64,000 nucleotides of DNA from Streptomyces sp. SAI-127 (GTDB lineage: Bacteria > Actinomycetota > Actinomycetes > Streptomycetales > Streptomycetaceae): assembly GCF_029894425.1 (NCBI RefSeq), contig NZ_JARXYJ010000001.1, positions 6,902,501 through 6,966,500 on the forward strand, written 5' to 3'. Position 1 is the first letter of the stretch, and each line of letters opens with the position of its first letter. Of the stretch, positions 1-64,000 are shown in pieces. Made by a program: the position numbers and the translations under genes. The notes below the pieces were generated by a model. It had not been told where the DNA came from, ran no database searches, and saw nothing but the letters and a program-made list of their open reading frames with translations.

Positions 1-546
1 CCGTGCCCGGAGTGCGCCGGCGACGGCCGGGTCCGCTCGCGCCGCACACTGACCGTGAAGATCCCGGCCGGTGTGGACAACGGCACGCGGATCCAGCTCG
101 CGGGTGAGGGCGAGGTCGGTCCCGGTGGCGGTCCCGCCGGTGACCTCTACGTCGAGATCCACGAACTCCCGCACTCGCAGTTCCAGCGGCGCGGCGACGA
201 CCTGCACTGCACGGTCACGCTCCCGATGACGGCGGCGTCGCTCGGCACGAAGGTGCCGCTGGAGACGCTGGACGGCATGGAGGAGGTCGACATCCGGCCC
301 GGTACCCAGTCCGGCCAGTCGATCCCGCTGCACAGCCGTGGCGTCACCCACCTGCGCGGCGGCGGCCGGGGCGACCTCATCGTCCACGTCGAGGTCCAGA
401 CCCCGACCAAGCTGGACCCCGAGCAGGAGCGCCTGCTGCGCGAGCTGGCCAAGCTGCGCGGCGAGGAGCGCCCCACGGGGCAGTTCCAGCCGGGGCAGCA
501 GGGCCTGTTCTCCAGGTTGAAGGACGCGTTCAACGGCCGTACGTGA
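1..546 (+). CDS. dnaJ: Chaperone protein DnaJ, C-terminal part (5' end outside window)
   Basis: The reading frame is open from base 1 and begins with PCPECAGDGRV, the last CxxCxGxG zinc-finger repeat of DnaJ, followed by the substrate-binding beta-sandwich domains (GVDNGTRIQLAGEGE, GDLYVEIHELPH). The J domain lies outside the window. DnaJ is the Hsp40 co-chaperone that delivers unfolded clients to DnaK and stimulates its ATPase. The protein ends QQGLFSRLKDAFNGRT. In streptomycetes the second dnaJ usually follows hrcA, so this is probably dnaJ2, although hrcA is not visible here. The last ~60 bp of the gene are repeated downstream (see the repeat at 598-700). Confidence 0.95.
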   Translation, partial: PCPECAGDGRVRSRRTLTVKIPAGVDNGTRIQLAGEGEVGPGGGPAGDLYVEIHELPHSQFQRRGDDLHCTVTLPMTAASLGTKVPLETLDGMEEVDIRPGTQSGQSIPLHSRGVTHLRGGGRGDLIVHVEVQTPTKLDPEQERLLRELAKLRGEERPTGQFQPGQQGLFSRLKDAFNGRT

Positions 547-569
547 GGCGTGGGACGACTGCCGGGGGT

Positions 570-587
570 CCGGGGGTTGTCCCCCGG
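570..587 (+). terminator. GC-rich hairpin after dnaJ
   Basis: CCGGGGG (570-576), a TTGT loop and CCCCCGG (581-587) form a perfect 7-bp stem 23 bp after the dnaJ stop. There is no T-run, which is common for streptomycete terminators. It lies between the true dnaJ end and the duplicated copy of that end. Confidence 0.55.
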
Positions 588-597
588 GCAGACACAG

Positions 598-700
598 CCA
601 GCCGGGGCAGCAGGGCCTGTTCTCCAGGTTGAAGGACGTGTTCAACGGCCGTACGTGAGCTGTCGACGGACGTGTTCAACGGCCGTACGTGAGCTGTCGA
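598..700 (+). repeat. Tandem partial duplications of the dnaJ 3' end
   Basis: Bases 486-547, the last codons and stop of dnaJ, recur at 598-659 with a 112-bp offset and a single C-to-T difference. The last part recurs again: 634-666 is repeated at 668-700 with a 34-bp offset and ends with the same CTGTCGA. Only the gene end is copied, so no functional protein is predicted. Confidence 0.9.
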
Positions 701-744
701 AGGCCCGATTCGGACTTGTTCGGAGGACGTGACAACATGCCGTC

Positions 745-1821
745 ATGTCCTCCGCGCTGACCGGTCTCTTCCGTCATCCGATCGTGCAGGCCCCCATGGC
801 GGGCGGTGTCTCCGTGCCGCGGCTCGCCGCCGCCGTGTCCGAGGCGGGCGGGCTCGGATTCCTCGCGGCCGGGTACAAGACGGCCGACGGTTTGTACCAG
901 GAGATCAAGCAGCTGCGCGGGCTGACCGCGCTGCCCTTCGGGGTCAACCTGTTCATGCCGCAACCCGAGTACGCCGACCCGGCGGCCGTCGACGTCTACG
1001 CCCATCAGCTCGCCGGCGAGGCCACCTGGTACGAGACCGAGCTCGGCGACCCCGACAGCGGCCGTGACGACGGGTACGACGCCAAACTCGCCGTACTCCT
1101 CGACAACCCCGTGCCGGCGGCCTCCTTCCACTTCGGGATCCCGAGCAGTGAGGTCCTGGAGTCGCTGCGCCGTGCCGGCACCTTCACCCTCGTCACCGCG
1201 ACCACCCCCGAAGAGGCCCTCGCCGTGCAGTACGCGGGCGCCGACGCGGTCATCGCGCAGGGCGTGGAGGCCGGCGGTCACCAGGGCACCCACCGGGACC
1301 TCCCCGAGCAGGACGGCTCCGGCCTCGGACTCCTCTCGCTCGTCGCCCAGATCCGGGAGACGGTGACCATCCCGATCGTCGCCGCCGGCGGCATCATGCG
1401 CGGCAGCCAGATCGCCGCCGTCCTCGCCGCGGGCGCGAGCGCGGCCCAGCTCGGCACGGCGTTCCTCGCCACGCACGAGTCGGGCGCCCACGACGTGCAC
1501 AAGCAGGCGCTGACCAACCCCCTCTACGTCCGCACCGAGTTGACCCGCGCCTTCTCCGGCAGACCGGCTCGTGGCCTGGTCAACCGCTTCCTGCGCGAGC
1601 ACGGACCGTACGCGCCGGCCGCCTATCCCGAGGTCCACCACCTCACCGCCCCGCTCAGGAAGGCCGCCGCCAAGGCCAAGGACGCCCAGGGCATGGCGCT
1701 GTGGGCGGGCCAGGGGCACCGGATGGCACGCGAGCTGCCCGCGGGACAGCTGGTGGAGATACTCGCCGCCGAATTCGACGCCGCCAGGACAGCGTTGTCA
1801 GGGACGGGGGACGCGCGATGA
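745..1821 (+). CDS. Nitronate monooxygenase family protein (2-nitropropane dioxygenase-like)
   Basis: A 358-residue TIM-barrel flavoprotein of the NMO/2-nitropropane dioxygenase family, which oxidises alkyl nitronates with FMN and O2. The N-terminus HPIVQAPMAGGVS is the family's first barrel strand. GVEAGGHQG (about residues 174-182) and VAAGGI (about 211-216) are the phosphate-binding segments, and AAQLGTAFLAT follows. The start is chosen by homology; the nearest GGAGG lies 18 nt upstream, which is far. The stop overlaps the rsmE start by ATGA, so the two are translationally coupled. The physiological substrate cannot be read from the sequence. Confidence 0.9.
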   Translation: MSSALTGLFRHPIVQAPMAGGVSVPRLAAAVSEAGGLGFLAAGYKTADGLYQEIKQLRGLTALPFGVNLFMPQPEYADPAAVDVYAHQLAGEATWYETELGDPDSGRDDGYDAKLAVLLDNPVPAASFHFGIPSSEVLESLRRAGTFTLVTATTPEEALAVQYAGADAVIAQGVEAGGHQGTHRDLPEQDGSGLGLLSLVAQIRETVTIPIVAAGGIMRGSQIAAVLAAGASAAQLGTAFLATHESGAHDVHKQALTNPLYVRTELTRAFSGRPARGLVNRFLREHGPYAPAAYPEVHHLTAPLRKAAAKAKDAQGMALWAGQGHRMARELPAGQLVEILAAEFDAARTALSGTGDAR

Positions 1822-2567
1822 CCGCACCGGTGTTCGTGGTCGAGCACTTCGACGCGGACGGCGGCGGACGCTACGTCCTCGACGGCCCCGAAGGCCGCCA
1901 CGCCGTCTCCGTGAAGCGGCTCCAGCCCGGCGAGGACGTCATCCTCACCGACGGGGCCGGGCGCTGGGCCGACTGCGTGGTGCTCGGCACCGAGGGCAAG
2001 GACCGGCTGATCGTCCAGCTGGACTCGGTGGCCGAGGAACCCAGGCCACAGCCCCGCATCACCGTCGTCCAGGCCCTCCCCAAGGGCGACCGCGGTGAAC
2101 TCGCCGTCGAGACCATGACCGAGGTCGGCGTCGACGCCGTCGTGCCCTGGCAGGCGGCCCGCTGCATCACCCAGTGGAAGGGCGACCGGGGCCTTAAGGC
2201 GCTCGCCAAGTGGCGGGCCACCGCCCGCGAGGCCGGCAAGCAGTCCCGCCGGGTCCGCTTCCCGGAGGTCGCGGACGCGGCGACGACCAGACAGGTTGCC
2301 GCACTTCTCGCCAAAGCCGACTTCGCCGCCGTGCTCCACTCCGACTTCGACCGCGGCAGCGAGCCGCTGGCCACCGCCGAACTCCCCGACGAGGGCGAGA
2401 TCGTGCTGGTGGTCGGTCCCGAAGGAGGCGTCGCCAAGGACGAGTTGGCGCTCTTCGAGGAGGCCGGTGCGCGCGCCTACGTCCTCGGGCCCACCGTGCT
2501 GCGTACCTCGACCGCCGGAACCGCGGCGACCGCTTTGCTCCTCGGCCGCACCGGCCGCTGGTCCTGA
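1818..2567 (+). CDS. rsmE: 16S rRNA (uracil(1498)-N(3))-methyltransferase RsmE
   Basis: The 249-residue protein has the RsmE layout: an N-terminal PUA-like domain (YVLDGPEGRHAVSVKRLQPGE) and a SPOUT methyltransferase domain with KGDRGELAVETMTEVGVDAVVPW, VGPEGG and the C-terminal knot LGPTVLRTSTAGTAA. RsmE methylates U1498 of 16S rRNA using SAM. The ATG start overlaps the upstream stop in ATGA. Pairing of dnaJ and rsmE in one neighbourhood is common in bacteria; here the nitronate monooxygenase sits between them. Confidence 0.95.
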   Translation: MTAPVFVVEHFDADGGGRYVLDGPEGRHAVSVKRLQPGEDVILTDGAGRWADCVVLGTEGKDRLIVQLDSVAEEPRPQPRITVVQALPKGDRGELAVETMTEVGVDAVVPWQAARCITQWKGDRGLKALAKWRATAREAGKQSRRVRFPEVADAATTRQVAALLAKADFAAVLHSDFDRGSEPLATAELPDEGEIVLVVGPEGGVAKDELALFEEAGARAYVLGPTVLRTSTAGTAATALLLGRTGRWS

Positions 2568-2584
2568 CCCCTGGAAGGACGGCT

Positions 2585-2977
2585 GTGGAACTCGCTCAAG
2601 TACGCCTGCTCGTCACCGACTTCGCCGCCTGCTACCGCTTCTACGCCGAGGTCCTCGGCCTCAAGCCCCAGTCGGGGGCGACGGGCGGGCCGTACGAGAA
2701 GTTCAGCCCCGCCACCGGCTCGGCGGGCATCGCCCTGCAGGACCGGTCGATGATGGCGGCGGTCCTCGGCGAACTGGGCGACACGGCCACCGGCCACCGC
2801 TCCCTGGTCGTGCTCCGCGTCGACGACCTGGACACCTACTGCGATCAGATCGCGTCCCGCGGTGCCACCCTCCTGCACGGCCCGTCCCCGATGACGGACC
2901 GCATGCGCGTCGCCCACCTCAAGGACCCGGAGGGAAACCTGGTGGAGCTGCAGCAGTGGCTGCTGCTGCGCGCCTGA
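2585..2977 (+). CDS. VOC (glyoxalase/bleomycin resistance) family protein
   Basis: A 130-residue single VOC domain starting at GTG with GGAAGGA 5 nt upstream. The two beta-alpha-beta-beta-beta modules are visible: VRLLVTDFAACYRFYAEVLGL near the N-terminus and MRVAHLKDPEGNLVELQQW at the end, the latter with the usual glutamate metal-ligand position. The substrate is unknown; the family covers lyases, dioxygenases and drug-binding proteins. It lies 17 bp after rsmE and is probably cotranscribed. Confidence 0.85.
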   Translation: MELAQVRLLVTDFAACYRFYAEVLGLKPQSGATGGPYEKFSPATGSAGIALQDRSMMAAVLGELGDTATGHRSLVVLRVDDLDTYCDQIASRGATLLHGPSPMTDRMRVAHLKDPEGNLVELQQWLLLRA

Positions 2978-3308
2978 GCACCGCGTCGAACAGGTCCCAG
3001 CCGTCCAACTCGGCCGCACCGGGCAGGAGTCCGCGGTCCGTCGCCTCGTCGACGAGACGGCGTACGGTACCGGGCTCGTTCAGATAGAGCGCCCTGCCGG
3101 GGCCCGTCGCCACAAAGCCGTCGTGCGCGTAGCAGCAGGAGATGCCCCGGCCCTCGCCTTCCCGGAAGACGATCCGGGTGCGGACCCCGTCGAGGACCAG
3201 GTGGAGCACATCGCGGCAGACGTCGCCGTCCCGGTGCTTGTGCCGGAGGCTCCACCTGTAGGTTCGGTCGCCCACGACGAGCCTTCTCACCGCACCGTCT
3301 TTGCGCAT
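2919..3308 (-). CDS. Hypothetical protein
   Basis: A 129-residue ORF reading against the VOC gene; the two 3' ends overlap by 59 bp. I do not recognise a family. It contains YRWSLRHKHRDGDVCRDVLHLVLDGVRTRI, a likely beta-rich core, then REGEGRGISCCYAHDGFVATGPGRALYLNEPGTVRRLVDEA. Start codons at 3335 and 3308 are both possible; the methionine of MRKDGAVRR (3308) is preferred. The C-terminal Ala/Pro tail lies entirely in the overlap and may reflect drift of the stop codon. Confidence 0.6.
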   Translation of the reverse strand: MRKDGAVRRLVVGDRTYRWSLRHKHRDGDVCRDVLHLVLDGVRTRIVFREGEGRGISCCYAHDGFVATGPGRALYLNEPGTVRRLVDEATDRGLLPGAAELDGWDLFDAVLRRAAAATAAAPPGFPPGP

Positions 3309-3389
3309 CCGCCCACCGTAGCCCGACCGGCGCACAGGTGGCCGTATGCGCCCTACCGTCGTGGGCGGGACAGTGGCAGGCTGCCCTCC

Positions 3390-3923
3390 ATGGTGGCGTT
3401 GAGACGGAACTGGCGTCGGCCGCGCGGGGTGCGAGTAGCGGGTGTGATGGGGGTTGCCGTGCTGGCCGTGGGCGGGGTCGCCGCGTGTGATCCGACCGGC
3501 GCGGTCAGTTCCGCGACCGTGTCGTACACCACCGACCAGCTGGTCACCAAGGAGCTGAACCGGCAGAAGGCCGACGTGAGTTGGCTGACCTGCACGGCCT
3601 CGTACGACAACGGCGACCGGACACCGAGCTCAAGCGTGAACACCGTCGCCACCGTCGACTGCGACGGGAAGACACGGGACGGCAAGGACATCACCGTCAA
3701 GGGCAAGGTGACCCGGACCGTCAGCGGCGCGTGTGTGCGCGGGGACCTCACCGCCACCGTCGGTGGCAAACAGTGGTTCCACGTGGAGGGGCTCGGCGAC
3801 TGCAACGCCACGCCCACCCCGCCGGTCAACAACCCGCGACAGCCCGGACCGACCGTCACCGTGACCGTCACGAAGACGATCTGGTGCCAGAACGACCCGC
3901 AGTGCTGGCCCGACGGCAAGTGA
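3390..3923 (+). CDS. Small secreted lipoprotein
   Basis: The 177-residue product has an arginine-rich n-region, a hydrophobic core (VAGVMGVAVLAVGGVAAC) and a lipobox-like VAAC with Cys at about residue 33, so it should be diacylated and anchored outside the membrane. The mature part has TTDQLVTKELNRQKADVSWLTC, which suggests a DUF4333-like fold, and a tail ending TVTKTIWCQNDPQCW. ATG 3390 is taken as the start; GTG 3393 is an alternative. It sits alone before the tricorn protease gene. Confidence 0.7.
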   Translation: MVALRRNWRRPRGVRVAGVMGVAVLAVGGVAACDPTGAVSSATVSYTTDQLVTKELNRQKADVSWLTCTASYDNGDRTPSSSVNTVATVDCDGKTRDGKDITVKGKVTRTVSGACVRGDLTATVGGKQWFHVEGLGDCNATPTPPVNNPRQPGPTVTVTVTKTIWCQNDPQCWPDGK

Positions 3924-3968
3924 TCGAAACCTCTGTGCACGGGGACCGCCCGTGCATAGGGTGATCGG

Positions 3969-6900
3969 GTGACACAGCCTGCGACGTCTGCATATCTCCG
4001 GTTTCCGCACCTGCAGGGCGAGTTGGTGGCCTTCACCGCCGAGGACGACGTGTGGCTCGCGCCGCTCGACGGCGGGCGCGCCTGGCGGGTCAGCGCGGAC
4101 AACGTGCCGGTCACCCACCCCCGTATCTCGCCCGACGGCACCACCGTCGCCTGGACCTCCGCCCGCGACGGCGCCCCCGAGGTGCACATCGCCCCGGTCG
4201 ACGGCGGACCGTCCCGGAGGCTGACCCACTGGGGCAGTGCACGCACCCAGGTGCGCGGCTGGACCCCGGACGGCGAGGTCCTCGCGATCACCACCCACGG
4301 CCAGGCCAGCCTGCGCCGCAGCTGGGCGCACACCGTCCCGCTCGACGGCGGCCCCGGCACCACCCTGCCCTACGGTCCCGTCGGCCAGGTCGCGTACGGA
4401 CCGGCGACCGTGATCCTCTCCGCGCCCATGGGCCGGGAGGCGGCCTGGTGGAAGCGGTACCGCGGCGGTACCGCGGGCAAGCTGTGGATCGATCCCGAGG
4501 GCGACGGCGAGTTCGTACGGCTGCATGAGGAGTTGGACGGAAACCTGGAGTACCCCGTGTGGGCGGGCGACCGGATCGCCTTCCTCTCGGACCACGAGGG
4601 CACCGGGGCCCTCTACTCCTCCCTCGCCGACGGCTCCGACCTGCGACGGCACACGCCCCTCGACGGTTACTACGCCCGGCACGCCGCAGGCGACGGCACC
4701 CGGGTCGTCCACACCTCCGCCGGTGAGCTGTGGATCCTCGACGACCTCGACGGCGCCGAACCGCGCCGCCTGGAGGTCCGGCTCGGCGGACAGCGTGCCG
4801 ACCGGCAGCCGTTCCCGGTGGACGCCTCCCGCTGGTTCGGCTCGGCCGCACCCGACCACACCGCGCGCGGCAGCGCGGTCGCGGTGCGCGGTGCCGTCCA
4901 CTGGGTCACCCACCGCTCGGGCCCGGCCCGTGCCCTCGCCGCCGAACCCGGAGTCAGGGCCCGGCTGCCGCGCACCTTCCGCACGGAGGGCGAGGAGTGG
5001 GTGGTGTGGGTGACGGACGCGGAGGGCGACGACGCCCTGGAGTTCGCGCCCGCCACCGGTCTCGCCCCCGGCGCCACCCCGCGCCGCCTCGCCGCGGGAC
5101 AGCTCGGCCGCGTCCTGGGTCTCGCCATGGCCCCCGACGGCAGCCGGGCCGCGGTCGCCGCGCACGACGGCCGCGTGCTGCTCGTCGAGCGGGAGACCGG
5201 CGAGGTCCGCGAGGTCGACCGCAGCGAGGACGGCGACGTACGGGGGCTGACCTTCTCGCCCGACTCGGCCTGGCTCGCCTGGTCGCACCCCGGCCCCGCA
5301 CCGCTCTGCCAGCTCCGCCTCGCCAACACCACCGACCTGTCGGTCACCGAGGCCACCCCGCTGCGCTTCCAGGACTACGCCCCCGCCTTCACCCTCGACG
5401 GCAAGCACCTGGCCTTCCTGTCCAACCGCTCCTTCGACCCGGTCTACGACGAGCACGTCTTCGACCTCGCCTTCGTGGTCGGCGACCGCCCGCACCTGAT
5501 CACCCTGGCCGCGACCACCCCGTCGCCGTTCGGCCCGCAGCGCCACGGCCGCCCCTTCGAGGCCCCCGACAAGGACGAGACCCCCGACAGCGAGGGCACC
5601 CCGGCCACCCGTATCGACCTCGAGGGCCTCGCCGACCGGATCGTGCCCTTCCCGGTGGAGGCCGGCCGCTACTCCAACCTGCGCGCGGCCAAGGACGGCG
5701 TGCTGTGGCTGCGCCACCCCGTCCAGGGCGTCCTCGGCTCCTCCCGGGCCACCCCGGACGACCCGGACCCCAAGACCGACCTCCAGCGCTACGACCTCGC
5801 CCAGCAGCGACTCGAGCACCTCGCCGCCGACGCCGACCACTTCGCCGTCAGCGGCGACGGCAAGCGGGTCCTGCTGTGGACCGACGGCCGTCTGAAGGTC
5901 GTACCGAGCGACCGCCGTGCCTCGAGCGACGACGACAGCGACACGAACATCGGCGTCGACCTCGGCCGTATCCGCCAGACCGTCGACCCGTCGGCCGAGT
6001 GGCGCCAGATGTACGCGGAGACCGGCCGCATCATGCGCGACCACTTCTGGCGTCCGGACATGAGCGGTGTCGACTGGGACGGCGTGCTCGACCGCTACCG
6101 CCCCGTCCTGGACCGGCTGGCCACCCACGACGACCTCGTCGACCTCCTCTGGGAGGTGCACGGCGAACTCGGCACCTCCCACGCCTACGTCACCCCCCGC
6201 GGCGGCCACGGCCACGGCCCCCGCCAGGGCCTGCTCGGCGCCGACATCTCCCGCCACGAGGACGGCCCCCAGGGGGCGGCACAGTGGCGCATCGACCGCA
6301 TCCTGCCGACCGAGACCTCCGACCCCGACGCCCGCTCCCCGCTCGCCGCACCCGGCGTCGCGGTCCGCGCCGGGGACGCGATCGTCGCGGTCGGCGGCCA
6401 CCCGGTCGACCCGGTCACGGGCCCCGGCCCGCTCCTGGTCGGCACGGCGGGCAAACCGACCGAGCTCACCATCTCCCCGTCCGGCGGCGGCGAGCTGCGC
6501 CACGCGGTCGTCGTACCCATCGCCGACGAGGAACCCCTGCGCTACCACGCCTGGGTCGCCGACCGCCGCGCCTACGTCCACGAGAAGTCCGGCGGCCGGC
6601 TGGGGTACTTGCACGTCCCGGACATGCAGGCCCCGGGCTGGGCCCAGATCCACCGCGACCTGCGGGTCGAGGTGGCCCGCGAGGGGCTCGTGGTCGACGT
6701 CCGGGAGAACCGCGGCGGCCACACCTCCCAGCTGGTCGTCGAGAAGCTGGCCCGCCGGATCGTCGGCTGGGCGCTGCCGCGCGGAATGCGCGCCTACAGC
6801 TATCCGAGGGACGCGCCGCGCGGTCCTGTCGTGGCGGTGGCGAACGAGTTCTCGGGATCCGACGGCGACATCGTCAACGCGGCGATCAAGGCGCTGGGCA

Positions 6901-7184
6901 TCGGCCCGGTGGTGGGAACGCGCACCTGGGGCGGTGTCATCGGCATCGACAGCCGCTACCGCCTCGTCGACGGCACGCTGATCACCCAGCCGAAGTACGC
7001 GTTCTGGCTGGAGGGTTACGAGTGGGGCGTGGAGAACCACGGGGTGGACCCGGACGTGGAGGTCGTGCAGAGGCCGCAGGACTACGCGGCGGGCCGGGAC
7101 GCGCAGCTGGACGAGGCGGTGCGGATCGCCCTGGAGGCTCTGGAGAGCAGTCCTGCCAAGATTCCGCCCACTCTGCCTGACTAA
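3969..7184 (+). CDS. Tricorn protease homologue (S41 family)
   Basis: The 1071-residue protein matches tricorn core protease: N-terminal beta-propeller blades with WxVS/ISPDG repeats (about residues 10-330 and 340-640), a helical region, a PDZ-like segment (AGDAIVAVGGHPVDP, about 800) and a C-terminal S41 catalytic domain. Candidate catalytic residues are His in GTSHAYV (about 738), Ser in FSGSDGD (about 963) and Glu in GVENHG (about 1021). These positions closely parallel His746, Ser965 and Glu1023 of the Thermoplasma enzyme. Tricorn degrades short peptides in the cytosol, downstream of the proteasome in organisms that have one. GTG start with AGGG a few bases upstream. Confidence 0.93.
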   Translation: MTQPATSAYLRFPHLQGELVAFTAEDDVWLAPLDGGRAWRVSADNVPVTHPRISPDGTTVAWTSARDGAPEVHIAPVDGGPSRRLTHWGSARTQVRGWTPDGEVLAITTHGQASLRRSWAHTVPLDGGPGTTLPYGPVGQVAYGPATVILSAPMGREAAWWKRYRGGTAGKLWIDPEGDGEFVRLHEELDGNLEYPVWAGDRIAFLSDHEGTGALYSSLADGSDLRRHTPLDGYYARHAAGDGTRVVHTSAGELWILDDLDGAEPRRLEVRLGGQRADRQPFPVDASRWFGSAAPDHTARGSAVAVRGAVHWVTHRSGPARALAAEPGVRARLPRTFRTEGEEWVVWVTDAEGDDALEFAPATGLAPGATPRRLAAGQLGRVLGLAMAPDGSRAAVAAHDGRVLLVERETGEVREVDRSEDGDVRGLTFSPDSAWLAWSHPGPAPLCQLRLANTTDLSVTEATPLRFQDYAPAFTLDGKHLAFLSNRSFDPVYDEHVFDLAFVVGDRPHLITLAATTPSPFGPQRHGRPFEAPDKDETPDSEGTPATRIDLEGLADRIVPFPVEAGRYSNLRAAKDGVLWLRHPVQGVLGSSRATPDDPDPKTDLQRYDLAQQRLEHLAADADHFAVSGDGKRVLLWTDGRLKVVPSDRRASSDDDSDTNIGVDLGRIRQTVDPSAEWRQMYAETGRIMRDHFWRPDMSGVDWDGVLDRYRPVLDRLATHDDLVDLLWEVHGELGTSHAYVTPRGGHGHGPRQGLLGADISRHEDGPQGAAQWRIDRILPTETSDPDARSPLAAPGVAVRAGDAIVAVGGHPVDPVTGPGPLLVGTAGKPTELTISPSGGGELRHAVVVPIADEEPLRYHAWVADRRAYVHEKSGGRLGYLHVPDMQAPGWAQIHRDLRVEVAREGLVVDVRENRGGHTSQLVVEKLARRIVGWALPRGMRAYSYPRDAPRGPVVAVANEFSGSDGDIVNAAIKALGIGPVVGTRTWGGVIGIDSRYRLVDGTLITQPKYAFWLEGYEWGVENHGVDPDVEVVQRPQDYAAGRDAQLDEAVRIALEALESSPAKIPPTLPD

Positions 7185-7217
7185 GATGCCCCCGAGATCC
7201 GAGGCGAAAGGAACACC

Positions 7218-7571
7218 ATGCCAGGGGAACCCCAGGGCGACTGCCTGTTCTGCAAGATCGTCGAAGGCCACATCCCGGCGACGATCATCCGGGAGACGGA
7301 CACCACGGTCGCCTTCCGGGACATCAACCCCCAGGCTCCCACCCACGTCCTGGTGATCCCCAAGGCCCACTACGAGACCGCCGCGGTGCTCGCCGCCGCC
7401 GCGCCCGAGCTCGCCGCCGACGTCCTCCGCGAGACCCAGGCCGTCGCCGACGACGAGAAGCTGGAGAGCTACCGCACCGTCTTCAACACCGGCAGCGGCG
7501 CCGGCCAGACCGTCTGGCACGCCCACGCCCACGTGATCGGCGGCCGCGGCCTGCACTGGCCGCCCGGATAA
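7218..7571 (+). CDS. HIT family nucleotide-binding protein
   Basis: 117 residues with the Hint-type layout: FCKIVEGHIPATIIRETD near the N-terminus, where FCKI is the family signature, PTHVLVIPKAHY in the middle, and the histidine triad HAHAHVIGG near residue 107. HIT proteins hydrolyse purine nucleoside phosphoramidates and related nucleotides. An AAAGGAA ribosome site precedes the ATG. It is 33 bp after the tricorn gene and 6 bp before the RNase Z gene, consistent with one operon. Confidence 0.93.
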   Translation: MPGEPQGDCLFCKIVEGHIPATIIRETDTTVAFRDINPQAPTHVLVIPKAHYETAAVLAAAAPELAADVLRETQAVADDEKLESYRTVFNTGSGAGQTVWHAHAHVIGGRGLHWPPG

Positions 7572-7577
7572 CCCACC

Positions 7578-8483
7578 GTGTCCGTACGTGAACTGGTCGT
7601 CCTCGGCACCGCCAGCCAGGTCCCCACAAGGCATCGCAACCACAACGGCTACCTGCTGCGGTGGGACGGCGAGGGCATCCTCTTCGACCCCGGCGAGGGC
7701 ACCCAGCGTCAGATGCTGCGCGCCGGGGTCGCCGCCCACGACCTCAACCGGATCTGTGTCACCCACTTCCACGGCGACCACTCCCTCGGCCTCGCGGGCG
7801 TGATCCAGCGCATCAACCTCGACCGGGTCCCGCACGAGGTCACCGCCCACTACCCGAAGTCGGGACAGCGCTTCTTCGACCGGCTGCGGTACGCGACGGC
7901 GTACCGGGAGACGGTCCGGCTCACCGAGGCACCGGTCGCCGAGGACGGGGTCATCGCGCGGACCGGCGGCTACACCCTCCAGGCCCGCAAGCTCTCCCAT
8001 CCCGTCGAGTCCTACGGCTACCGCCTCACGGAGGCCGACGGCCGCCGCATGCTCCCCGAGCGCCTCGCCGCGCACGGCATCAAGGGGCCCGACGTCGGAC
8101 GAATCCAGCGGGAGGGCTCTCTGAACGGCGTCTCCCTCGACGACGTCAGCGAGGTCCGCCGCGGTCAGCGGTTCGCGTTCGTCATGGACACCCGCCTCTG
8201 CGACGGCGTCCACGCCCTCGCGGACGGCTGCGACCTGCTCGTCATCGAGTCGACGTTCCTCGACGAGGACGAGCAACTCGCCGTGGAGCACGGCCACCTG
8301 ACCGCCGGTCAGGCCGCGAGGGCCGCCCGCGACGCCGGCGTACGGCATCTCGTGCTCACGCACTTCAGTCAGCGGTACTCCGAACCGGAGGAGTTCGAGC
8401 GGCAGGCACGGGCGGCCGGCTACGAGGGCGAGCTGACCGTGGCCCACGACCTCCTGCGGGTACCGGTTCCGAAACGGCGATAA
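7578..8483 (+). CDS. rnz: Ribonuclease Z / metallo-beta-lactamase fold hydrolase
   Basis: The 301-residue length fits the short bacterial RNase [12 protein letters not shown] (residues about 61-71) is the zinc motif. [12 protein letters not shown] supplies the family's MDT segment and LTHFSQRY the late zinc ligand region. RNase Z makes the 3' endonucleolytic cut on tRNA precursors lacking encoded CCA. The GTG start lies 6 bp after the HIT stop, so the genes are likely coupled. An arylsulfatase-like relative of the same fold cannot be excluded, but the HFHGDHSLG form favours RNase Z. Confidence 0.88.
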
Positions 8484-8503
8484 AGCAGCCGTACGATGCT
8501 TTG

Positions 8504-9493
8504 ATGTCCCTCCCCAAAGCTGAACTGCACCTGCACATCGAAGGCACCCTGGAGCCGGAGCTGGCTTTCGAGCTGGCCGCGCGCAACGGCGTCGAGCTGC
8601 CGTACGCCGACACGGACACGCTCCGCAAGGCGTACCGGTTCGAGGACCTCCAGTCCTTTCTGAACCTGTACTACGAGCTCATGGCCGTGCTGCGCACCGA
8701 GCGGGACTTCGAGGACCTGGCGAACGCCTATCTCGCCCGGGCCGCCGCGCAGGGGGTGCGGCACGCGGAGATCTTCTTCGACCCGCAGGCGCACATCGCG
8801 CGGGGCGTGGAGATGGGGACGGTCGTCGAGGGGCTGTGGCGGGCGCTGGCCCACAGCGAGGCCGTGCACGGTGTGTCCACGCAGCTGATCATGTGCTTCC
8901 TGCGTGACGAGTCCGCGCGGTCCGCTCTCGAGACCCTCGAGGCCGCCACGCCGTATCTCGACCGGATCGTCGGTGTGGGCCTCGACTCCGCCGAGGTGGG
9001 GCATCCTCCGGTGAAGTTCCGCGAGGTGTACGAGGCCGCGGCGGCGCTGGGGCTGCGGCGGGTGGCGCACGCCGGGGAGGAGGGGCCGCCGGAGTACATC
9101 GTCGAGGCGCTGGACGTGCTCGGGGTGGAGCGGATCGACCACGGTCTGCGGTGCATGGAGTCTCCGGAGCTGGTCGCGCGGCTGGTGCGGGACCGGGTTC
9201 CGCTGACCTTGTGTCCGCTGTCCAACGTGCGGCTCCGTACGGTCGACGTGCTCGCCGACCATCCGTTGCCGGCGATGCTGGACGCCGGGTTGCTCTGCAC
9301 GGTGAACTCCGACGACCCGGCGTACTTCGGGGGGTATGCGGGGGACAACTTCGACGCGGTGCGCTCGGCGCTGGGCCTGGGCGAGGAACGGTTGCGGGAG
9401 CTGGCCCGCAACTCCTTCCTCGCGTCCTTCCTGGAGCACGATGAGGAGTTGCGGGCTCGGTATCTTGCGGAAGTTGATACGTACGAGTTCTGA
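8504..9493 (+). CDS. Adenosine/adenine deaminase family protein
   Basis: A 329-residue member of the metal-dependent adenosine deaminase superfamily. Zinc ligands are in ELHLHIEGTLEP (HxH, residues about 9-18), HAGEE, RIDHGLRC and NSDDPAYFG. HIEGTLEP, rather than the HLDGS form of classical adenosine deaminase, is what I recall for adenine deaminases, so deamination of adenine to hypoxanthine is the more specific guess. It starts 20 bp after rnz and ends the leftmost gene run. A GC-rich repeat that can act as a two-sided terminator follows. Confidence 0.85.
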   Translation: MSLPKAELHLHIEGTLEPELAFELAARNGVELPYADTDTLRKAYRFEDLQSFLNLYYELMAVLRTERDFEDLANAYLARAAAQGVRHAEIFFDPQAHIARGVEMGTVVEGLWRALAHSEAVHGVSTQLIMCFLRDESARSALETLEAATPYLDRIVGVGLDSAEVGHPPVKFREVYEAAAALGLRRVAHAGEEGPPEYIVEALDVLGVERIDHGLRCMESPELVARLVRDRVPLTLCPLSNVRLRTVDVLADHPLPAMLDAGLLCTVNSDDPAYFGGYAGDNFDAVRSALGLGEERLRELARNSFLASFLEHDEELRARYLAEVDTYEF

Positions 9494-9514
9494 GGTGCTT
9501 TGCCGGGTGCGGGC

Positions 9515-9579
9515 CGGTGGGGGCTGGTCGCGCCCACGCGGCGGAGCCGCATATTGACACAGCCCCGCGCCCCTGACGG
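9515..9579. repeat. 65-bp dispersed intergenic repeat, copy 1
   Basis: This 65-bp unit matches 44301-44365 at 61 of 65 positions. It can fold back on itself: GCGGC/GCCGC around GGA in the middle, and GGGGCTG pairing with CAGCCCC across the unit. Both copies lie between convergent genes, each ahead of a minus-strand MFS gene. Similar elements are, from memory, scattered in streptomycete intergenic regions. Confidence 0.85.
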
Positions 9580-9584
9580 GGCGC
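9567..9584. terminator. Bidirectional terminator hairpin
   Basis: GCGCCCC (9567-9573), loop TGAC and GGGGCGC (9578-9584) form a perfect 7-bp stem. It ends 1 bp from the stop of the minus-strand transporter and follows the deaminase, so it can serve both. Confidence 0.65.
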
Positions 9585-9585
9585 C

Positions 9586-10770
9586 TTACGCCGCCGTCGC
9601 CTTGTCGTAGGCCTGGGTCTCCACCTGGATCTTCACCACCGGCAGCGTGCGCCTGCCCGCGCCCATCGCCACCGCCGTCATCGGTACGGCCAGCAGCAGC
9701 AGGCCCGCTGCCATGACCGTGCCCATCACGGGGAAGCCGGCCTCAGATGCGAGCAGGCTTCCCGTCAGGGGACCCGCTGCCGTGCCCAATGACGACGCCG
9801 AGCCGACCAGGACCGCCCAGCGGCCGCGGGGGTCCAGGGAGGCGGCCAGGCCGATGACGTACGACAGGACGATCGGGTAGAGCGTGTTCCACGCGATCTC
9901 GCCGGACGCGAAGGACGTCAGGTCGGTCGCCGAGGCGCTGAGGGTGATGCAGGCGGCGATGAGGACGGTGCCGCCGCCGATGGGGAGCGCGCGGCCGAGG
10001 CGTGGGCCCAGGGCGCCCGCGCCGACGACGCCCAGCAGGCCCGCGCCGAGGGCGATCGCGAAGACCGCGCCGACCGTCGCCTCGGAGAGGTGGGCCTGGG
10101 TGAGGCCGATGCGGCCGCTGACGCCCCAGAGGGCGTTCTGGGCGAGGGACCAGCAGAGCAGGGTGCCGGCGAGGAGGAGGCCGGCCCGACGGTGGGGGAG
10201 CGTGGCGCGCGTCTCCCGGCTTCGAGTGGGGGCCGTGGCGAGGGGGAGACGGCCCGTCAGGGGCCAGACCGCCAGCGCGGTGAGGGCGATCGCGGCCAAC
10301 GGCTGGCCGTGCCCCGCGCCCAGGTGGGGGACGGTCAGATAGACGGCGCCCGCGAGTGCGGAGACACCGAGGAGGCCGACCGTGGTGGTGCGGTGCGGGT
10401 CCGGCTGGGCGGCGATGCCGGTGGCGGCCACCGCCGTCGACGTACCGGATCCGAAGCCGCCGATCAGCGCGCCCACGACGACGGCCGGGACGGCGTGGGC
10501 GAGGGCGGCGCCGCCGTAGCCGAGGACGGCGAGGGTGAGGCCGATGCGGGCGAGGGTGCGGGGGCCGACGCGTTCGACGCGGGAGGCGAGCAGGAAGCCT
10601 GCCGCCGCCGAACTCAGCAGCAGTGCGCTGCCGACGGCACCCGCCTCGGTGGCGGTGAGCGGAAGCCCCGAGTCGAGTCTGCCGACGGTGGTCGGGAGGA
10701 GGTAGGGGGCGAGGTACCCGGCCGTGAAAAGGGCAACGAGGGGCCAGGGCAGGGTGGTGCGGGCGGACAC
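9586..10770 (-). CDS. MFS transporter
   Basis: 394 residues with about 12 predicted membrane segments and the MFS loop motif after the second helix, here FLLASRVERVGPRTLARIG. The substrate is not readable. It lies downstream of the IclR gene on the same strand and near the glucarate genes, so sugar-acid uptake is possible but unproven. The 187 bp between it and the IclR gene include a CRP-like inverted repeat (10891-10906), so it may have its own promoter. Confidence 0.85.
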   Translation of the reverse strand: MSARTTLPWPLVALFTAGYLAPYLLPTTVGRLDSGLPLTATEAGAVGSALLLSSAAAGFLLASRVERVGPRTLARIGLTLAVLGYGGAALAHAVPAVVVGALIGGFGSGTSTAVAATGIAAQPDPHRTTTVGLLGVSALAGAVYLTVPHLGAGHGQPLAAIALTALAVWPLTGRLPLATAPTRSRETRATLPHRRAGLLLAGTLLCWSLAQNALWGVSGRIGLTQAHLSEATVGAVFAIALGAGLLGVVGAGALGPRLGRALPIGGGTVLIAACITLSASATDLTSFASGEIAWNTLYPIVLSYVIGLAASLDPRGRWAVLVGSASSLGTAAGPLTGSLLASEAGFPVMGTVMAAGLLLLAVPMTAVAMGAGRRTLPVVKIQVETQAYDKATAA

Positions 10771-10957
10771 GGGCGTTCCCAGGGCATGCGAAAGAAGCGG
10801 CTCGAAAAGGGGGTGGGCGCAGGCCGTCGACGGACAGGAACGCGCGAAGAATTTGTATCAAGCACGCGGTTGCGGAAGAAGCCCAGGTGGCGTGATGTGG
10901 CTCACGTTTCGTTTGGGGTGAGGGAAGCCGGGTACACGAGCGCGCTCCAGTGCCCGT
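10771..10957 (-). promoter_or_regulatory. Upstream region of the MFS gene with a CRP-like site
   Basis: CGTGA (10891-10895) and TCACG (10902-10906) form an inverted repeat spaced by 6 nt. It fits the GTG-N6-CAC pattern described for streptomycete Crp. No convincing -35/-10 pair was found. A binding test is needed before calling it an operator. Confidence 0.35.
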
Positions 10958-11740
10958 CTAACGCCAACTGGGGGCGCCGCCCGCGCCCGGTGCCGTCGCC
11001 TCGATCTTGCCTCTGATCTCGCGCATCACCGCGATGATCTGCTGCTCGTGTTCCGGCGTCAGACGGGCGACCGGGACCGAGCAGCTGATGGCGTCCTGCG
11101 CGGGGGAGTCGTAGCGCAGACAGAACCCGAAGCCGACGATGCCGGGGACGCCCTCCTCGCGGTCGATCGAGTAGCCGCGTGCGCGGACCTCGGCGAGGTC
11201 GGCCAGCAGGGACTCGCGGGTGGTGTGGGAGTTCGGGGTGAGTGCCTCGTACGGACCCTCGGGGAGCCTCTCGTCGGGCCACTCGGCCAGCAGCGCCTTG
11301 CCCAGCGCGCCGACGTGCGCGGGCAGGCGGCGGCCCACCCTGCTGATCGTCCGCAGGTATTCGTGCGACTCACGCGTCGCCAGATACGCCACGTCCAGGC
11401 CGTCGAGCCGGCCCATGTGGATCGTCTCGCCCAGCGCCTGGGACGCCTCGTCGAGATACGGCCGTACGACCCGGACACGCGGGTCGGAGTCCAGATAGCT
11501 GGTGCCGGTGAGCAGGGCGTGGATACCGATGCCGTAGAGCGAGCCGGTGATGTCGGTGCGGACCCAGCCGCGCGAGATCAGGGTCTGGAGCAGCGCGTAC
11601 ATCGAACTGCGCGGCACCTCCAGCGCGTCCGCGAGCTCCTGGAGCCGTGCCGGGCGGTCGCCGCGTGCGGCCAGCAGTTCGAGGAGCTCGACCGTGCGGG
11701 CCGCCGACTTCACCTCGCGGACGCCACCTGTCTCTGACAT
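10958..11740 (-). CDS. IclR family transcriptional regulator
   Basis: 260 residues: an N-terminal winged helix (KSAARTVELLELLAARGDRPARLQELADALEVPRSSMYALLQTL, residues about 10-55) and a C-terminal IclR effector domain (VGALGKALLAEWPDE, FCLRYDSPAQDAISCSVPV). It is divergent from kdgD-gudD and probably represses them. The inverted repeat at 11823-11837, placed over the kdgD transcription start, is a likely operator. The start at 11740 is preferred over 11782 because the HTH begins shortly after it. Confidence 0.92.
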   Translation of the reverse strand: MSETGGVREVKSAARTVELLELLAARGDRPARLQELADALEVPRSSMYALLQTLISRGWVRTDITGSLYGIGIHALLTGTSYLDSDPRVRVVRPYLDEASQALGETIHMGRLDGLDVAYLATRESHEYLRTISRVGRRLPAHVGALGKALLAEWPDERLPEGPYEALTPNSHTTRESLLADLAEVRARGYSIDREEGVPGIVGFGFCLRYDSPAQDAISCSVPVARLTPEHEQQIIAVMREIRGKIEATAPGAGGAPSWR

Positions 11741-11781
11741 GCGCCGATGGTAATCGGCCCGCCCGACCGCCCGCCGACCCA

Positions 11782-11837
11782 TTGACGAGTGGGATTCGCC
11801 TATCTAATCTTCATCTCCATACGTAGATATCGTCTAC
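11782..11837 (+). promoter_or_regulatory. kdgD promoter and putative IclR operator
   Basis: TTGACG (11782-11787), 17 nt, then TAATCT (11805-11810) is a good vegetative promoter facing kdgD. GTAGA (11823-11827), TATCG, TCTAC (11833-11837) is an inverted repeat just past the expected transcription start, where a bound repressor would block initiation. Flanking CCAT and ATGG extend the symmetry imperfectly. Confidence 0.65.
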
Positions 11838-11849
11838 ATGGGGAGATGA

Positions 11850-12800
11850 GTGAGGGTGGCCCTCGACCCGGACACGGCCCGACGACTGCGGGACGGCATG
11901 GCACGCGGTGTGCTGTCGTTCCCGCTCACGAGCTTCCACGACGACGGCACCCTCGACCCGGACGGCTTCCGCGCCCATGTCGCCGCCCAGATCGCCACCG
12001 GCCCCGGCGCGCTCTTCCCGGCCTGTGGCACGGGTGAGTTCTTCTCGCTGGACGAGGGCGAGTACCGGCAGGTCGTCACCATCGCCGTCGAGGAGGCCGG
12101 CGGCCGGCTGCCCGTCGTCGCCGGAACGGGCTACGGCTGGGCGCAGGCCGTTCGTTTCGCCCGGATCGCCGAGGAGGCGGGAGCGGACGCGCTGCTGGTC
12201 CTCCCGCACTACCTGGTCGCCGCCCCGCAGGACGGGCTGGTCGCGCAGCTGGAGCAGATCGCGGCGCGGACGCGGCTGCCGCTCATCGCCTACCAGCGCG
12301 GTCAGGTCGCCTTCGGCGTGGACGCGCTCAGGCGGCTCGCCGAGATCCCCGGTGTCATCGGGCTCAAGGACGGACACAGCGACCTCGACCGGCTCCAGCG
12401 CCTCACGCTCGCCGCCCCCGAAGGCTTCCTGTTCTTCAACGGCGCCTCCACCGCCGAGATCCAGGCCCGCGCCTACGCCACCGTCGGGGTCCCCGCCTAC
12501 TCCTCGGCCGTGCACGCCTTCGCCCCCGAGATCGCGAACGCCTTCTTCACCGCCCTGCGCGACGGCGACGAGGGCGACGGCACGGTCGGGAAACTGCTGC
12601 GCGACTTCTACGTTCCGCTCGTCGAACTCCGCGACCGGGTGCCCGGATACGCCGTCTCGCTCGTGAAGGCGGCGGCCCGGCTGCGGGGACGCCCGGTCGG
12701 GCCCGTGCGCGCACCGCTCACCGATCCGTCGGCCGCCGACCTGGCGGACCTCGAGCGGCTGCTGGCCTCCGGACTCGACCTCGTTGGAGCCGACCTGTGA
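11850..12800 (+). CDS. kdgD: 5-dehydro-4-deoxyglucarate dehydratase
   Basis: A 316-residue DHDPS-superfamily protein. GVLSFPLTSFHDDGTLDPDGF and GTGEFFSLDEGEY match the KdgD subgroup, and the Schiff-base lysine is in VIGLKDGHSDLDR (about residue 174). It converts 5-dehydro-4-deoxy-D-glucarate to 2,5-dioxopentanoate with loss of water and CO2. The next gene makes its substrate, and the two overlap by 4 bp. GTG 11850 is taken as the start; GTG 11856, two codons on, has better spacing from GGGGAG (11840-11845). Confidence 0.92.
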   Translation: MRVALDPDTARRLRDGMARGVLSFPLTSFHDDGTLDPDGFRAHVAAQIATGPGALFPACGTGEFFSLDEGEYRQVVTIAVEEAGGRLPVVAGTGYGWAQAVRFARIAEEAGADALLVLPHYLVAAPQDGLVAQLEQIAARTRLPLIAYQRGQVAFGVDALRRLAEIPGVIGLKDGHSDLDRLQRLTLAAPEGFLFFNGASTAEIQARAYATVGVPAYSSAVHAFAPEIANAFFTALRDGDEGDGTVGKLLRDFYVPLVELRDRVPGYAVSLVKAAARLRGRPVGPVRAPLTDPSAADLADLERLLASGLDLVGADL

Positions 12801-14086
12801 ACCTCACCATCACCGACGTCCGCCTCACGCCGATCCTCGTCGCCGATCCGCCACTGCTGAACACGCAGGGCGTCCACCAGCCGTACACGCCCCGGCTGAT
12901 CGTCGAGGTCGAGACCGCCGACGGGGTCACGGGCGTCGGGGAGACCTACGGCGACACCAAGTACCTGGAGCTGGCGAGGCCGTTCGCAGCCAAGCTGATC
13001 GGGCGTCAGGCAGGCGACCTGAACGGGCTGTTCACCGTCGCGGATCAGGTGGCCGTCGATTCCTCCCGGGTCTCCGGGCAGGTCGACGTCGGTGGGCTGC
13101 GAGGGGTGCAGACGGCCGACAAGCTGCGGTTGTCCGTGGTATCCGGGTTCGAGGTCGCCTGCCTCGACGCGCTGGGCAAGGCCCTCGGGCTGCCGGTGCA
13201 CGCACTGCTCGGGGGCAAGGTCCGGGACGCGGTCGACTACAGCGCGTATCTGTTCTACAAGTGGGCCTCGCATCCCGAGGGCGTCGCCTCCGAGAAGGAC
13301 GACTGGGGGGCGGCTGTCGACCCCGCCGGGGTGGTGGAGCAGGCCCGGTTGTTCACCGAGCGCTACGGCTTCACGTCCTTCAAGCTCAAGGGCGGGGTTT
13401 TCCCGCCCGACGAGGAGATCGCGGCCATCAGGGCGCTGGCCGAGGCGTTTCCCGGGCACCCGTTGCGGCTCGACCCCAACGGGGCCTGGAGCGTGTCGAC
13501 TTCGCTGAGGGTGGCCGCGGAGCTCGGCGACGTTCTGGAGTACCTGGAGGATCCAGCGCTGGGGACGGCGGCCATGGCCGAGGTCTCCGCCGGGACCGAT
13601 GTCCCGCTGGCCACCAACATGTGTGTGACGACCTTCGCGGAGATCAAGGAGGCGTTCGCCCGGGACGCGGTCCAGGTGGTGCTCTCGGATCACCACTACT
13701 GGGGCGGGTTGCGCAACACCCAGCAACTCGCCGCGATCTGCCGGACGTTCGGGGTGGGAGTGTCCATGCACTCCAACACGCATCTGGGGATCTCGTTGGC
13801 CGCGATGACGCATGTCGCGTCCACCGTGCCCGACCTTCACCACGCCTGTGACTCGCACTACCCGTGGCAGTCGGAGGACGTGCTCAGCGAGCGGCTGACG
13901 TTCGAGGGCGGGGCCGTGAAGGTCTCCGACGCGCCCGGCCTCGGCGTCGAACTCGACCGGGAGAAGGTGGAGTTCCTGCATCGGCGGTGGCTCGATGACG
14001 ACGGTTCGCTGCGGGAGCGGGACGACGCCGCGGCCATGCGGGTCGCCGAGCCGGGGTGGGTCACGCCGGTGGTGCCCCGCTGGTAG
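12797..14086 (+). CDS. gudD: Glucarate dehydratase
   Basis: A 429-residue enolase-superfamily enzyme of the mandelate racemase/glucarate dehydratase type. Visible catalytic elements are KLKGGVFPP (KxK), RLDPNGAWS (metal Asp), EYLEDP (metal Glu), LATNMCVT (metal-site Asn), LSDHHYWGG and MHSNTHLGISLAAMTH (general-base His). It dehydrates D-glucarate to 5-dehydro-4-deoxyglucarate, the substrate of the KdgD enzyme encoded just upstream. GTG start, coupled to kdgD by a 4-bp overlap. Confidence 0.95.
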   Translation: MNLTITDVRLTPILVADPPLLNTQGVHQPYTPRLIVEVETADGVTGVGETYGDTKYLELARPFAAKLIGRQAGDLNGLFTVADQVAVDSSRVSGQVDVGGLRGVQTADKLRLSVVSGFEVACLDALGKALGLPVHALLGGKVRDAVDYSAYLFYKWASHPEGVASEKDDWGAAVDPAGVVEQARLFTERYGFTSFKLKGGVFPPDEEIAAIRALAEAFPGHPLRLDPNGAWSVSTSLRVAAELGDVLEYLEDPALGTAAMAEVSAGTDVPLATNMCVTTFAEIKEAFARDAVQVVLSDHHYWGGLRNTQQLAAICRTFGVGVSMHSNTHLGISLAAMTHVASTVPDLHHACDSHYPWQSEDVLSERLTFEGGAVKVSDAPGLGVELDREKVEFLHRRWLDDDGSLRERDDAAAMRVAEPGWVTPVVPRW

Positions 14087-14312
14087 CGCTTGAGGGGGAT
14101 GTGTTCCGACATACGGTCCCTCTCCCGGCGTTCAGTGTTCCGCCGCCCCCGGGGCCCCTGGAACCCCCGTGGCCACACCCGGCGCGGCCCGGACGGCCCG
14201 CCCGGGACCTGCGACGGCCTGACGTAACGCGCGGGTCGCAGGTGAGCGCCGACGCGTTGTCGGCGGCGTGGTGCAGACTGGCCTGATCCGCACCACGTCC
14301 AGGGAGCGCACC

Positions 14313-15470
14313 GTGATCGCGTCCAACGCGTCCACCGGAAAGGGACCGTCGCACTTCGGAGGGACCGGGCACGGCCAGGCCCGGGTCGACCCTCTCGCAG
14401 CTCTGCGGGTACCCGACGATCCGCCCTGGGACGTCTATCTCACCGGCACCGTGTTCCTCGACATCATCTTCACCGGGCTCGACTCCGCCCCGGTGCGCGG
14501 GACCGAGTCCTGGGCACGCGGGATGGGGTCGAGCCCCGGCGGCGTGGCGAACATGGCCACCGCCCTGGCCCGGCTCGGGCTGCGCACCTCGCTGGCCGCG
14601 GCCTTCGGCGACGACCACTACGGCGAGTACTGCTGGGACGCCCTCGAGCAGGGCGAGGGCATCGACCTCTCCCCGTCCCGCACGGTCCCCGGCTGGCACT
14701 CCCCGGTCACCGTGTCGATGGCGTACGAGGGCGAGCGCACCATGGTCTCCCACGGCCACGAGCCGCCGCCGGAGGCCGTGCTCATCCAAGACGGCGAACC
14801 TGACTGCCCCCCACGCGCGCGGGCGGCGGTGGCGTCCCTCGAGCCGGGAAAACGGGCCCCCTGGATCGCTCAGGCGGCACACGAGGGCACCTGCATCTTC
14901 GCCGACGTCGGCTGGGACGAGACCGGGGCGTGGGACCTGGCGGGCCTCGCCGACCTCGAACACTGCGAGGCCTTCCTGCCGAACGCGCAGGAGGCGATGC
15001 GCTACACCGGTGCCACCTGTCCCCGGGAGGCCGCGCACGCGCTCACCGAACATGTGCCGCTCGCCGTGGTCACACTCGGCGCTGAGGGCGCGTACGCCGT
15101 GGACCGGCGTACCGGTGAGACCGCCGAGGTCCCGGCGATCGAGGTCGAGGCGCTCGATCCGACCGGCGCCGGGGACGTCTTCGTGGCCGGCTTCGTCACC
15201 GGCACCCTCGCGGGCTGGCCGCTGGCGGACCGCCTGGCCTTCGCCGGCCTGACCGCCGCGCTCTCCGTCCAGGAGTTCGGCGGCTCCCTGTCCGCGCCGG
15301 GCTGGTCCGAGATCGGCGCCTGGTGGCGCAAGGTCCAGTCCGTCGCCTCCCAGGACCCGACCGCCCTGCGGCGGTACGCCTTCCTGGCGGACCTGGTCCC
15401 GGAGGAGGAGGCCCCGGGCTGGCCACTGCGACGGGCGGTGCCGACGATCGGATTCGGCCGGTCGGCCTGA
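14313..15470 (+). CDS. PfkB family carbohydrate kinase
   Basis: A 385-residue ribokinase-fold protein: GGVANMATALARLGLRTSLAAAFGDDHYGEY (sugar-binding side) and the C-terminal catalytic DPTGAGDVFVAGFV with its general-base Asp. The substrate is unknown; the neighbouring glucarate genes make a keto-sugar acid or similar possible. GTG 14313 with AGGGAG upstream is preferred over 14268. A 226-bp gap containing C-rich sequence separates it from gudD, so it may be transcribed on its own. Confidence 0.85.
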   Translation: MIASNASTGKGPSHFGGTGHGQARVDPLAALRVPDDPPWDVYLTGTVFLDIIFTGLDSAPVRGTESWARGMGSSPGGVANMATALARLGLRTSLAAAFGDDHYGEYCWDALEQGEGIDLSPSRTVPGWHSPVTVSMAYEGERTMVSHGHEPPPEAVLIQDGEPDCPPRARAAVASLEPGKRAPWIAQAAHEGTCIFADVGWDETGAWDLAGLADLEHCEAFLPNAQEAMRYTGATCPREAAHALTEHVPLAVVTLGAEGAYAVDRRTGETAEVPAIEVEALDPTGAGDVFVAGFVTGTLAGWPLADRLAFAGLTAALSVQEFGGSLSAPGWSEIGAWWRKVQSVASQDPTALRRYAFLADLVPEEEAPGWPLRRAVPTIGFGRSA

Positions 15471-15610
15471 GGGCGGCGGGGGAGGGTGGACCGCCTCTCA
15501 CGGTGGTCGGCGGACGTCGGCTGCCGGACGGTTCGCCGGAGGCTTGACCGGCGTGGCCGAGGCACTCGAGCCGACCCGCGGCGGTGCCGTCGCCGAGCAG
15601 GGGCCCGGTG

Positions 15611-17914
15611 TCAGACCGTGCTCAGCACCCGGGTGACCGGCGCGCGTGCCGCGCGCCTGGCGGGGAGCGCGCAGAATCCGCCCGCGAGCGCGACCGCCAG
15701 GGTGCCGCTGAGGAGCAGGACGGTAGCGGGGGGCGCTTGGGCGATGCCCGAGCCCATGCCGCTGGTGGCGCCCTGGAGGTTGATCAGCCAGTCCGATACG
15801 GCGACACCGAGGAGTTCGCCCGTCACGACGGCCGCGGCGGCCAGAAGGCCGGTGCTGGTGATGATGATGGCGGTGATCTGACGTGGTGTCAGCCCGATGG
15901 TGCGCAGCACCCCGATGTCCCGCGTGTGCTCCCGCAGGGACAGACTGGTGGTCGTGAACAACTCGGCGAGTCCGATGAGCACCAGCAGCGCGATGAGGCC
16001 CGCGGCGACCATGCGCACGGTGCCGAGCCCGTCCGCCGGATTGGCCACCGACTGCACCTCGACGCGTCCGTGGGACGCCCGCAGTATGCCCGCCTCCACG
16101 ACGCCCGGGTCGGCCCCCGGGCGCAGGGCGAGGGCGTAGTACTGGGGTTCCGGCGGCCCGGTGGAGCCGTCGAGGGTGTCCAGCCCCACGGACAGCATCT
16201 CGCCGTTGTGGTCGGGCTCGATGCTGCGGCCGACGATGTGCAGGATGTGCGGGGTCCCCGCCGTCACGACGCGCACCCACTGGCCCACCCTGATGTGCAT
16301 CAGATCGAGCGCTCCCTGCCCGGCCACTGCCTCGTCGGGCCCCTCGATGCCTCGCCCCTGTGCCACGGCGTAGGGGTAGGGGTGCGCGGAGGTCCCCAGG
16401 GCGCGCAGGGTGATGGTGGTGGTCTGTCCCGGTACAAGGGCCTGCAGTTCGATGCCGGGATAGGCGGCCGCCACGCCGGGCTGCGTGCCGAGCAGGCGGC
16501 GCGTCGAGGCGTCACCCGTGGCGCCGGGCCGTGCCGTCAGGGCGGCCGCGAGGCCCAGCCGCTGCGGATGTGCGCGGAAACCGTCGATGGTCGCCCAGCT
16601 TCCCAGGGCCACGGTGATCATGAGCATCGGGATCGTCAGTCGCGCGACGGTGATCCCGGCACGCAGCGGGCGGTGGAAGGCGGCACGGGCGCCCAGTACC
16701 AGAGCCGGGGGCAGCCGCAGCAGCAGCGCGAGGCGGGTCAGCCGGGACATGCGAGTCGCGTGGTGGTCGGGCCGCGTCGTCGGGTAGGGGGCGACGCGCC
16801 CGGCCCGCCAGGCGGGCAGCGCCGTGGCCAGCGCGATGGCGGCCACCGTACCCACGCCCGTGGCCGCGAGGGCGCCGGCGTGGGCGGGCTGGGCCTGCCA
16901 CAGAGTGACGGCCTGCCCGACCGGGCCCGGGAGCAGCGGACCGAGCAGGCTCACCGCCAGCGTGCCCAGGCCCATGCCCGTGAGCGCGAGGGCCGTGTGC
17001 TCGACGAGCAGGGTGCGGACGACCTGGCCCGGAGTGAATCCGATCGCCTTCAGTACGGCGATGTCGCGCAGCTGGGCCAGGACGCGACCGCCCGCGGCGC
17101 CCGCCGTGGCCAGTGCGGTGGCCAGCAGAGCGACCAGTCCGAACACCGCGAGCATCGTGCCGAGCAGCCGGTTGTTCATGTCCATGGCGTCGCGGACCTG
17201 GTACCACGTGGACACCTGGGTGACCTGGCCGCTGCCGAGCGCGTCGACGGCCTGCTGAGCGGTGAAGTCGGTGGCTCCTGGATCGCTGAGCCGCAGGCCG
17301 ATCGCCTGGTCCGTGGCGGCTGGATCGGGTTCGATCGCGGCCAGGGTGGCCGGTGTGACCCAGGCGAGGCCCGGTGTCCAGTCCGGGTAGGAGCCCTGGT
17401 CGGCCGAGTCGGCCACGCCGATGACCCGCAGGGTGTGCAAGGCGCCGTCGACCGTTCGTACGGTGACGGTGTCGCCGACGCCGGACCACGTCGAGCGCGC
17501 CAGGGAGCTCTCCAGGACGATGCCGTCGCCGACGGCCGGGTCGAGCCACCGGCCGGTCCGGACGACGGGGCGGGAGACCTCCGGGGTCGCCGGGCCCTCG
17601 GCACGCACTTCCAGGGGGATCTTGTCCGCGCTGCGCACCAGGGTCACCGGCGCGGTCCGGTAGGGCCCGGCGACCGCCGTGACGCCGCCCAGCCGGGCGA
17701 GCGGTGCGGTGTTCACCCCCGGGCCCACGTGGAGCCACACGTGGGCGCCCTGCGACTGGTTGAAGATCCGCTGCCAGGGGTTGGTGGCGCTGAGCAGGAG
17801 CGCGTTCGACAGGATGAGGGTGAGGGCGATCACCGCCGTCACCAGCACCATCAGCACGGCCTGCGCCCGGTGGGCGCGCAGATCCGCGAGCTGCCACCGG
17901 AGCGAAGCGCGCAC
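15611..17914 (-). CDS. ABC transporter permease, FtsX/MacB type
   Basis: The 767-residue protein has two FtsX-like four-helix permease units. The first membrane helix is near residues 18-40, a long extracellular domain follows, helices with the motif DIAVLKAIGFTPGQVV lie at about 290-310, and a second set sits near the C-terminus (DIGVLRTIGLTPRQI). Such permeases work with a LolD-type ATPase to export lipids, peptides or lipoproteins, or to pass mechanical signals. It starts 4 bp after the ATPase gene stop and is the last gene of the padR-ABC operon. Confidence 0.9.
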   Translation of the reverse strand: MRASLRWQLADLRAHRAQAVLMVLVTAVIALTLILSNALLLSATNPWQRIFNQSQGAHVWLHVGPGVNTAPLARLGGVTAVAGPYRTAPVTLVRSADKIPLEVRAEGPATPEVSRPVVRTGRWLDPAVGDGIVLESSLARSTWSGVGDTVTVRTVDGALHTLRVIGVADSADQGSYPDWTPGLAWVTPATLAAIEPDPAATDQAIGLRLSDPGATDFTAQQAVDALGSGQVTQVSTWYQVRDAMDMNNRLLGTMLAVFGLVALLATALATAGAAGGRVLAQLRDIAVLKAIGFTPGQVVRTLLVEHTALALTGMGLGTLAVSLLGPLLPGPVGQAVTLWQAQPAHAGALAATGVGTVAAIALATALPAWRAGRVAPYPTTRPDHHATRMSRLTRLALLLRLPPALVLGARAAFHRPLRAGITVARLTIPMLMITVALGSWATIDGFRAHPQRLGLAAALTARPGATGDASTRRLLGTQPGVAAAYPGIELQALVPGQTTTITLRALGTSAHPYPYAVAQGRGIEGPDEAVAGQGALDLMHIRVGQWVRVVTAGTPHILHIVGRSIEPDHNGEMLSVGLDTLDGSTGPPEPQYYALALRPGADPGVVEAGILRASHGRVEVQSVANPADGLGTVRMVAAGLIALLVLIGLAELFTTTSLSLREHTRDIGVLRTIGLTPRQITAIIITSTGLLAAAAVVTGELLGVAVSDWLINLQGATSGMGSGIAQAPPATVLLLSGTLAVALAGGFCALPARRAARAPVTRVLSTV

Positions 17915-17918
17915 GGGG

Positions 17919-18704
17919 TCAGTCCTTCAGCTGGAGGACGTCGGCCACGGAGCTTCGGCGGCTCGCGGGCAGGGACACCGCGGTGTCGCCCGCTATCGCG
18001 CCGTCGAACAGACTGATGACCCGGTCGGCGGCGCTGGCGACGCGGGCGTCATGCGTCACCAGGAGGATCGTGCGGCCCTGCTCGTGGACACGGGTGAGCA
18101 GCCGCAGTACGTCGCGGGTGTTGCGGCTGTCCAGGTTGCCGGTGGGCTCGTCGGCGAGCAGCAGGTCGGGGTCGTTGACCAGGGCTCGGGCCAGAGCGAC
18201 CCGTTGCTGCTCGCCGCCCGACAGCTCGGCGGGGGTGCTGCGGGCCTTGGACTCGAGTCCGAGCTCGGCGAGCAGTTCCTCGCGGCGCGCGCGGGCCTGC
18301 CGGGGCGGGACGCCGACCAGCAGCGCGGGCAGCTCGACGTTGTCGGCGACGGTCATGTTCGAGATCAGGTTGAAGAACTGGAAGACGACGCCGATCGATC
18401 GCCGGCGGAGCATGGCCCAGCGCGCCTCGGACAGGCCGTCGACCCGTCGGCCGTCCAGCCAGATCTGACCGCCGTCGGGCCGGTCCAGACCGCCGAGCAG
18501 ATGCAGCAGGGTCGACTTGCCGGCGCCCGAGGGCCCGCTGACGGCGACGAACTCCCCCCGCCGTACCTCCAGGTCCACGTGGTGGATCGCCGACGTGGCG
18601 GCGGCTCCCGTGCGGTGGACCTTGACCAGATCCTTGGCCCACACCATGGCGCTCGCCGGGGGCGTGGCCGGGGCAGTGGCCGGGGACGGCTCGGAGCGTC
18701 TCAC
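17919..18704 (-). CDS. ABC transporter ATP-binding protein (LolD/MacB type)
   Basis: 261 residues with Walker A GPSGAGKS (57-64), signature LSGGEQQR, Walker B LLLADEP and the H-loop LVTHD. VVFQFFNLI is typical of the LolD/MacB subgroup that pairs with FtsX-like permeases. The GTG start overlaps the padR stop in GTGA, so translation is coupled; starts further upstream would run back into padR. Its partner is the permease immediately downstream. Confidence 0.93.
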   Translation of the reverse strand: MRRSEPSPATAPATPPASAMVWAKDLVKVHRTGAAATSAIHHVDLEVRRGEFVAVSGPSGAGKSTLLHLLGGLDRPDGGQIWLDGRRVDGLSEARWAMLRRRSIGVVFQFFNLISNMTVADNVELPALLVGVPPRQARARREELLAELGLESKARSTPAELSGGEQQRVALARALVNDPDLLLADEPTGNLDSRNTRDVLRLLTRVHEQGRTILLVTHDARVASAADRVISLFDGAIAGDTAVSLPASRRSSVADVLQLKD

Positions 18705-19207
18705 TCCAATTCCTCCTGACACCGCTCGAGCCAGTCGAGATCGGCCTGCAGGTGCAGCATGGCGCCTTCGATGAGCAGTTGAGCGACTCTGTTGTCCCGG
18801 TCCTCGGCGGCAGCCAGCCGCGACAGACCGCGCATGAGGTTCAGATAGTGCCGGCGCTGCTCGTTGATCAGCGCCAGGCGGTCGGCCGCACCCGTGGCCG
18901 GGGCGAGGACGAGCTTCATGAAGAACTCGTCGCGGACCCGCGGCCCTTCGGTCGGCTCCGCGACCCACCGCACGAGCGCGTCACGGCCCGACTCGGTGAT
19001 CTCGTAGACCCGCTTGTTCGGCCGGCTCGACTGACTGACGTCCTGACCCCTGATCAGTCCGTTTTGTTCGAGCCGCCCCAGTGTGACGTAGATTTGGCCG
19101 ATGTTCGGCTGAGGGTACGCTGCGCCGAAGGTCTGTTCAAGGGCCAGCTTGAGCTCGTAGCCATGTGCGGGTTCCTTCGCGAGCAACGCCAGCAGGGAGA
19201 GCCGCAC
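18701..19207 (-). CDS. PadR family transcriptional regulator
   Basis: A 168-residue PadR protein: winged helix SLLALLAKEPAHGYELKLALEQTFG...IYVTLGRLEQNGLI, then a C-terminal helical dimer domain with FFMKLVLAP. The GTG start at 19207 has GGAGGAG at good spacing. It heads the operon with the ABC exporter, as PadR regulators often control adjacent efflux pumps. The motif TATACATAAC lies in the divergent spacer (19298-19307) and recurs before the GH13 gene (20910-20919), making it a candidate operator. Confidence 0.92.
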   Translation of the reverse strand: MRLSLLALLAKEPAHGYELKLALEQTFGAAYPQPNIGQIYVTLGRLEQNGLIRGQDVSQSSRPNKRVYEITESGRDALVRWVAEPTEGPRVRDEFFMKLVLAPATGAADRLALINEQRRHYLNLMRGLSRLAAAEDRDNRVAQLLIEGAMLHLQADLDWLERCQEELE

Positions 19208-19295
19208 GATCCCGTCTCCTCCCCACTCGCCGATGCCCGGACCGGACCGGCGTCCGTCCGCTGATCTCGTCCCTAGTCTTCCACCGTGAGCGCCG

Positions 19296-19308
19296 GGTAT
19301 ACATAACC
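19296..19308. promoter_or_regulatory. Candidate PadR operator, site 1
   Basis: GGTATACATAACC is an AT-rich, nearly palindromic island in GC-rich DNA, in the spacer between padR and the first binding-protein gene. Its 10-bp core TATACATAAC recurs exactly at 20910-20919. PadR operators are typically built from ATAC/GTAT-like half-sites. Confidence 0.45.
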
Positions 19309-19373
19309 AGCAAGCAGCGGCTGCGGTGCTCTTTCCGCAAACGTGCCGTGGCTCTGCCCGAGAAGAGGAAGCG

Positions 19374-20654
19374 ATGCGACGAGGCATGCGCTGGATCAGG
19401 GTCGTCTGCGCGGTGGCGGTCGGCGCACTGCTGCTCTCCGGGTGCGGCCTGGGCGCCACCCCCACCGACACCGCCGGCACCGAGGGTGTCGGCCCGGTGA
19501 CGCTCGTCACGGGGCAGGATCTTACCGGCTATCTGCGGGGACGGCTCCAGGCATGGAACGCCGAGCACCCCGGCGAGAAGGCCACCCTGATCCAGCTGCC
19601 GTCGGCCGCCGACGACGTGCGCGCGCAGATGATCAGCAACCTCCAGGCCAAGAGCGACCGCTACGACGTGCTCAACCTGGACGTGGTGTGGACGGCCGAG
19701 TTCGCCGCATCGGGATGGATCACACCGCTGCCCGCCGGTCAGTTCCCGCTGGACAAGTTCCTCAAGCCCGTCGTGGGCACGGCCATGTACCAGGACAAGC
19801 TCTACGCGGTGCCGTACGTGACCAACGCCGGACTGCTGTATTACCGCAAGGACATCCTCGCCCGGGAGCACCTGGCGCCGCCGCGGACCTGGGCGGAGCT
19901 GCGCAGCATGGCCAAGACGGTCGCCCCCAGGTATGGGCTGAAGGGCTACGCCGGGCAGTTCAGCCCGTATGAGGGGCTCACCGTCAACTACGCGGAAGCC
20001 GTGCAGTCCGCCGGCGGACAGATCCTCACCGGCCGCAGGAGCCGGCCGGCCGTGGACTCACCGGCGGACCTGAAGGCCCTGCAGTTCCTGGTCGACGGGG
20101 TCAAGGAGGGCTGGATCCCGCAGGAGGCGCTGACCTTCGACGAGGAGGGCTCCCGCAAGGCCTTCCAGTCCGGGCGGTACCTCTTCATGCGGAACTGGCC
20201 GTACGCCTACGACCTGGCCGAGGCGAAGGGCTCCGAGGTGGCCGGCGACATCGGGGTCGAGGCACTGCCCGGCCCGGACGGTCCGGGAGCGGCGTCGCTC
20301 GGCGGTTCCAACCTCGCCGTCAGCAGCTACTCGCGGCACCAGAAGACCGCGCGCGAGCTCATCCAGTTCCTCACCAGCCTGGACAACGAGCGCCAGGTGC
20401 TGCTCAAGGGCTCGCTGCCACCGGTGTGGGCGCAGCTGTACACCGATCCCGCGCTGGTCAGACGGTTCCCCTATCTGCCGGTGCTGCGGCAGAGCATCCT
20501 GACCGCTCAGCCCCGCCCCGTCACGCCCGACTACGACCAGGTGAGCCTGGCCGTCGCGGCGACCGTGCACGACGCGATGGCGCTCCGGCAGTCGCCCCGG
20601 GCCGCGGCCGCACGCCTGCGGCAGGAGCTGTCCGCGATCGTCCGCAGTCCCTGA
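19374..20654 (+). CDS. ABC transporter solute-binding lipoprotein (sugar type), first copy
   Basis: A 426-residue family 1 (MalE-like) binding protein. The signal has a lipobox LLLSGC with Cys at about residue 24. The fold is recognisable from YDVLNLDVVWTAEFAASGWI, YAVPYVTNAGLLYYRKDIL and FMRNWPYAYDL. It should capture an oligosaccharide at the membrane surface. It has no permease of its own next to it and precedes the GH13 gene. It resembles the second binding protein (22825-24144) throughout, suggesting an old duplication. ATG 19374 has GAGGAAG upstream. Confidence 0.88.
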   Translation: MRRGMRWIRVVCAVAVGALLLSGCGLGATPTDTAGTEGVGPVTLVTGQDLTGYLRGRLQAWNAEHPGEKATLIQLPSAADDVRAQMISNLQAKSDRYDVLNLDVVWTAEFAASGWITPLPAGQFPLDKFLKPVVGTAMYQDKLYAVPYVTNAGLLYYRKDILAREHLAPPRTWAELRSMAKTVAPRYGLKGYAGQFSPYEGLTVNYAEAVQSAGGQILTGRRSRPAVDSPADLKALQFLVDGVKEGWIPQEALTFDEEGSRKAFQSGRYLFMRNWPYAYDLAEAKGSEVAGDIGVEALPGPDGPGAASLGGSNLAVSSYSRHQKTARELIQFLTSLDNERQVLLKGSLPPVWAQLYTDPALVRRFPYLPVLRQSILTAQPRPVTPDYDQVSLAVAATVHDAMALRQSPRAAAARLRQELSAIVRSP

Positions 20655-21043
20655 GGCAGCGCGGTTCCCCAGCGGCCGCTCCGCCCGGCGGCATGTCTTT
20701 CCCGTGGACGGAACGCGCCGCGTCGTGTGCCCGTCTCCCAGTGAGGGACGTGTCCCGTGTCGAGCCCGCCATTGAGGGACCTGCCGTGTCGTGGGCCGCT
20801 CCGCCGATCCGTGCCCGGCCGCCGAGTGGCCCGCTGCCCCGGCTCCCGGACCTGGTTCGTTTTCCTTTCGGAAAGACTCCGTTTTCGCCGTTGACACATA
20901 CTTGCGCGCTATACATAACATGCATGCATCTCAGTGGCCGCGCGTCACACGTCGATGAACGGCGATCCCGCAGCGGCACACTCGCCCCTTCTCGCAGCGG
21001 ACCTGTCGGCGCACGCCCTCATGACGGGTCAGGACGGTGACGG
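20655..21043 (+). promoter_or_regulatory. GH13 operon promoter region with PadR-like motif
   Basis: This 389-bp spacer holds TTGACA (20891-20896) followed after 17 nt by CATAAC (20914-20919), a likely promoter. The -10 part is embedded in TATACATAAC (20910-20919), identical to the motif before padR. The palindrome ATGCATGCAT (20920-20929) directly follows. No gene was seen in the remainder. Confidence 0.55.
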
Positions 21044-22774
21044 ATGATCAGCGCCTCGGTGGACGACGACCCGTCCCGGCACTCGCCGGGGGCCCGACCG
21101 GTCCCCGCTCCCCGCTCCGCCCCGACACCGGCGGACTCCGCCGGCTGGTGGCGGGACGCGGTGATCTACCAGGTCTATGTGCGCAGCTTCCTGGACAGCA
21201 CCGGAGACGGCATCGGAGACCTCGCGGGCGTCGGCGCCGGACTGCCCTACCTCAAACGGCTGGGCGTCGACGGGATATGGCTGACCCCGTTCTACCCCTC
21301 GCCCCAGCACGACCACGGCTACGACGTCGCCGACTACCACGACGTGGACCCGGTCTACGGCGACCTGGACGCCTTCGACCGCCTGGTGCGCGACGCACAC
21401 CGACTGGGCCTGAAGTGCCTGGTCGACATCGTCCCCAACCACTGCTCCAGCCGGCACCCGCTCTTCCTCCAGGCACTCGCCGAAGGCCCCGGCGGGCCGA
21501 CCCGCGCGATGTTCCACTTCGCATCCGGCCGCGGCGACGACGGCGCACTGCCGCCCAACAACTGGCACGCCATGTTCGGCGGACCCGCCTGGACGCGCGT
21601 CACCGAGCCCGACGGCACGCCCGGTGAGTGGTATCTGCACATGTTCACGCCCGAGCAGCCGGACTGGAACTGGCGCGAGCCGACCGTACGGGGCAACTTC
21701 GAGCAGACCCTGCGCTTCTGGCTGGACCGTGGCGTGGACGGCTTCCGTATCGACGTGGCGGCAGGGCTGTTCAAGCACCCCGACCTACCGGACTCCGCCG
21801 ACCCGGAGGCCGACGAGCGCACCCGGGACTCCGTCAACCCACTGGCGTGGAACCAGCCCGAGATCCACGAGGTCTGGCGGGACTGGCGCACCATCTGCGA
21901 CGCATACGCCGCACAGGACGGCCACGACCGGCTGCTCGTCGGCGAGGTCTCCGTGCCGACAGCCGCCGAACAGGCCACATACGTGCGTCCGGACGAACTC
22001 CACCAGGCCTTCTTCTTCCACCTGCTGAACGCGCCCTGGGCCGCTGCGGCTTTCCAGAGCGTCATCACCGACGCACTGCGCGACATCGCGGCCACCGGGT
22101 CGACCATCACCTGGGTCCTCAACAACCACGACCAGGTCAGGGCCGTGACGCGCTACGCGGCTCCCACGCCCTCGCAGGACGCCGACCTGCCCGACCCGGG
22201 CGGCGCCCGAGCCCGCGCCGCCGCCCTGCTGATGCTCGCCCTGCCCGGCGCGGCGTACGTCTACCAGGGCGAGGAACTGGGCCTGCCCGAGGTTCTCGAC
22301 CTGCCCGACGAGGCGCTGACCGACCCGATCTTCCGCCGCACGGGCAGCCGGTCGCGGGTCCGCGACGGCTGCCGCGTCCCGCTGCCCTGGTCGGGCCAGG
22401 CGTCCCCGTTCGGCTTCACCGCCGGTGACGCCCCCGGCCGGCCCTGGCTGCCCCAGCCGGAGTGGTTCGCCAACCACACCACCGAGCGCGCGATCGCCGA
22501 CACCGACTCCTTCTGGCACCTCTACCACGAGGCGCTCCACCTGCGCCGCAACCTTCCCCAGCTCGGAGAGGGCCCGCTGCGCTGGCTGGACTCCCCGCCC
22601 GACGTCCTGGCCTTCGTCCGCGGGGACGGCCTCGTCTGCGCGGTCAACTTCGGTGACCGCCAGGCACCGGCGCCGGTGACCGGCACCCCTTTGCTGACCA
22701 GCCGTCCCTGCCCGCCCGGCGTCCTGCCGGGCAACACCGCGGCCTGGTGGATCTGCGAACACTGCACCGCCTAG
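21044..22774 (+). CDS. GH13 alpha-glucosidase (alpha-amylase family)
   Basis: 576 residues with the GH13 catalytic barrel: GIGDLAGVGAGLPYLKRLGVDGIWLTPFYPSPQHDHGYDVADY, then region II GFRIDVAA (nucleophile Asp), region III LLVGEVS (acid/base Glu) and region IV NNHDQVR (stabiliser Asp). There is no signal peptide, so it probably hydrolyses imported maltose- or isomaltose-type oligosaccharides inside the cell. It lies between two sugar-binding protein genes and before two permeases, forming an uptake and cleavage unit. Confidence 0.93.
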   Translation: MISASVDDDPSRHSPGARPVPAPRSAPTPADSAGWWRDAVIYQVYVRSFLDSTGDGIGDLAGVGAGLPYLKRLGVDGIWLTPFYPSPQHDHGYDVADYHDVDPVYGDLDAFDRLVRDAHRLGLKCLVDIVPNHCSSRHPLFLQALAEGPGGPTRAMFHFASGRGDDGALPPNNWHAMFGGPAWTRVTEPDGTPGEWYLHMFTPEQPDWNWREPTVRGNFEQTLRFWLDRGVDGFRIDVAAGLFKHPDLPDSADPEADERTRDSVNPLAWNQPEIHEVWRDWRTICDAYAAQDGHDRLLVGEVSVPTAAEQATYVRPDELHQAFFFHLLNAPWAAAAFQSVITDALRDIAATGSTITWVLNNHDQVRAVTRYAAPTPSQDADLPDPGGARARAAALLMLALPGAAYVYQGEELGLPEVLDLPDEALTDPIFRRTGSRSRVRDGCRVPLPWSGQASPFGFTAGDAPGRPWLPQPEWFANHTTERAIADTDSFWHLYHEALHLRRNLPQLGEGPLRWLDSPPDVLAFVRGDGLVCAVNFGDRQAPAPVTGTPLLTSRPCPPGVLPGNTAAWWICEHCTA

Positions 22775-22824
22775 CACCACAACTCCCGCACCACAGACTC
22801 CCGACGCATGAGAGGCAGTACCCC

Positions 22825-24144
22825 ATGCCCACGTTCCCCCGCGGCGCGATCACCGCCGTAGGCTGCGCCGTCCTGCTGGCCTCCCTCACCGCCTGCGGAT
22901 CCAGCAGCAGCGCGAAGCCGATCAGCGCCCCGGTCGGCCCCGCCAGCGGCACCATCACCTGGTACGCCAACCAGTTCGGGCCGACCAGCACCGATGTCCG
23001 CAAGACCCTGATAGCGGCCTTCGAGAAGGCCAACCCGAAGATCAAGGTCAAGCTGGAGCAGGCGCCGAGCGACAGCGACGCCTACCGCTCCACCCTGACC
23101 ACGCAGATCTCCGGCGGCTCCAGCAGCTTCGACGTCTACAACGGCGACGTGGTCTGGCCCGCGCAGTTCGGCAAGGCCGGCCTGGCGGAACCGCTCAGCG
23201 GAAAGCTGCCGAGCAGCTACTGGAAGACGTTCTCGCCCGGTCTGGTGGACGGCCTCACCTACAAGGGGAAGATCATGGCCGCCCCCCTGTTCACCGACAA
23301 CGCCTTCCTCTACTACCGCAAGGACCTGCTCGCCAAGGCCCACCTGCCGGTTCCCACCACCTGGGAGCAGGTCCAGAGCGACGCGCAGAAGCTGCAGAAG
23401 GCGGGCCTGGTCAAGTACGGGTACTCCGCCCAGTGGGACTCCTACGAGGGGCTGACCTGTGACTATTCGGAGTTCGCGGCCGATGCCGGGGGCAGCATCG
23501 TCAACACCGCGGGCACCAAGTCCGAGATCGATTCGGCGGCCTCGCAGAAGGCGCTGACGTACATGCGTGGTCTGATCACCAGCGGCGTCGCACCGCGGGC
23601 CATCACCACCTTCCAGGAACAGCAGTCGGAGCAGCTCTTCACCAGCGGCCAGTCCGCGTTCCTGCGCAACTGGACCTACGCCTACTCCGACGCCAACTCC
23701 CCGGCGGCCTCGAAGGTGGCCGGCAAGATCGGTATCGCCAACCTGCCCACCTTCGCGGGCCGGAGCGGCCACGGATACTCGGTCACCGGCGGCTGGAACC
23801 TGTACGTCAACCCGCACACCAAGCACCTCGGGGCCGACCTCGCGTTCGTGAAGTGGATCACCAGCCCCGCCGCGCAGAAGATCATGGCGCTGAAGGGCGG
23901 CGAGATCCCCACCGTCAGCAGCGTCCTGCAGGATCCCGGCGTGCAGGCGGCCAACCCCGCCTTCCGGGTCGCCGCGTCCAACAAGCTCATCTCCCGGCCC
24001 TCCCAGGTCGCCGCGTACTCGCAGGTGAGCCAGGGCGTCTACGGCAACGTCAATGCCGCGCTGTCCGGCTCCACCTCACCGAAGAGCGCCCTCGGCGCCG
24101 CGAACAAGACCATCAGTGCGGCGGTCTCCAACAACGGGCTGTGA
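22825..24144 (+). CDS. ABC transporter solute-binding lipoprotein (sugar type), second copy
   Basis: 439 residues with lipobox SLTAC (Cys at about residue 25) and a MalE-type fold: ITWYANQFGPTSTDVRKTLIAAFEKANP, FDVYNGDVVWPAQFGKAGLAEPL, FLYYRKDLLAKAHLP and FLRNWTYAYSD. It is followed directly by the two permease genes and is their likely partner. A strong hairpin (24153-24196) after it may keep its transcript more abundant than the permease part. An ATPase gene is absent; streptomycete sugar importers commonly share the ATPase MsiK. Confidence 0.9.
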   Translation: MPTFPRGAITAVGCAVLLASLTACGSSSSAKPISAPVGPASGTITWYANQFGPTSTDVRKTLIAAFEKANPKIKVKLEQAPSDSDAYRSTLTTQISGGSSSFDVYNGDVVWPAQFGKAGLAEPLSGKLPSSYWKTFSPGLVDGLTYKGKIMAAPLFTDNAFLYYRKDLLAKAHLPVPTTWEQVQSDAQKLQKAGLVKYGYSAQWDSYEGLTCDYSEFAADAGGSIVNTAGTKSEIDSAASQKALTYMRGLITSGVAPRAITTFQEQQSEQLFTSGQSAFLRNWTYAYSDANSPAASKVAGKIGIANLPTFAGRSGHGYSVTGGWNLYVNPHTKHLGADLAFVKWITSPAAQKIMALKGGEIPTVSSVLQDPGVQAANPAFRVAASNKLISRPSQVAAYSQVSQGVYGNVNAALSGSTSPKSALGAANKTISAAVSNNGL

Positions 24145-24152
24145 CCCGAACC

Positions 24153-24196
24153 CCGCCGCGGGCCCGGTCCGCCCCCCGTGCCCGGGCCCGCGGCGG
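24153..24196 (+). terminator. Strong hairpin between binding-protein and permease genes
   Basis: A 15-bp perfect GC stem (24153-24167 with 24182-24196) surrounds a 14-nt C-rich loop. It has no T-run. Its position between the binding-protein gene and the first permease gene suggests partial termination or 3' end protection, which raises binding protein over permease. Confidence 0.65.
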
Positions 24197-24237
24197 CCTC
24201 CCACCGACCTCGCCAACCGTGCATCGGAGACAAGCCC

Positions 24238-25230
24238 GTGACTACTCATCAGGTTGACGTGCGCGCTCCCGTCACGTCGGCGCAGCCCACCGAGCACGGG
24301 AGCCGTCGGCACCGGCCTCGCGCCGGGTCCCCAAGGTCGCCACTGGAACGCCGTACCGCCCGCCTGGGCTGGCTGTTCGCCTCTCCCGCCCTGCTCGTGG
24401 TCGCCGCCGTGACCCTCTTCCCCATCGTCTTCTCCGTCGTGATGAGCTTCAGCAACGTCGACGTCACGGGCAACGGCTTCCAGCTGTCCGGGATCACCGG
24501 CCACAACTTCGCCGTCATCGCGGGCGCCGACCGGTGGCGCCATGCCCTGGCCTTCACCCTCGTCTACACCGTGGGCACGGTGATCGCCGAGGTGGTCCTG
24601 GGTACGCTCATCGCCCTGGTCCTGGAGCGGCTGAAGAGCGGCCGGGGCTGGATGATGGCTCTCCTGCTGCTGCCGTGGGCGATGATCACGGTGGTCTCCG
24701 CACAGCTGTGGGCCTACGTCTACAACGGCGTCTACGGCGTCCTGAACGCCCTGTTGGCCCCGCTCGCCGGCCACGACGTGACCGTACTCGGCACACCCGT
24801 TTCGGCCACGCTCGCCATGGCGGTGGCCGACATCTGGAAGACCACACCCTTCGTGGCCATCATCGTCCTGGCCGGACTGGTGATGCTGCCCAGCGATGTG
24901 ATCGAGGCGGCGCGCATCGACGGCGCGAACGGCTGGACCATCTTCTGGCGGGTGCGCCTTCCGCTGCTGCGCCCCACGCTGGCCATCGCCGTCATGTTCC
25001 GCGTCCTGCAGGCCTTCGGGCTCTTCGACCTTCCGTTCGTTCTCACCGGCGGCGGGCCCGGCACCTCCACCGAGTCGCTGGCCGTGCTCGGGTGGCGCGT
25101 GATGTTCCAGGACCTGAAGTTCGGGCCCGGCGCGGCCATCGCCACCAGCACCGCGGTCCTGGTTCTCATCGGCTGCCTGCTGTTCCTGAAAGTGTTCCGT
25201 TCCCAGGTCGGCCAGGAGGAGACCGCATGA
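24238..25230 (+). CDS. Sugar ABC transporter permease (MalF-like)
   Basis: 330 residues with six predicted membrane helices, starting at GTG 24238 with GGAGA upstream. The EAA loop is visible in VIEAARIDGANGWTIFWRVRLPLLRP. The N-terminal arginine-rich 40 residues are cytosolic. It forms a heterodimer with the next permease; the stop overlaps that gene's ATG in ATGA. Confidence 0.93.
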   Translation: MTTHQVDVRAPVTSAQPTEHGSRRHRPRAGSPRSPLERRTARLGWLFASPALLVVAAVTLFPIVFSVVMSFSNVDVTGNGFQLSGITGHNFAVIAGADRWRHALAFTLVYTVGTVIAEVVLGTLIALVLERLKSGRGWMMALLLLPWAMITVVSAQLWAYVYNGVYGVLNALLAPLAGHDVTVLGTPVSATLAMAVADIWKTTPFVAIIVLAGLVMLPSDVIEAARIDGANGWTIFWRVRLPLLRPTLAIAVMFRVLQAFGLFDLPFVLTGGGPGTSTESLAVLGWRVMFQDLKFGPGAAIATSTAVLVLIGCLLFLKVFRSQVGQEETA

Positions 25231-26075
25231 CCGCCACCGTCACCGCCACCGTCCGACCCCGCCTGCGGGGCGGCACCCAACTGGCCGCGCTCCTCGTCGC
25301 CCTGTTCGTGTGCGCGCCGCTGTACTGGCTGGTCGCCACGTCCTTCAAGAGCCTGAGGGACGTCGGCGCCGCGACACCGAGCGCCTTCCCGGCGCACCCC
25401 ACGCTCAGCAACTACCGGACCGCCTTCGGCACCTACCAGTTCGGCACGTACGTCCTCAACTCGGCCGTCGTCACCATCATCTCGACGCTGCTGGTGCTGG
25501 CGCTGGGTGTCTTCGCCGGGTACGCGCTCGCCCGCCTGCCCCTGCGCGGCAAGTCGGCGGTCATGACGTCGCTGTTGATGATCTCCCTGTTTCCCACCGT
25601 GGCCCTGGCCGCGCCCCTGTACCTGCTCATGCGCGACATCGGATGGCTCAACAGCTACCAGGGCCTCATCCTCGCCTACACCGCCCTGAACCTCCCCTTC
25701 GCCATCTGGATCCTGCGCAACTACTTCCTGGCGATCCCCAAGGAGATGGAGGAGGTCGCCTGGATGGACGGCGCCTCACCGATGCGGACGGTCGTCAGCG
25801 TGATCCTGCCCCAGGCCAAGCCGGGCCTGTTCACCGCCGGCGTCTTCACCTTCGTGGCCTGCTGGACCGAGTTCCTGCTCGCCCTCACCCTGGACAGCGA
25901 CAACCAGCACCGCACCATCCCGGTCGGCATGGCCCTGTTCGGCGGCCAGTACGTCACGCCGTACGGGACGATCTTCGCGGCCGCCACCGTGGCCATCCTC
26001 CCCATCGCCCTGATCGTCCTCGTCTTCCGCCGCGCCGTCGTCTCGGGGCTGACCGCGGGGGCCGTCAAGGGCTGA
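25227..26075 (+). CDS. Sugar ABC transporter permease (MalG-like)
   Basis: 282 residues, six predicted membrane helices, with EAA motif EEVAWMDGASPMRTVVSVILPQAKPG near residue 190. ATG in ATGA overlap with the first permease. Together with 22825-24144 and a distant ATPase it should import an alpha-glucoside that the cytosolic GH13 enzyme hydrolyses. It is the last gene of the block. Confidence 0.93.
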   Translation: MTATVTATVRPRLRGGTQLAALLVALFVCAPLYWLVATSFKSLRDVGAATPSAFPAHPTLSNYRTAFGTYQFGTYVLNSAVVTIISTLLVLALGVFAGYALARLPLRGKSAVMTSLLMISLFPTVALAAPLYLLMRDIGWLNSYQGLILAYTALNLPFAIWILRNYFLAIPKEMEEVAWMDGASPMRTVVSVILPQAKPGLFTAGVFTFVACWTEFLLALTLDSDNQHRTIPVGMALFGGQYVTPYGTIFAAATVAILPIALIVLVFRRAVVSGLTAGAVKG

Positions 26076-26209
26076 CGAGTGCCTGCCACACACCGGACGC
26101 CCTGCGGCTCGTCGAGGAGGTCGGCCCGTCGGTGCTGCGGGAGGCCGGGGTTCGGGCCCTGTCGCCGCCGGGCTGTCCGCCTCCGCGGCAGCCGGCGCAG
26201 GTTGACCCG

Positions 26210-26926
26210 TCAGTTCCCGGCCGTCCGCTCCAGTACCGACACCACCTGCTCCCGGACCACCTCGCGGGCCGCGGCGGGCAGCGCCCCGATCGTCGTACCG
26301 CTCAACACGTCGAGCACGCTGTCCGCGCCCGCGTCGCAGGGCACGCTCTCGCTCAGGAACTCGTAGCCGTCGCGGACGGCGACGCGCAGGACCGGGCGGT
26401 CGTCCGCGTGGACGGCCGTGGCGACGACCAGGGGCGGCGGACCACCCGGCGCCTCGGCCACCTTGTGGTAGCCGCTGACGAGCGGATCGCGCCAGTGCAG
26501 GCTCAGCAGCAGCGGCTTCTTGGCGAGCAGCTCGGCGAGGTCCACCTCGAACGGCCCCTCCGCCGCCAGCACCCGCGCGCGGGCGTCCAGGACGAGCGCC
26601 GCGGGCAGCAGACAGCGCAGGGTGCTGCCGACGATGTTCCCGCCGACCGTGGCGGCCCGGCGCACGGCCCCGGTGCCGATGCCCGACGCGGCCCGGTGCA
26701 GCACCTCCGGCACCCGCTCGTCGATCCGGTGCAGCAGAACCGCCGCCCCCAGCTCCCCGGCCCCCAGGACGTTCGCCTCCGGCACCTCGCGCAGCGACAC
26801 GGCCTGCTCGGGGAAGCCGTCGCGTTGCCACGCGGCCCACACCAGCGTGGCACCGCCGACGGGTATCGCCCCGTCGGTCAGACACTCCTGTGCCTCGGGC
26901 AGGGCCGTGGGCAGACGCAGCAGCAC
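26210..26926 (-). CDS. Lone FAD-binding domain protein of the molybdopterin dehydrogenase (CoxM-like) type
   Basis: 238 residues resembling the FAD-binding middle subunit of xanthine/CO dehydrogenases: PVGGATLVWAAWQRDG at the N-terminus and AVRRAATVGGNIVGST, the conserved FAD pyrophosphate-binding segment. The usual [2Fe-2S] and molybdopterin subunits are not adjacent, so its redox partner is unknown. GTG 26926 with GAAGGAAG just upstream is a better start than 26965. It is convergent with the sugar permeases. Confidence 0.75.
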   Translation of the reverse strand: MLLRLPTALPEAQECLTDGAIPVGGATLVWAAWQRDGFPEQAVSLREVPEANVLGAGELGAAVLLHRIDERVPEVLHRAASGIGTGAVRRAATVGGNIVGSTLRCLLPAALVLDARARVLAAEGPFEVDLAELLAKKPLLLSLHWRDPLVSGYHKVAEAPGGPPPLVVATAVHADDRPVLRVAVRDGYEFLSESVPCDAGADSVLDVLSGTTIGALPAAAREVVREQVVSVLERTAGN

Positions 26927-27152
26927 GGTCTTCCTTCTTCGAACAGTCGCGGACTTCGAACGCACATGGCAGTGAGCGCATTCTTTCCGGGGGCGCGGGG
27001 GAGCATGCAGGGCTCACCGCTGCATTCAGGGCGCCCTGACCGTCGAAAAGCCCTACGGCGTTGTCAGTGCACCGTCGTACCCTTGAACCGCGAGGCCGCC
27101 TTCCACTGCGCGGCCGTGACGAGGAGGAACCGCAGGCGTTGAGCGCCGGCCC

Positions 27153-28211
27153 ATGACTCAGACACCCACAGGTCACAGCCCCGCGCAGGGGCAGGCGAGA
27201 GCACAGTTCACGGTCCCCGCCCAGCACCCCATGGTCACGGTCCTGGGATCCGGCGACTCCCTCCTGCGCGTGATCGAGAAGGCCTTCCCGGCGGCCGACA
27301 TCCATGTCCGGGGCAACGAGATCAGCGCGACAGGCGAGGCGGCGGACGTCGCCCTCGTCCAGCGCCTGTTCGACGAGATGATGCTGGTGCTCCGCACCGG
27401 ACAGCCGATGACGGAGGACGCAGTGGAACGCTCGATCGCCATGCTGCGAGCGAGCGAGAACGGGACGAGCGACGGCCAGGAGACCCCGGCCGAAGTGCTC
27501 ACACAGAACATCCTGTCCTCGCGCGGCCGCACCATCCGCCCCAAGACCCTCAACCAGAAGCGGTACGTCGACGCGATCGACAAGCACACGATCGTCTTCG
27601 GCATCGGCCCCGCCGGTACCGGCAAGACCTACCTCGCCATGGCCAAGGCGGTGCAGGCCCTGCAGTCCAAGCAGGTCAACCGCATCATCCTGACCCGCCC
27701 CGCGGTCGAGGCGGGAGAGCGGCTGGGCTTCCTGCCCGGCACCCTCTACGAGAAGATCGACCCGTACCTGCGCCCGCTGTACGACGCCCTGCACGACATG
27801 CTGGACCCGGACTCGATCCCGAAGCTGATGGCTTCGGGGACGATCGAGGTGGCGCCGCTGGCGTACATGAGGGGTCGCACTTTGAATGACGCCTTCATCA
27901 TCCTGGACGAGGCCCAGAACACGAGCCCCGAGCAGATGAAGATGTTCCTCACCCGCCTCGGCTTCGACTCGAAGATCGTGATCACGGGTGACGTGACGCA
28001 GGTCGACCTGCCCAACGGCACCAAGTCGGGTCTGCGCCAGGTCCAGGACATCCTGGAGGGACTCGACGACGTGCACTTCTCCCGCCTGTCGTCCCAGGAC
28101 GTCGTACGGCACAAGCTGGTCGGCCGTATCGTCGACGCGTACGAGAAGTACGACAACGAGAACGGTACGGAGAACGGCACCCACAAGGGCGGCCGGAACA
28201 AGCGGAAGTAG
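27153..28211 (+). CDS. phoH: PhoH family ATPase
   Basis: 352 residues. An N-terminal KH-like/Rossmann segment ([31 protein letters not shown]) precedes the P-loop ATPase with Walker A GPAGTGKT (152-159), [16 protein letters not shown] and Walker [10 protein letters not shown] (about 248-256). PhoH (YbeZ) proteins are thought to act with YbeY in RNA metabolism, and ybeY follows 13 bp later as in most bacteria. A GAGGAGGAA lies 25 nt before the ATG, so the start is set by homology. Confidence 0.95.
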
Positions 28212-28224
28212 ACAAGCCAGCACC

Positions 28225-28722
28225 ATGTCGATCGACGTCAACAACGAGTCCGGAACCGAGGTCGACGAGCAGGCGATCCTCGACATCGCCCGCTACGCGC
28301 TCGCACGGATGCGCATCCACCCGCTCTCCGAGCTCTCGGTGATCGTCGTGGACACCGACGCCATGGAGCAGCTGCACATCCAGTGGATGGACCTGCCGGG
28401 GCCCACCGACGTCATGTCCTTCCCGATGGACGAGCTCAGGCCGCCGAGCAAGGACGACGACGAACCCCCGCAGGGCCTCCTCGGCGACATCGTGCTGTGT
28501 CCCGAGGTCGCCAAGCGGCAGGGCGAGGAGGCCGAGACGCAGCACTCCATGGACGAGGAGCTCCAACTCCTCACCGTCCACGGCGTGCTGCACCTCCTCG
28601 GGTACGACCACGAGGAGCCGGACGAGAAGGCCGAGATGTTCGGCCTGCAGGCGGCCATCGTGGACGGGTGGCGGCAGGAGAAGGGGCTCACCGGCCCGTC
28701 CCCCGCGCCGACCGTCTCATGA
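28225..28722 (+). CDS. ybeY: Endoribonuclease YbeY
   Basis: 165 residues with the zinc motif [11 protein letters not shown], the three histidines being about 119, 123 and 129. [11 protein letters not shown] is the conserved N-terminal half signature. YbeY is a single-strand endoribonuclease in 16S rRNA 3' maturation and ribosome quality control. It overlaps the next gene by ATGA. Confidence 0.96.
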
Positions 28723-30035
28723 GCCTGCCCCTCGTCTCCGGCGCGATCGCCCTGGTCGTCGTCGCCTGGCTCGCCGCCTGCGCGGAGGCGGGCCTCGCGC
28801 GCGTCTCCAGCTTCCGCGCCGAGGAAGCCGTACGCAACGGCCGCCGCGGCAGCGCCAAGCTCGCCCAGATCGCCGCCGACCCGACCCGCTATCTCAACGT
28901 GGCGCTGCTGGTGCGCGTCGCGTGCGAGATGGCGGCGGCCGCTCTGGTCACCTACGCCTGTCTCCAGGAGTTCCCGGGCACCACCCGCGCCCTGCTGGTC
29001 GCGATCGGGGTCATGGTGCTCGTGTCGTACGTCGCCGTCGGCGTCTCCCCGCGCACCATCGGGCGTCAGCACCCGCTCAACACGGCGACCGCGGCGGCGT
29101 ACATCCTGCTCCCGCTGGCCCGGATCATGGGGCCGATCCCGTCGTTGCTGATTCTCATCGGCAACGCGCTCACCCCCGGCAAGGGCTTCCGCCGCGGCCC
29201 GTTCGCCTCCGAGGCGGAGCTGCGCGCGCTGGTCGACCTCGCCGAGAAGGAGTCGCTGATCGAGGACGAGGAGCGCCGGATGGTGCACTCGGTCTTCGAG
29301 CTGGGCGACACGCTGGTGCGGGAGGTCATGGTCCCGCGGACCGATCTCGTCGTCATCGAGCGCTACAAGACCATCCGCCAGGCGCTGACCCTCGCTCTGC
29401 GCTCGGGCTTCTCGCGTATCCCCGTGTCCGGGGAGAGCGAGGACGACATCGTCGGGATCGTGTATCTGAAGGACCTGGTCCGCAAGACACACATCAGCCG
29501 GGACGCCGAGTCCGAGCTGGTGTCCACCGCCATGCGGCCCGCGGCCTTCGTGCCCGACACCAAGAACGCCGGCGACCTGCTGCGCGAGATGCAGCAGGAC
29601 CGCAACCACGTCGCCGTCGTCATCGACGAGTACGGCGGCACGGCCGGCATCGTCACCATCGAGGACATCCTCGAGGAGATCGTCGGCGAGATCACCGACG
29701 AGTACGACCGCGAGCTGCCGCCGGTGGAGGATCTCGGCGACGACCGCCACCGGGTCACCGCCCGCCTCGACATCACCGACCTGGGCGAGCTGTACGGGCT
29801 CGACGAGTACGACGACGAGGACGTGGAGACCGTCGGGGGGCTCCTGGCGAAGGCGCTGGGCCGTGTGCCCATCGCCGGGGCCTCCGCCCTCGTCGAACTT
29901 CCGGACGGCCGGGAACTCCGCCTGACCGCGGAGGCCGCGGCCGGACGTCGGAACAAGATCGTGACGGTTCTGGTGGAGCCGGTGGGCGCGGCCGGAGCGG
30001 CCGGAGCGGCCGAAGAGGAGAAGGAGTCCGAGTGA
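28719..30035 (+). CDS. CNNM/hemolysin C family protein with CBS pair
   Basis: 438 residues: an N-terminal DUF21 membrane domain with four helices (residues about 1-150), then two CBS domains ([21 protein letters not shown] and [16 protein letters not shown], with [23 protein letters not shown]) and a C-terminal CorC/HlyC transporter-associated domain. The family is linked to Mg2+/Co2+ export. The true start is the ATG overlapping the ybeY stop. The gene order ybeZ-ybeY-corC is conserved widely. Confidence 0.93.
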
Positions 30036-30391
30036 CCCCTCAGGAACTGCGCGCCCTCTGCCTCTCCTTCAACGAGGTGGTGGAGGACTTCCCGTTCAAC
30101 CCCGAGACCTCGGTCTTCAAGGTGCTGGGCAAGCTCTTCGCCCTGACGAACCTGGACGCGCGGCCCCTGAAGGTCAACCTCAAGTGCGACCCGGAGGACG
30201 CGATCCGGCTGCGTACCGACCATCCCGGGCTGATCGCCCCCGGGTACCACATGAACAAGCGCCACTGGAACACCGTCACCGTCGACGGCGAACTCCCGGA
30301 CCGTCTGGTCCGGGAGCTCGTCGAGGACTCGTACGACCTGGTGGTGGCGGGACTTCCGCGGGCGGAGCGGCTGAGGCTCGACCGGGCGTGA
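30032..30391 (+). CDS. MmcQ/YjbR family protein
   Basis: 119 residues matching the YjbR fold: ETSVFKVLGKLFALTNLD, VNLKCDPEDAIRLRTDHPGLIAPGYHMNKRHWNTVTVDG, ending with DLVVAGLPRAERLRL. YjbR proteins share the CyaY fold and are assumed to bind DNA, but their function is unproven. GTG start in GTGA overlap with the CNNM gene, so translationally coupled. It is the last gene of the phoH operon. Confidence 0.9.
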   Translation: MTPQELRALCLSFNEVVEDFPFNPETSVFKVLGKLFALTNLDARPLKVNLKCDPEDAIRLRTDHPGLIAPGYHMNKRHWNTVTVDGELPDRLVRELVEDSYDLVVAGLPRAERLRLDRA

Positions 30392-30457
30392 ACGGTCTCA
30401 GGATGGCGGCTTGCAGCGCTCGCCAAGGCCCGGAAGGCGCGGCAGAATGAATAGTTC

Positions 30458-30572
30458 AGCGGTCCTCGACAGGCCCCACTCCGTGTAGGCCGACCAAGCG
30501 CACTCGGAGTGGAACCTGCTTCCTGCGGCGACCGCTTTACGTGACCCCGGCTCTTTTCAGTCGGGGTCACGT
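30458..30572 (+). ncRNA. Candidate structured small RNA with its own terminator
   Basis: Nested complementary segments suggest a folded RNA. AGCGGTC (30458-30464) pairs with GACCGCT (30530-30536). Inside, CAGG (30470-30473) pairs with CCTG (30515-30518), and CCACTCCG (30476-30483) pairs with CGGAGTGG (30505-30512), separated only by a 2x2 internal loop. Three bases after the outer stem comes the perfect 11-bp hairpin 30539-30572. No protein-coding frame is convincing here. The strand is inferred from the slightly more T-rich tail on +. It could instead be a 3' UTR structure of the YjbR mRNA. Confidence 0.45.
30539..30572. terminator. Bidirectional terminator hairpin
   Basis: ACGTGACCCCG (30539-30549) and CGGGGTCACGT (30562-30572) form an 11-bp perfect stem around a 12-nt loop containing TTTT. 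It ends 4 bp from the stop of the minus-strand small gene and follows the YjbR gene and the candidate RNA, so it can stop transcription from both sides. Confidence 0.85.
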
Positions 30573-30576
30573 TCTG

Positions 30577-30699
30577 TCACACGTGGCGGAATACCTCTTC
30601 GACGATCTCTTGGATCAGGACGATGAGGGTGATCCACGGGATGGCTGTCGCCACCCGTTCGTGCCATGTGCTGCGGCGCCCGTCCGGCTCTGTGGCCAT
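30577..30699 (-). CDS. Hidden 40-residue small protein
   Basis: An ATG at 30699 preceded by a strong GGAAGGAGGAA ribosome site opens a 40-codon frame that stops at 30577, 4 bp before a strong terminator. The product begins MATEPDGRRSTWHERVATAI and continues with a hydrophobic IPWITLIVLIQEIVEEVF helix, amphipathic towards the end. That looks like a small membrane-associated peptide. I do not recognise a family. The combination of ribosome site, GC-rich third positions and terminator makes it a credible gene despite its size. Confidence 0.7.
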   Translation of the reverse strand: MATEPDGRRSTWHERVATAIPWITLIVLIQEIVEEVFRHV

Positions 30700-31132
30700 G
30701 GGGCCGTTCCTCCTTCCCGGTGGTTCCACACCTGTTGTGGATACCGCGGCAATCCACAGACGTTGGTGTCACGGAGGGAAGGCATCGGGTCGAGGCCGGG
30801 CCGGCGTCAACATGGGCTCCGCGTGGCTAACCTCCCCGAAAGAGACGAGAGTTGACGGTTCTGCAGGCCGACAGCGCGCCTAGAAGCCAGCGTAGCCCGC
30901 GTAGAGTCGGGTGAACAGTCCCTATCTGCTTGACCGCAACACGGCGCGTCCTGTCCGGGAGTCCGCTAACAGCTATATAGCATCCCGGGAGTTTGCGCGC
31001 TGCGGATTCGCCCTTCACCTGGGATGATCAATATGGCGCATTGAGTGAGTCCTCGGTTGGAGAAGTGTCGATGAGTAACCATCTAATCTGCTATGTTGCA
31101 ACTCGAATGGTCCATTTGGGGGTAGGGTGATC
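30700..31132. promoter_or_regulatory. 433-bp intergenic region with inverted repeats
   Basis: No gene was found between the small minus-strand gene and the XRE regulator. Visible elements are TGTGGAT (30736-30742) facing ATCCACA (30752-30758) across 9 nt, the palindrome GCTATATAGC (30972-30981), and GTTGCAAC (31095-31102) about 30 bp before the regulator start. All three are AT-richer than the surroundings and may be operators for the divergent pair. Confidence 0.4.
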
Positions 31133-32044
31133 ATGAGTGCGCCCAGTGCGGCACTCCAGCGGCTGCGACTTCGTACGGAACTCCGCAAGGCGCGGACCAA
31201 GGCCGGCCTGACGCAGCGCCAGGTTGCGGCGAAGATGGAGTGGAGCTCGTCCAAGCTGATCCGGATCGAGGCGGGCGAGGTCGGAATCTCGGTCAACGAC
31301 CTCCGGCCGCTGCTCGCCGCCTACGGCATCACCGAGTCCCGCAGGGTCGAGCCACTCCTCGATCTCGCCAGGAACAGTCGGAAGATGCCGTTCTCGGAGT
31401 ACCGGGATCTCTTCGGCAAGGAGTTCCTGCAGTACCTGGCGTTCGAGTCGTCGGCGTCGATCATCCGACAGTTCAACTCCCTTCAACTGCCCGGCCTGCT
31501 GCAGACGGAGGAGTACGGGCGCGCCATCATGCGCTCCTACAGCACCAGCGTGGCGGAAGAGACTCTCGACCGGTACATCGAGGCACGGCTCCTGCGCCAG
31601 GAACTCCTGATGTCCGACGAGGGCTCGCAGTTGTTCTTCATCCTCGACGAGTCGGTGGTCCGTCGGCAGGTGGGCGGCCGTGGAGTGATGCGCGCCCAGT
31701 TGGAGCGTTTGGCGGAGCTTGCCGTCCGGCCGCGGATCAGCGTCCTGATCCTGCCGTTCAGCGCCGGAGCGCATGCCGGTATGCAAGGACCCTTCACCCA
31801 CTTCGAGTTCGAGACCGACGAGATGCCGGACTCGATGTATGTGGAGAACCCCCGAGGCGACTCCTATACCAGCAGTGATCCCGAGGAGACCGGCCGCTAT
31901 CTGGAGCGGTTCTGGGACTTGGAGGATCTGTGCATCAAAGAAGGCGTGCCCGATCTGCTGCGCCGGATGGCGGGACGGCTGGAGGAGGGCAGCGACGACC
32001 TGGCGGCGCTGCTCGGCCAGGCGGACAGCGCACAGAACCAGTAA
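31133..32044 (+). CDS. XRE family regulator with DUF5753 (Scr1-like)
   Basis: 303 residues. The N-terminal helix-turn-helix is RKARTKAGLTQRQVAAKMEWSSSKLIRIEAGEVGISVNDLRPLL (about residues 17-60). The rest is the DUF5753 effector domain (LPGLLQTEEYGRAIM, ILDESVVRRQVGG, ISVLILPFSAGAHAGMQGPF, VYVENPRGD-like VENPRGD). The immediately downstream DUF397 gene is its usual partner. Such pairs occur in many paralogues in streptomycetes and influence development and antibiotic production. ATG 31133 is preferred; GTG 31127 is in frame and possible. Confidence 0.92.
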   Translation: MSAPSAALQRLRLRTELRKARTKAGLTQRQVAAKMEWSSSKLIRIEAGEVGISVNDLRPLLAAYGITESRRVEPLLDLARNSRKMPFSEYRDLFGKEFLQYLAFESSASIIRQFNSLQLPGLLQTEEYGRAIMRSYSTSVAEETLDRYIEARLLRQELLMSDEGSQLFFILDESVVRRQVGGRGVMRAQLERLAELAVRPRISVLILPFSAGAHAGMQGPFTHFEFETDEMPDSMYVENPRGDSYTSSDPEETGRYLERFWDLEDLCIKEGVPDLLRRMAGRLEEGSDDLAALLGQADSAQNQ

Positions 32045-32154
32045 CTCCACTTGTCGGCACGGATGTTGGCGGGAAACTTCTCATCCGTATTCGTATGAGC
32101 CACCGCTATTCTGGAAGAGGTGCTGCGTGTCCACACCCAGGTTGGAGGGACAGC

Positions 32155-32361
32155 GTGGGTGGCTCATGGTCGTGGCGCAAGAGCAGGGCGAGTGGGCAGC
32201 CCAACCAGGATTGCGTCGAGGTCGCCTGGACGGGTGAGTCGGTGCTGGTCCGCGACTCCAACGCCCGCCCGGGCCCCGTCCTCGCCTTCACTCCCGCCGC
32301 CTGGCAGCACTTCCTGAACACGCTGACGTCCCCGCGGGACGAGCCCGAGGCCCGCCCCTGA
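32155..32361 (+). CDS. DUF397 domain protein
   Basis: 68 residues made of one DUF397 domain: WRKSRASGQPNQDCVEVAW, VLVRDSNARPGPVLAFTPAAWQHFL. GTG start at 32155 with GGAGGGA 5 nt upstream; a longer upstream reading is not needed. DUF397 proteins are encoded next to DUF5753 regulators and are thought to act as small partners, possibly antagonists, of them. An aspartate replaces one of the usual residues before CVEVA, without obvious consequence. Confidence 0.9.
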   Translation: MGGSWSWRKSRASGQPNQDCVEVAWTGESVLVRDSNARPGPVLAFTPAAWQHFLNTLTSPRDEPEARP

Positions 32362-32395
32362 GTCCAGGAGGCGGGCCTGTCGCTGTCACCGGCTC

Positions 32396-33799
32396 TCAAG
32401 TACGGCTGGTGCGCAGGCCCAGGCCGATCAGCACCGCGGCTGCCAGGACGATCACCGTGTCCAGGGCGAGGACCGTGTGGACGCCGGAGAGCAGGTCGTC
32501 CGAGGTGGTGGCGAGGACGCCCAGCAGCGGGATGCCCACGGTGATGCCGACCTGCTGGGTGGAGGTGACCAGTCCGGTGGCCAGGCCCTGCTCCTCGTCG
32601 GGGACACCGGAGGTCACGGTGATGCCGTACGAGATGATCGCGCCGAGGTGGCACATGCTGGCCAGGGAGACGGCGGCGGTGGCGAGCCAGACGGACCAGC
32701 TCCCGGTGCCCAGACCCAGGAGGGCGGCGATCAGGGCGCCCTGGCCGGCGAGCGAGCCGACCAGTGTGCGGCGCGGGCCGAAGCGGCCGATGACCCTGGG
32801 GGCGTAGGTGCCGGCGACCGCCGACAGGACGCCCTGGACGCCGAAGACCAGGCCGGTCTCGAAGGCCGACAGGTGCAGGACCTCCTGGAGGTAGAGGGTC
32901 AGCACGAAGACCACGGTCGACATCATCGAGAAGGTGACCAGGCCGCCGATGTTGCCCCACGCCACCGTGCGGCGGCGCAGCATGGGGAGGGACACCAGGG
33001 GTGCTTCGGTACGGGACTCGATCGTCACGAAGGCGGCCAGGAGCAGGACGCCCGCGACCAGGGTGGTGAGGACGTCGGTGCGGGCGAAGCCGTGGTCGGC
33101 GGCCGTCGAGAGGGCGTAGATCAGGGAGAGCAGGCCACCGGTGACCGTGATCGCGCCCGGTACGTCGAGGCGGGGGCGGTCAGGGGTGCGGGACTCGGGG
33201 AGCAGGCCGGGGGCCAGCGGGAGCACGATCAGGGCGAACAGGGAGAGCAGGCCCATCGTGGAGCGCCAGCCGAAGGCGTCGGTGAGGGTGCCGCCGGCCA
33301 CCATCCCGACGGTGAAGCCGAGCGAGAGCAGGGTGCCGGAGATGCCCAGGGCGCGGTCGCGGGCGGGGCCCTCGGGGAAGGTCGTGGTCAGCAGGGACAT
33401 GCCGGTCGGCACGATCGCCGCCGCGCCGAGGCCCTGCAGGGCTCGTCCGGCGAGGAAGGACGCCGGGTCCCAGGCGAAGGTCGCCAGCAGGGAGGCGGCG
33501 CCGAACAGGGCGAGGCCCACGAGGAAGAGTTTTCTCCGGCCGTACAGGTCGCCGATCCGGCCGAACAGGAGCAGGAAGCCGCCGGACGGCAGCGCGAACG
33601 CCGTGACCGCCCACTGCAGGGCGGAGGTGCTCATGCCGAGGTCCGCGCCGAGGACGGGCAGGGCGACGTTCAGGACGGAGAAGTCCAGCGCGACCATGAA
33701 CTGGGCGGCGCACAGGACGAACAGGACGAGCTTGTCGCGCGTCGACAGCCGGGGGGTGTCGAGCGAATCGGGGACGGGCTTTGTGGTGTCGATCGCCAT
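32396..33799 (-). CDS. MFS drug exporter, DHA2 (14-TMS) type
   Basis: 467 residues with about 14 membrane segments. FMVALDFSVLNVALPVLGADLGMSTSALQWAVTAFALP is the DHA2 motif region and FGRIGDLYGRRK is MFS motif A. It is divergent from an MmyB-type regulator across a 92-bp spacer with a near-perfect operator. This arrangement is typical of a regulated drug or metabolite exporter. The start at 33799 is the methionine of MAIDTTKPVP; upstream in-frame sequence runs into the operator. Confidence 0.92.
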   Translation of the reverse strand: MAIDTTKPVPDSLDTPRLSTRDKLVLFVLCAAQFMVALDFSVLNVALPVLGADLGMSTSALQWAVTAFALPSGGFLLLFGRIGDLYGRRKLFLVGLALFGAASLLATFAWDPASFLAGRALQGLGAAAIVPTGMSLLTTTFPEGPARDRALGISGTLLSLGFTVGMVAGGTLTDAFGWRSTMGLLSLFALIVLPLAPGLLPESRTPDRPRLDVPGAITVTGGLLSLIYALSTAADHGFARTDVLTTLVAGVLLLAAFVTIESRTEAPLVSLPMLRRRTVAWGNIGGLVTFSMMSTVVFVLTLYLQEVLHLSAFETGLVFGVQGVLSAVAGTYAPRVIGRFGPRRTLVGSLAGQGALIAALLGLGTGSWSVWLATAAVSLASMCHLGAIISYGITVTSGVPDEEQGLATGLVTSTQQVGITVGIPLLGVLATTSDDLLSGVHTVLALDTVIVLAAAVLIGLGLRTSRT

Positions 33800-33849
33800 G
33801 GGCAAGAGCCTGCGCGCGTCGGAATAGCCGTGGGGAGCGGCAAGTTGTG

Positions 33850-33868
33850 CTGGTGGTGGCACCACCAG
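33850..33868. promoter_or_regulatory. Palindromic operator between MFS exporter and XRE regulator
   Basis: CTGGTGGTG (33850-33858), central G, CACCACCAG (33860-33868) is a perfect 9-bp inverted repeat with a one-base centre. GTTGTG before and GCAACAAC after extend the symmetry imperfectly. It lies in the 92-bp divergent spacer, 51 bp from the exporter start and 23 bp from the regulator start, ideal for joint repression. Confidence 0.75.
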
Positions 33869-33891
33869 GCAACAACGAGGGGGATGCGTTC

Positions 33892-34761
33892 GTGCCCGAG
33901 GTCGTACCCAAGAGTGAGCGGCATCGTGAGCTGCGCGAGTTCCTGATGAGCCGGCGGGCCCGGGTCTCGCCCACCGACGCCGGGTTGCCGGACGGCGGGG
34001 CGCGGCGGCGCACGCCCGGGCTGCGGCGTGAGGAGGTCGCGGTGCTCGCCGGGGTGGGTGCCTCCTGGTACCAGTGGCTGGAGCAGGGGCGGGACATCTC
34101 CGTCTCCCCGCAGGTCCTCGACTCCGTCGGCCGGGTGCTGCGGCTGAGCAACGCCGAGCGGCGGCATCTGTACGTCCTCGCCGGGCTGAACCCGCCCGCG
34201 CCCGAACCGGCCGCGGACCACGGCTGTGAGGGGTTGCGGCGGCTGATCGACGCGTGGATGCCGTATCCGGCGCACATCATGGACGCGTACTACAACTGCG
34301 TGCTGTACAACGAGGCCGCGGGCTGGGTGCTCGGTATGCGGCCGGAGAACACCCAGAACTGTCTCGTCGACTTCTTCACCGACCCGCTGTACCGGTCGCG
34401 ATCGCACAGCTGGGAACAGAACGCGCGCACGGTCGTCGCCCAGTTCCGGGCGGCCGCCTCGGCGCGGCCGGACGACGACGGGTTTCAGGACGTGCTGGCC
34501 CGGGTGCGGTCGGCGAGCGCCGAGTTCACCGAGCTGTGGGAGCGGCGGGACATCGAGGATGCCGGAGTGATCCGCAAGGAGCTCGACCATCCGCTGGTCG
34601 GGCTGCTGTGCGTGGAGTCCACGGCGATGCGGGTGCCGGCCCGACCCGACCTCACGGTCGTGCTGCACACCCCCCTGGACGAGGCCCACACCGCGGCCAA
34701 ACTGGAGTGGCTGGCCTCACCGGAGGGGCGACGGGGGGCGATGTATCCCGTGGCGGGGTGA
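33892..34761 (+). CDS. XRE family regulator, MmyB-like ligand-binding type
   Basis: 289 residues: RRTPGLRREEVAVLAGVGASWYQWLEQGRDISVSPQVLDSVGRVL is the HTH of the MmyB group, and WMPYPAHIMDAYYNCVLYNEAAGWVLG begins the C-terminal ligand-binding domain. It probably represses the divergent exporter through the 19-bp operator. GTG 33892 with GAGGGGG 8 nt upstream is chosen. Its last codons, encoding AMYPVAG, contain a phrase that recurs in the tandem repeat downstream. Confidence 0.9.
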   Translation: MPEVVPKSERHRELREFLMSRRARVSPTDAGLPDGGARRRTPGLRREEVAVLAGVGASWYQWLEQGRDISVSPQVLDSVGRVLRLSNAERRHLYVLAGLNPPAPEPAADHGCEGLRRLIDAWMPYPAHIMDAYYNCVLYNEAAGWVLGMRPENTQNCLVDFFTDPLYRSRSHSWEQNARTVVAQFRAAASARPDDDGFQDVLARVRSASAEFTELWERRDIEDAGVIRKELDHPLVGLLCVESTAMRVPARPDLTVVLHTPLDEAHTAAKLEWLASPEGRRGAMYPVAG

Positions 34762-35560
34762 GGTGTCCGGTGGCGTTGGGCTGCTGTGTGGCGGGTGGCG
34801 GGTGGCGGGTGCGTGGTGGGTCGGTGCTCTGGGTGGCGGTGTGTTTCGCGGTGGGTGGCGGACCGGTGGTTGGGAGTGCTCCTGGCGGCTGGTGGGCCTC
34901 CGTGGCGGGGATGCACTCCCTGGCGGGGTGACGTGGCCGACGGCGGGCGGGTCGGTGCTGTGGGTGGGGTGACGTCTCCGTGGTGGCGGTGTGTTTCGCG
35001 GTGGGTGGCGGACCGGTGGTTGGGAGTGCTCGTGGCGGCTGGTGGGCCTCCGTGGCGGGGGATGTAATCCGTGGCGGGGTGGCGTGGCCGACGGCGGGCG
35101 GGTCGGTGCTGTGGGTGGGGTGACGTCTCCGTGGTGGCGGTGTGTTTCGCGGTGGGTGGCGGAGCGGTGGTTGGGAAGTGCTCGTGGCGGCTGGTGGGCC
35201 TCCGTGGCGGGGGATGTACTCCCTGGCGAGGTGGCGTGTCCGGGGGCGGTGGCGTCTGCGTGGGCGGGTCGGTGCTCTGGGCGGGGGCGTTTCTCGTGGC
35301 GAGCGGTGTGACTCGTGGTGAGTGACGAGCCGGTGATGGGGAGTGCTTCTGGTGGCCGATGGGTCTCCGTGCGGACGTTGTTCCCTGTGGCGAAGTGACG
35401 TGTCCGGTGACGGCGGCGCTTTCGGGCCGGTGGCGTCTCCAGGGGCGGCCGGTTCGCATGGGCGACGGACTGGAGACGGGGAGTGCTCCGGCGGCCGGTG
35501 GGCCCCGTGGCGGGCGATGTACCCCGTGGCGGGTGGTGTCGTCCCCGGCCGTGGGTGACG
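34738..35560 (+). repeat. G-rich tandem repeat, ~150-bp units
   Basis: The segment starting GTGTTTCGCGGTGGGTGGCG occurs at 34841, 34991 and 35142, with periods of 150 and 151 bp. The first two full units are nearly identical. The marker GGGAGTGCT recurs at about 34872, 35022, 35172 (with a one-base insertion), 35338 and 35478, so about five units exist, the last two diverged. The phrase at the 3' end of the upstream regulator gene (34738-34761) recurs in each unit. The + strand is strongly G-rich and C-poor, and GGG runs at about 34793-34820 could form a G-quadruplex. No frame is coding-like. Confidence 0.9.
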
Positions 35561-35641
35561 GCCCGTGGCAGGTGGTGGCCCGGGGATGGTGGGCGTACCC
35601 CGTGGCCTCGACCGGGTGGGAGCGCTTCGTATGCTCCTGTC

Positions 35642-35995
35642 ATGACCGACAACAGTGCGCTTGACCCCGAGGACCGCAAGATCGTCACCCTGGCTCGTTC
35701 GGCTCGGGCTCGTAACGGGGTGCCCGAGGGGGCGGCCGTACGGGACGACACCGGGCGGACGTATGTCGCCGGGACGGTGGCTCTTCCCTCGTTGCGGTTG
35801 AGTGCTTTGCAGACGGCGGTGGCGATGGCCGTGGCGTCGGGGGCGAAGTCCCTGGAGGCGGCGGCCGTGGTGACGGACGCCGAATCGGCCTCCGACGAGG
35901 ACCGGGCCGCCGTACGGGATCTGGGCGGGCCGCAGACCCCGGTGCTGGTGGCAGGGGCCGACGGCACCGTACGGAGCACCGTGACCGCAGGCTGA
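35642..35995 (+). CDS. Cytidine-deaminase-like protein lacking zinc ligands
   Basis: 117 residues with the cytidine deaminase outline: IVTLARSARARNGVPEGAAVRDDTGRTYVAGTVA, then a helix LRLSALQTAVAMAVASG where a true enzyme has HAE, and GGPQTPVLVAGADG where the PCxxC motif should be. No histidine or cysteine remains to bind zinc, so the catalytic activity must be lost. Annotated homologues near era are usually called cytidine deaminase; the sequence argues for a structural or regulatory remnant. ATG 35642 is chosen because the fold begins just after it. Confidence 0.75.
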   Translation: MTDNSALDPEDRKIVTLARSARARNGVPEGAAVRDDTGRTYVAGTVALPSLRLSALQTAVAMAVASGAKSLEAAAVVTDAESASDEDRAAVRDLGGPQTPVLVAGADGTVRSTVTAG

Positions 35996-36013
35996 TACCC
36001 CCGGTAACACTTG

Positions 36014-36056
36014 GCCGGAATTCCGGCTTGCCGTCCCCCGTCCCACGCGCATCAAT
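36014..36056 (+). promoter_or_regulatory. Promoter and palindrome before the surface-protein locus
   Basis: GCCGGAATTCCGGC (36014-36027) is a perfect 14-bp palindrome. TTGCCG (36028-36033) follows, with ATCAAT (36051-36056) after exactly 17 nt. The related inverted repeat CCGGAAATTCCG comes next at 36061-36072. The -35/17/ATCAAT pattern recurs before the next gene at 36739-36767, which supports a shared promoter type. Confidence 0.5.
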
Positions 36057-36198
36057 GGAACCGGAAATTCCGACGGACCGTCAGATTCAGCTCGCGCGGC
36101 GTCCCGCACCACGCCCGTGAAGCCCGGCCGTCCGTCGGGACGCACCCCCCGTCCATCCCCACATGGCAGTCCCCACCACGGGAAGGGAACCGGATTCC

Positions 36199-36672
36199 AT
36201 GAAAGGCAAGCGCACAGGCACTGGTGCGGCACTGGCCGTCGGCACGCTCGCGGCCCTCGGGCTCGCGTTCGCACCCGCCGCCCTGGCCGTCACCCCGGAC
36301 ACCGCGACCATCGACGCGGACTGTGGCCTCTACGGCAGCGGCGAGGCCACCCTCACCGCCACCCAGGACGGCACCGCCGCCACCGTCACCGTCACCTCGG
36401 CGATCAACGCACCGCTCGCCCTCGACGAGGACTCGATCGCCTCGACCCTCACCTTCGTGAACGCGAACGGCGGCACCACCACCTTCACCGGCACGGAGAA
36501 CCCCGCCATCGCGGCCGGCGACCCCGTCACCGTCGGCCCGCTCAACGGCACCGTGGCGTCCGGCGACAGCCTGGAGTCGTACGGCGGCTCGCTCCAGATC
36601 GTCGTCTTCGGGATCACCGTCACCTGCACGGCGACCGGTCCGCAGTCGCCCGGACCCTTCGTGTTCGACTGA
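36199..36672 (+). CDS. Small secreted protein of unknown function
   Basis: 157 residues with a Sec signal peptide (ALAVGTLAALGLAFAPAALA, cleavage near residue 30) and a Thr/Gly-rich beta-type mature region with two cysteines (DADCGLYGSGEATLTATQDG and VTCTATGP). I do not recognise a named family. Its small, secreted, beta-rich character and its position before a WxL-like protein and a DUF916-like protein suggest a surface or cell-wall role. ATG 36199 has GGAAGGGAA upstream; it is preferred to 36163. Confidence 0.75.
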   Translation: MKGKRTGTGAALAVGTLAALGLAFAPAALAVTPDTATIDADCGLYGSGEATLTATQDGTAATVTVTSAINAPLALDEDSIASTLTFVNANGGTTTFTGTENPAIAAGDPVTVGPLNGTVASGDSLESYGGSLQIVVFGITVTCTATGPQSPGPFVFD

Positions 36673-36692
36673 TCCTCCCGGCACGTCCCGTG

Positions 36693-36734
36693 GTTGCCGC
36701 AGAAACTGACAGCTCGTCAGGTTTCTGCGGCAAC
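36693..36734 (+). terminator. Long hairpin between the first two surface-protein genes
   Basis: GTTGCCGCAGAAAC (36693-36706) pairs perfectly with GTTTCTGCGGCAAC (36721-36734). TGAC/GTCA extends the stem inward with one bulged G, leaving a 5-nt loop. It follows the first gene's stop by 20 bp and precedes a second promoter-like sequence. Confidence 0.75.
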
Positions 36735-36738
36735 TCCA

Positions 36739-36767
36739 TTGACTTCTCACGCGATCCACACATCAAT
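36739..36767 (+). promoter_or_regulatory. Second promoter-like sequence of the surface-protein locus
   Basis: TTGACT (36739-36744), 17 nt, then ATCAAT (36762-36767). The pattern equals that at 36028-36056 before the first gene, including a C just before ATCAAT and a G just after it. The two genes are probably controlled together from separate starts. Confidence 0.5.
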
Positions 36768-36815
36768 GCCCCCTGTCGGCACAGGACTTCAGGAGCTTCC
36801 GGAGGGGGCACATCC

Positions 36816-38132
36816 ATGGGTTCGACGACTCGAAGACGCCGTCTGGCGTCCTTTGTCGGGGCGACCGCGCTCGCGGTCACCGCGGGCGGTGCACTGGCCT
36901 GTCCGGCCGGTGCCGCCACGAACGTGGACTTCGCCACGCACTGCATCCCGCCCGCGGTCGCGGGCATCCCGCCCATCGACGGCACCACGACGGCCGCCAT
37001 CGCCGTGGACAACACCAGCCCCAAGGTGGGCGACACCGTCACCGTGACGTACACGGTGGTCAAGCCGGCCGCCAGCAATCCCACGGCCATCGCACTGCCC
37101 GCCGACATCATGACGCCGACCGGCAAGGTCACCCTCGGCGGCGCCCAGACCGGTGCCGTGACGGTCGCCGGACCGAAGAAGAACGACCCGGTGCCGGGCA
37201 ACGGCGCCTTCCCGTCGTTCTCGATGACCGGCACCTTCAAGGTCACCTCCCCCGGCGCGATCACGCTCTCGCCCGGCGACTACAACATCCACACCAGCTA
37301 CATCCTCGAACTGGACACGCCCTGCACGGTGATCACCCCGCCCGCCCCGGTCTCCGAGACGGTCACCGCGACGGACGCCAACCCCGTCAACGAGCGGGAC
37401 ATCGCGCTGGGTTCGGCCTCCGGGAAGCCCGGCGACAGCGTCACCGTCACCGGCAGCAAGTTCACCCCGGGCGCGACGGTCACCCTGGCCGGGCGGTCCG
37501 GCGCTGCCCAGACCGCGGACACCGCCACCGCGACCGCCGACTCCTCGGGCGCGTTCAGCGGCTCGCTCGTCGTCAACGACAAGACGACGACCGGTGTCGT
37601 GGCGTACGAGGGCAGCGTGTTCAGCGACGCCAAGGGAGCGGGGCCGAAGGCGTACGTCGTCATCGACGACACTCCCGTTCCGGACGGCAGCCAGAAGGTC
37701 ACCACCACGGTGAAGGCGGGCACGCTCTCCATGTCCCAGGCCGGGGACGCCGTCAGCCTCTCGGCGGTGGACTACGGCAAGGGCGGGGCCTCGACCGGTG
37801 ACCTGAACAAGGTGACCGTCCAGGACTTCCGCGGCGGACCCGCCGGCTGGTCCCTCACCGGCAAGGTCACCGACTTCACCGGACCCGGCGCCAAGATCGA
37901 CGCCGGTGCGCTGAGCTGGAGCCCCGCCTGCGCCACCAAGGCGGGCAGCCCGAGCACCTGCCAGGCCGGTTCCGCCGGCGCGGTCGGATCCTCGGGTGCG
38001 ACTCTCGCGTCCACGCCCAACGGCACGCTCACCGGCGGTGAGTTCACCGTGGACGCCGGACTCTCCCTGAACGTACCGGCGTTCACGCCTCCCGGCACGT
38101 ACTCCGGCGTTCTCACCCTCACGCTCAGCTGA
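36816..38132 (+). CDS. Secreted surface protein with WxL-like C-terminal domain
   Basis: 438 residues. A signal peptide (RRRRLASFVGATALAVTAGGALA) is followed by Ig-like/IPT beta domains (SPKVGDTVTVTYTVV; KPGDSVTVTGSKFTPGATVTLAG; SGAFSGSLVV). A C-terminal domain of about 130 residues begins TVKAGTLSMSQAGDAVSLS. It contains GWSLTGKVTDF (W345-S-L) and ends GTYSGVLTLTLS, the layout of WxL domains (first WxL kept, second Trp replaced by Leu). WxL domains bind peptidoglycan in Firmicutes. The next gene encodes a DUF916-like partner, as in WxL clusters. ATG 36816 has GGAGGGGG upstream. Confidence 0.7.
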   Translation: MGSTTRRRRLASFVGATALAVTAGGALACPAGAATNVDFATHCIPPAVAGIPPIDGTTTAAIAVDNTSPKVGDTVTVTYTVVKPAASNPTAIALPADIMTPTGKVTLGGAQTGAVTVAGPKKNDPVPGNGAFPSFSMTGTFKVTSPGAITLSPGDYNIHTSYILELDTPCTVITPPAPVSETVTATDANPVNERDIALGSASGKPGDSVTVTGSKFTPGATVTLAGRSGAAQTADTATATADSSGAFSGSLVVNDKTTTGVVAYEGSVFSDAKGAGPKAYVVIDDTPVPDGSQKVTTTVKAGTLSMSQAGDAVSLSAVDYGKGGASTGDLNKVTVQDFRGGPAGWSLTGKVTDFTGPGAKIDAGALSWSPACATKAGSPSTCQAGSAGAVGSSGATLASTPNGTLTGGEFTVDAGLSLNVPAFTPPGTYSGVLTLTLS

Positions 38133-38181
38133 CCGTACGGGCGCCCGCACCCGCCCGTCCGCCTCTTGGGGGTCCGCACCC

Positions 38182-39132
38182 ATGCGCAAGCTGTACGTCC
38201 TCTTCCTGAGCCTCTTCCCGAGCCTGTTCCTGGTCACCGCCGCCGCACCCGCGCACGCAGCCGACAACGGCAGCTGGTCCGTGTACCCGGCCGCCTCCCA
38301 GATCGCGGCGCGGCCCTACTTCTACCTCTCCGCCGACCCCGGACAGAGCATCGACGACAAGGTGGTCGTCACCAACAAGACCGGTCGGCCGCTGACCTTC
38401 CGGCTCTACGCCGCCGACGCCTACAACACCGCCCGCGACGGCGGCTTCGCCGTGCGTACGGTCGCCGAGAAGCAACGCGGGGTGGGGGTCTGGGCGAAGC
38501 CCGCGAAGTCCCGGGTGACCGTCCCCGCGCACGGCAAGGTCACCGTGCCCTTCATGCTGTCGGTGCCCGAGGGCGCCGAACCGGGCGACCATCCCGGCGC
38601 GCTGGTGGCGCTGGACGAGCGGATCGACAAGGGCGACGGCGCGGTGGCGCTCGGTGTGCAGCGGGCCGTCGCCGCGAGGATCTATCTGCGGGTGGGCGGA
38701 CCGACGGTGCCGGCGATCGCCGTCGAGGACGTCCGCGTCAGCCACCACCAGCCGCTGGTACCGGGGTTGGGGGACAGTGGTGCGACGATCTCGTACACCC
38801 TGCGCAACACCGGCAACGTCACTCTGAACCCGAAGGTGGAGCTGCGGGCCACGGGGTTGTTCGGGCGTACCTTGCTCGCCCGCGAACTCGCCAGAATCCC
38901 GGGGGAGTTGCTGCCCGGGCAGCGCGTCCGGCTGAGTGAGCCGTGGCAGGGCTCCCCGCAACTCGACTGGGGCGACGTGAAGTTGACGGCGAGCGCGAAG
39001 GACACACGGGAGTCGGCGAGCGCGTCCTTCTTCGCGTTGCCGTGGCTGGTCGCGGTGGCGCTCGGGGCGGGGGGTGCCGTGGGGACGGTGCTGTTCGTCA
39101 GGGCGCGGCGGGCGCGGACTCCGGTCGTCTAG
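38182..39132 (+). CDS. Membrane-anchored DUF916-like (WxL-interacting) protein
   Basis: 316 residues: signal peptide (YVLFLSLFPSLFLVTAAAPAHA), an extracellular part with WSVYPAASQIAARPYFYLSADPGQSIDDKVVVTNKTGRPLTFRLYAADAYNT that resembles the DUF916 peptidoglycan-binding region, and a second beta domain (ISYTLRNTGNVTLNPKVELRATGLFG). One C-terminal membrane helix (LPWLVAVALGAGGAVGTVLF) ends in an Arg-rich tail. It probably anchors the WxL-like protein at the cell surface. It lies 49 bp after that gene. Its TAG stop shares CTAG with the opposite gene's stop. Confidence 0.75.
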   Translation: MRKLYVLFLSLFPSLFLVTAAAPAHAADNGSWSVYPAASQIAARPYFYLSADPGQSIDDKVVVTNKTGRPLTFRLYAADAYNTARDGGFAVRTVAEKQRGVGVWAKPAKSRVTVPAHGKVTVPFMLSVPEGAEPGDHPGALVALDERIDKGDGAVALGVQRAVAARIYLRVGGPTVPAIAVEDVRVSHHQPLVPGLGDSGATISYTLRNTGNVTLNPKVELRATGLFGRTLLARELARIPGELLPGQRVRLSEPWQGSPQLDWGDVKLTASAKDTRESASASFFALPWLVAVALGAGGAVGTVLFVRARRARTPVV

Positions 39133-39500
39133 TCACGGCCCAGCGTGCGGCGCAGGATCCCCTTCTTCGACGCGGGGCGCTCTGCGGGAGGAGGTTCCTT
39201 CGAGGCGACGAGCTCGGCGACGGTCAGGCGGGCGTATTCGGTGCGGGTGTAGGGCTCGTCCCGCTCCGAGTGCCACGACTCCCTGGTGAGCTCCAGCAGC
39301 CAGCTCGTCTCGGAGGTCCGGAACACGAGGTGGCCGTACTCCGTGGGGCGGTAGAGGCCATCCCGGTAGGAGAGGCTCAACTCCTCGGCGCGTGCGAGAG
39401 CCTGCTCCCTGCCGCCCTCCACATGGACCTTCTTCTTCAGGAGCCAGTTGCTGTCGCTCCAACCCTGGTTCTCCTCGATGAGGACGTACCACTCGCCCAC
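39129..39500 (-). CDS. Hypothetical protein
   Basis: 123 residues with no recognised family: GEWYVLIEENQGWSDSNWLLKKKVHVEGGREQALARAEELSLSYRDG, then VFRTSETSWLLELTRESWHSERDEPYTRTEYARLTVAELV and a Lys/Arg tail. No signal peptide or membrane helix. GTG 39500 with GGGGAGG just upstream is preferred over longer readings. It is 11 bp after glnK on the same strand, the place where glnD stands in typical actinomycete amtB-glnK-glnD operons. It bears no resemblance to GlnD. Confidence 0.75.
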   Translation of the reverse strand: MGEWYVLIEENQGWSDSNWLLKKKVHVEGGREQALARAEELSLSYRDGLYRPTEYGHLVFRTSETSWLLELTRESWHSERDEPYTRTEYARLTVAELVASKEPPPAERPASKKGILRRTLGRD

Positions 39501-39511
39501 GACGCCTCCCC

Positions 39512-41157
<1,646 letters not shown>

Positions 41158-41204
41158 GGAGGTCTCCAACGAGGTGGGGGCTCGTCAGAGGGTCACCGGC
41201 CTGC

Positions 41205-41269
41205 GTTTCCGGTTGTGCACGGGGGTGTTTCCGCCGTGTTTCATTGCGCTGGGGTTTCCGGAAGCTCAC
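41205..41269 (-). promoter_or_regulatory. GlnR-like operator array upstream of amtB
   Basis: On the minus strand GAAAC occurs four times (41254-41258, 41238-41242, 41227-41231, 41205-41209). GTGAG-N6-GAAAC and GTGCA-N6-GAAAC fit the a-site/b-site layout GTNAC-N6-GAAAC of GlnR boxes. Several elements sit at 11-nt phasing. The array ends 48 bp before the amtB start codon. Confidence 0.7.
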
Positions 41270-41331
41270 GGTCGGGCCGGTGCGCGGGCGCCTGTGCGGC
41301 GGGGCTCTGTGGATCAGGGAGAATGGGGCGC

Positions 41332-42291
41332 ATGAGCGTTCGCAGTCAGTCATCCGAGCCGCCGGCATCTTCGGAGGCACCCCACCGCGCCGGCTTCGCC
41401 TGCTTCGTGGGCCGCCCCAACGCGGGCAAGTCCACCCTTACGAACGCTCTGGTCGGCCAGAAGGTGGCGATCACCGCGAACCAGCCGCAGACCACGCGGC
41501 ACACGGTACGCGGGATCGTGCACCGGCCCGAGGCCCAGCTGATCCTGGTCGACACCCCCGGACTGCACAAGCCGCGCACGCTGCTGGGGGAGCGGCTCAA
41601 TGACGTCGTGCGGACGACCTGGGCCGAGGTCGACGTGATCGGCTTCTGTCTGCCGGCGAACGAGAAGCTCGGGCCCGGTGACCGTTTCATCGCGAAGGAA
41701 CTGGCGGGGATCAAGAAGTCCCCGAAGGTCGCGATCATCACCAAGACGGACCTGGTCGACTCCAAGACCCTGGCCGAGCAGCTGATCGCCGTCGACCAGC
41801 TCGGCAAGGAGCTGGGCATCGAGTGGGCGGAGATCGTCCCGGTGTCGGCTACCGCGAACAAGCAGGTCGACCTGCTGGCGGACCTGCTGATCCCGATGCT
41901 TCCCGAGGGCCCGGCGCTCTACCCCGAGGGCGACCTCACCGACGAGCCCGAGCAGGTGATGATCGCGGAACTGATCCGCGAGGCCGCGCTGGAGGGCGTC
42001 CGCGACGAGCTCCCGCACTCCATCGCGGTGGTCGTCGAGGAGATGCTCCCCCGCGAGGACCGCCCCGCCGACAAGCCCCTCCTCGACATCCACGCCTTCG
42101 TCTACATCGAGCGCCCCAGCCAGAAGGGCATCATCATCGGCCCCAAGGGCAAGCGCCTGAAGGAGGTCGGCATCAAGTCCCGCAAGCAGATCGAGGCACT
42201 CCTCGGCACACCGGTCTTCTTGGACCTCCACGTCAAGGTGGCGAAGGACTGGCAGCGGGATCCCAGACAGTTGCGGAAGTTGGGGTTCTGA
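41332..42291 (+). CDS. era: GTPase Era
   Basis: 319 residues: G1 GRPNAGKS (27-34), G2 region QTTRHTV, G3 DTPG, G4 TKTD (the usual N is T, common in actinomycetes) and a C-terminal KH domain with GIIIGPKGKRLKEVGIKSRKQIEALLG. Era binds the 3' end of 16S rRNA and assists 30S assembly; ybeY lies upstream in the same region. ATG 41332 is preferred over 41323, whose ribosome site would be too close. The last 70 bp are duplicated at 42381-42450. Confidence 0.96.
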   Translation: MSVRSQSSEPPASSEAPHRAGFACFVGRPNAGKSTLTNALVGQKVAITANQPQTTRHTVRGIVHRPEAQLILVDTPGLHKPRTLLGERLNDVVRTTWAEVDVIGFCLPANEKLGPGDRFIAKELAGIKKSPKVAIITKTDLVDSKTLAEQLIAVDQLGKELGIEWAEIVPVSATANKQVDLLADLLIPMLPEGPALYPEGDLTDEPEQVMIAELIREAALEGVRDELPHSIAVVVEEMLPREDRPADKPLLDIHAFVYIERPSQKGIIIGPKGKRLKEVGIKSRKQIEALLGTPVFLDLHVKVAKDWQRDPRQLRKLGF

Positions 42292-42380
42292 GCGGGGTGG
42301 TGGGCGTCGAGGGTTGCGGGCGGATGGGGGCGCTGGTGGGCATGCCGGCCGCGCGGCGGTAGCCGTATGTCGATGCGGCT

Positions 42381-42450
42381 TGGGCTTCCACGTCAAGGTG
42401 GCGAAGGACTGGCAGCGGATTCCAGACAGTTGCGGAAGCTGGGGTTCTAG
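42381..42450 (+). pseudogene. Duplicated 3' end of era
   Basis: Bases 42381-42450 repeat the last 71 bp of era (42221-42291) with a few substitutions, one base lost in the GGATCCC stretch and TAG in place of TGA. In the intact frame it would read FHVKVAKDWQR, but the deletion breaks it. The minus-strand regulator's stop codon (42447-42449) lies inside this copy. Confidence 0.9.
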
Positions 42451-43301
42451 GGGGTCGCCGTCTGCGGGGACAGGTCCTGCAGGCCCACCACCCTCAGCAG
42501 TTGGAGTCGTTCGTACGCCTCCGTGCCGGGGCGGGCCGTGTGGACCACCAGGAGGTGGTGGTGTTCGTGGCTGACCATGACCTCGCAGTCGAGTTCCAGT
42601 AGGCCGACCACGGGGTGCACGAAGCGTTTCGTCGCCTTGTTGCGCTGGGACACCTCGTGTTCGTCCCACAGCCGCGCGAACTCCTCGCTGGACGCACGGA
42701 GTTCGGCCACCAGCGCGGCCGGTTCCGGATCGTCGGGCCGGGCCGCGGCCACCGCGCGCAGGGTGGCGACCTGCGTGCGCGCGTGGTCCGCGAGATCCTC
42801 CTCGGGGAAGAGCGTGCGCGCGGTCGGGTCCAGGAAGAAGCGCCGGACCAGGTTGCGGTCGCGGCGCGGACGGGACATCGCGTCGCCCACCAGGGCCCTG
42901 GCCATCGCGTTCTGCGCCAGCACCTCGCCGCAGTCGTTCACCACCTGCGCCGGGGTGTCGTGCAGCCGGTCCAGGATCAGCAGCAGCCCCGGGCGGACGT
43001 GCGCCGACGCCGTCTCGCGGCGCGGGGGCTCCTCGCCGGTCAGGTGGAACAGATGGTCCTGCTCCACGTCGGTCAGGCGCAGCGCCCGGGCCAGCGCGGT
43101 CAGCATCTGCCGGGACGGGCGGGGGCCACGGGACTGCTCCAGTCGCGTGTAGTAGTCCACCGACATCCCCGCCAGCTGCGCCACCTCCTCGCGGCGCAGA
43201 CCGGGCGTGCGGCGCCGGGCGCCCGGCACCAGACCCACGTCGGACGGGTTCAGCCGGGCACGGCCACGGCGCAGGAAGTCGGCGAGTTCGGCTCGGTTCA
43301 C
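42447..43301 (-). CDS. XRE family regulator, MmyB-like ligand-binding type
   Basis: 284 residues: NRAELADFLRRGRARLNPSDVGL, HTH RRRTPGLRREEVAQLAGMSVDYYTRLEQSRG (about residues 27-57), and the MmyB ligand-binding region RPGLLLILDRLHDTPAQVVNDCGEVLAQNAMARALVG ending LQLLRVVGLQDL. Divergent from the epimerase-family gene, which it probably controls. GTG 43301 fits family starts, but GGAGGGG abuts it; GTG 43319 is an alternative. Its 3' end reaches into the era duplication. Confidence 0.9.
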   Translation of the reverse strand: MNRAELADFLRRGRARLNPSDVGLVPGARRRTPGLRREEVAQLAGMSVDYYTRLEQSRGPRPSRQMLTALARALRLTDVEQDHLFHLTGEEPPRRETASAHVRPGLLLILDRLHDTPAQVVNDCGEVLAQNAMARALVGDAMSRPRRDRNLVRRFFLDPTARTLFPEEDLADHARTQVATLRAVAAARPDDPEPAALVAELRASSEEFARLWDEHEVSQRNKATKRFVHPVVGLLELDCEVMVSHEHHHLLVVHTARPGTEAYERLQLLRVVGLQDLSPQTATP

Positions 43302-43419
43302 CCCTCCAGCGTGCGGCACCCCGTCCGGCTTATCCAGGGTCTGCCGATCCCCTGATCAAGAGGTCTCTCCCGGTGCCCGCGCGGCCGTTCCACGCTGGTC
43401 CGGACGAGAGGAGCACAAC

Positions 43420-44274
43420 ATGCTGACTGTGGTGACAGGTACGACCGGACAGGTCGGCCGGCGCTTCGTGCCCAGGCTGCTGGCGCAGTCCCGCCCGGGG
43501 GAGCAGGTACGGGTGCTGGTGCGGGACACGGCCCGCGGTGAGCCCTTCGCGGAACTCGGCGCCGAGGTCGTCGTAGGAGATCTGCGCGACACCGACGTCC
43601 TCGGCAAGGCCGTCGCGGGCGCCGACGCGGTGGTGAACGTCGCCGCGGCGTTCCGGGGAGTGCCGGACGAGGAGGCCTGGGCCGTCAACCGGGACGCGGC
43701 CGTGGAACTGGGCCGTGCCGCGGTGGCCTCCGGCGTCCGTCGGTTCGTCCAGGTCAGCACCGGTCTTGTGTACGGCGAGGGGCGGGGGCGCCCGGTGACG
43801 GAGGAGGACGAGAGCCGGCCCGGCGGGTCCATGTGGGGTGCCTATCCCGCGTCCAAGGCGGAGGCCGAACGGGAGCTGTTCGCGCTGGAGGGGCTCGACG
43901 TGCGGGTCGGGCGGCTTCCCTTCGTCTACGGCGAGGGGGATCCGCATCTCGCCCAGTCCCTGATGTGGGCGAAGAACTGGGCGTCGGCCCAGCGGCTGCA
44001 CATGGGGCACCACGCTGATGTCGCCCAGGGGCTGTTGCGGATCCTGTATGCGCCGGGGATCTCGGGGCGGGTGTACAACATCGCCGACGACGCGCCTGTG
44101 ACGGCGGTGGAGTTGCATCAACTCAACGGGGCTGAGATTCCGGGCGAGTCGTACGAGCGGGTTGATCCCGATCCGTGGCTGGTGATCATGTCCACGGAGC
44201 GGATTCGGCGGGAGCTGGGGTATCGGCCGCTGTTCCCGTCGGTGTACGCGGCTCGGGAGGCGGGAGCGCTGTAG
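43420..44274 (+). CDS. NAD-dependent epimerase/dehydratase family protein (extended SDR)
   Basis: 284 residues with the Rossmann TGTTGQVGRRFVPRLL at the N-terminus (GxxGxxG) and an active-site YPASK (Y-x-x-x-K, near residue 144). VQVSTGLVYGEG supplies the Ser. The substrate is unknown. GAGAGGAG lies just before the ATG. It is divergent from an MmyB-type regulator, an arrangement typical of inducible SDR enzymes. Confidence 0.9.
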   Translation: MLTVVTGTTGQVGRRFVPRLLAQSRPGEQVRVLVRDTARGEPFAELGAEVVVGDLRDTDVLGKAVAGADAVVNVAAAFRGVPDEEAWAVNRDAAVELGRAAVASGVRRFVQVSTGLVYGEGRGRPVTEEDESRPGGSMWGAYPASKAEAERELFALEGLDVRVGRLPFVYGEGDPHLAQSLMWAKNWASAQRLHMGHHADVAQGLLRILYAPGISGRVYNIADDAPVTAVELHQLNGAEIPGESYERVDPDPWLVIMSTERIRRELGYRPLFPSVYAAREAGAL

Positions 44275-44300
44275 CTCTGGGCCGGTTGTCGTCTGCGGCT

Positions 44301-44365
44301 CGGTGGGGGCTGGTCGCGCCCACGCGGCGGAGCCGCACATCGATACAGTCCCGCGCCCCTGACGG
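44301..44365. repeat. 65-bp dispersed intergenic repeat, copy 2
   Basis: Matches 9515-9579 at 61 of 65 positions. It lies between the convergent epimerase and MFS genes, 3 bp before the MFS stop. This copy lacks the GGGGCGC that completes the terminal hairpin in copy 1, so terminator strength should be weaker here. Confidence 0.85.
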
Positions 44366-44368
44366 CAT

Positions 44369-45619
44369 CTAGTCAACGCCCCTTATACGGCCGACCAGCA
44401 CCGCCCCCGCCAGACCCACCGCCGCCGCCAATCCGTACAGGACCCGGTATCCCCCCAGGTGCGTGACGATCGGTGCGGCGATGGCGGGGGCCGCCACCTG
44501 GGGCAGGGAGTTGGCCACGTTGATGACGCCCAGGTCCTTGCCCCGGTCGAGAGCCGTCGGCAGGACGTCCGTCATCAGTGCGAAGTCGACCGACATGAAC
44601 ACCCCGAGGCCCACCCCCAGCAGTGCCGCCACGACGATCGCGCTCGGCCAGGTCTGCCACACGGCGAGCACGCCCGTGGCCACCGCCATCAGCACACCGG
44701 ACCAGCGCACGAACGGCTTGCGGCGCCCGACCCGGTCCGACCAGACGCCGCCCACCACGACCGTGGCCAGCAGCGCCACGCTGTCCACCGCGGTCAGGAT
44801 CAGCACGCCCTGCTCGGGGTCGTCGTAGTGGAGGCTGTCCCGCAGGTAGTAGAGGAGGTAGAGGAGCACCAGGGCGTTGCTGAGGTTGATCAGGAAGCGG
44901 GTCAGCCAGGCCCAGGCGAAGTCGGGGTGGCGGCGGGGGCTCAGCCAGAAGCCGCGCGCGAACGACCCCCACGACCAGGCGGGGCGGTCCGCCGCCGCCA
45001 GCCGGAGATCACGCTGGCGGAGCACGTACGGCAGCACCCCCGCCAGCGTGAACACCGCGCACGCGGCATAGCCCGCCGCGATCCCGCCCGCCGCCGTCGC
45101 CAGACCCGTGCCCACGACCGCGCCCAGGATCTGCGCCGCCCCGATCCAGCCGCCCACCGCGCCCCGCTGCAACCGCGGCACCCGGTCCGGGACGGCCGCC
45201 GTGACCGCCGCGAAGGCCGCGTTCAGGGTCAGCTGGACCAGACACCAGCCGAGCGTCATGACCCACAGCCCGCCCGCCCCGCCGAGCACCAGCAACGACA
45301 GCGCGCCGCCCGCCGCACCGGCCACGATCCAGGGGCTGCGGCGGCCCCGGCGGGCCGTGGTCCGGTCCGACAGCGCGCCGAAGAACGGGTTCGCCGCCAG
45401 CGACACCACCGCGCCCACGCCGGTCACCCAGGCCAGCAGCGTCTCCTTCGACATCCCGGCACCGGGCGCGAAGTCCTCCGCCTGCCGGGCCAGCAGGATC
45501 TGCAGCGGGCCGTACCAGCCCACCCAGATCGCCACGTTGGCCAGCGACAGGGACGCCGTCCAGCCCTTGCCGACCCGGTCGACGGGTTCGGCGAGGGCGT
45601 CCGGGCGGGCGGTCGTCAT
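44369..45619 (-). CDS. MFS transporter, probably sugar or glycoside uptake
   Basis: 416 residues, about 12 membrane helices, MFS loop GALSDRTTARRGRRSPWI after the second helix and WSDRVGRRKPFVRWSG in the second half. This pattern is close to the sugar/H+ symporter-like branch. The ATG overlaps the GH1 gene's stop in ATGA, so both are translated together. That makes import of a beta-glucoside for the cytosolic GH1 enzyme the likely role. Confidence 0.85.
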   Translation of the reverse strand: MTTARPDALAEPVDRVGKGWTASLSLANVAIWVGWYGPLQILLARQAEDFAPGAGMSKETLLAWVTGVGAVVSLAANPFFGALSDRTTARRGRRSPWIVAGAAGGALSLLVLGGAGGLWVMTLGWCLVQLTLNAAFAAVTAAVPDRVPRLQRGAVGGWIGAAQILGAVVGTGLATAAGGIAAGYAACAVFTLAGVLPYVLRQRDLRLAAADRPAWSWGSFARGFWLSPRRHPDFAWAWLTRFLINLSNALVLLYLLYYLRDSLHYDDPEQGVLILTAVDSVALLATVVVGGVWSDRVGRRKPFVRWSGVLMAVATGVLAVWQTWPSAIVVAALLGVGLGVFMSVDFALMTDVLPTALDRGKDLGVINVANSLPQVAAPAIAAPIVTHLGGYRVLYGLAAAVGLAGAVLVGRIRGVD

Positions 45620-46938
45620 TTCTGGGCCCGGAGCAGCTCCTGGTACCACGCGTACGACGCCTTGGGGGTCCTGGCCAGCGTCTCGAAATCGACGTGCACC
45701 AGCCCGAACCGGCGGGCGTACCCCTCCGCCCACTCGAAGTTGTCCACCAGCGACCACACGAAGTACCCGCGCACGTCCACGCCTGCCTCGACCGCCTGGT
45801 GCAGGGCGCGGATGTGGCCGTCCAGGTAGGCGATCCGGTCCTGGTCGTCGACACCCTCGTAGGAGCAGCCGTTCTCGGTGATGACGACGGGCGGGAGGCG
45901 GTCGGCGTAGCGCTCACGGAAGCCGGTGAGGAGTTCCGTCAGCGCCTCGGGCACCACCGGCCAGCCGAAGTCCGTCACCGGGACGTCCTCGATCTCCCGG
46001 ACCGAGAAGGGGAGTTCGGCCGGGATCGTCAGGCCGCCGAACTCGATGTCCGCGCCCTGCGGGGCGCCCACCCTGGTCGGCGCGTAGAAGTTGACGCCGT
46101 AGAAGTCCAGCGGCTCCCCGATGACCTTCAGGTCGGCCGCCACGTCACCCGGCATCAACTCGCCGAGACCGGCGGGGTATTCGCCCAGCAGGACCGGGTC
46201 CGCGAACAGGCGGTTCAGCAGGACGTCGTAGAAGTCCGCCGCCTCCACGTCGGCGGCCTCCTGGGACGCCGGCCACGTCGGCCCGTGCGAGTTGGCGATG
46301 CCGATGTCCGTGGCGCCGGCCGCGCGCAGGGCCTGGACGCCCAGTCCGTGGGCCAGCAGCAGATGGTGGGCGACCGGCAGCGCGTCGAACATCAGCTGCT
46401 TGCCCGGTGCGTGAGCGCCCAACGCGTGCCCGAACAGGGTGTGTTCGGCGGGCTCGTTGATGGTGATCCACTTCTTGACGCGGTCGCCGAGCCGCTCGGC
46501 GACGACCGAGACGTACTCCGCGTAGCGCGCCGCGGTGTCCCGCTCCAGCCAGCCGCCCCCTTCCTGGAGGGTCACCGGCAGGTCCCAGTGGAAGAGCGTC
46601 GGGACCGGACGTACCCCCGCCGCGACCAGTTCGTCCACGAGACGGTCGTAGAAGTCGAGGCCGCCCTCGGCGCGCACCCGCGGCCAGGAGATCGAGAAGC
46701 GGTACGCGTCCACGCCCAGGCCGGCCAGGAGGGAGACGTCCTCGCGGTAGCGGTGGTAGTGGTCGCAGGCCACCGCCGCCGTCGAGCCGTCCTTCACCCG
46801 TCCCGGCTCGGCCGTGAAGGTGTCCCACACGGACCGCTCACGCTCGTCCGCCGCGCCCTCGATCTGATGGGCCGAGGTCGAGACGCCCCACAGGAAGCCG
46901 GCCGGGAACCGGGGGATCGCATGCTCTTGAGTCGCCAT
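45616..46938 (-). CDS. GH1 beta-glucosidase
   Basis: 440 residues, full GH1 length: FPAGFLWGVSTSAHQIEGA at the N-terminus, acid/base Glu162 in TINEP and nucleophile Glu355 in ITENG, then GYFVWSLVDNFEWAEGY. No signal peptide, so intracellular. It hydrolyses beta-glucosides such as cellobiose. Upstream, TTGACT (46970-46975) and GATGAT about 18 nt later place the transcription start at or near the ATG, so the mRNA could be leaderless. First gene of an operon with the MFS transporter. Confidence 0.95.
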   Translation of the reverse strand: MATQEHAIPRFPAGFLWGVSTSAHQIEGAADERERSVWDTFTAEPGRVKDGSTAAVACDHYHRYREDVSLLAGLGVDAYRFSISWPRVRAEGGLDFYDRLVDELVAAGVRPVPTLFHWDLPVTLQEGGGWLERDTAARYAEYVSVVAERLGDRVKKWITINEPAEHTLFGHALGAHAPGKQLMFDALPVAHHLLLAHGLGVQALRAAGATDIGIANSHGPTWPASQEAADVEAADFYDVLLNRLFADPVLLGEYPAGLGELMPGDVAADLKVIGEPLDFYGVNFYAPTRVGAPQGADIEFGGLTIPAELPFSVREIEDVPVTDFGWPVVPEALTELLTGFRERYADRLPPVVITENGCSYEGVDDQDRIAYLDGHIRALHQAVEAGVDVRGYFVWSLVDNFEWAEGYARRFGLVHVDFETLARTPKASYAWYQELLRAQK

Positions 46939-46996
46939 GCGCCGGATCATCGGTACCGGCGGGTAGGGAAGTCAACGGGCAGGCGTGAACAAGCAG

Positions 46997-47263
46997 TTAA
47001 GCGCCCTCTTTGAGCACCTTCGAGATCAGTTCCCGCTGCTCCTCCGTCAACCGGGGGTCGGCCGCGTACACCGTCCTGCCGTCCACGGTGATCTCGTAAC
47101 TGAAGCCGTCCGGGACCCCGATGGGCCGGGTGCCCCGGCCGGCGGCGAGAGCCTTCTCGGCCAGGGCCCGCCATTCGTGGGCATCGGGCCGCCCGGAGGT
47201 GTCGACCTCCTTGTGCCGCTCGATGCCCGCGAATCCGCCCGTGCGCCGCACCTGAATACGCAT
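46997..47263 (-). CDS. Emfourin-type protease inhibitor
   Basis: 88 residues: MRIQVRRTGGFAGIERHKEVDTSGRPD, then WRALAEKAL and GFSYEITVDGRTVYAADPRLTEEQRELISKVL. This matches emfourin, the small proteinaceous inhibitor of protealysin-like M4 proteases, and the M4 gene lies 21 bp upstream in the same operon. The inhibitor presumably restrains the cytosolic protease. No signal peptide is seen on either. Confidence 0.88.
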   Translation of the reverse strand: MRIQVRRTGGFAGIERHKEVDTSGRPDAHEWRALAEKALAAGRGTRPIGVPDGFSYEITVDGRTVYAADPRLTEEQRELISKVLKEGA

Positions 47264-47284
47264 GGGTCCCTGTCTAGTACGGAC

Positions 47285-48352
47285 TCAGAGGATCCGCACC
47301 CCGACCTGCTCCCAGGCCTTCGACACGGCCTGCAGTTCGTCGCCCTCGTCGAAGCGGGCCTTCGCCGCCGCGACCGTGAGCTTCGCGAAGTCGGTGAACA
47401 GGGCCCGGTCCGAGAGTTCGCCGCCGGCCAGGACGTCGTACCAGATCTGTCCCGCCTTCTCCCAGGCATGGCCGCCGAGTGCGTTGGCCACCAGGTAGAA
47501 CGCGTGGTTGGGGATGCCGGAGTTGATGTGCACGCCGCCGTTGTCGCGGCCGGTGCGGACGTAGTCGTCCATGGTCGCGGGCTGCGGGTCCTTGCCGAGC
47601 ACGTCGTCGTCGTACGCGCTGCCCGGCTCCTTCATGGACCGCAGGGCCTTGCCGGAGACGCTGGGCGCGAGCAGGCCCGCGCCGATCAGCCAGTCGGCCT
47701 CGGCGGCGGTCTGGCCGAGCGTGTACTGCTTGATGAGCGAGCCGAAGACGTCGGACATCGACTCGTTGAGGGCGCCCGGCTGGCCGTAGTACGTGAGGTT
47801 CGCCGTGTACTGCGTGACGCCGTGGGTGAGTTCGTGGCCGATGACGTCGATCGGGATGGTGAAGTCGAGGAAGATCTCGCCGTCACCGTCGCCGAACACC
47901 ATCTGCTCGCCGTTCCAGAAGGCGTTGTTGTAGTTCTCGTCGAAGTGGACGGTCGCGTCGAGCGGGAGGCCGTCGCCGTCGATCGAATGGCGCGCGTAGG
48001 CCTTCAGGTAGAGGTCGAAGGTGGCGCCGAGACCGGCGTAGGCGCGGTTGACGGTGGCGTCCTGGCCGGGCTCGGAGCCCTCGGCACGGACCTTCCTGCC
48101 CGGCAGGCCGGTCCTGTGCCCGGCGTCGTAGATGGTGCGCAGCGGCTGGTCCGACGGTGCCTTCGCCGTCGGCGCGGCCGCCAGGCCGAACTCGGTGGTC
48201 ACGCGGCGGCGGCCGCGCAGCTCGCTGTCGCGCATCAACGTGCGCCGGGCGGGACCGGAGAGTGCGGGGTCGTCGTTCCTGGCCAGCTTGTCGAGGACAT
48301 GCGGCGGAATGACGGTGCAGAAGACGGGCTCGAAGCCCCCGTGAGTCGTCAT
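47285..48352 (-). CDS. Protealysin-like M4 metallopeptidase
   Basis: 355 residues with the M4 zinc motif HELTH (His173-x-x-x-His177), third ligand Glu in NESMSDVFG and GGVHINSGIPNHAFYLVA. The short N-terminal propeptide FCTVIPPHVLDKLARN carries the PP motif of protealysin-like precursors. There is no signal peptide, so the enzyme is probably cytosolic or exported by an unusual route. The inhibitor gene (emfourin type) follows, forming a protease-inhibitor pair. Confidence 0.92.
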   Translation of the reverse strand: MTTHGGFEPVFCTVIPPHVLDKLARNDDPALSGPARRTLMRDSELRGRRRVTTEFGLAAAPTAKAPSDQPLRTIYDAGHRTGLPGRKVRAEGSEPGQDATVNRAYAGLGATFDLYLKAYARHSIDGDGLPLDATVHFDENYNNAFWNGEQMVFGDGDGEIFLDFTIPIDVIGHELTHGVTQYTANLTYYGQPGALNESMSDVFGSLIKQYTLGQTAAEADWLIGAGLLAPSVSGKALRSMKEPGSAYDDDVLGKDPQPATMDDYVRTGRDNGGVHINSGIPNHAFYLVANALGGHAWEKAGQIWYDVLAGGELSDRALFTDFAKLTVAAAKARFDEGDELQAVSKAWEQVGVRIL

Positions 48353-48543
48353 GCCCGGCACCCTTGCACTGAGTCATGACCGTGTCACTACCCGCAACCA
48401 TGATTGGTGAAATATGCGGACAGGGAAGCGCACGCTCCGTGACGAAGTGGTATGGCGCACTTTTTGTCCCATTCGCCCCCCGGGTCCCGCATACTGATAC
48501 GGCGCCCCGCACGGGGAGCGGCTCCGCTAGCATTCTGCGCATC

Positions 48544-50393
<1,850 letters not shown>

Positions 50394-50413
50394 TCCCTCT
50401 GACCGGGGGTTTT

Positions 50414-50449
50414 GGGGCCTTGATCGCTGTATACGGCGATCAAGGCCCC
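50414..50449 (+). terminator. leuA terminator
   Basis: A 14-bp perfect stem, GGGGCCTTGATCGC (50414-50427) with GCGATCAAGGCCCC (50436-50449), closes an 8-nt loop and is followed by GTCGTTT. It begins 20 bp after the leuA stop. Confidence 0.92.
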
Positions 50450-50578
50450 GTCGTTTATCGGCCATCGGCGCGTGGAGGTCACGGGTAGGTCTCGTCGGGG
50501 GGCTGACTCCGCCCCGCTGATGTGGCTAACATCACGCAAGCGCGGCGATGTTGCCGCGGCGTTACGCGGAGGTGCGAC

Positions 50579-51271
50579 GTGCTGCCAGGACGGGGACGAA
50601 CCGGTGCCGCCAGGCCTGCGCGCCTCCTGGGCACCCGTACCGCGTGGACGACCGTCGGCGACGGCGAGTTCTTCTGCCCCGGATGCGGGGGCGACCGCAA
50701 CTTCCAGCGCCTGACCGGCCGTCGCCGCCTCGTCCTGCTGGGCGTACCGGTCCTGCCGCGCGGCGACACCGGCCCGGTGGTGGAATGCGCGGCCTGCCGA
50801 CGCCACTTCGGCACGGACGTCCTCGACCACCCGACCACGACCCGCTTCTCCGCGATGCTCCGCGACGCCGTCCACACCGTCGCCCTCGCGGTCCTGGCGG
50901 CGGGCGGCACCTGCTCGCGCACCTCCCTGGAGACCGCGGCCGCCACGGTCCGCGCGGCGGGCTTCGACGACTGCACGGAGGACCAGCTGGAGGCCCTGGT
51001 CGAGGCCCTCGCCGCGGACACCGGCCGGGTCTACGACCGCCCCTGCGGAGCCGGCCTCGCCATAGAGCTCCATGAGGCCCTCGACCCGCTCGCCCCCCAC
51101 CTCGCCCCGGCGGGCCGCGAGTCGATCCTCCTCCAGGCCGCCCGCATCGCCCTCGCGGACGGCCCGTACACCCCGGCGGAGCGGGACGTCCTGACCACCG
51201 TGGGTACGGCTCTGACGATCTGTGCGGACGAGGTGGCGCGGCTGCTGGCGGCGGCGCGGACGCCCTCCTGA
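50579..51271 (+). CDS. TerB-like tellurite resistance family protein with zinc ribbon
   Basis: 230 residues. The N-terminus carries a likely zinc ribbon, FFCPGCGGDRNF and VVECAACRRHF (two CxxC). The rest is the helical TerB region with HTVALAVLAAGGTCSRTSLETAA and ILLQAARIALADGPYTPAERDVLTTVGTALTI, where DGPYTPAERD is the TerB acidic motif. TerB modules are implicated in membrane-linked stress responses. GTG 50579 with GGAGG 6 nt upstream is chosen. The last ~170 bp are copied in degenerate form downstream. Confidence 0.8.
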   Translation: MLPGRGRTGAARPARLLGTRTAWTTVGDGEFFCPGCGGDRNFQRLTGRRRLVLLGVPVLPRGDTGPVVECAACRRHFGTDVLDHPTTTRFSAMLRDAVHTVALAVLAAGGTCSRTSLETAAATVRAAGFDDCTEDQLEALVEALAADTGRVYDRPCGAGLAIELHEALDPLAPHLAPAGRESILLQAARIALADGPYTPAERDVLTTVGTALTICADEVARLLAAARTPS

Positions 51272-51275
51272 CACT

Positions 51276-51410
51276 CTCGCCCCGAGGGCCGCGAGTCGGG
51301 CCTGCTTCAGGCGGCCCGTACACCCCGGCGGAGCGGGACGTCCTCGCCACCGTGGGCTCGGCCCTGGCGACGTCACCAGGCTGCTGGTCGCGGCCCGGAC
51401 GCCGTCCTGA
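51276..51410 (+). pseudogene. Duplicated, degenerate 3' end of the TerB-like gene
   Basis: 51276-51410 is a partial copy of 51101-51271. It keeps GGCCGCGAGTCG, the CCCGTACACCCCGGCGGAGC core and the exact terminal codons AARTPS plus TGA. A segment of about 22 bp and a further stretch near the end are missing. No start or full domain remains. Confidence 0.88.
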
Positions 51411-51548
51411 TACTCCCCCGGGAGTAGTCCGCGCCCCGGGCCACCCCCGGCAGTACGGCCCGACTCGCTCTCCCGCCCGACGAACACCGGCCCTTTCGCC
51501 GGAAGTCTGGAAGCGATCCAGACATCCGAACCGGAGGGAGGCCCGTCG

Positions 51549-53624
51549 ATGGGGGCCGCAAAGATGAGCGCACGGCGACGACGTGCCGTGCCCTGGCTGG
51601 TGCTGGGGTTGTGGATCGTCGTCCTGGCGGCAGTGTCGCCGTTCGCGTCGAAGCTCGCCGACGTGCAGCGGGACCGGGCCGTGGACTATCTGCCGGCGAG
51701 CGCGGACTCGACGCAGGTCGCGAAGATCCAGGACCGGCTGCCCGGAGGCGAGGCCACGCAGATGGTCGTCGTCTACCACCGGGACGGTGGGTTGACGGCG
51801 GCCGACAAGGCGACCGCCGCCGGGCAGATCGGGCGGATCGCGGACGCGCACACGCTCACCGCCGAGCCGCAGGGCATTCCGTCCAAGGACGGGACCACCG
51901 TGATGTATCCCGTCGCCAGCACCGAGCCGGGAACGGACGAGAAGGCCCGCGACCGCCTCGTCAACGACGTGCGGGACATCGCGAAGGGCGAGGACGGGCT
52001 CGGCGTCGAGGTCGGCGGGGAAGGGGCCCTCGCCACCGATGCCGGCGAGGTCTACGACTCCCTCGGCGGGCCGCTGCTCTACACCACCGCCGCGGTGGTG
52101 GCCCTGCTGCTGATCGTCATCTACCGCAGTCCACTGCTGTGGCTGGTGCCGCTCGGGGTCGCGGGCATGTCGGAGTTCCTGGCGCGGGCCGTCGCCTACG
52201 GGCTCAACCAGGGCTTCGGAACCTCCGTCACCGGTCAGAGCTCCGGCATCATGACGATCCTCGTGTTCGGCGCCGGGACCGACTACGCGCTGCTGCTCGT
52301 CTCCCGGTACCGGGAGGAGCTACGGCGGACCGAGCGGCCGTACGACGCCATGGCGGCCGCGCTGAAGGGCTGCGGGCCCGCCGTGCTCGCCTCCTCCGGG
52401 ACCGTGGCCGCGGGCCTGCTGTGTCTGCTCGCCGCCGACCTCAACAGCAGCCGCGGCATGGGCCCGTTGGGGACGGTCGGGGTGCTGGTCGCGCTCGCCG
52501 CGATGATGACCCTGCTGCCCGCGGTCCTCGTGCTCCTCGGCCGCCGGGTGTTCTGGCCGCTGGTGCCGCGCTACGGCAGCACCCCCAAGGTCCGCCGGTC
52601 GCTGTTCGCCGCGATGGGCAGCTCGGCCGGGCGGCGGCCGCTCACCGTGCTGGCCGGCGGGGCCGTGCTGCTCGGGGCGCTGGCACTGGGCGTGCTGAAC
52701 CTGCCCGGCAGCATCAAGCAGGAGGACTCCTTCACCAGCAAGCCCGACGCCGTCGCCGCCATGGGGACGCTCGCCAAGGCCTATCCGGAGCGGGGCACGC
52801 AGCCCATCGGCGTCATCACCCCGGCCGACCGCGCCGACGCGACCCTCGCCGCGATCCGTGGCACCCAGGGCGTCGACAGCGCCCAGAAGGGCCGTAGCGG
52901 AGACGGGTGGACCGAGATCACCGTCATGGCGGACAGCGCTCCCCAGTCCGCCGGGGAGACCGCGACCATCAAGGCCCTGCGCGACGGACTCGACGGCTCC
53001 TACGTCGGCGGGCCCAGCGCCGAGCAGCTCGACCTGAAGGACACCAACGCGCGGGACCGGACGATCGTCGTGCCGATCGTCCTCGTCTCCGTGCTGCTCA
53101 TCCTGATCGCCCTGCTGCGGTCCCTCGTCGCGCCGCTGATCCTCGTGGCCGCCGTGGTCGCCGTGTGGGGCGCCGCCCTCGGCATCGGCGGACTGGTCTT
53201 CGGGCCGGTGTTCGGGTTCGAGGGCACCGATCCGGGGCTCGGGCTGCTGTCCTTCGTGTTCCTGGTCGCCCTCGGCGTCGACTACGGCATCTTCCTGATG
53301 CACCGCATGCGCGAGGAGTCCCTGGCCGGCGCCGAACCGGTCACCGCCGCCCTCACCGCACTGCGCACGACCGGCGGGGTCATCGCCTCGGCGGGCCTGG
53401 TCCTCGCAGCAACCTTCGCGGTGCTCACCAACATGCCGCTGGTCCAGCTCGTCGAGCTGGGCTTCGTGATCGCGGTGGGCGTGCTCCTCGACACCTTCCT
53501 CGTGCGGACCTACCTCGTCACCAGCGCGGCCGTCGCGCTGCGGCGGAAGGTGTGGTGGCCGGGCCCGCTGTCCCGGGCGCCCGAGCAGCCGGTCCGGACC
53601 GAGCGTCAGCCGGAACGAGTGTGA
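51549..53624 (+). CDS. MMPL family transporter
   Basis: 691 residues in the MMPL/RND layout: helix 1 (VPWLVLGLWIVVLAAVSPFASKL), first extracellular loop, helices 2-6 (from LLYTTAAVVALLLIVIYRSPLLWLVPLG) with GAGTDYALLLVSRYREEL, and a second half repeating the pattern with VALGVDYGIFLMHRMREES. These Asp-Tyr pairs are the proton-relay positions. Actinomycete MMPLs export lipids or hydrophobic metabolites; the cargo here is unknown. GGAGGGAGG precedes the ATG. Confidence 0.93.
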   Translation: MGAAKMSARRRRAVPWLVLGLWIVVLAAVSPFASKLADVQRDRAVDYLPASADSTQVAKIQDRLPGGEATQMVVVYHRDGGLTAADKATAAGQIGRIADAHTLTAEPQGIPSKDGTTVMYPVASTEPGTDEKARDRLVNDVRDIAKGEDGLGVEVGGEGALATDAGEVYDSLGGPLLYTTAAVVALLLIVIYRSPLLWLVPLGVAGMSEFLARAVAYGLNQGFGTSVTGQSSGIMTILVFGAGTDYALLLVSRYREELRRTERPYDAMAAALKGCGPAVLASSGTVAAGLLCLLAADLNSSRGMGPLGTVGVLVALAAMMTLLPAVLVLLGRRVFWPLVPRYGSTPKVRRSLFAAMGSSAGRRPLTVLAGGAVLLGALALGVLNLPGSIKQEDSFTSKPDAVAAMGTLAKAYPERGTQPIGVITPADRADATLAAIRGTQGVDSAQKGRSGDGWTEITVMADSAPQSAGETATIKALRDGLDGSYVGGPSAEQLDLKDTNARDRTIVVPIVLVSVLLILIALLRSLVAPLILVAAVVAVWGAALGIGGLVFGPVFGFEGTDPGLGLLSFVFLVALGVDYGIFLMHRMREESLAGAEPVTAALTALRTTGGVIASAGLVLAATFAVLTNMPLVQLVELGFVIAVGVLLDTFLVRTYLVTSAAVALRRKVWWPGPLSRAPEQPVRTERQPERV

Positions 53625-53638
53625 CGAGGTCACTCCTG

Positions 53639-53665
53639 GGCGCCCTTCCCTCCCGGAAGGGCGCC
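53639..53665 (+). terminator. Terminator after the MMPL gene
   Basis: GGCGCCCTTCC (53639-53649) and GGAAGGGCGCC (53655-53665) form an 11-bp perfect stem with a CTCCC loop, 14 bp after the MMPL stop and 21 bp before the sensor kinase start. It should limit read-through between the two. Confidence 0.85.
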
Positions 53666-53686
53666 TTCCTCCCCGAGGATGACACC

Positions 53687-54910
53687 GTGCACGAGACCAC
53701 GAGGCCCCGGCTGGGGGACCGGATCATGGCGGCGGTCAACCGCGACCCGCGGACCGCCCCGCACGGCACCCGCAACGACGCGCTGCTCGCCGTCGTGCTG
53801 GCGGTGGTGGCCGTGTGCGTCGCGCTGTTCACCGACGAGGCCCGCCGCCCGGACGCCTTCGGGTGGACGCTGCTGCTGGCCGCCCATGTGCCGATCGTGT
53901 GGCGGCGGCGCCGGCCCATGCTCGTGCTGGCCGCGTTGGTGGCGCTGATCGTGCCGTACCACGCCCTCGACAACAACCATCTCGCGCCCACCCCGGTCGC
54001 CTACGTCGCCCTCTACACGGTCGCCGTCACCGGCCGCCCCCTGCGGACGGTCCTGACGGGCGTCACCGTCCTCGGCCTCTCCACGAGCGTCATGCTCACC
54101 GTCAGCACCCACCAGGCCGTCGAACTGCTGCGGATCTCCGGCTGGATCATCGCCGTCCTCTTCTGCGGCATCGACGTCCGCTACTACCGCCAGTACGTCG
54201 CCTCCATCGTCGAGCGCGCCGTCCGCGCCGAACGCACCCGCGAGGAGGAGGCCCGCCGCCGGGTCGCCGAGGAACGTCTGCGCATCGCCCGTGACCTGCA
54301 CGACCTGCTCGCCCACAGCATCACCCTGATCGGCGTCCAGACGTCCGTCGCCGCGCACGTCCTGGCGGCCGACCCCGAACGCCTCGACCGGGAGGCGGTC
54401 GCCAAGTCCCTCGACGACATCGCCGATACCTGCCGGACCGCGCGCGGCGAACTCCGTACCACCCTGGAGGTACTGCGCGAGCACGAGCACGGCCTGTCCG
54501 ACACCCGCGGCCCGCTGCCCGGCCTCGACGGCCTGCCCGACCTCGTCGCGGCCGCCCGGCTCTCGGGCGCCCGCGTCGAACAGGACCTGCGCATCCGCAC
54601 CGATCCGCCGCCCGCCGTCGGCGCCGCCGCGTACCGGATCGTCCAGGAGGCGCTCACCAACGCGGTCCGGCACGCGGGACCCGGACCCGCCGTACGCCTG
54701 AGGCTGTACGACGAACCGGGCGCCCTGCGGGTCTCGGTGATCGACGACGGCACCGGGCCCACCCCCGGCAACACCCCCGGCTTCGGGCTCGTCGGCATGC
54801 GGGAGCGGGCCCGCAGTGTCGGTGGCACACTCGACGCCGGACCACGCCCGGACGGCGGCTTCGAGGTGACGGCGGCGCTGCCGCTCACCATGGGGGAGGG
54901 AACCGTATGA
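53687..54910 (+). CDS. Two-component sensor histidine kinase (NarL partner, HisKA_3)
   Basis: 407 residues: several N-terminal membrane helices (about residues 25-165), a coiled region, the HisKA_3 dimerisation helix RDLHDLLAHSI with phospho-acceptor His205, and a HATPase domain with QEALTNAVRHAGPG (N-box) and TPGFGLVGMRERA (G-box). The signal is unknown. GTG start with GAGGA upstream. Coupled to its response regulator by an ATGA overlap. A strong hairpin separates it from the MMPL gene. Confidence 0.92.
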   Translation: MHETTRPRLGDRIMAAVNRDPRTAPHGTRNDALLAVVLAVVAVCVALFTDEARRPDAFGWTLLLAAHVPIVWRRRRPMLVLAALVALIVPYHALDNNHLAPTPVAYVALYTVAVTGRPLRTVLTGVTVLGLSTSVMLTVSTHQAVELLRISGWIIAVLFCGIDVRYYRQYVASIVERAVRAERTREEEARRRVAEERLRIARDLHDLLAHSITLIGVQTSVAAHVLAADPERLDREAVAKSLDDIADTCRTARGELRTTLEVLREHEHGLSDTRGPLPGLDGLPDLVAAARLSGARVEQDLRIRTDPPPAVGAAAYRIVQEALTNAVRHAGPGPAVRLRLYDEPGALRVSVIDDGTGPTPGNTPGFGLVGMRERARSVGGTLDAGPRPDGGFEVTAALPLTMGEGTV

Positions 54911-55578
54911 CCATCCGCGTGCTGCTCGCCGACGACCAGACCCTGGTGCGGGCCGCGTTCGCCATGCTCGTCGAGTCGGCGCGGGACATGGAGGTCGTCG
55001 GAGAGGCGGGCAGCGGACGGGAGGCCGTGGGTGCCGCCCGCGAGGTGCGGCCCGACCTGGTGGTGATGGACATCCGCATGCCCGACCTGGACGGCATCGA
55101 GGCGACCCGGCTCATCGCGGCCGACGAGAACCTCGCCGGGGTGCGGGTGCTGGTCCTGACCACCTACGACACCGACGAGAACATCGTCGAGGCGCTGCGC
55201 GCGGGGGCCTCCGGGTTCCTGGTGAAGGACACCCGGCCGGCCGAGCTCCTCGACGCCATCCGCACGGTGGCGGCCGGCGAGGCGCTGCTCTCCCCGGGGC
55301 CGACGGCCCGGCTGATCGAGCGGTTCCTGCGCAGCCCGTCGGTGCCGATGCCGGTGCCGGGCGGTGGGCCCGAATGCCTCTCCGACCGGGAGCGCGAGGT
55401 GCTGGCGCTGGTCGCGCGGGGCCTGAACAACACCGAGATCGCCGAGGCCCTGGGCCTCAGTCCGCTCACCGCGAAGACCCACGTCAGCCGGATCATGGGG
55501 AAGCTGGGGGCGCGGGACCGGGCGCAACTGGTCATCGTGGCGTACGAGTCGGGGATGGTGACTCCGGGGACCCTGTAG
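54907..55578 (+). CDS. NarL/LuxR family response regulator
   Basis: 223 residues: receiver domain with acidic Asp9-Asp10, phosphorylated Asp55 in VVMDIRMPDLDG and Lys in FLVKDTRP, then a C-terminal LuxR helix-turn-helix LSDREREVLALVARGLNNTEIAEALGLSPLTAKTHVSRIMGKL. Partner of the kinase immediately upstream. Target genes are unknown; the MMPL gene before the pair is a candidate by proximity only. Confidence 0.95.
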   Translation: MTIRVLLADDQTLVRAAFAMLVESARDMEVVGEAGSGREAVGAAREVRPDLVVMDIRMPDLDGIEATRLIAADENLAGVRVLVLTTYDTDENIVEALRAGASGFLVKDTRPAELLDAIRTVAAGEALLSPGPTARLIERFLRSPSVPMPVPGGGPECLSDREREVLALVARGLNNTEIAEALGLSPLTAKTHVSRIMGKLGARDRAQLVIVAYESGMVTPGTL

Positions 55579-55581
55579 AGC

Positions 55582-56517
55582 TCAGAGCAGCCCGGCCCCG
55601 GCCAGGAATTCACCCACCCGCGCCACCTCCGCCTCCGACAACGGCACCTGCGGCTCCGCCGTCGCCGGGCAGTCGATCACGCCCCGCAGATACAGCGCCG
55701 CCTTGAAGGCGCCGAGCGCCGACGACGATCCGCCCATGCGGGTCCGGTCGCCCACCTCCACCATGCCGAACAGGGCGCACAGCCGCTCCTGTTCGGCGCG
55801 GGCCGCCTCCCGGTCACCCGCGCGGACCAGGCGGTCGAGACGGACGTACCCCTCGGGGTCGACGTTGGCGAGACCGGGCACCGCCCCGTCCGCGCCGACG
55901 GCGAGGGCCGCGTCGACGATGAGTTCGGAGCCGGTCAGGACGCTGAAGCCGGTGATGTCGGGGTGGGCGCGGGCGCCGGAGACGACCGTGCGGAAGCCGG
56001 CGAGGTCTCCGCTGGAGTCCTTGAGGCCGGCCAGGACGCCCTCGGCGGCCAGGTCCAGGACCACGTCCGCGGGGAGCTTGGTGTGGACGCCGCTCGGGAG
56101 GTCGTACGCGATGACCGGCACCGGGCTGCCGGCCGCGACCAGCCGGTAGTGGCGGGCGATCTCCACCGGGTGGGTACTGGCGTAGAACGGGGCGGTGACG
56201 ACCACCGCGTCGGCGCCCGCCGCCGTCACCGCCCGCACATGGTCCAGGACCCGGGCCGTCGTCATGTCGATCACCCCGGCCAGCACGGGCAGCCGACCCC
56301 CGACATGCCCGGTCACCGTCTCCACCACCAGCCTGCGCTGGGCGTCCGTCAGGAAGGCCGCCTCGGACGACGTACCGAGCACGAACAGCCCGTGCACCCC
56401 GCCCGCGACCAGATGGTCGACGAGCCTGAGCAGCGAGGGGACGTCCACCTCGCGGTCCGGTGTCAGGGGCGTGCAGACGGGCGGGACGACACCGGTCAGC
56501 GGGGCGGGAAGGGTCAT
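55582..56517 (-). CDS. Dihydrodipicolinate synthase family protein
   Basis: 311 residues of the DHDPS/N-acetylneuraminate lyase superfamily: PPVCTPLTPDREVDVPSLLRLVDHLVAGGVHGLFVLGTSSEAAFLTDAQR, the active-site tyrosine region VPVIAYDLPSG and Schiff-base lysine in LAGLKDSSGD (about residue 160). True DapA has a TTGE-type motif, so a keto-acid lyase for a sugar or amino acid substrate is more likely. GAGGAG precedes the ATG at 56517. It is convergent with the response regulator, with only 3 bp between their ends. Confidence 0.88.
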   Translation of the reverse strand: MTLPAPLTGVVPPVCTPLTPDREVDVPSLLRLVDHLVAGGVHGLFVLGTSSEAAFLTDAQRRLVVETVTGHVGGRLPVLAGVIDMTTARVLDHVRAVTAAGADAVVVTAPFYASTHPVEIARHYRLVAAGSPVPVIAYDLPSGVHTKLPADVVLDLAAEGVLAGLKDSSGDLAGFRTVVSGARAHPDITGFSVLTGSELIVDAALAVGADGAVPGLANVDPEGYVRLDRLVRAGDREAARAEQERLCALFGMVEVGDRTRMGGSSSALGAFKAALYLRGVIDCPATAEPQVPLSEAEVARVGEFLAGAGLL

Positions 56518-56611
56518 CGGGGCTCCTCGGGATCGGCCGTCCACTGATCCTCCCGCAAAGGGCGAGGGGGCGCCGACCCCTGTACGGCGCCCCCTGTCCC
56601 GAGCTGCCTCG

Positions 56612-57538
56612 CTACTGCACCTGCTGGTAGCTCTTGTCCTCGTCGGAGTCGTAGATCAGCTTGCCGCCCTTGTCGTAGCCCTTGATGTGCGGGTTCTTGG
56701 TGACCTGCTGGGTCAGGGTGCCGGAGGCGACGAACCAGCCGTGGTCGAGGACCGCCTCGCTGTCGGCGCCGCCGTAGGAGACGGTCACCTTGGCCACCGT
56801 CGGTTCGACCGTGCCGATGAAGCCCCAGCCGAACGGCAGTTTCCAGTGGCCCTTGTCCAGGAAGGACTGCTGGTAGAGCTTGTTGGCGTTGATGTCGGCC
56901 AGTACGGGCGGGGAGTCCGGCTGCCGGTCGCTGCCGACACTGGTGTTGAGCCCGGAGGCCTCGCCGTCCTTGATGTTGCAGATCAGCCGGGTCTCCTTCG
57001 GCTTCTCCTTCACGGCGACCACGAAGACGCCGTCACCGGGCGCGTTGGAGTCACCGGTGCTGTTGAGCGCCAGGATGATCCGGTACTCGTCGGCCTTGCC
57101 CAGATCCGGGGAGTCGATGCCGCCGCCGTGGGCCACGCGGTCCCGGTCGTACGCGAGGCACTTGTCCAGCCCCTCCACGGCCTGCTCCAGCGTGATCCCG
57201 TCCCGGAGCTGCCCCGCGGTGGCCGGTCCCGCCGGTCCACTGGGCGTGGGGGAGGGGGTGGGGGTAGGAGTGGCTGTCGGTGTGGCGCTCGCGGACGCCG
57301 TGGGTGTCGTCGCCGTGTCGGCCGTCCCCGTGCCCCCGCCGCCCGCCGCGAACGCCCCCACCGGCACCGCGGCCAGGGTCGCCAGGACCGCCCCGGCCAC
57401 CGCCACCCGCCGGCGCCGCTCGACCACGCCCTGGCGGCGGATCTGCGGATACGGCACCGGCGACGGCCGGATCGTGTACGCGTCCTCGGCGAGCAGCTCC
57501 CGCAGTTGCTCCTCGAAGTCCCGCTCCTCTTCGCTCAC
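56612..57538 (-). CDS. Membrane-anchored protein cotranscribed with sigma factor
   Basis: 308 residues: an acidic cytosolic N-terminus (MSEEERDFEEQLRELLAEDAY), one membrane helix (VAVAGAVLATLAAVPVGAFAAG), a Ser/Thr/Pro linker (TPTATPTPTPSPTPSGPAG) and an extracellular domain with few cysteines and VFVVAVKEKPKETRLICNIKDG. This is the layout of an anti-sigma factor or sensor paired with a sigma factor. The start ATG lies in the ATGA overlap with the sigma gene's stop. No recognised zinc-binding anti-sigma motif is present, so its role is inferred from context. Confidence 0.75.
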   Translation of the reverse strand: MSEEERDFEEQLRELLAEDAYTIRPSPVPYPQIRRQGVVERRRRVAVAGAVLATLAAVPVGAFAAGGGGTGTADTATTPTASASATPTATPTPTPSPTPSGPAGPATAGQLRDGITLEQAVEGLDKCLAYDRDRVAHGGGIDSPDLGKADEYRIILALNSTGDSNAPGDGVFVVAVKEKPKETRLICNIKDGEASGLNTSVGSDRQPDSPPVLADINANKLYQQSFLDKGHWKLPFGWGFIGTVEPTVAKVTVSYGGADSEAVLDHGWFVASGTLTQQVTKNPHIKGYDKGGKLIYDSDEDKSYQQVQ

Positions 57539-58062
57539 TTCGTCCCTCCCTGCGGGGCGCGGTCCATGACCTGCGCGAGCCCCGGATACGTACGCAACTT
57601 CGCCAGCCCCTTGGACGCCTGGCTCTTGACCGTGCCCGGGGAGCAGCCGAGCACCTCGGCGACCTCCGCCTCCGACAGGTCCTCCCAGTACCGCATCACG
57701 ACCACCGCCCGTTGCCTGGGCGGCAGTTGGGCCAACGCGCCCAGCAGCACCCCGCGCTCCTCGACCCGCGCCACGGCCTCGTCCCGCCCCGCCCGCTCCG
57801 GCGGCGCGTCGGTCAGCGACTCCTTCACGCGCCGCTTGCGGAAGCGGTCACTGTTGCAGGTGACGAGCATCCGCCGGACGTACGCCTCCGGGTTGTCGCT
57901 GCCCGACACGCGCCGCCAGGAGCGGTACGCCTTCGCCAGCGCCGTCTGCGTCAGGTCCTCGGCGTGATGGGCGTCGCCGGTGAGCAGATAGGCGGTCCGC
58001 ACGAGGTGCGACCATCTGGCTCTGACGAATTCCTGGAACCGGTCCTCTTGTTCGGCCTGCAT
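57535..58062 (-). CDS. SigE-family ECF RNA polymerase sigma factor
   Basis: 175 residues: region 2 (RFQEFVRARWSHLVRTAYLLTGDAHHAEDLTQTALAKAYRSW) and region 4 (LAQLPPRQRAVVVMRYWEDLSEAEVAEVLGCSPGTVKSQASKGLAKLR) with a helix-turn-helix. It belongs to the group commonly annotated as SigE family in actinomycetes. GGGAGGG precedes the ATG at 58062. Cotranscribed and overlapping with the membrane protein downstream, which may sequester it. Confidence 0.94.
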   Translation of the reverse strand: MQAEQEDRFQEFVRARWSHLVRTAYLLTGDAHHAEDLTQTALAKAYRSWRRVSGSDNPEAYVRRMLVTCNSDRFRKRRVKESLTDAPPERAGRDEAVARVEERGVLLGALAQLPPRQRAVVVMRYWEDLSEAEVAEVLGCSPGTVKSQASKGLAKLRTYPGLAQVMDRAPQGGTK

Positions 58063-58143
58063 CAAGCACCCTCCCTCGCCCACCAGACCACGCTCGGGGC
58101 GGATTCGGTTGCCCGGGCGTCGATGACGGGTTCGAATGAGGTC

Positions 58144-58581
58144 ATGAACGGGTGGGACGAACAGGATCCCGGTGTCCTCCGGCTGCCGTCCGGACGCCTG
58201 GTACGGGGCCGGGGCCTGCGGCACACACTGGACCCGGACGCGCCGCGACCGTCGTACGGAATCTATCTGCTCGGCGACAGCCCGCCGGCGGTCCCCTGGG
58301 CCTCCCACTGGCTCCGCTGGCCGGACTTCCGCCTGCCTGCGGACCATGGGGAGGCCCGCGGCGTCCTGATCGACGCCTGGGAACGGTCGGCCGCCGAACG
58401 GGTCGAGATCGCCTGCGGGGGCGGCCGGGGCCGCACCGGAACGGCCCTGGCCTGCCTGGCGGTTCTGGACGGCGTGCCCCCGGAGAGGGCGGTGGCCTAC
58501 GTCCGGGAGCACTACGACCGACGGGCGGTGGAGACGCCGTGGCAGCGCCGGTACGTCAGGCGGTTCCGGCCGGTCGGGTGA
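58144..58581 (+). CDS. Protein-tyrosine-phosphatase-like protein
   Basis: 145 residues with a P-loop phosphatase signature CGGGRGRTGT (C-x5-R-T), reminiscent of dual-specificity phosphatases. The general-acid loop could lie in WPDFRLPADHGEA. The N-terminal half includes PSYGIYLLGDSPPAVPWASHWLRW. The protein is short for a tyrosine phosphatase, so the substrate and even activity are open. Its 3' end overlaps the beta-lactamase gene's 3' end by 26 bp. ATG 58144 is the first sensible start. Confidence 0.78.
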   Translation: MNGWDEQDPGVLRLPSGRLVRGRGLRHTLDPDAPRPSYGIYLLGDSPPAVPWASHWLRWPDFRLPADHGEARGVLIDAWERSAAERVEIACGGGRGRTGTALACLAVLDGVPPERAVAYVREHYDRRAVETPWQRRYVRRFRPVG

Positions 58582-59452
58582 GGGTGGCGGCGACCGCCCG
58601 CGCCGCGTCGGCGACCAGCGCGTCGTCCCGTACGGCGTCCTGCGCGGGCATCGTGGACAGCACGGCCAGGACGATCGGGTCGCCGTCGTCGGTCCAGGCG
58701 ACGCCCACGTCGTTGGCGGTGCCGTAGGAGCCGCTGCCCGTCTTGTCGGCGATCGTCCACGTCTTCGGCAGTCCCGCGTGGAAGCGGTTCACGCTGGTCG
58801 TGTTGTTCAGCAGCCAGTGTGTGAGCAGCTCACGGTCCCGATGGTTCAGCGCGTCGCCGAGGACCAGTCGGCCGTAGGTGCGACCGATGGCGTACGGGCT
58901 CGTCGTGTCCGTGCGCCGCCACGGCTCGGCGGTGTTGAGCTCGGGCTCCCAGCGGTCGAGCCGGGTCACTCCGTCGCCGAGGGAGCGGGCGAAGCGGGTG
59001 ATCGCGGTGGGGCCGCCGAGTTCGCGCAGGAGGAGGTTGCCGGCCGCGTTGTCGCTGAAGGTGATGGCCACCTCGGCGAGCTCGGCGATCGTCATGCCCT
59101 CCGCGAGATGCGCGGCCGTCTGGTCCGAGCCCGGCATCACCAGGTCGTCCTCGGTGTAGTGGATCCGGCGGGCGAGGACCTCGCCGTCGCGGTCCAGGTC
59201 GCGCAGGACGGCGGCGGCCGCGAGGGTCTTGAACAGGGAGCACATCGGGAAGCGCTCGCCGGCGCGGAAGCGCACCGACCGCTTGGTGGCGAGGTGGTGG
59301 GCGAAGACGCCGAGCCGGGCGTCGTACCGCTCTTCCAGCGCGCGCAGACGGGCGGTGACGTCGTCGGCGGCGTACGCGGTCGTGCCGGTCAGGACGGTGG
59401 CTGTGCCGGCGGCCAGGAGGGCGCGGCGGGACAGTTTTCCGGAGCCTAAGAT
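58556..59452 (-). CDS. Class A beta-lactamase with non-canonical start codon
   Basis: 298 residues if read from ATC at 59452. Class A motifs are complete: S72-x-x-K75 in MCSLFK, SDN in FSDNAAGN, E-x-x-LN in WEPELNTAEP, and KTG in DKTGSGS. The signal KLSRRALLAAGTATVLTGTTAYA has a twin-arginine look (SRRALLA), suggesting Tat export. GAAGGAGAG sits at ideal distance from ATC, where no ATG, GTG, TTG or CTG exists. The second codon is TTA, which would need bldA tRNA. A CTG seven codons in is the other option. Confidence 0.88.
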   Translation of the reverse strand: MLGSGKLSRRALLAAGTATVLTGTTAYAADDVTARLRALEERYDARLGVFAHHLATKRSVRFRAGERFPMCSLFKTLAAAAVLRDLDRDGEVLARRIHYTEDDLVMPGSDQTAAHLAEGMTIAELAEVAITFSDNAAGNLLLRELGGPTAITRFARSLGDGVTRLDRWEPELNTAEPWRRTDTTSPYAIGRTYGRLVLGDALNHRDRELLTHWLLNNTTSVNRFHAGLPKTWTIADKTGSGSYGTANDVGVAWTDDGDPIVLAVLSTMPAQDAVRDDALVADAARAVAATLTRPAGTA

Positions 59453-59595
59453 CTTTCTCTCCTTCGCTCGGGTACAGAGGCCGATCTCTTCGGTTCTCTT
59501 CAGTGATCGACGTCGGCGGTCATCCCTTGGTTGCACCTTCGAGGGGAACCGAAGGAGGCGTTCCACGCGCCGGCCCGCCGGTACGGAAAGTGCGC

Positions 59596-61078
59596 TCACT
59601 CGCAGGAGAGGTCCGCGGCCGGCCGCTTGCCCGTGGCCAGGAAGCGGGACACGGTCGCGTCCCCGCACGCGGTGCCGTTGTCGAGGTAGGCGTCGTGGCC
59701 GGTGGAGTCGTTGGTGACCATGACGGCACGCCGGCCGAGCGCCTCGCGGAGCTTGAGGGCACCGCTGAGCGGGGTGGCCACGTCCCGTTCGTTCTGCACC
59801 ATCAGGACGTTGGCGGGACCGCGGTCGGTGACGTGCACCGGCGCCTCCCTCGGCTCCCACGGCCAGGCGGCGCACGGCATCGCGTTCCTCGGCATGCCCC
59901 CGGTCAGCGGGTACTTCGCGCGGCTCTCGGCCACGCCCTCGCGGTAGACCGCCGGGTCGCTCGGCCAGTCGGCGTCGTTGCAGATGGTGGCGGCGGGCGA
60001 CCGCGGTGACGTTCTGCAGGACGGCCTCGGGCGGTCCCGCCGGCGCGGGCGGCACGGTGCCCTGCTGCGCGGCGAGGATCAGCCGGGCCAGGGCCGGGTA
60101 GTCGTCGGGGTCGTAGAAGGAGTCGAGCATCGACTGGCGCAGGACATTGCCGTTGAGCTCCGCCGGGTTGGCGCCCGGCCAGGGGATCGGCTCGCGGTCG
60201 AGGCGGGCGGCGAGCCGCAGGAAGAGCGGGCGCACCCCGGCGGCCGTGTCGGCGAGGCGGTCCGGGTTGCCGGGCGTGGAGGCCCACGTGGCGAACTCCG
60301 GGAAGTTGTCCTCGGCGCCCCGCTCGAACGCGGCGAGCCAGGCGCGTTCCGCGTGGACGGGGTCCGGGTGGTCGTTGCTGTCCAGGACGACGCGGTCGGT
60401 GCGCTGCGGGAACAACTGGAGGTAGGCGGCGCCGACATAGGTGCCGTAGGACACGCCCCACGCGGACACCTTGCGTTCGCCGAGCGCGGCGCGCACGCGG
60501 TCGAGGTCGCGGGCCTCGTTGAGGGTGCTGATGTGCCGGATGAGCTCGCCGCCGTTGCGCGCGCAGGCATCGGCGATGCGTTTCCCCGCGGCCATGGTCG
60601 CGTCGACGGAGCCGTCCGGGGCGGGCCAGGGCAGCAGGGTCGTCCGGGCCAGGTCCCGCTGTTCGAGCCCGCAGTCGACGGCCGTCGAGGGCTCCATCCC
60701 GCGCGGCGCGAACCCGATCAGGTCATAGGCGTCCCGCACGGACTGCGGCAGCTTCTGCCCCTTCTTCGACGGGTCGTTCATGCTGTCACCGCCGGGTCCG
60801 CCGGGGATCAGCAGCAGCGCACCGCGCCGGGCGTCCGGGTTCTCGCTGCGGATACGGGAGACGGCGATCTCGATCTGCGGGCCGTCCGGGTCGGCGTAGT
60901 CCATGGGCACGGAGACGGTCGCGCACCGCTGGCGCGGATCGAGACCGCTGCCCTCGCACTTGGTCCACTTCAGCGCCTGGGTGCCGGAGGAGGCGGAGGC
61001 GGACAGCGGGGTCAGGACACCGAAGACGACGCCCGAGGCGGCGGCGATCAGGGCGAGGCTTTTCGTCATCTGCTTCAT
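59596..61078 (-). pseudogene. TAP-like alpha/beta hydrolase with frameshift
   Basis: A secreted tripeptidyl-aminopeptidase-like hydrolase split by a frameshift. The N-terminal frame (signal KSLALIAAASGVVFGVLTPLSASA; nucleophile Ser in AWGVSYGTYVGA) runs to about 60003. After the GGG at 59995-59997 the other frame continues with ICNDADWP, VQNERDVATPLSG (Asp) and DSTGHDAYLDNG (His), stopping at 59596. Removing one G there would rejoin the frames. The serine is thus severed from Asp and His. It may be a real pseudogene or an assembly error. The upstream frame otherwise reads on into the beta-lactamase. Confidence 0.82.
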
Positions 61079-61283
61079 GGCAGGAGCCTCGCGGATCGAG
61101 CGCCACGACCCCATCCGGTCAACGGCCGGATTCCCAGGGGGGTTTACCCCCGGAAGGCCCTCGGGTCCACACGCCCTTGGGGTGTTCGGCGAATGGCCGA
61201 AGTGGTGGTGGGTGTGTTTGTGCCGGTTCGGTTAGTGTCGAAGCCCCCGACGACGGAGGCGAGGCAGTGGTGGCGGCCAGTGT

Positions 61284-62225
61284 GTGGTGATCGGCGCCGG
61301 GGTCTCGGGGCTCACCACGGCGGTGTGTCTGGCGGAGGCCGGCCTGGACGTCCGGGTGGACACCGAGCGGCTCCCCGGCGCGACGACCTCGGCGGCCGCG
61401 GGCGCGATGTGGGACCCGTATCTGGTCGAGCCGCGCGACCGGGTCGACGTCTGGAGCCGGCGGACTCTGGCGGAGCTGACCGCGCTGAGCACGGACCCGG
61501 ACACCGGAATCCGCCTCATGGAGGGCACGCACGAGTCCCGGATCCCCTGCGAGATGCCGTCCTGGGGCAGCGTGGTCGGCGCGCTCCCGTGCCTGCCGGA
61601 GGACCTCCGGGACGGCTATGTCACCGGCTGGCGCCACCGGGCGCCGCTCGTCGACATGCCCCGCTATCTGGACCATCTCGTACGACGGCTGGAACGAGCC
61701 GGCGGATCCTTGCGCCGTCGCCGCTACGACACCCTCGGCGAGGCGCTCAGGGAGGCGCCGGTGGTCGTCAACTGCGCGGGCGCGGAAGCCCGGTTCCTCG
61801 CGGACGACCCCGCGGTGGACGCGGTGCGGGGGCAGCTCGTCGTGGTCGAGAACCCCGGGATCGGGGCCTTCTTCTGCGACGACACCCCCGGCGCGGACGA
61901 CCTCACCTACATCTACCCGCACGCCGACGCGGTGGTCCTGGGCGGCACGGCCGAGCGGGGGCGCTGGGAGCTGCGGCCCGACGAGGCGGCGACCCGGGAG
62001 ATCGTACGGCGCTGTACCGCCGTGGAGCCGTCGCTCGCCGATGCCCGGGTGATCGGGCAGCGGGTGGGCCTGCGACCGGTCCGCACCGGCGTCCGGCTCG
62101 CGGAGGAGTGGCGGGGCGACCGGCTGCTGGTGCACAACTACGGCCACGGCGGAGCCGGGCTGACCCTGTCCTGGGGCTGCGCCCGCGAGGTCGTGGACCG
62201 CGTCCGGGCCACGCCTACGCCCTGA
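61284..62225 (+). CDS. D-amino-acid oxidase
   Basis: 313 residues: FAD-binding MVIGAGVSGLTTAVCLAEAG, AAAGAMWDPY, and the C-terminal signature HNYGHGGAGLTLSWGCA with the conserved substrate arginine in GLRPVRTGVRL. It oxidises D-amino acids to keto acids, ammonia and H2O2. The start is problematic: GTG 61284 begins inside the first beta strand and has no ribosome site. A good GGAGG (61255-61259) serves GTG 61267, whose frame ends after seven codons; a 2-nt difference in the TGTGTGGTG stretch would join them. Confidence 0.85.
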   Translation: MVIGAGVSGLTTAVCLAEAGLDVRVDTERLPGATTSAAAGAMWDPYLVEPRDRVDVWSRRTLAELTALSTDPDTGIRLMEGTHESRIPCEMPSWGSVVGALPCLPEDLRDGYVTGWRHRAPLVDMPRYLDHLVRRLERAGGSLRRRRYDTLGEALREAPVVVNCAGAEARFLADDPAVDAVRGQLVVVENPGIGAFFCDDTPGADDLTYIYPHADAVVLGGTAERGRWELRPDEAATREIVRRCTAVEPSLADARVIGQRVGLRPVRTGVRLAEEWRGDRLLVHNYGHGGAGLTLSWGCAREVVDRVRATPTP

Positions 62226-62365
62226 CTCTGATCCGCCCACTGCCGCCGCTCCGCGATGTCCGCCTCCGGTGAGGGGATGTCCTGCGGTTCACAGGTATCG
62301 GTCAGCAGGGAGCGCAGACAGGCCAGATCGGCCGGGCGGGCCGCACGGACGGTCCACTCGCGCAT
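62138..62365 (-). CDS. Possible truncated GNAT-like small protein
   Basis: 75 codons from ATG 62365: the N-terminus MREWTVRAARPADLACLRSLL looks like the first strand and helix of a GNAT acetyltransferase, followed by IAERRQWADQ and then low-complexity sequence overlapping the 3' end of the oxidase gene. Third positions are GC-rich in the first part. There is no acetyl-CoA-binding motif. It may be a remnant or a chance frame. Confidence 0.3.
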   Translation of the reverse strand: MREWTVRAARPADLACLRSLLTDTCEPQDIPSPEADIAERRQWADQSQGVGVARTRSTTSRAQPQDRVSPAPPWP

Positions 62366-62488
62366 CGTCTGAAGTCCGCCGCCGCCGATCGGCTCAGGGC
62401 GAGGGACGCCTCCGGCGACAGCGCGGCACCCCGGAGCAGAAATCACGGACACCGACAACCAGGTTCTCGCGTAGGCGAGAATGGGCTC

Positions 62489-62548
62489 ATGAGTCTGTTC
62501 CGCCACGACGGCATCGCGCCGCGCACCCAGTGTGGAGGCGCGCGATGA
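62489..62548 (+). CDS. Micro-ORF coupled to recO (duplicated recO start)
   Basis: A 19-codon frame, [19 protein letters not shown], whose TGA overlaps the recO ATG (ATGA). Its first codons copy those of recO, which begins [13 protein letters not shown]: 23 of 28 bases match between 62489-62516 and 62545-62572. It could act as a translational-coupling leader or be an untranslated relic. Confidence 0.5.
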   Translation: MSLFRHDGIAPRTQCGGAR

Positions 62549-63297
62549 GTCTCTTCCGGGACGACGGGGTCGTGTTGCGGACGCAGAAGCTGGGTGAGGC
62601 GGACCGGATCATCACGCTGCTCACGCGTGGGCACGGGCGGGTACGGGCCGTGGCCAGGGGGGTGCGGCGGACCAAGTCGAAGTTCGGGGCGCGGCTGGAG
62701 CCGTTCTCGCATGTCGACGTGCAGTTCTTCTCGCGGGGGAGCGAGCTGGTGGGGCGCGGGCTGCCGCTGTGCACGCAGAGCGAGACGATCGCTCCCTACG
62801 GTGGCGGGATCGTCTCCGACTACGCCCGGTACACCGCCGGGACGGCCATGCTGGAGACCGCCGAGCGGTTCACCGACCACGAGGGCGAGCCCGCGGTGCA
62901 GCAGTACCTGCTGCTGGTCGGGGCCCTGCGCACCCTAGCGCGGGGCGAGCACGCGCCCCACCTCGTCCTCGACGCCTTCCTCCTCCGCTCCCTCGCCGTC
63001 AACGGCTACGCGCCCAGCTTCAGCGACTGTGCGAAGTGCGGAATGGCCGGGCCGAACCGGTTCTTCTCCGTGGCCGCCGGAGGCTCGGTCTGCGTGGACT
63101 GCCGGGTGCCCGGCAGCGTCGTACCGTCGCCGCAGACCCTGGAACTCCTGGCCGCGCTGCTTACGGGAGACTGGGAGACCGCGGACGCGAGTGAGCCGCG
63201 GTACGTCCGGGAGGGCAGCGGGCTGGTGTCCGCCTACCTGCACTGGCATCTGGAACGCGGGCTCAGATCCCTGCGTTACGTAGAGAAGCAACCCTGA
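62545..63297 (+). CDS. recO: DNA repair protein RecO
   Basis: 250 residues: N-terminal OB fold ([37 protein letters not shown]), a helical region with [14 protein letters not shown], and a zinc-binding CAKCGMAG with VCVDCR (CxxC pairs, about residues 158-181). RecO loads RecA with RecR/RecF in gap repair. ATG 62545 has GGAGG at 62534-62538. uppS follows 19 bp later, as in many actinomycetes. Confidence 0.95.
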
Positions 63298-63316
63298 GAG
63301 GGAGACGAGAACCACC

Positions 63317-64000
63317 ATGGTCGTACGCGGGATCCTCGGTCGTCAGCGCCGTGAGTACAAGGCGCCCGAGCCGCACCCGTCCGGCGCCCGTGCGCCGAAG
63401 CTCCCCGGTGAGCTGATCCCCGAGCATGTGGCGATCGTCATGGACGGGAACGGCCGGTGGGCCAAGGAGCGCGGGCTGCCCAGGACGGAAGGGCACAAGG
63501 TCGGCGCCGAGCGGGTGCTGGACGTGCTCCAGGGCTCGATCGAGATGGGTGTGCGCAACATCTCCCTCTACGCCTTCTCCACCGAGAACTGGAAGCGCTC
63601 GCCCGACGAGGTCCGCTTCCTCATGAACTTCAACCGCGACTTCATCCGCAAGACGCGTGATCAGCTCGACGAGCTCGGCGTCCGGGTGCGCTGGGTGGGG
63701 CGGATGCCCAGGCTGTGGAAGTCCGTCGCCAAGGAGCTCCAGGTCGCCCAGGAGCAGACCGAGGGCAACGACAAACTGACCTTGTACTTCTGCATGAACT
63801 ACGGCGGCCGGGCCGAGATCGCCGATGCCGCGCAGGCCCTCGCCGAGGACGTGAAGGCGGGCCGCCTCGACCCGTCCAAGGTCAACGAGAAGACCCTCGC
63901 GAAGTACCTCTACTACCCCGACATGCCCGACGTGGACCTCTTCCTGCGGCCCAGCGGGGAACAGCGCACCTCCAACTACCTCCTCTGGCAGAGCGCCTAC
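63317..64000 (+). CDS. uppS: Isoprenyl transferase (undecaprenyl diphosphate synthase), 3' end outside window
   Basis: The first 228 codons are present, with no stop in the window. [20 protein letters not shown] carries the catalytic Asp of cis-prenyltransferases, and [14 protein letters not shown] plus [21 protein letters not shown] are the substrate-binding segments. It condenses isopentenyl diphosphate units for the lipid carrier of cell-wall synthesis. AGGGAG precedes the ATG. Cotranscription with recO is likely. Confidence 0.95.

Follow-up and report, generated by a model that had tools for sequence, protein, structure and literature searches.

WxL proteins and their WxLIP partners are mainly interpreted as host-binding proteins and virulence factors of gut Bacilli. 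The WxL domains of Bacilli are reported to bind peptidoglycan (PMC9772566; PMC5817068), and PDB entry 9i25 is titled as a WxLIP bound to a long WxL protein. Among the titles and abstract beginnings that we searched, which left most subscription papers and supplements outside the search, none concerned a WxL/DUF916 pair in actinomycetes; the available text of two papers mentions related material in part, namely DUF916-Era fusions (PMC10582724) and Ang-2 loci (PMC12537917).

Our window is a 64-kb stretch of a 10.7-Mb Streptomyces genome. Its forward strand carries three open reading frames, A, B and C, between 36199 and 39132 (Table 1); the interval under study begins at 36014, 5′ of the start of A. 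PF13731 (WxL) has one match in the genome, B, with an E value of 6.6e-4 and scores of 20.2 bits for the whole protein and 22.8 bits for the domain alone, both below the Pfam gathering cut-off of 25 bits. PF06030 (WxLIP_PGBD, formerly DUF916) likewise has one match, C, with an E value of 1.3e-8 and 35.4 bits, above the cut-off of 27.3 bits. Because these are the sole matches of the two families in the genome and they adjoin, the resemblance to a WxL/DUF916 pair stands above chance. The named near relatives of B are from Streptomyces (120 of 725 matches listed, down to ~81% identity), and C orthologues among the matches listed are mostly named DUF916 domain-containing or WxL protein peptidoglycan domain-containing protein. 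We consider it likely that B and C work together as a two-component unit for surface display, an actinomycete branch of the WxL/WxLIP system.

Table 1. Features of the A-B-C locus, in positions of the 64-kb window
Feature	Position	Strand	Basis
Gene A, small secreted protein, 157 aa, no Trp	36199..36672	+	ORF reading; inconstant neighbour
Terminator-like hairpin between A and B, 14-bp perfect arms	36693..36734		By eye; inner CTGAY...TCAG-type hairpin
Promoter/operator-like element CATTGACTTNT-(15)-TCAATG, inverted repeat CATTGA/TCAATG, 5′ of B	36737..36768		Pattern conservation
Gene B, secreted large WxL-like protein, 438 aa	36816..38132	+	ORF, Pfam, homologue alignment, AlphaFold model
B N-terminal beta domain, residues ~36-182	36921..37361	+	AlphaFold strands
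B second Ig-like domain, residues ~190-285	37383..37670	+	AlphaFold model; single-domain Ig-like structure alignments
B C-terminal WxL-like domain, residues ~302-438	37719..38129	+	Pfam, profile comparison
Motif 1, D337-F-R339-G-G-P-A-G-W345-S-L347	37824..37856	+	D337, R339, W345 invariant in alignments
Motif-2 position, Y429-SGV-L-T-L435-T-L437, Trp of Bacilli = Leu435	38100..38126	+	Alignment
Gene C, membrane-anchored DUF916 (WxLIP-type) protein, 316 aa	38182..39132	+	ORF, Pfam, fold search
C DUF916/WxLIP_PGBD domain, residues 40-141	38299..38604	+	PF06030 35.4 bits vs cut-off 27.3
C second beta-sandwich, residues 178-286, place of WxLIP second domain	38713..39039	+	Inside 9i25_C alignment
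C membrane helix, residues 288-306, and basic tail RARRARTPVV	39043..39129	+	Predicted helix 288-311, hydrophobicity

Gene C is the more readily classified of the pair. Its product begins with a signal-type helix and ends in a membrane helix, and residues 29-287 of its model align to 9i25_C, with WxLIP as the clear best fold; by its modelled fold, C is a two-domain WxLIP. DUF3324/HBD (PF11797) gave no sequence match in 40 C homologues at an E value of 0.01, and the fold alignment spans the second domain. A basic tail after a hydrophobic segment is the usual mark of a cytosolic C-terminus. All 40 aligned C homologues end in such a tail: what follows their last hydrophobic segment has a net charge of at least +2, and the mean hydropathy of that segment exceeds 1.6 in 38 of them.

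The same orientation is suggested by gene fusions. In eight Streptomyces genomes (G307, G375, G366, G333, G332, G336, G348 and G340), each with a single Era match, the C frame runs into era without a stop codon, and the junction reads WSAL[GR]AASGRMARMSDRSPE. C is truncated in the fused frame of G340; a ninth genome, G363, has lost the orthologous C and retains a B-like sequence. The fusions would be most simply explained by an ancestor that lost a single stop codon. The fused frame still contains the start region of era itself, with GGGGAGA and ATG codons, so free Era may be made too. A review found InterPro-derived DUF916-Era fusions in certain Streptomyces hard to interpret (PMC10582724). 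If translated as read, the fusions would place the C-terminus of WxLIP in the cytosol, contrary to the published proposal that the WxLIP helix inserts into the host membrane (PMC10599100).

B contains exactly one W-x-[LIVMF] motif, W345-S-L347, and its tail ends in YSGVLTLTLS; since the motif-2 position is occupied by L435, we term B WxL-like rather than a canonical WxL protein, whose domain would have two conserved Trp-x-Leu motifs. D337, R339 and W345 are invariant in three alignments of 12, 28 and 40 sequences, and in the alignment of 40 B sequences both W345 and L435 are invariant. The Asp-x-Arg-Gly stretch before the first W-x-L is thus present in B, with Asp at W-8 and Arg at W-6, matching the WxL features given by Hassan and Williamson (PMC9772566) and the Asp-x-Arg-Gly of Siezen et al. 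(PMC1534035). Convergence of Ig-like sequence, with no homology to WxL or WxLIP proteins, could be read from the sub-threshold Pfam score and from structure searches with the whole B model, which matched generic Ig-type chains only and no WxL chain. That reading is largely refuted, and we give it hardly any weight: it must contend with the shared D-x-R-G...W signature, the clear WxLIP fold of C, the conserved adjacency of the two genes, and a profile alignment reaching the C-terminal end. In this hhalign alignment, a profile of nine Streptomyces WxL-like domains was set against one of six domains from genomes elsewhere in the phylum, each a PF13731 match at an E value of 0.01 or better; the alignment spans 131 columns at 97.8% probability and an E value of 6.5e-13 for this one pairwise profile comparison. 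PF13731 also matches 21 of 28 diverse relatives scanned singly, 15 of 18 excised relative domains, and the Streptomyces paralogue in L093 at 25.6 bits, against the cut-off of 25. Judged by profile comparison, the C-terminal domain of B is homologous to WxL domains.

The sequence-only reading had described B as a secreted protein with Ig-like domains and one W-x-L motif in its C-terminal domain, followed by a membrane-anchored DUF916-like protein, and had suggested a divergent version of the WxL/DUF916 system. Our results bear this description out: the single motif, the above-cut-off DUF916 domain and C-terminal membrane helix of C, its WxLIP fold and the profile homology of B agree with it, and profile searches placed neither protein in an unrelated family or fold. 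A different function for B is implied by its database name, beta-xylosidase, which most named B orthologues carry in each of two lists of 120 matches. However, Pfam detects no glycoside hydrolase domain in B, the AlphaFold model consists of beta domains only (blocks of the C-terminal domain have pLDDT 69-92), and a few orthologues among the matches listed are named WxL domain-containing protein. A secreted enzyme whose WxL resemblance is irrelevant to its localisation is therefore very improbable.

The earlier reading also noted that the second Trp is replaced by Leu. L435 is indeed present, but the replacement is not peculiar to this locus and is common to every actinomycete relative examined. 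Across 80 named loci (the best 80 of 268 relatives), from Micromonospora, Actinoplanes, Paractinoplanes, Thermobifida, Nocardiopsis, Embleya, Nakamurella, Agromyces, Dactylosporangium, Streptomyces and other genera, none of 87 WxL-like ORFs has Trp at the motif-2 position, where the tails read LTLTL, LRLTL or LTVTL. The second Trp is likewise missing from all 18 members of a broader set, small WxL proteins from other families of the phylum among them. These counts indicate that the absence is a feature of the branch, and the second Trp may have been a gain of Bacilli. Conservation of the first Trp in the 80 loci is partly by construction, since the search pattern contained GW-x-L; among nine new loci found through DUF916, several of which also entered the model used, seven have a WxL-like ORF with Trp at the motif-1 place. 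In L033, a second ORF retains the Trp without D-x-R.

We assessed the pairing of B and C in 121 Streptomyces genomes, 38 of which have a one-piece, full-length B row (split and partial rows were left out). In 36 of these 38 loci, B is followed on the same strand by a C match, with 45-272 bp from match to match. In G326, one of the other two, B ends 74 bp short of the contig end. In G362, B lies on a 3.2-kb contig ending in an inverted piece of B, and a separate 4.65-Mb contig carries the C orthologue with no B 5′ of it, so the pair is either broken or misassembled there. A diverged B paralogue of ~436 aa (33-36% identity) adjoins a diverged C paralogue (43-47%) in the rows examined. Among the named loci (best 80 of 268 relatives), 72 have a C homologue within the stretch examined; C was not found in that stretch in the other 8, 2 of which end near the gene. 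L135 has three WxL-like genes in tandem and no C in the stretch examined. In a set of 296 genomes from the phylum, 23 have a WxL match, 23 have a DUF916 match and 12 have both, against ~1.8 expected (Fisher p = 1.6e-9, uncorrected for kinship), and in each of the 12 a WxL and a DUF916 match are no more than ~3 kb apart. The B-C pair is real and conserved.

The observed genes, homologies, WxLIP fold of C, conserved adjacency, motif and tail suggest how such a unit could operate. C would be exported with both beta-sandwich domains outside the membrane, and its C-terminal helix and basic cytosolic tail would hold it in the bacterium's own cytoplasmic membrane. B, also exported, would dock through its single-Trp WxL-like domain on the DUF916 domain of C, and may also dock on peptidoglycan through the same domain; once docked, B would present its N-terminal pair of beta domains within the cell wall and beyond it. 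We infer the B-C contact by analogy with PDB 9i25; cell-wall binding and the task of the displayed domains are likewise proposals. Several points weigh against the unit: the sub-cut-off PF13731 score, the missing second Trp and the generic Ig structure matches of B, the lack of DUF3324 in the 40 C homologues, the 8 of 80 loci without C, and the exceptions in G362 and G363.

We also considered whether C is the sole anchor, with the WxL-like domain docking on C and having no affinity for peptidoglycan, so that the unit is membrane-tethered rather than wall-bound. The C-terminal hydrophobic segment and basic tail of all 40 aligned homologues, the WxLIP-long WxL complex named in the title of 9i25 and the adjoining genes in 36 of 38 loci would all suit this arrangement, whereas the peptidoglycan binding reported for Bacilli WxL domains (PMC9772566; PMC5817068) and the actinomycete WxL-like genes without C in the stretch examined, such as the L135 tandem, speak against it. 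We regard it as a serious but less favoured possibility.

An anchoring task for the WxL-like domain in the proposed B-C unit is consistent with how display domains are exchanged. The WxL-like domain is joined to HtaA in 7 of 28 diverse relatives and elsewhere to GH18 and peptidase domains. In the same genome as our locus, residues 9-236 of B have a relative at 36% identity (G000:C1:6213694-6214371) that ends in an LAATG-type signal, which we read as an LAxTG sorting signal of the kind used by Streptomyces sortases. The same kind of display domain thus occurs with a sorting signal or with a WxL-like domain, as would fit anchoring. The genes next to that of the LAATG-ending protein encode an LPQTG protein and a membrane protein (L091). 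In relatives, the corresponding locus (L092 and L117) contains a C-like protein, detected with C as the query and included in an alignment; that of L092 has no Pfam match. Ang-2 genes with DUF916 and metallophosphatase domains nearby are described in a 2025 paper (PMC12537917). By eye, L110 resembles such an Ang-2/DUF916 locus, with a WxL-like end on a protein between a HupE/UreJ-like gene and C.

A small secreted protein had been noted before B in the sequence-only reading. Gene A is present, and its N-terminus is of secretion type by eye, but A is neither a small WxL protein nor a constant part of the locus. If A, B and C formed a three-part complex, A would take the place of the small WxL protein of Bacilli; in 24 of the 38 loci with a one-piece B, A does precede B on the same strand, and in five genomes (G313, G362, G366, G367 and G375) A-like genes are divergent neighbours of other B-like genes. 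Against this, A contains no Trp, matches no Pfam family above chance level, has no WxL match and has no profile similarity to the B N-terminal domain that we could find, and, of the 66 A rows compared, 37 stand apart from the B rows in the comparison. The two genes are also separated by a hairpin and by a conserved element on the side of B. The inner hairpin pattern (CTGAY...TCAG type) occurs in 30 of 30 orthologous upstream regions, and the CATTGACTTNT...TCAATG pattern, present once in the genome of our locus, recurs in 29 of 30 orthologous loci; among the 80 named loci (best 80 of 268 relatives), 35 have it. This arrangement suggests that B and C are probably transcribed from their own promoter. 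We thus consider a three-part complex unlikely, and A is probably not a component of the unit.

A broader reading joins these elements into an ancient, single-Trp actinomycete WxL/WxLIP system by which these bacteria display proteins on their own surface without any animal host, with a type I WxLIP held in the bacterium's own membrane, its C-terminus in the cytosol. We judge the chances of this combined reading to be evenly balanced. Its topology rests on the basic tails and the in-frame WxLIP-Era fusions, contrary to the host-membrane proposal, and bears on which membrane, host or bacterial, receives the WxLIP helix. If the reading is true, the second Trp would be a trait of the Bacilli branch that the docking mechanism does not require. 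The natural WxL-like domains lacking it make the role of both Trp residues testable. A distant soil-actinomycete relative of a gut-bacterial system suggests that WxL/WxLIP is older and broader than host attachment; because this soil-bacterium branch is conserved, the ancestral task may have been display on the cell's own wall.

Set against described systems, the B-C pair is a variant of the known WxL/WxLIP kind. B resembles CscC and other large WxL proteins (WxL2, PF13731; Lactobacillales and Bacillales) in being secreted, in its variable N-terminal domains followed by a C-terminal domain of ~135 residues, in Asp-x-Arg-Gly before the first W-x-L and in adjoining a DUF916 gene, but it has L-x-L in place of the second W-x-L and scores below the Pfam cut-off. 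Trp345 and Leu435 are 90 residues apart, compared with motif spacings of ~68 in large and ~106 in small WxL proteins (PMC9772566). C resembles CscA/WxLIP (DUF916, DUF3324 and a transmembrane segment; PDB 9i1y and 9i25; E. faecium) in its above-cut-off DUF916 domain, its C-terminal membrane helix and two beta-sandwiches that superpose over 237 residues; it differs in that DUF3324 does not recognise the second domain and no animal host is implied. Part of the motif NQIDKxxxYFDLK is kept in C as QIAARPYFYL. The locus shares adjoining cscA- and cscC-type genes with the cscA-D cluster of Lactobacillus plantarum (PMC1534035), whereas it contains neither cscB (small WxL) nor cscD (LPxTG); LPQTG- and LAATG-ending proteins sit elsewhere in the genome (L091), one with the relative of the B N-terminal domain. 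Further counterparts are the actinomycete relatives from Micromonospora, Actinoplanes, Thermobifida, Nocardiopsis, Embleya, Nakamurella and Agromyces, which have the same single-Trp C-terminus, mostly an LTLTL end and usually a DUF916 gene in the stretch examined, but differ in their N-terminal domains, which include HtaA, GH18 and peptidases.

The open reading frame of C, the membrane-anchored DUF916 protein gene, runs without a stop into era in eight Streptomyces genomes, in one of which (G340) the C part is truncated. The fused frame retains era's own start region. An open C frame of this kind would account for the DUF916-Era fusions listed in InterPro. B, the secreted WxL-like protein gene, and C are on separate contigs in the assembly of another Streptomyces genome (G362; L209 on contig C79, L116 on contig C109): the C orthologue lies on a large contig with no B upstream, and B is on a 3.2-kb contig terminating in an inverted piece of itself.

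Among the public database matches listed, most named B orthologues are called "beta-xylosidase". B itself shows no recognisable hydrolase domain, and the label is probably a propagated misannotation.

Coordinates of neighbouring and related features
Feature	Position	Remarks
Tandem array	window 34832-35249	151-bp unit repeated 2.8 times with 94% matches; lies upstream of the A-B-C locus
era	window ~41392-42237	
C-era read-through loci	L108, L109, L202-L207	G307, G375, G366, G333, G332, G336, G348, G340
Third-type Ig-domain membrane protein	L105:3290-4375; L111:361-1344; L091:2972-4159	mutual likeness judged by eye
Sortase-type locus	L091:2033-5481 (G000:C1)	LPQTG and LAATG proteins
HupE/UreJ-like, WxL-like and DUF916 genes, in that order	L110:487-4976 (G161)	

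A second, sortase-type locus (L091) is present in the genome that contains the window, and one of its sortase-type proteins carries a relative of the B N-terminal domain. In the relatives' versions (L092, L117), a C-like protein sits between the LPQTG and LAATG proteins. WxL-like/DUF916 pairs, or their sortase-type counterparts, repeatedly have as a neighbour an Ig-domain membrane protein of yet another, third type; only its L091 copy has a neocarzinostatin-family match, which is weak.

Fuller clusters than the B-C pair occur in other actinomycetes (L095, L097). Both encode small single-Trp WxL-like proteins, accompanied in L095 by large ones. They also contain glycoside hydrolase-like genes, and their DUF916 proteins number one or two. 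The WxL-like protein of L110 appears metallophosphatase-like by eye, and the arrangement of this locus resembles the Ang-2 neighbourhoods reported in PMC12537917, where DUF916 and metallophosphatase domains are found near Ang-2 genes.
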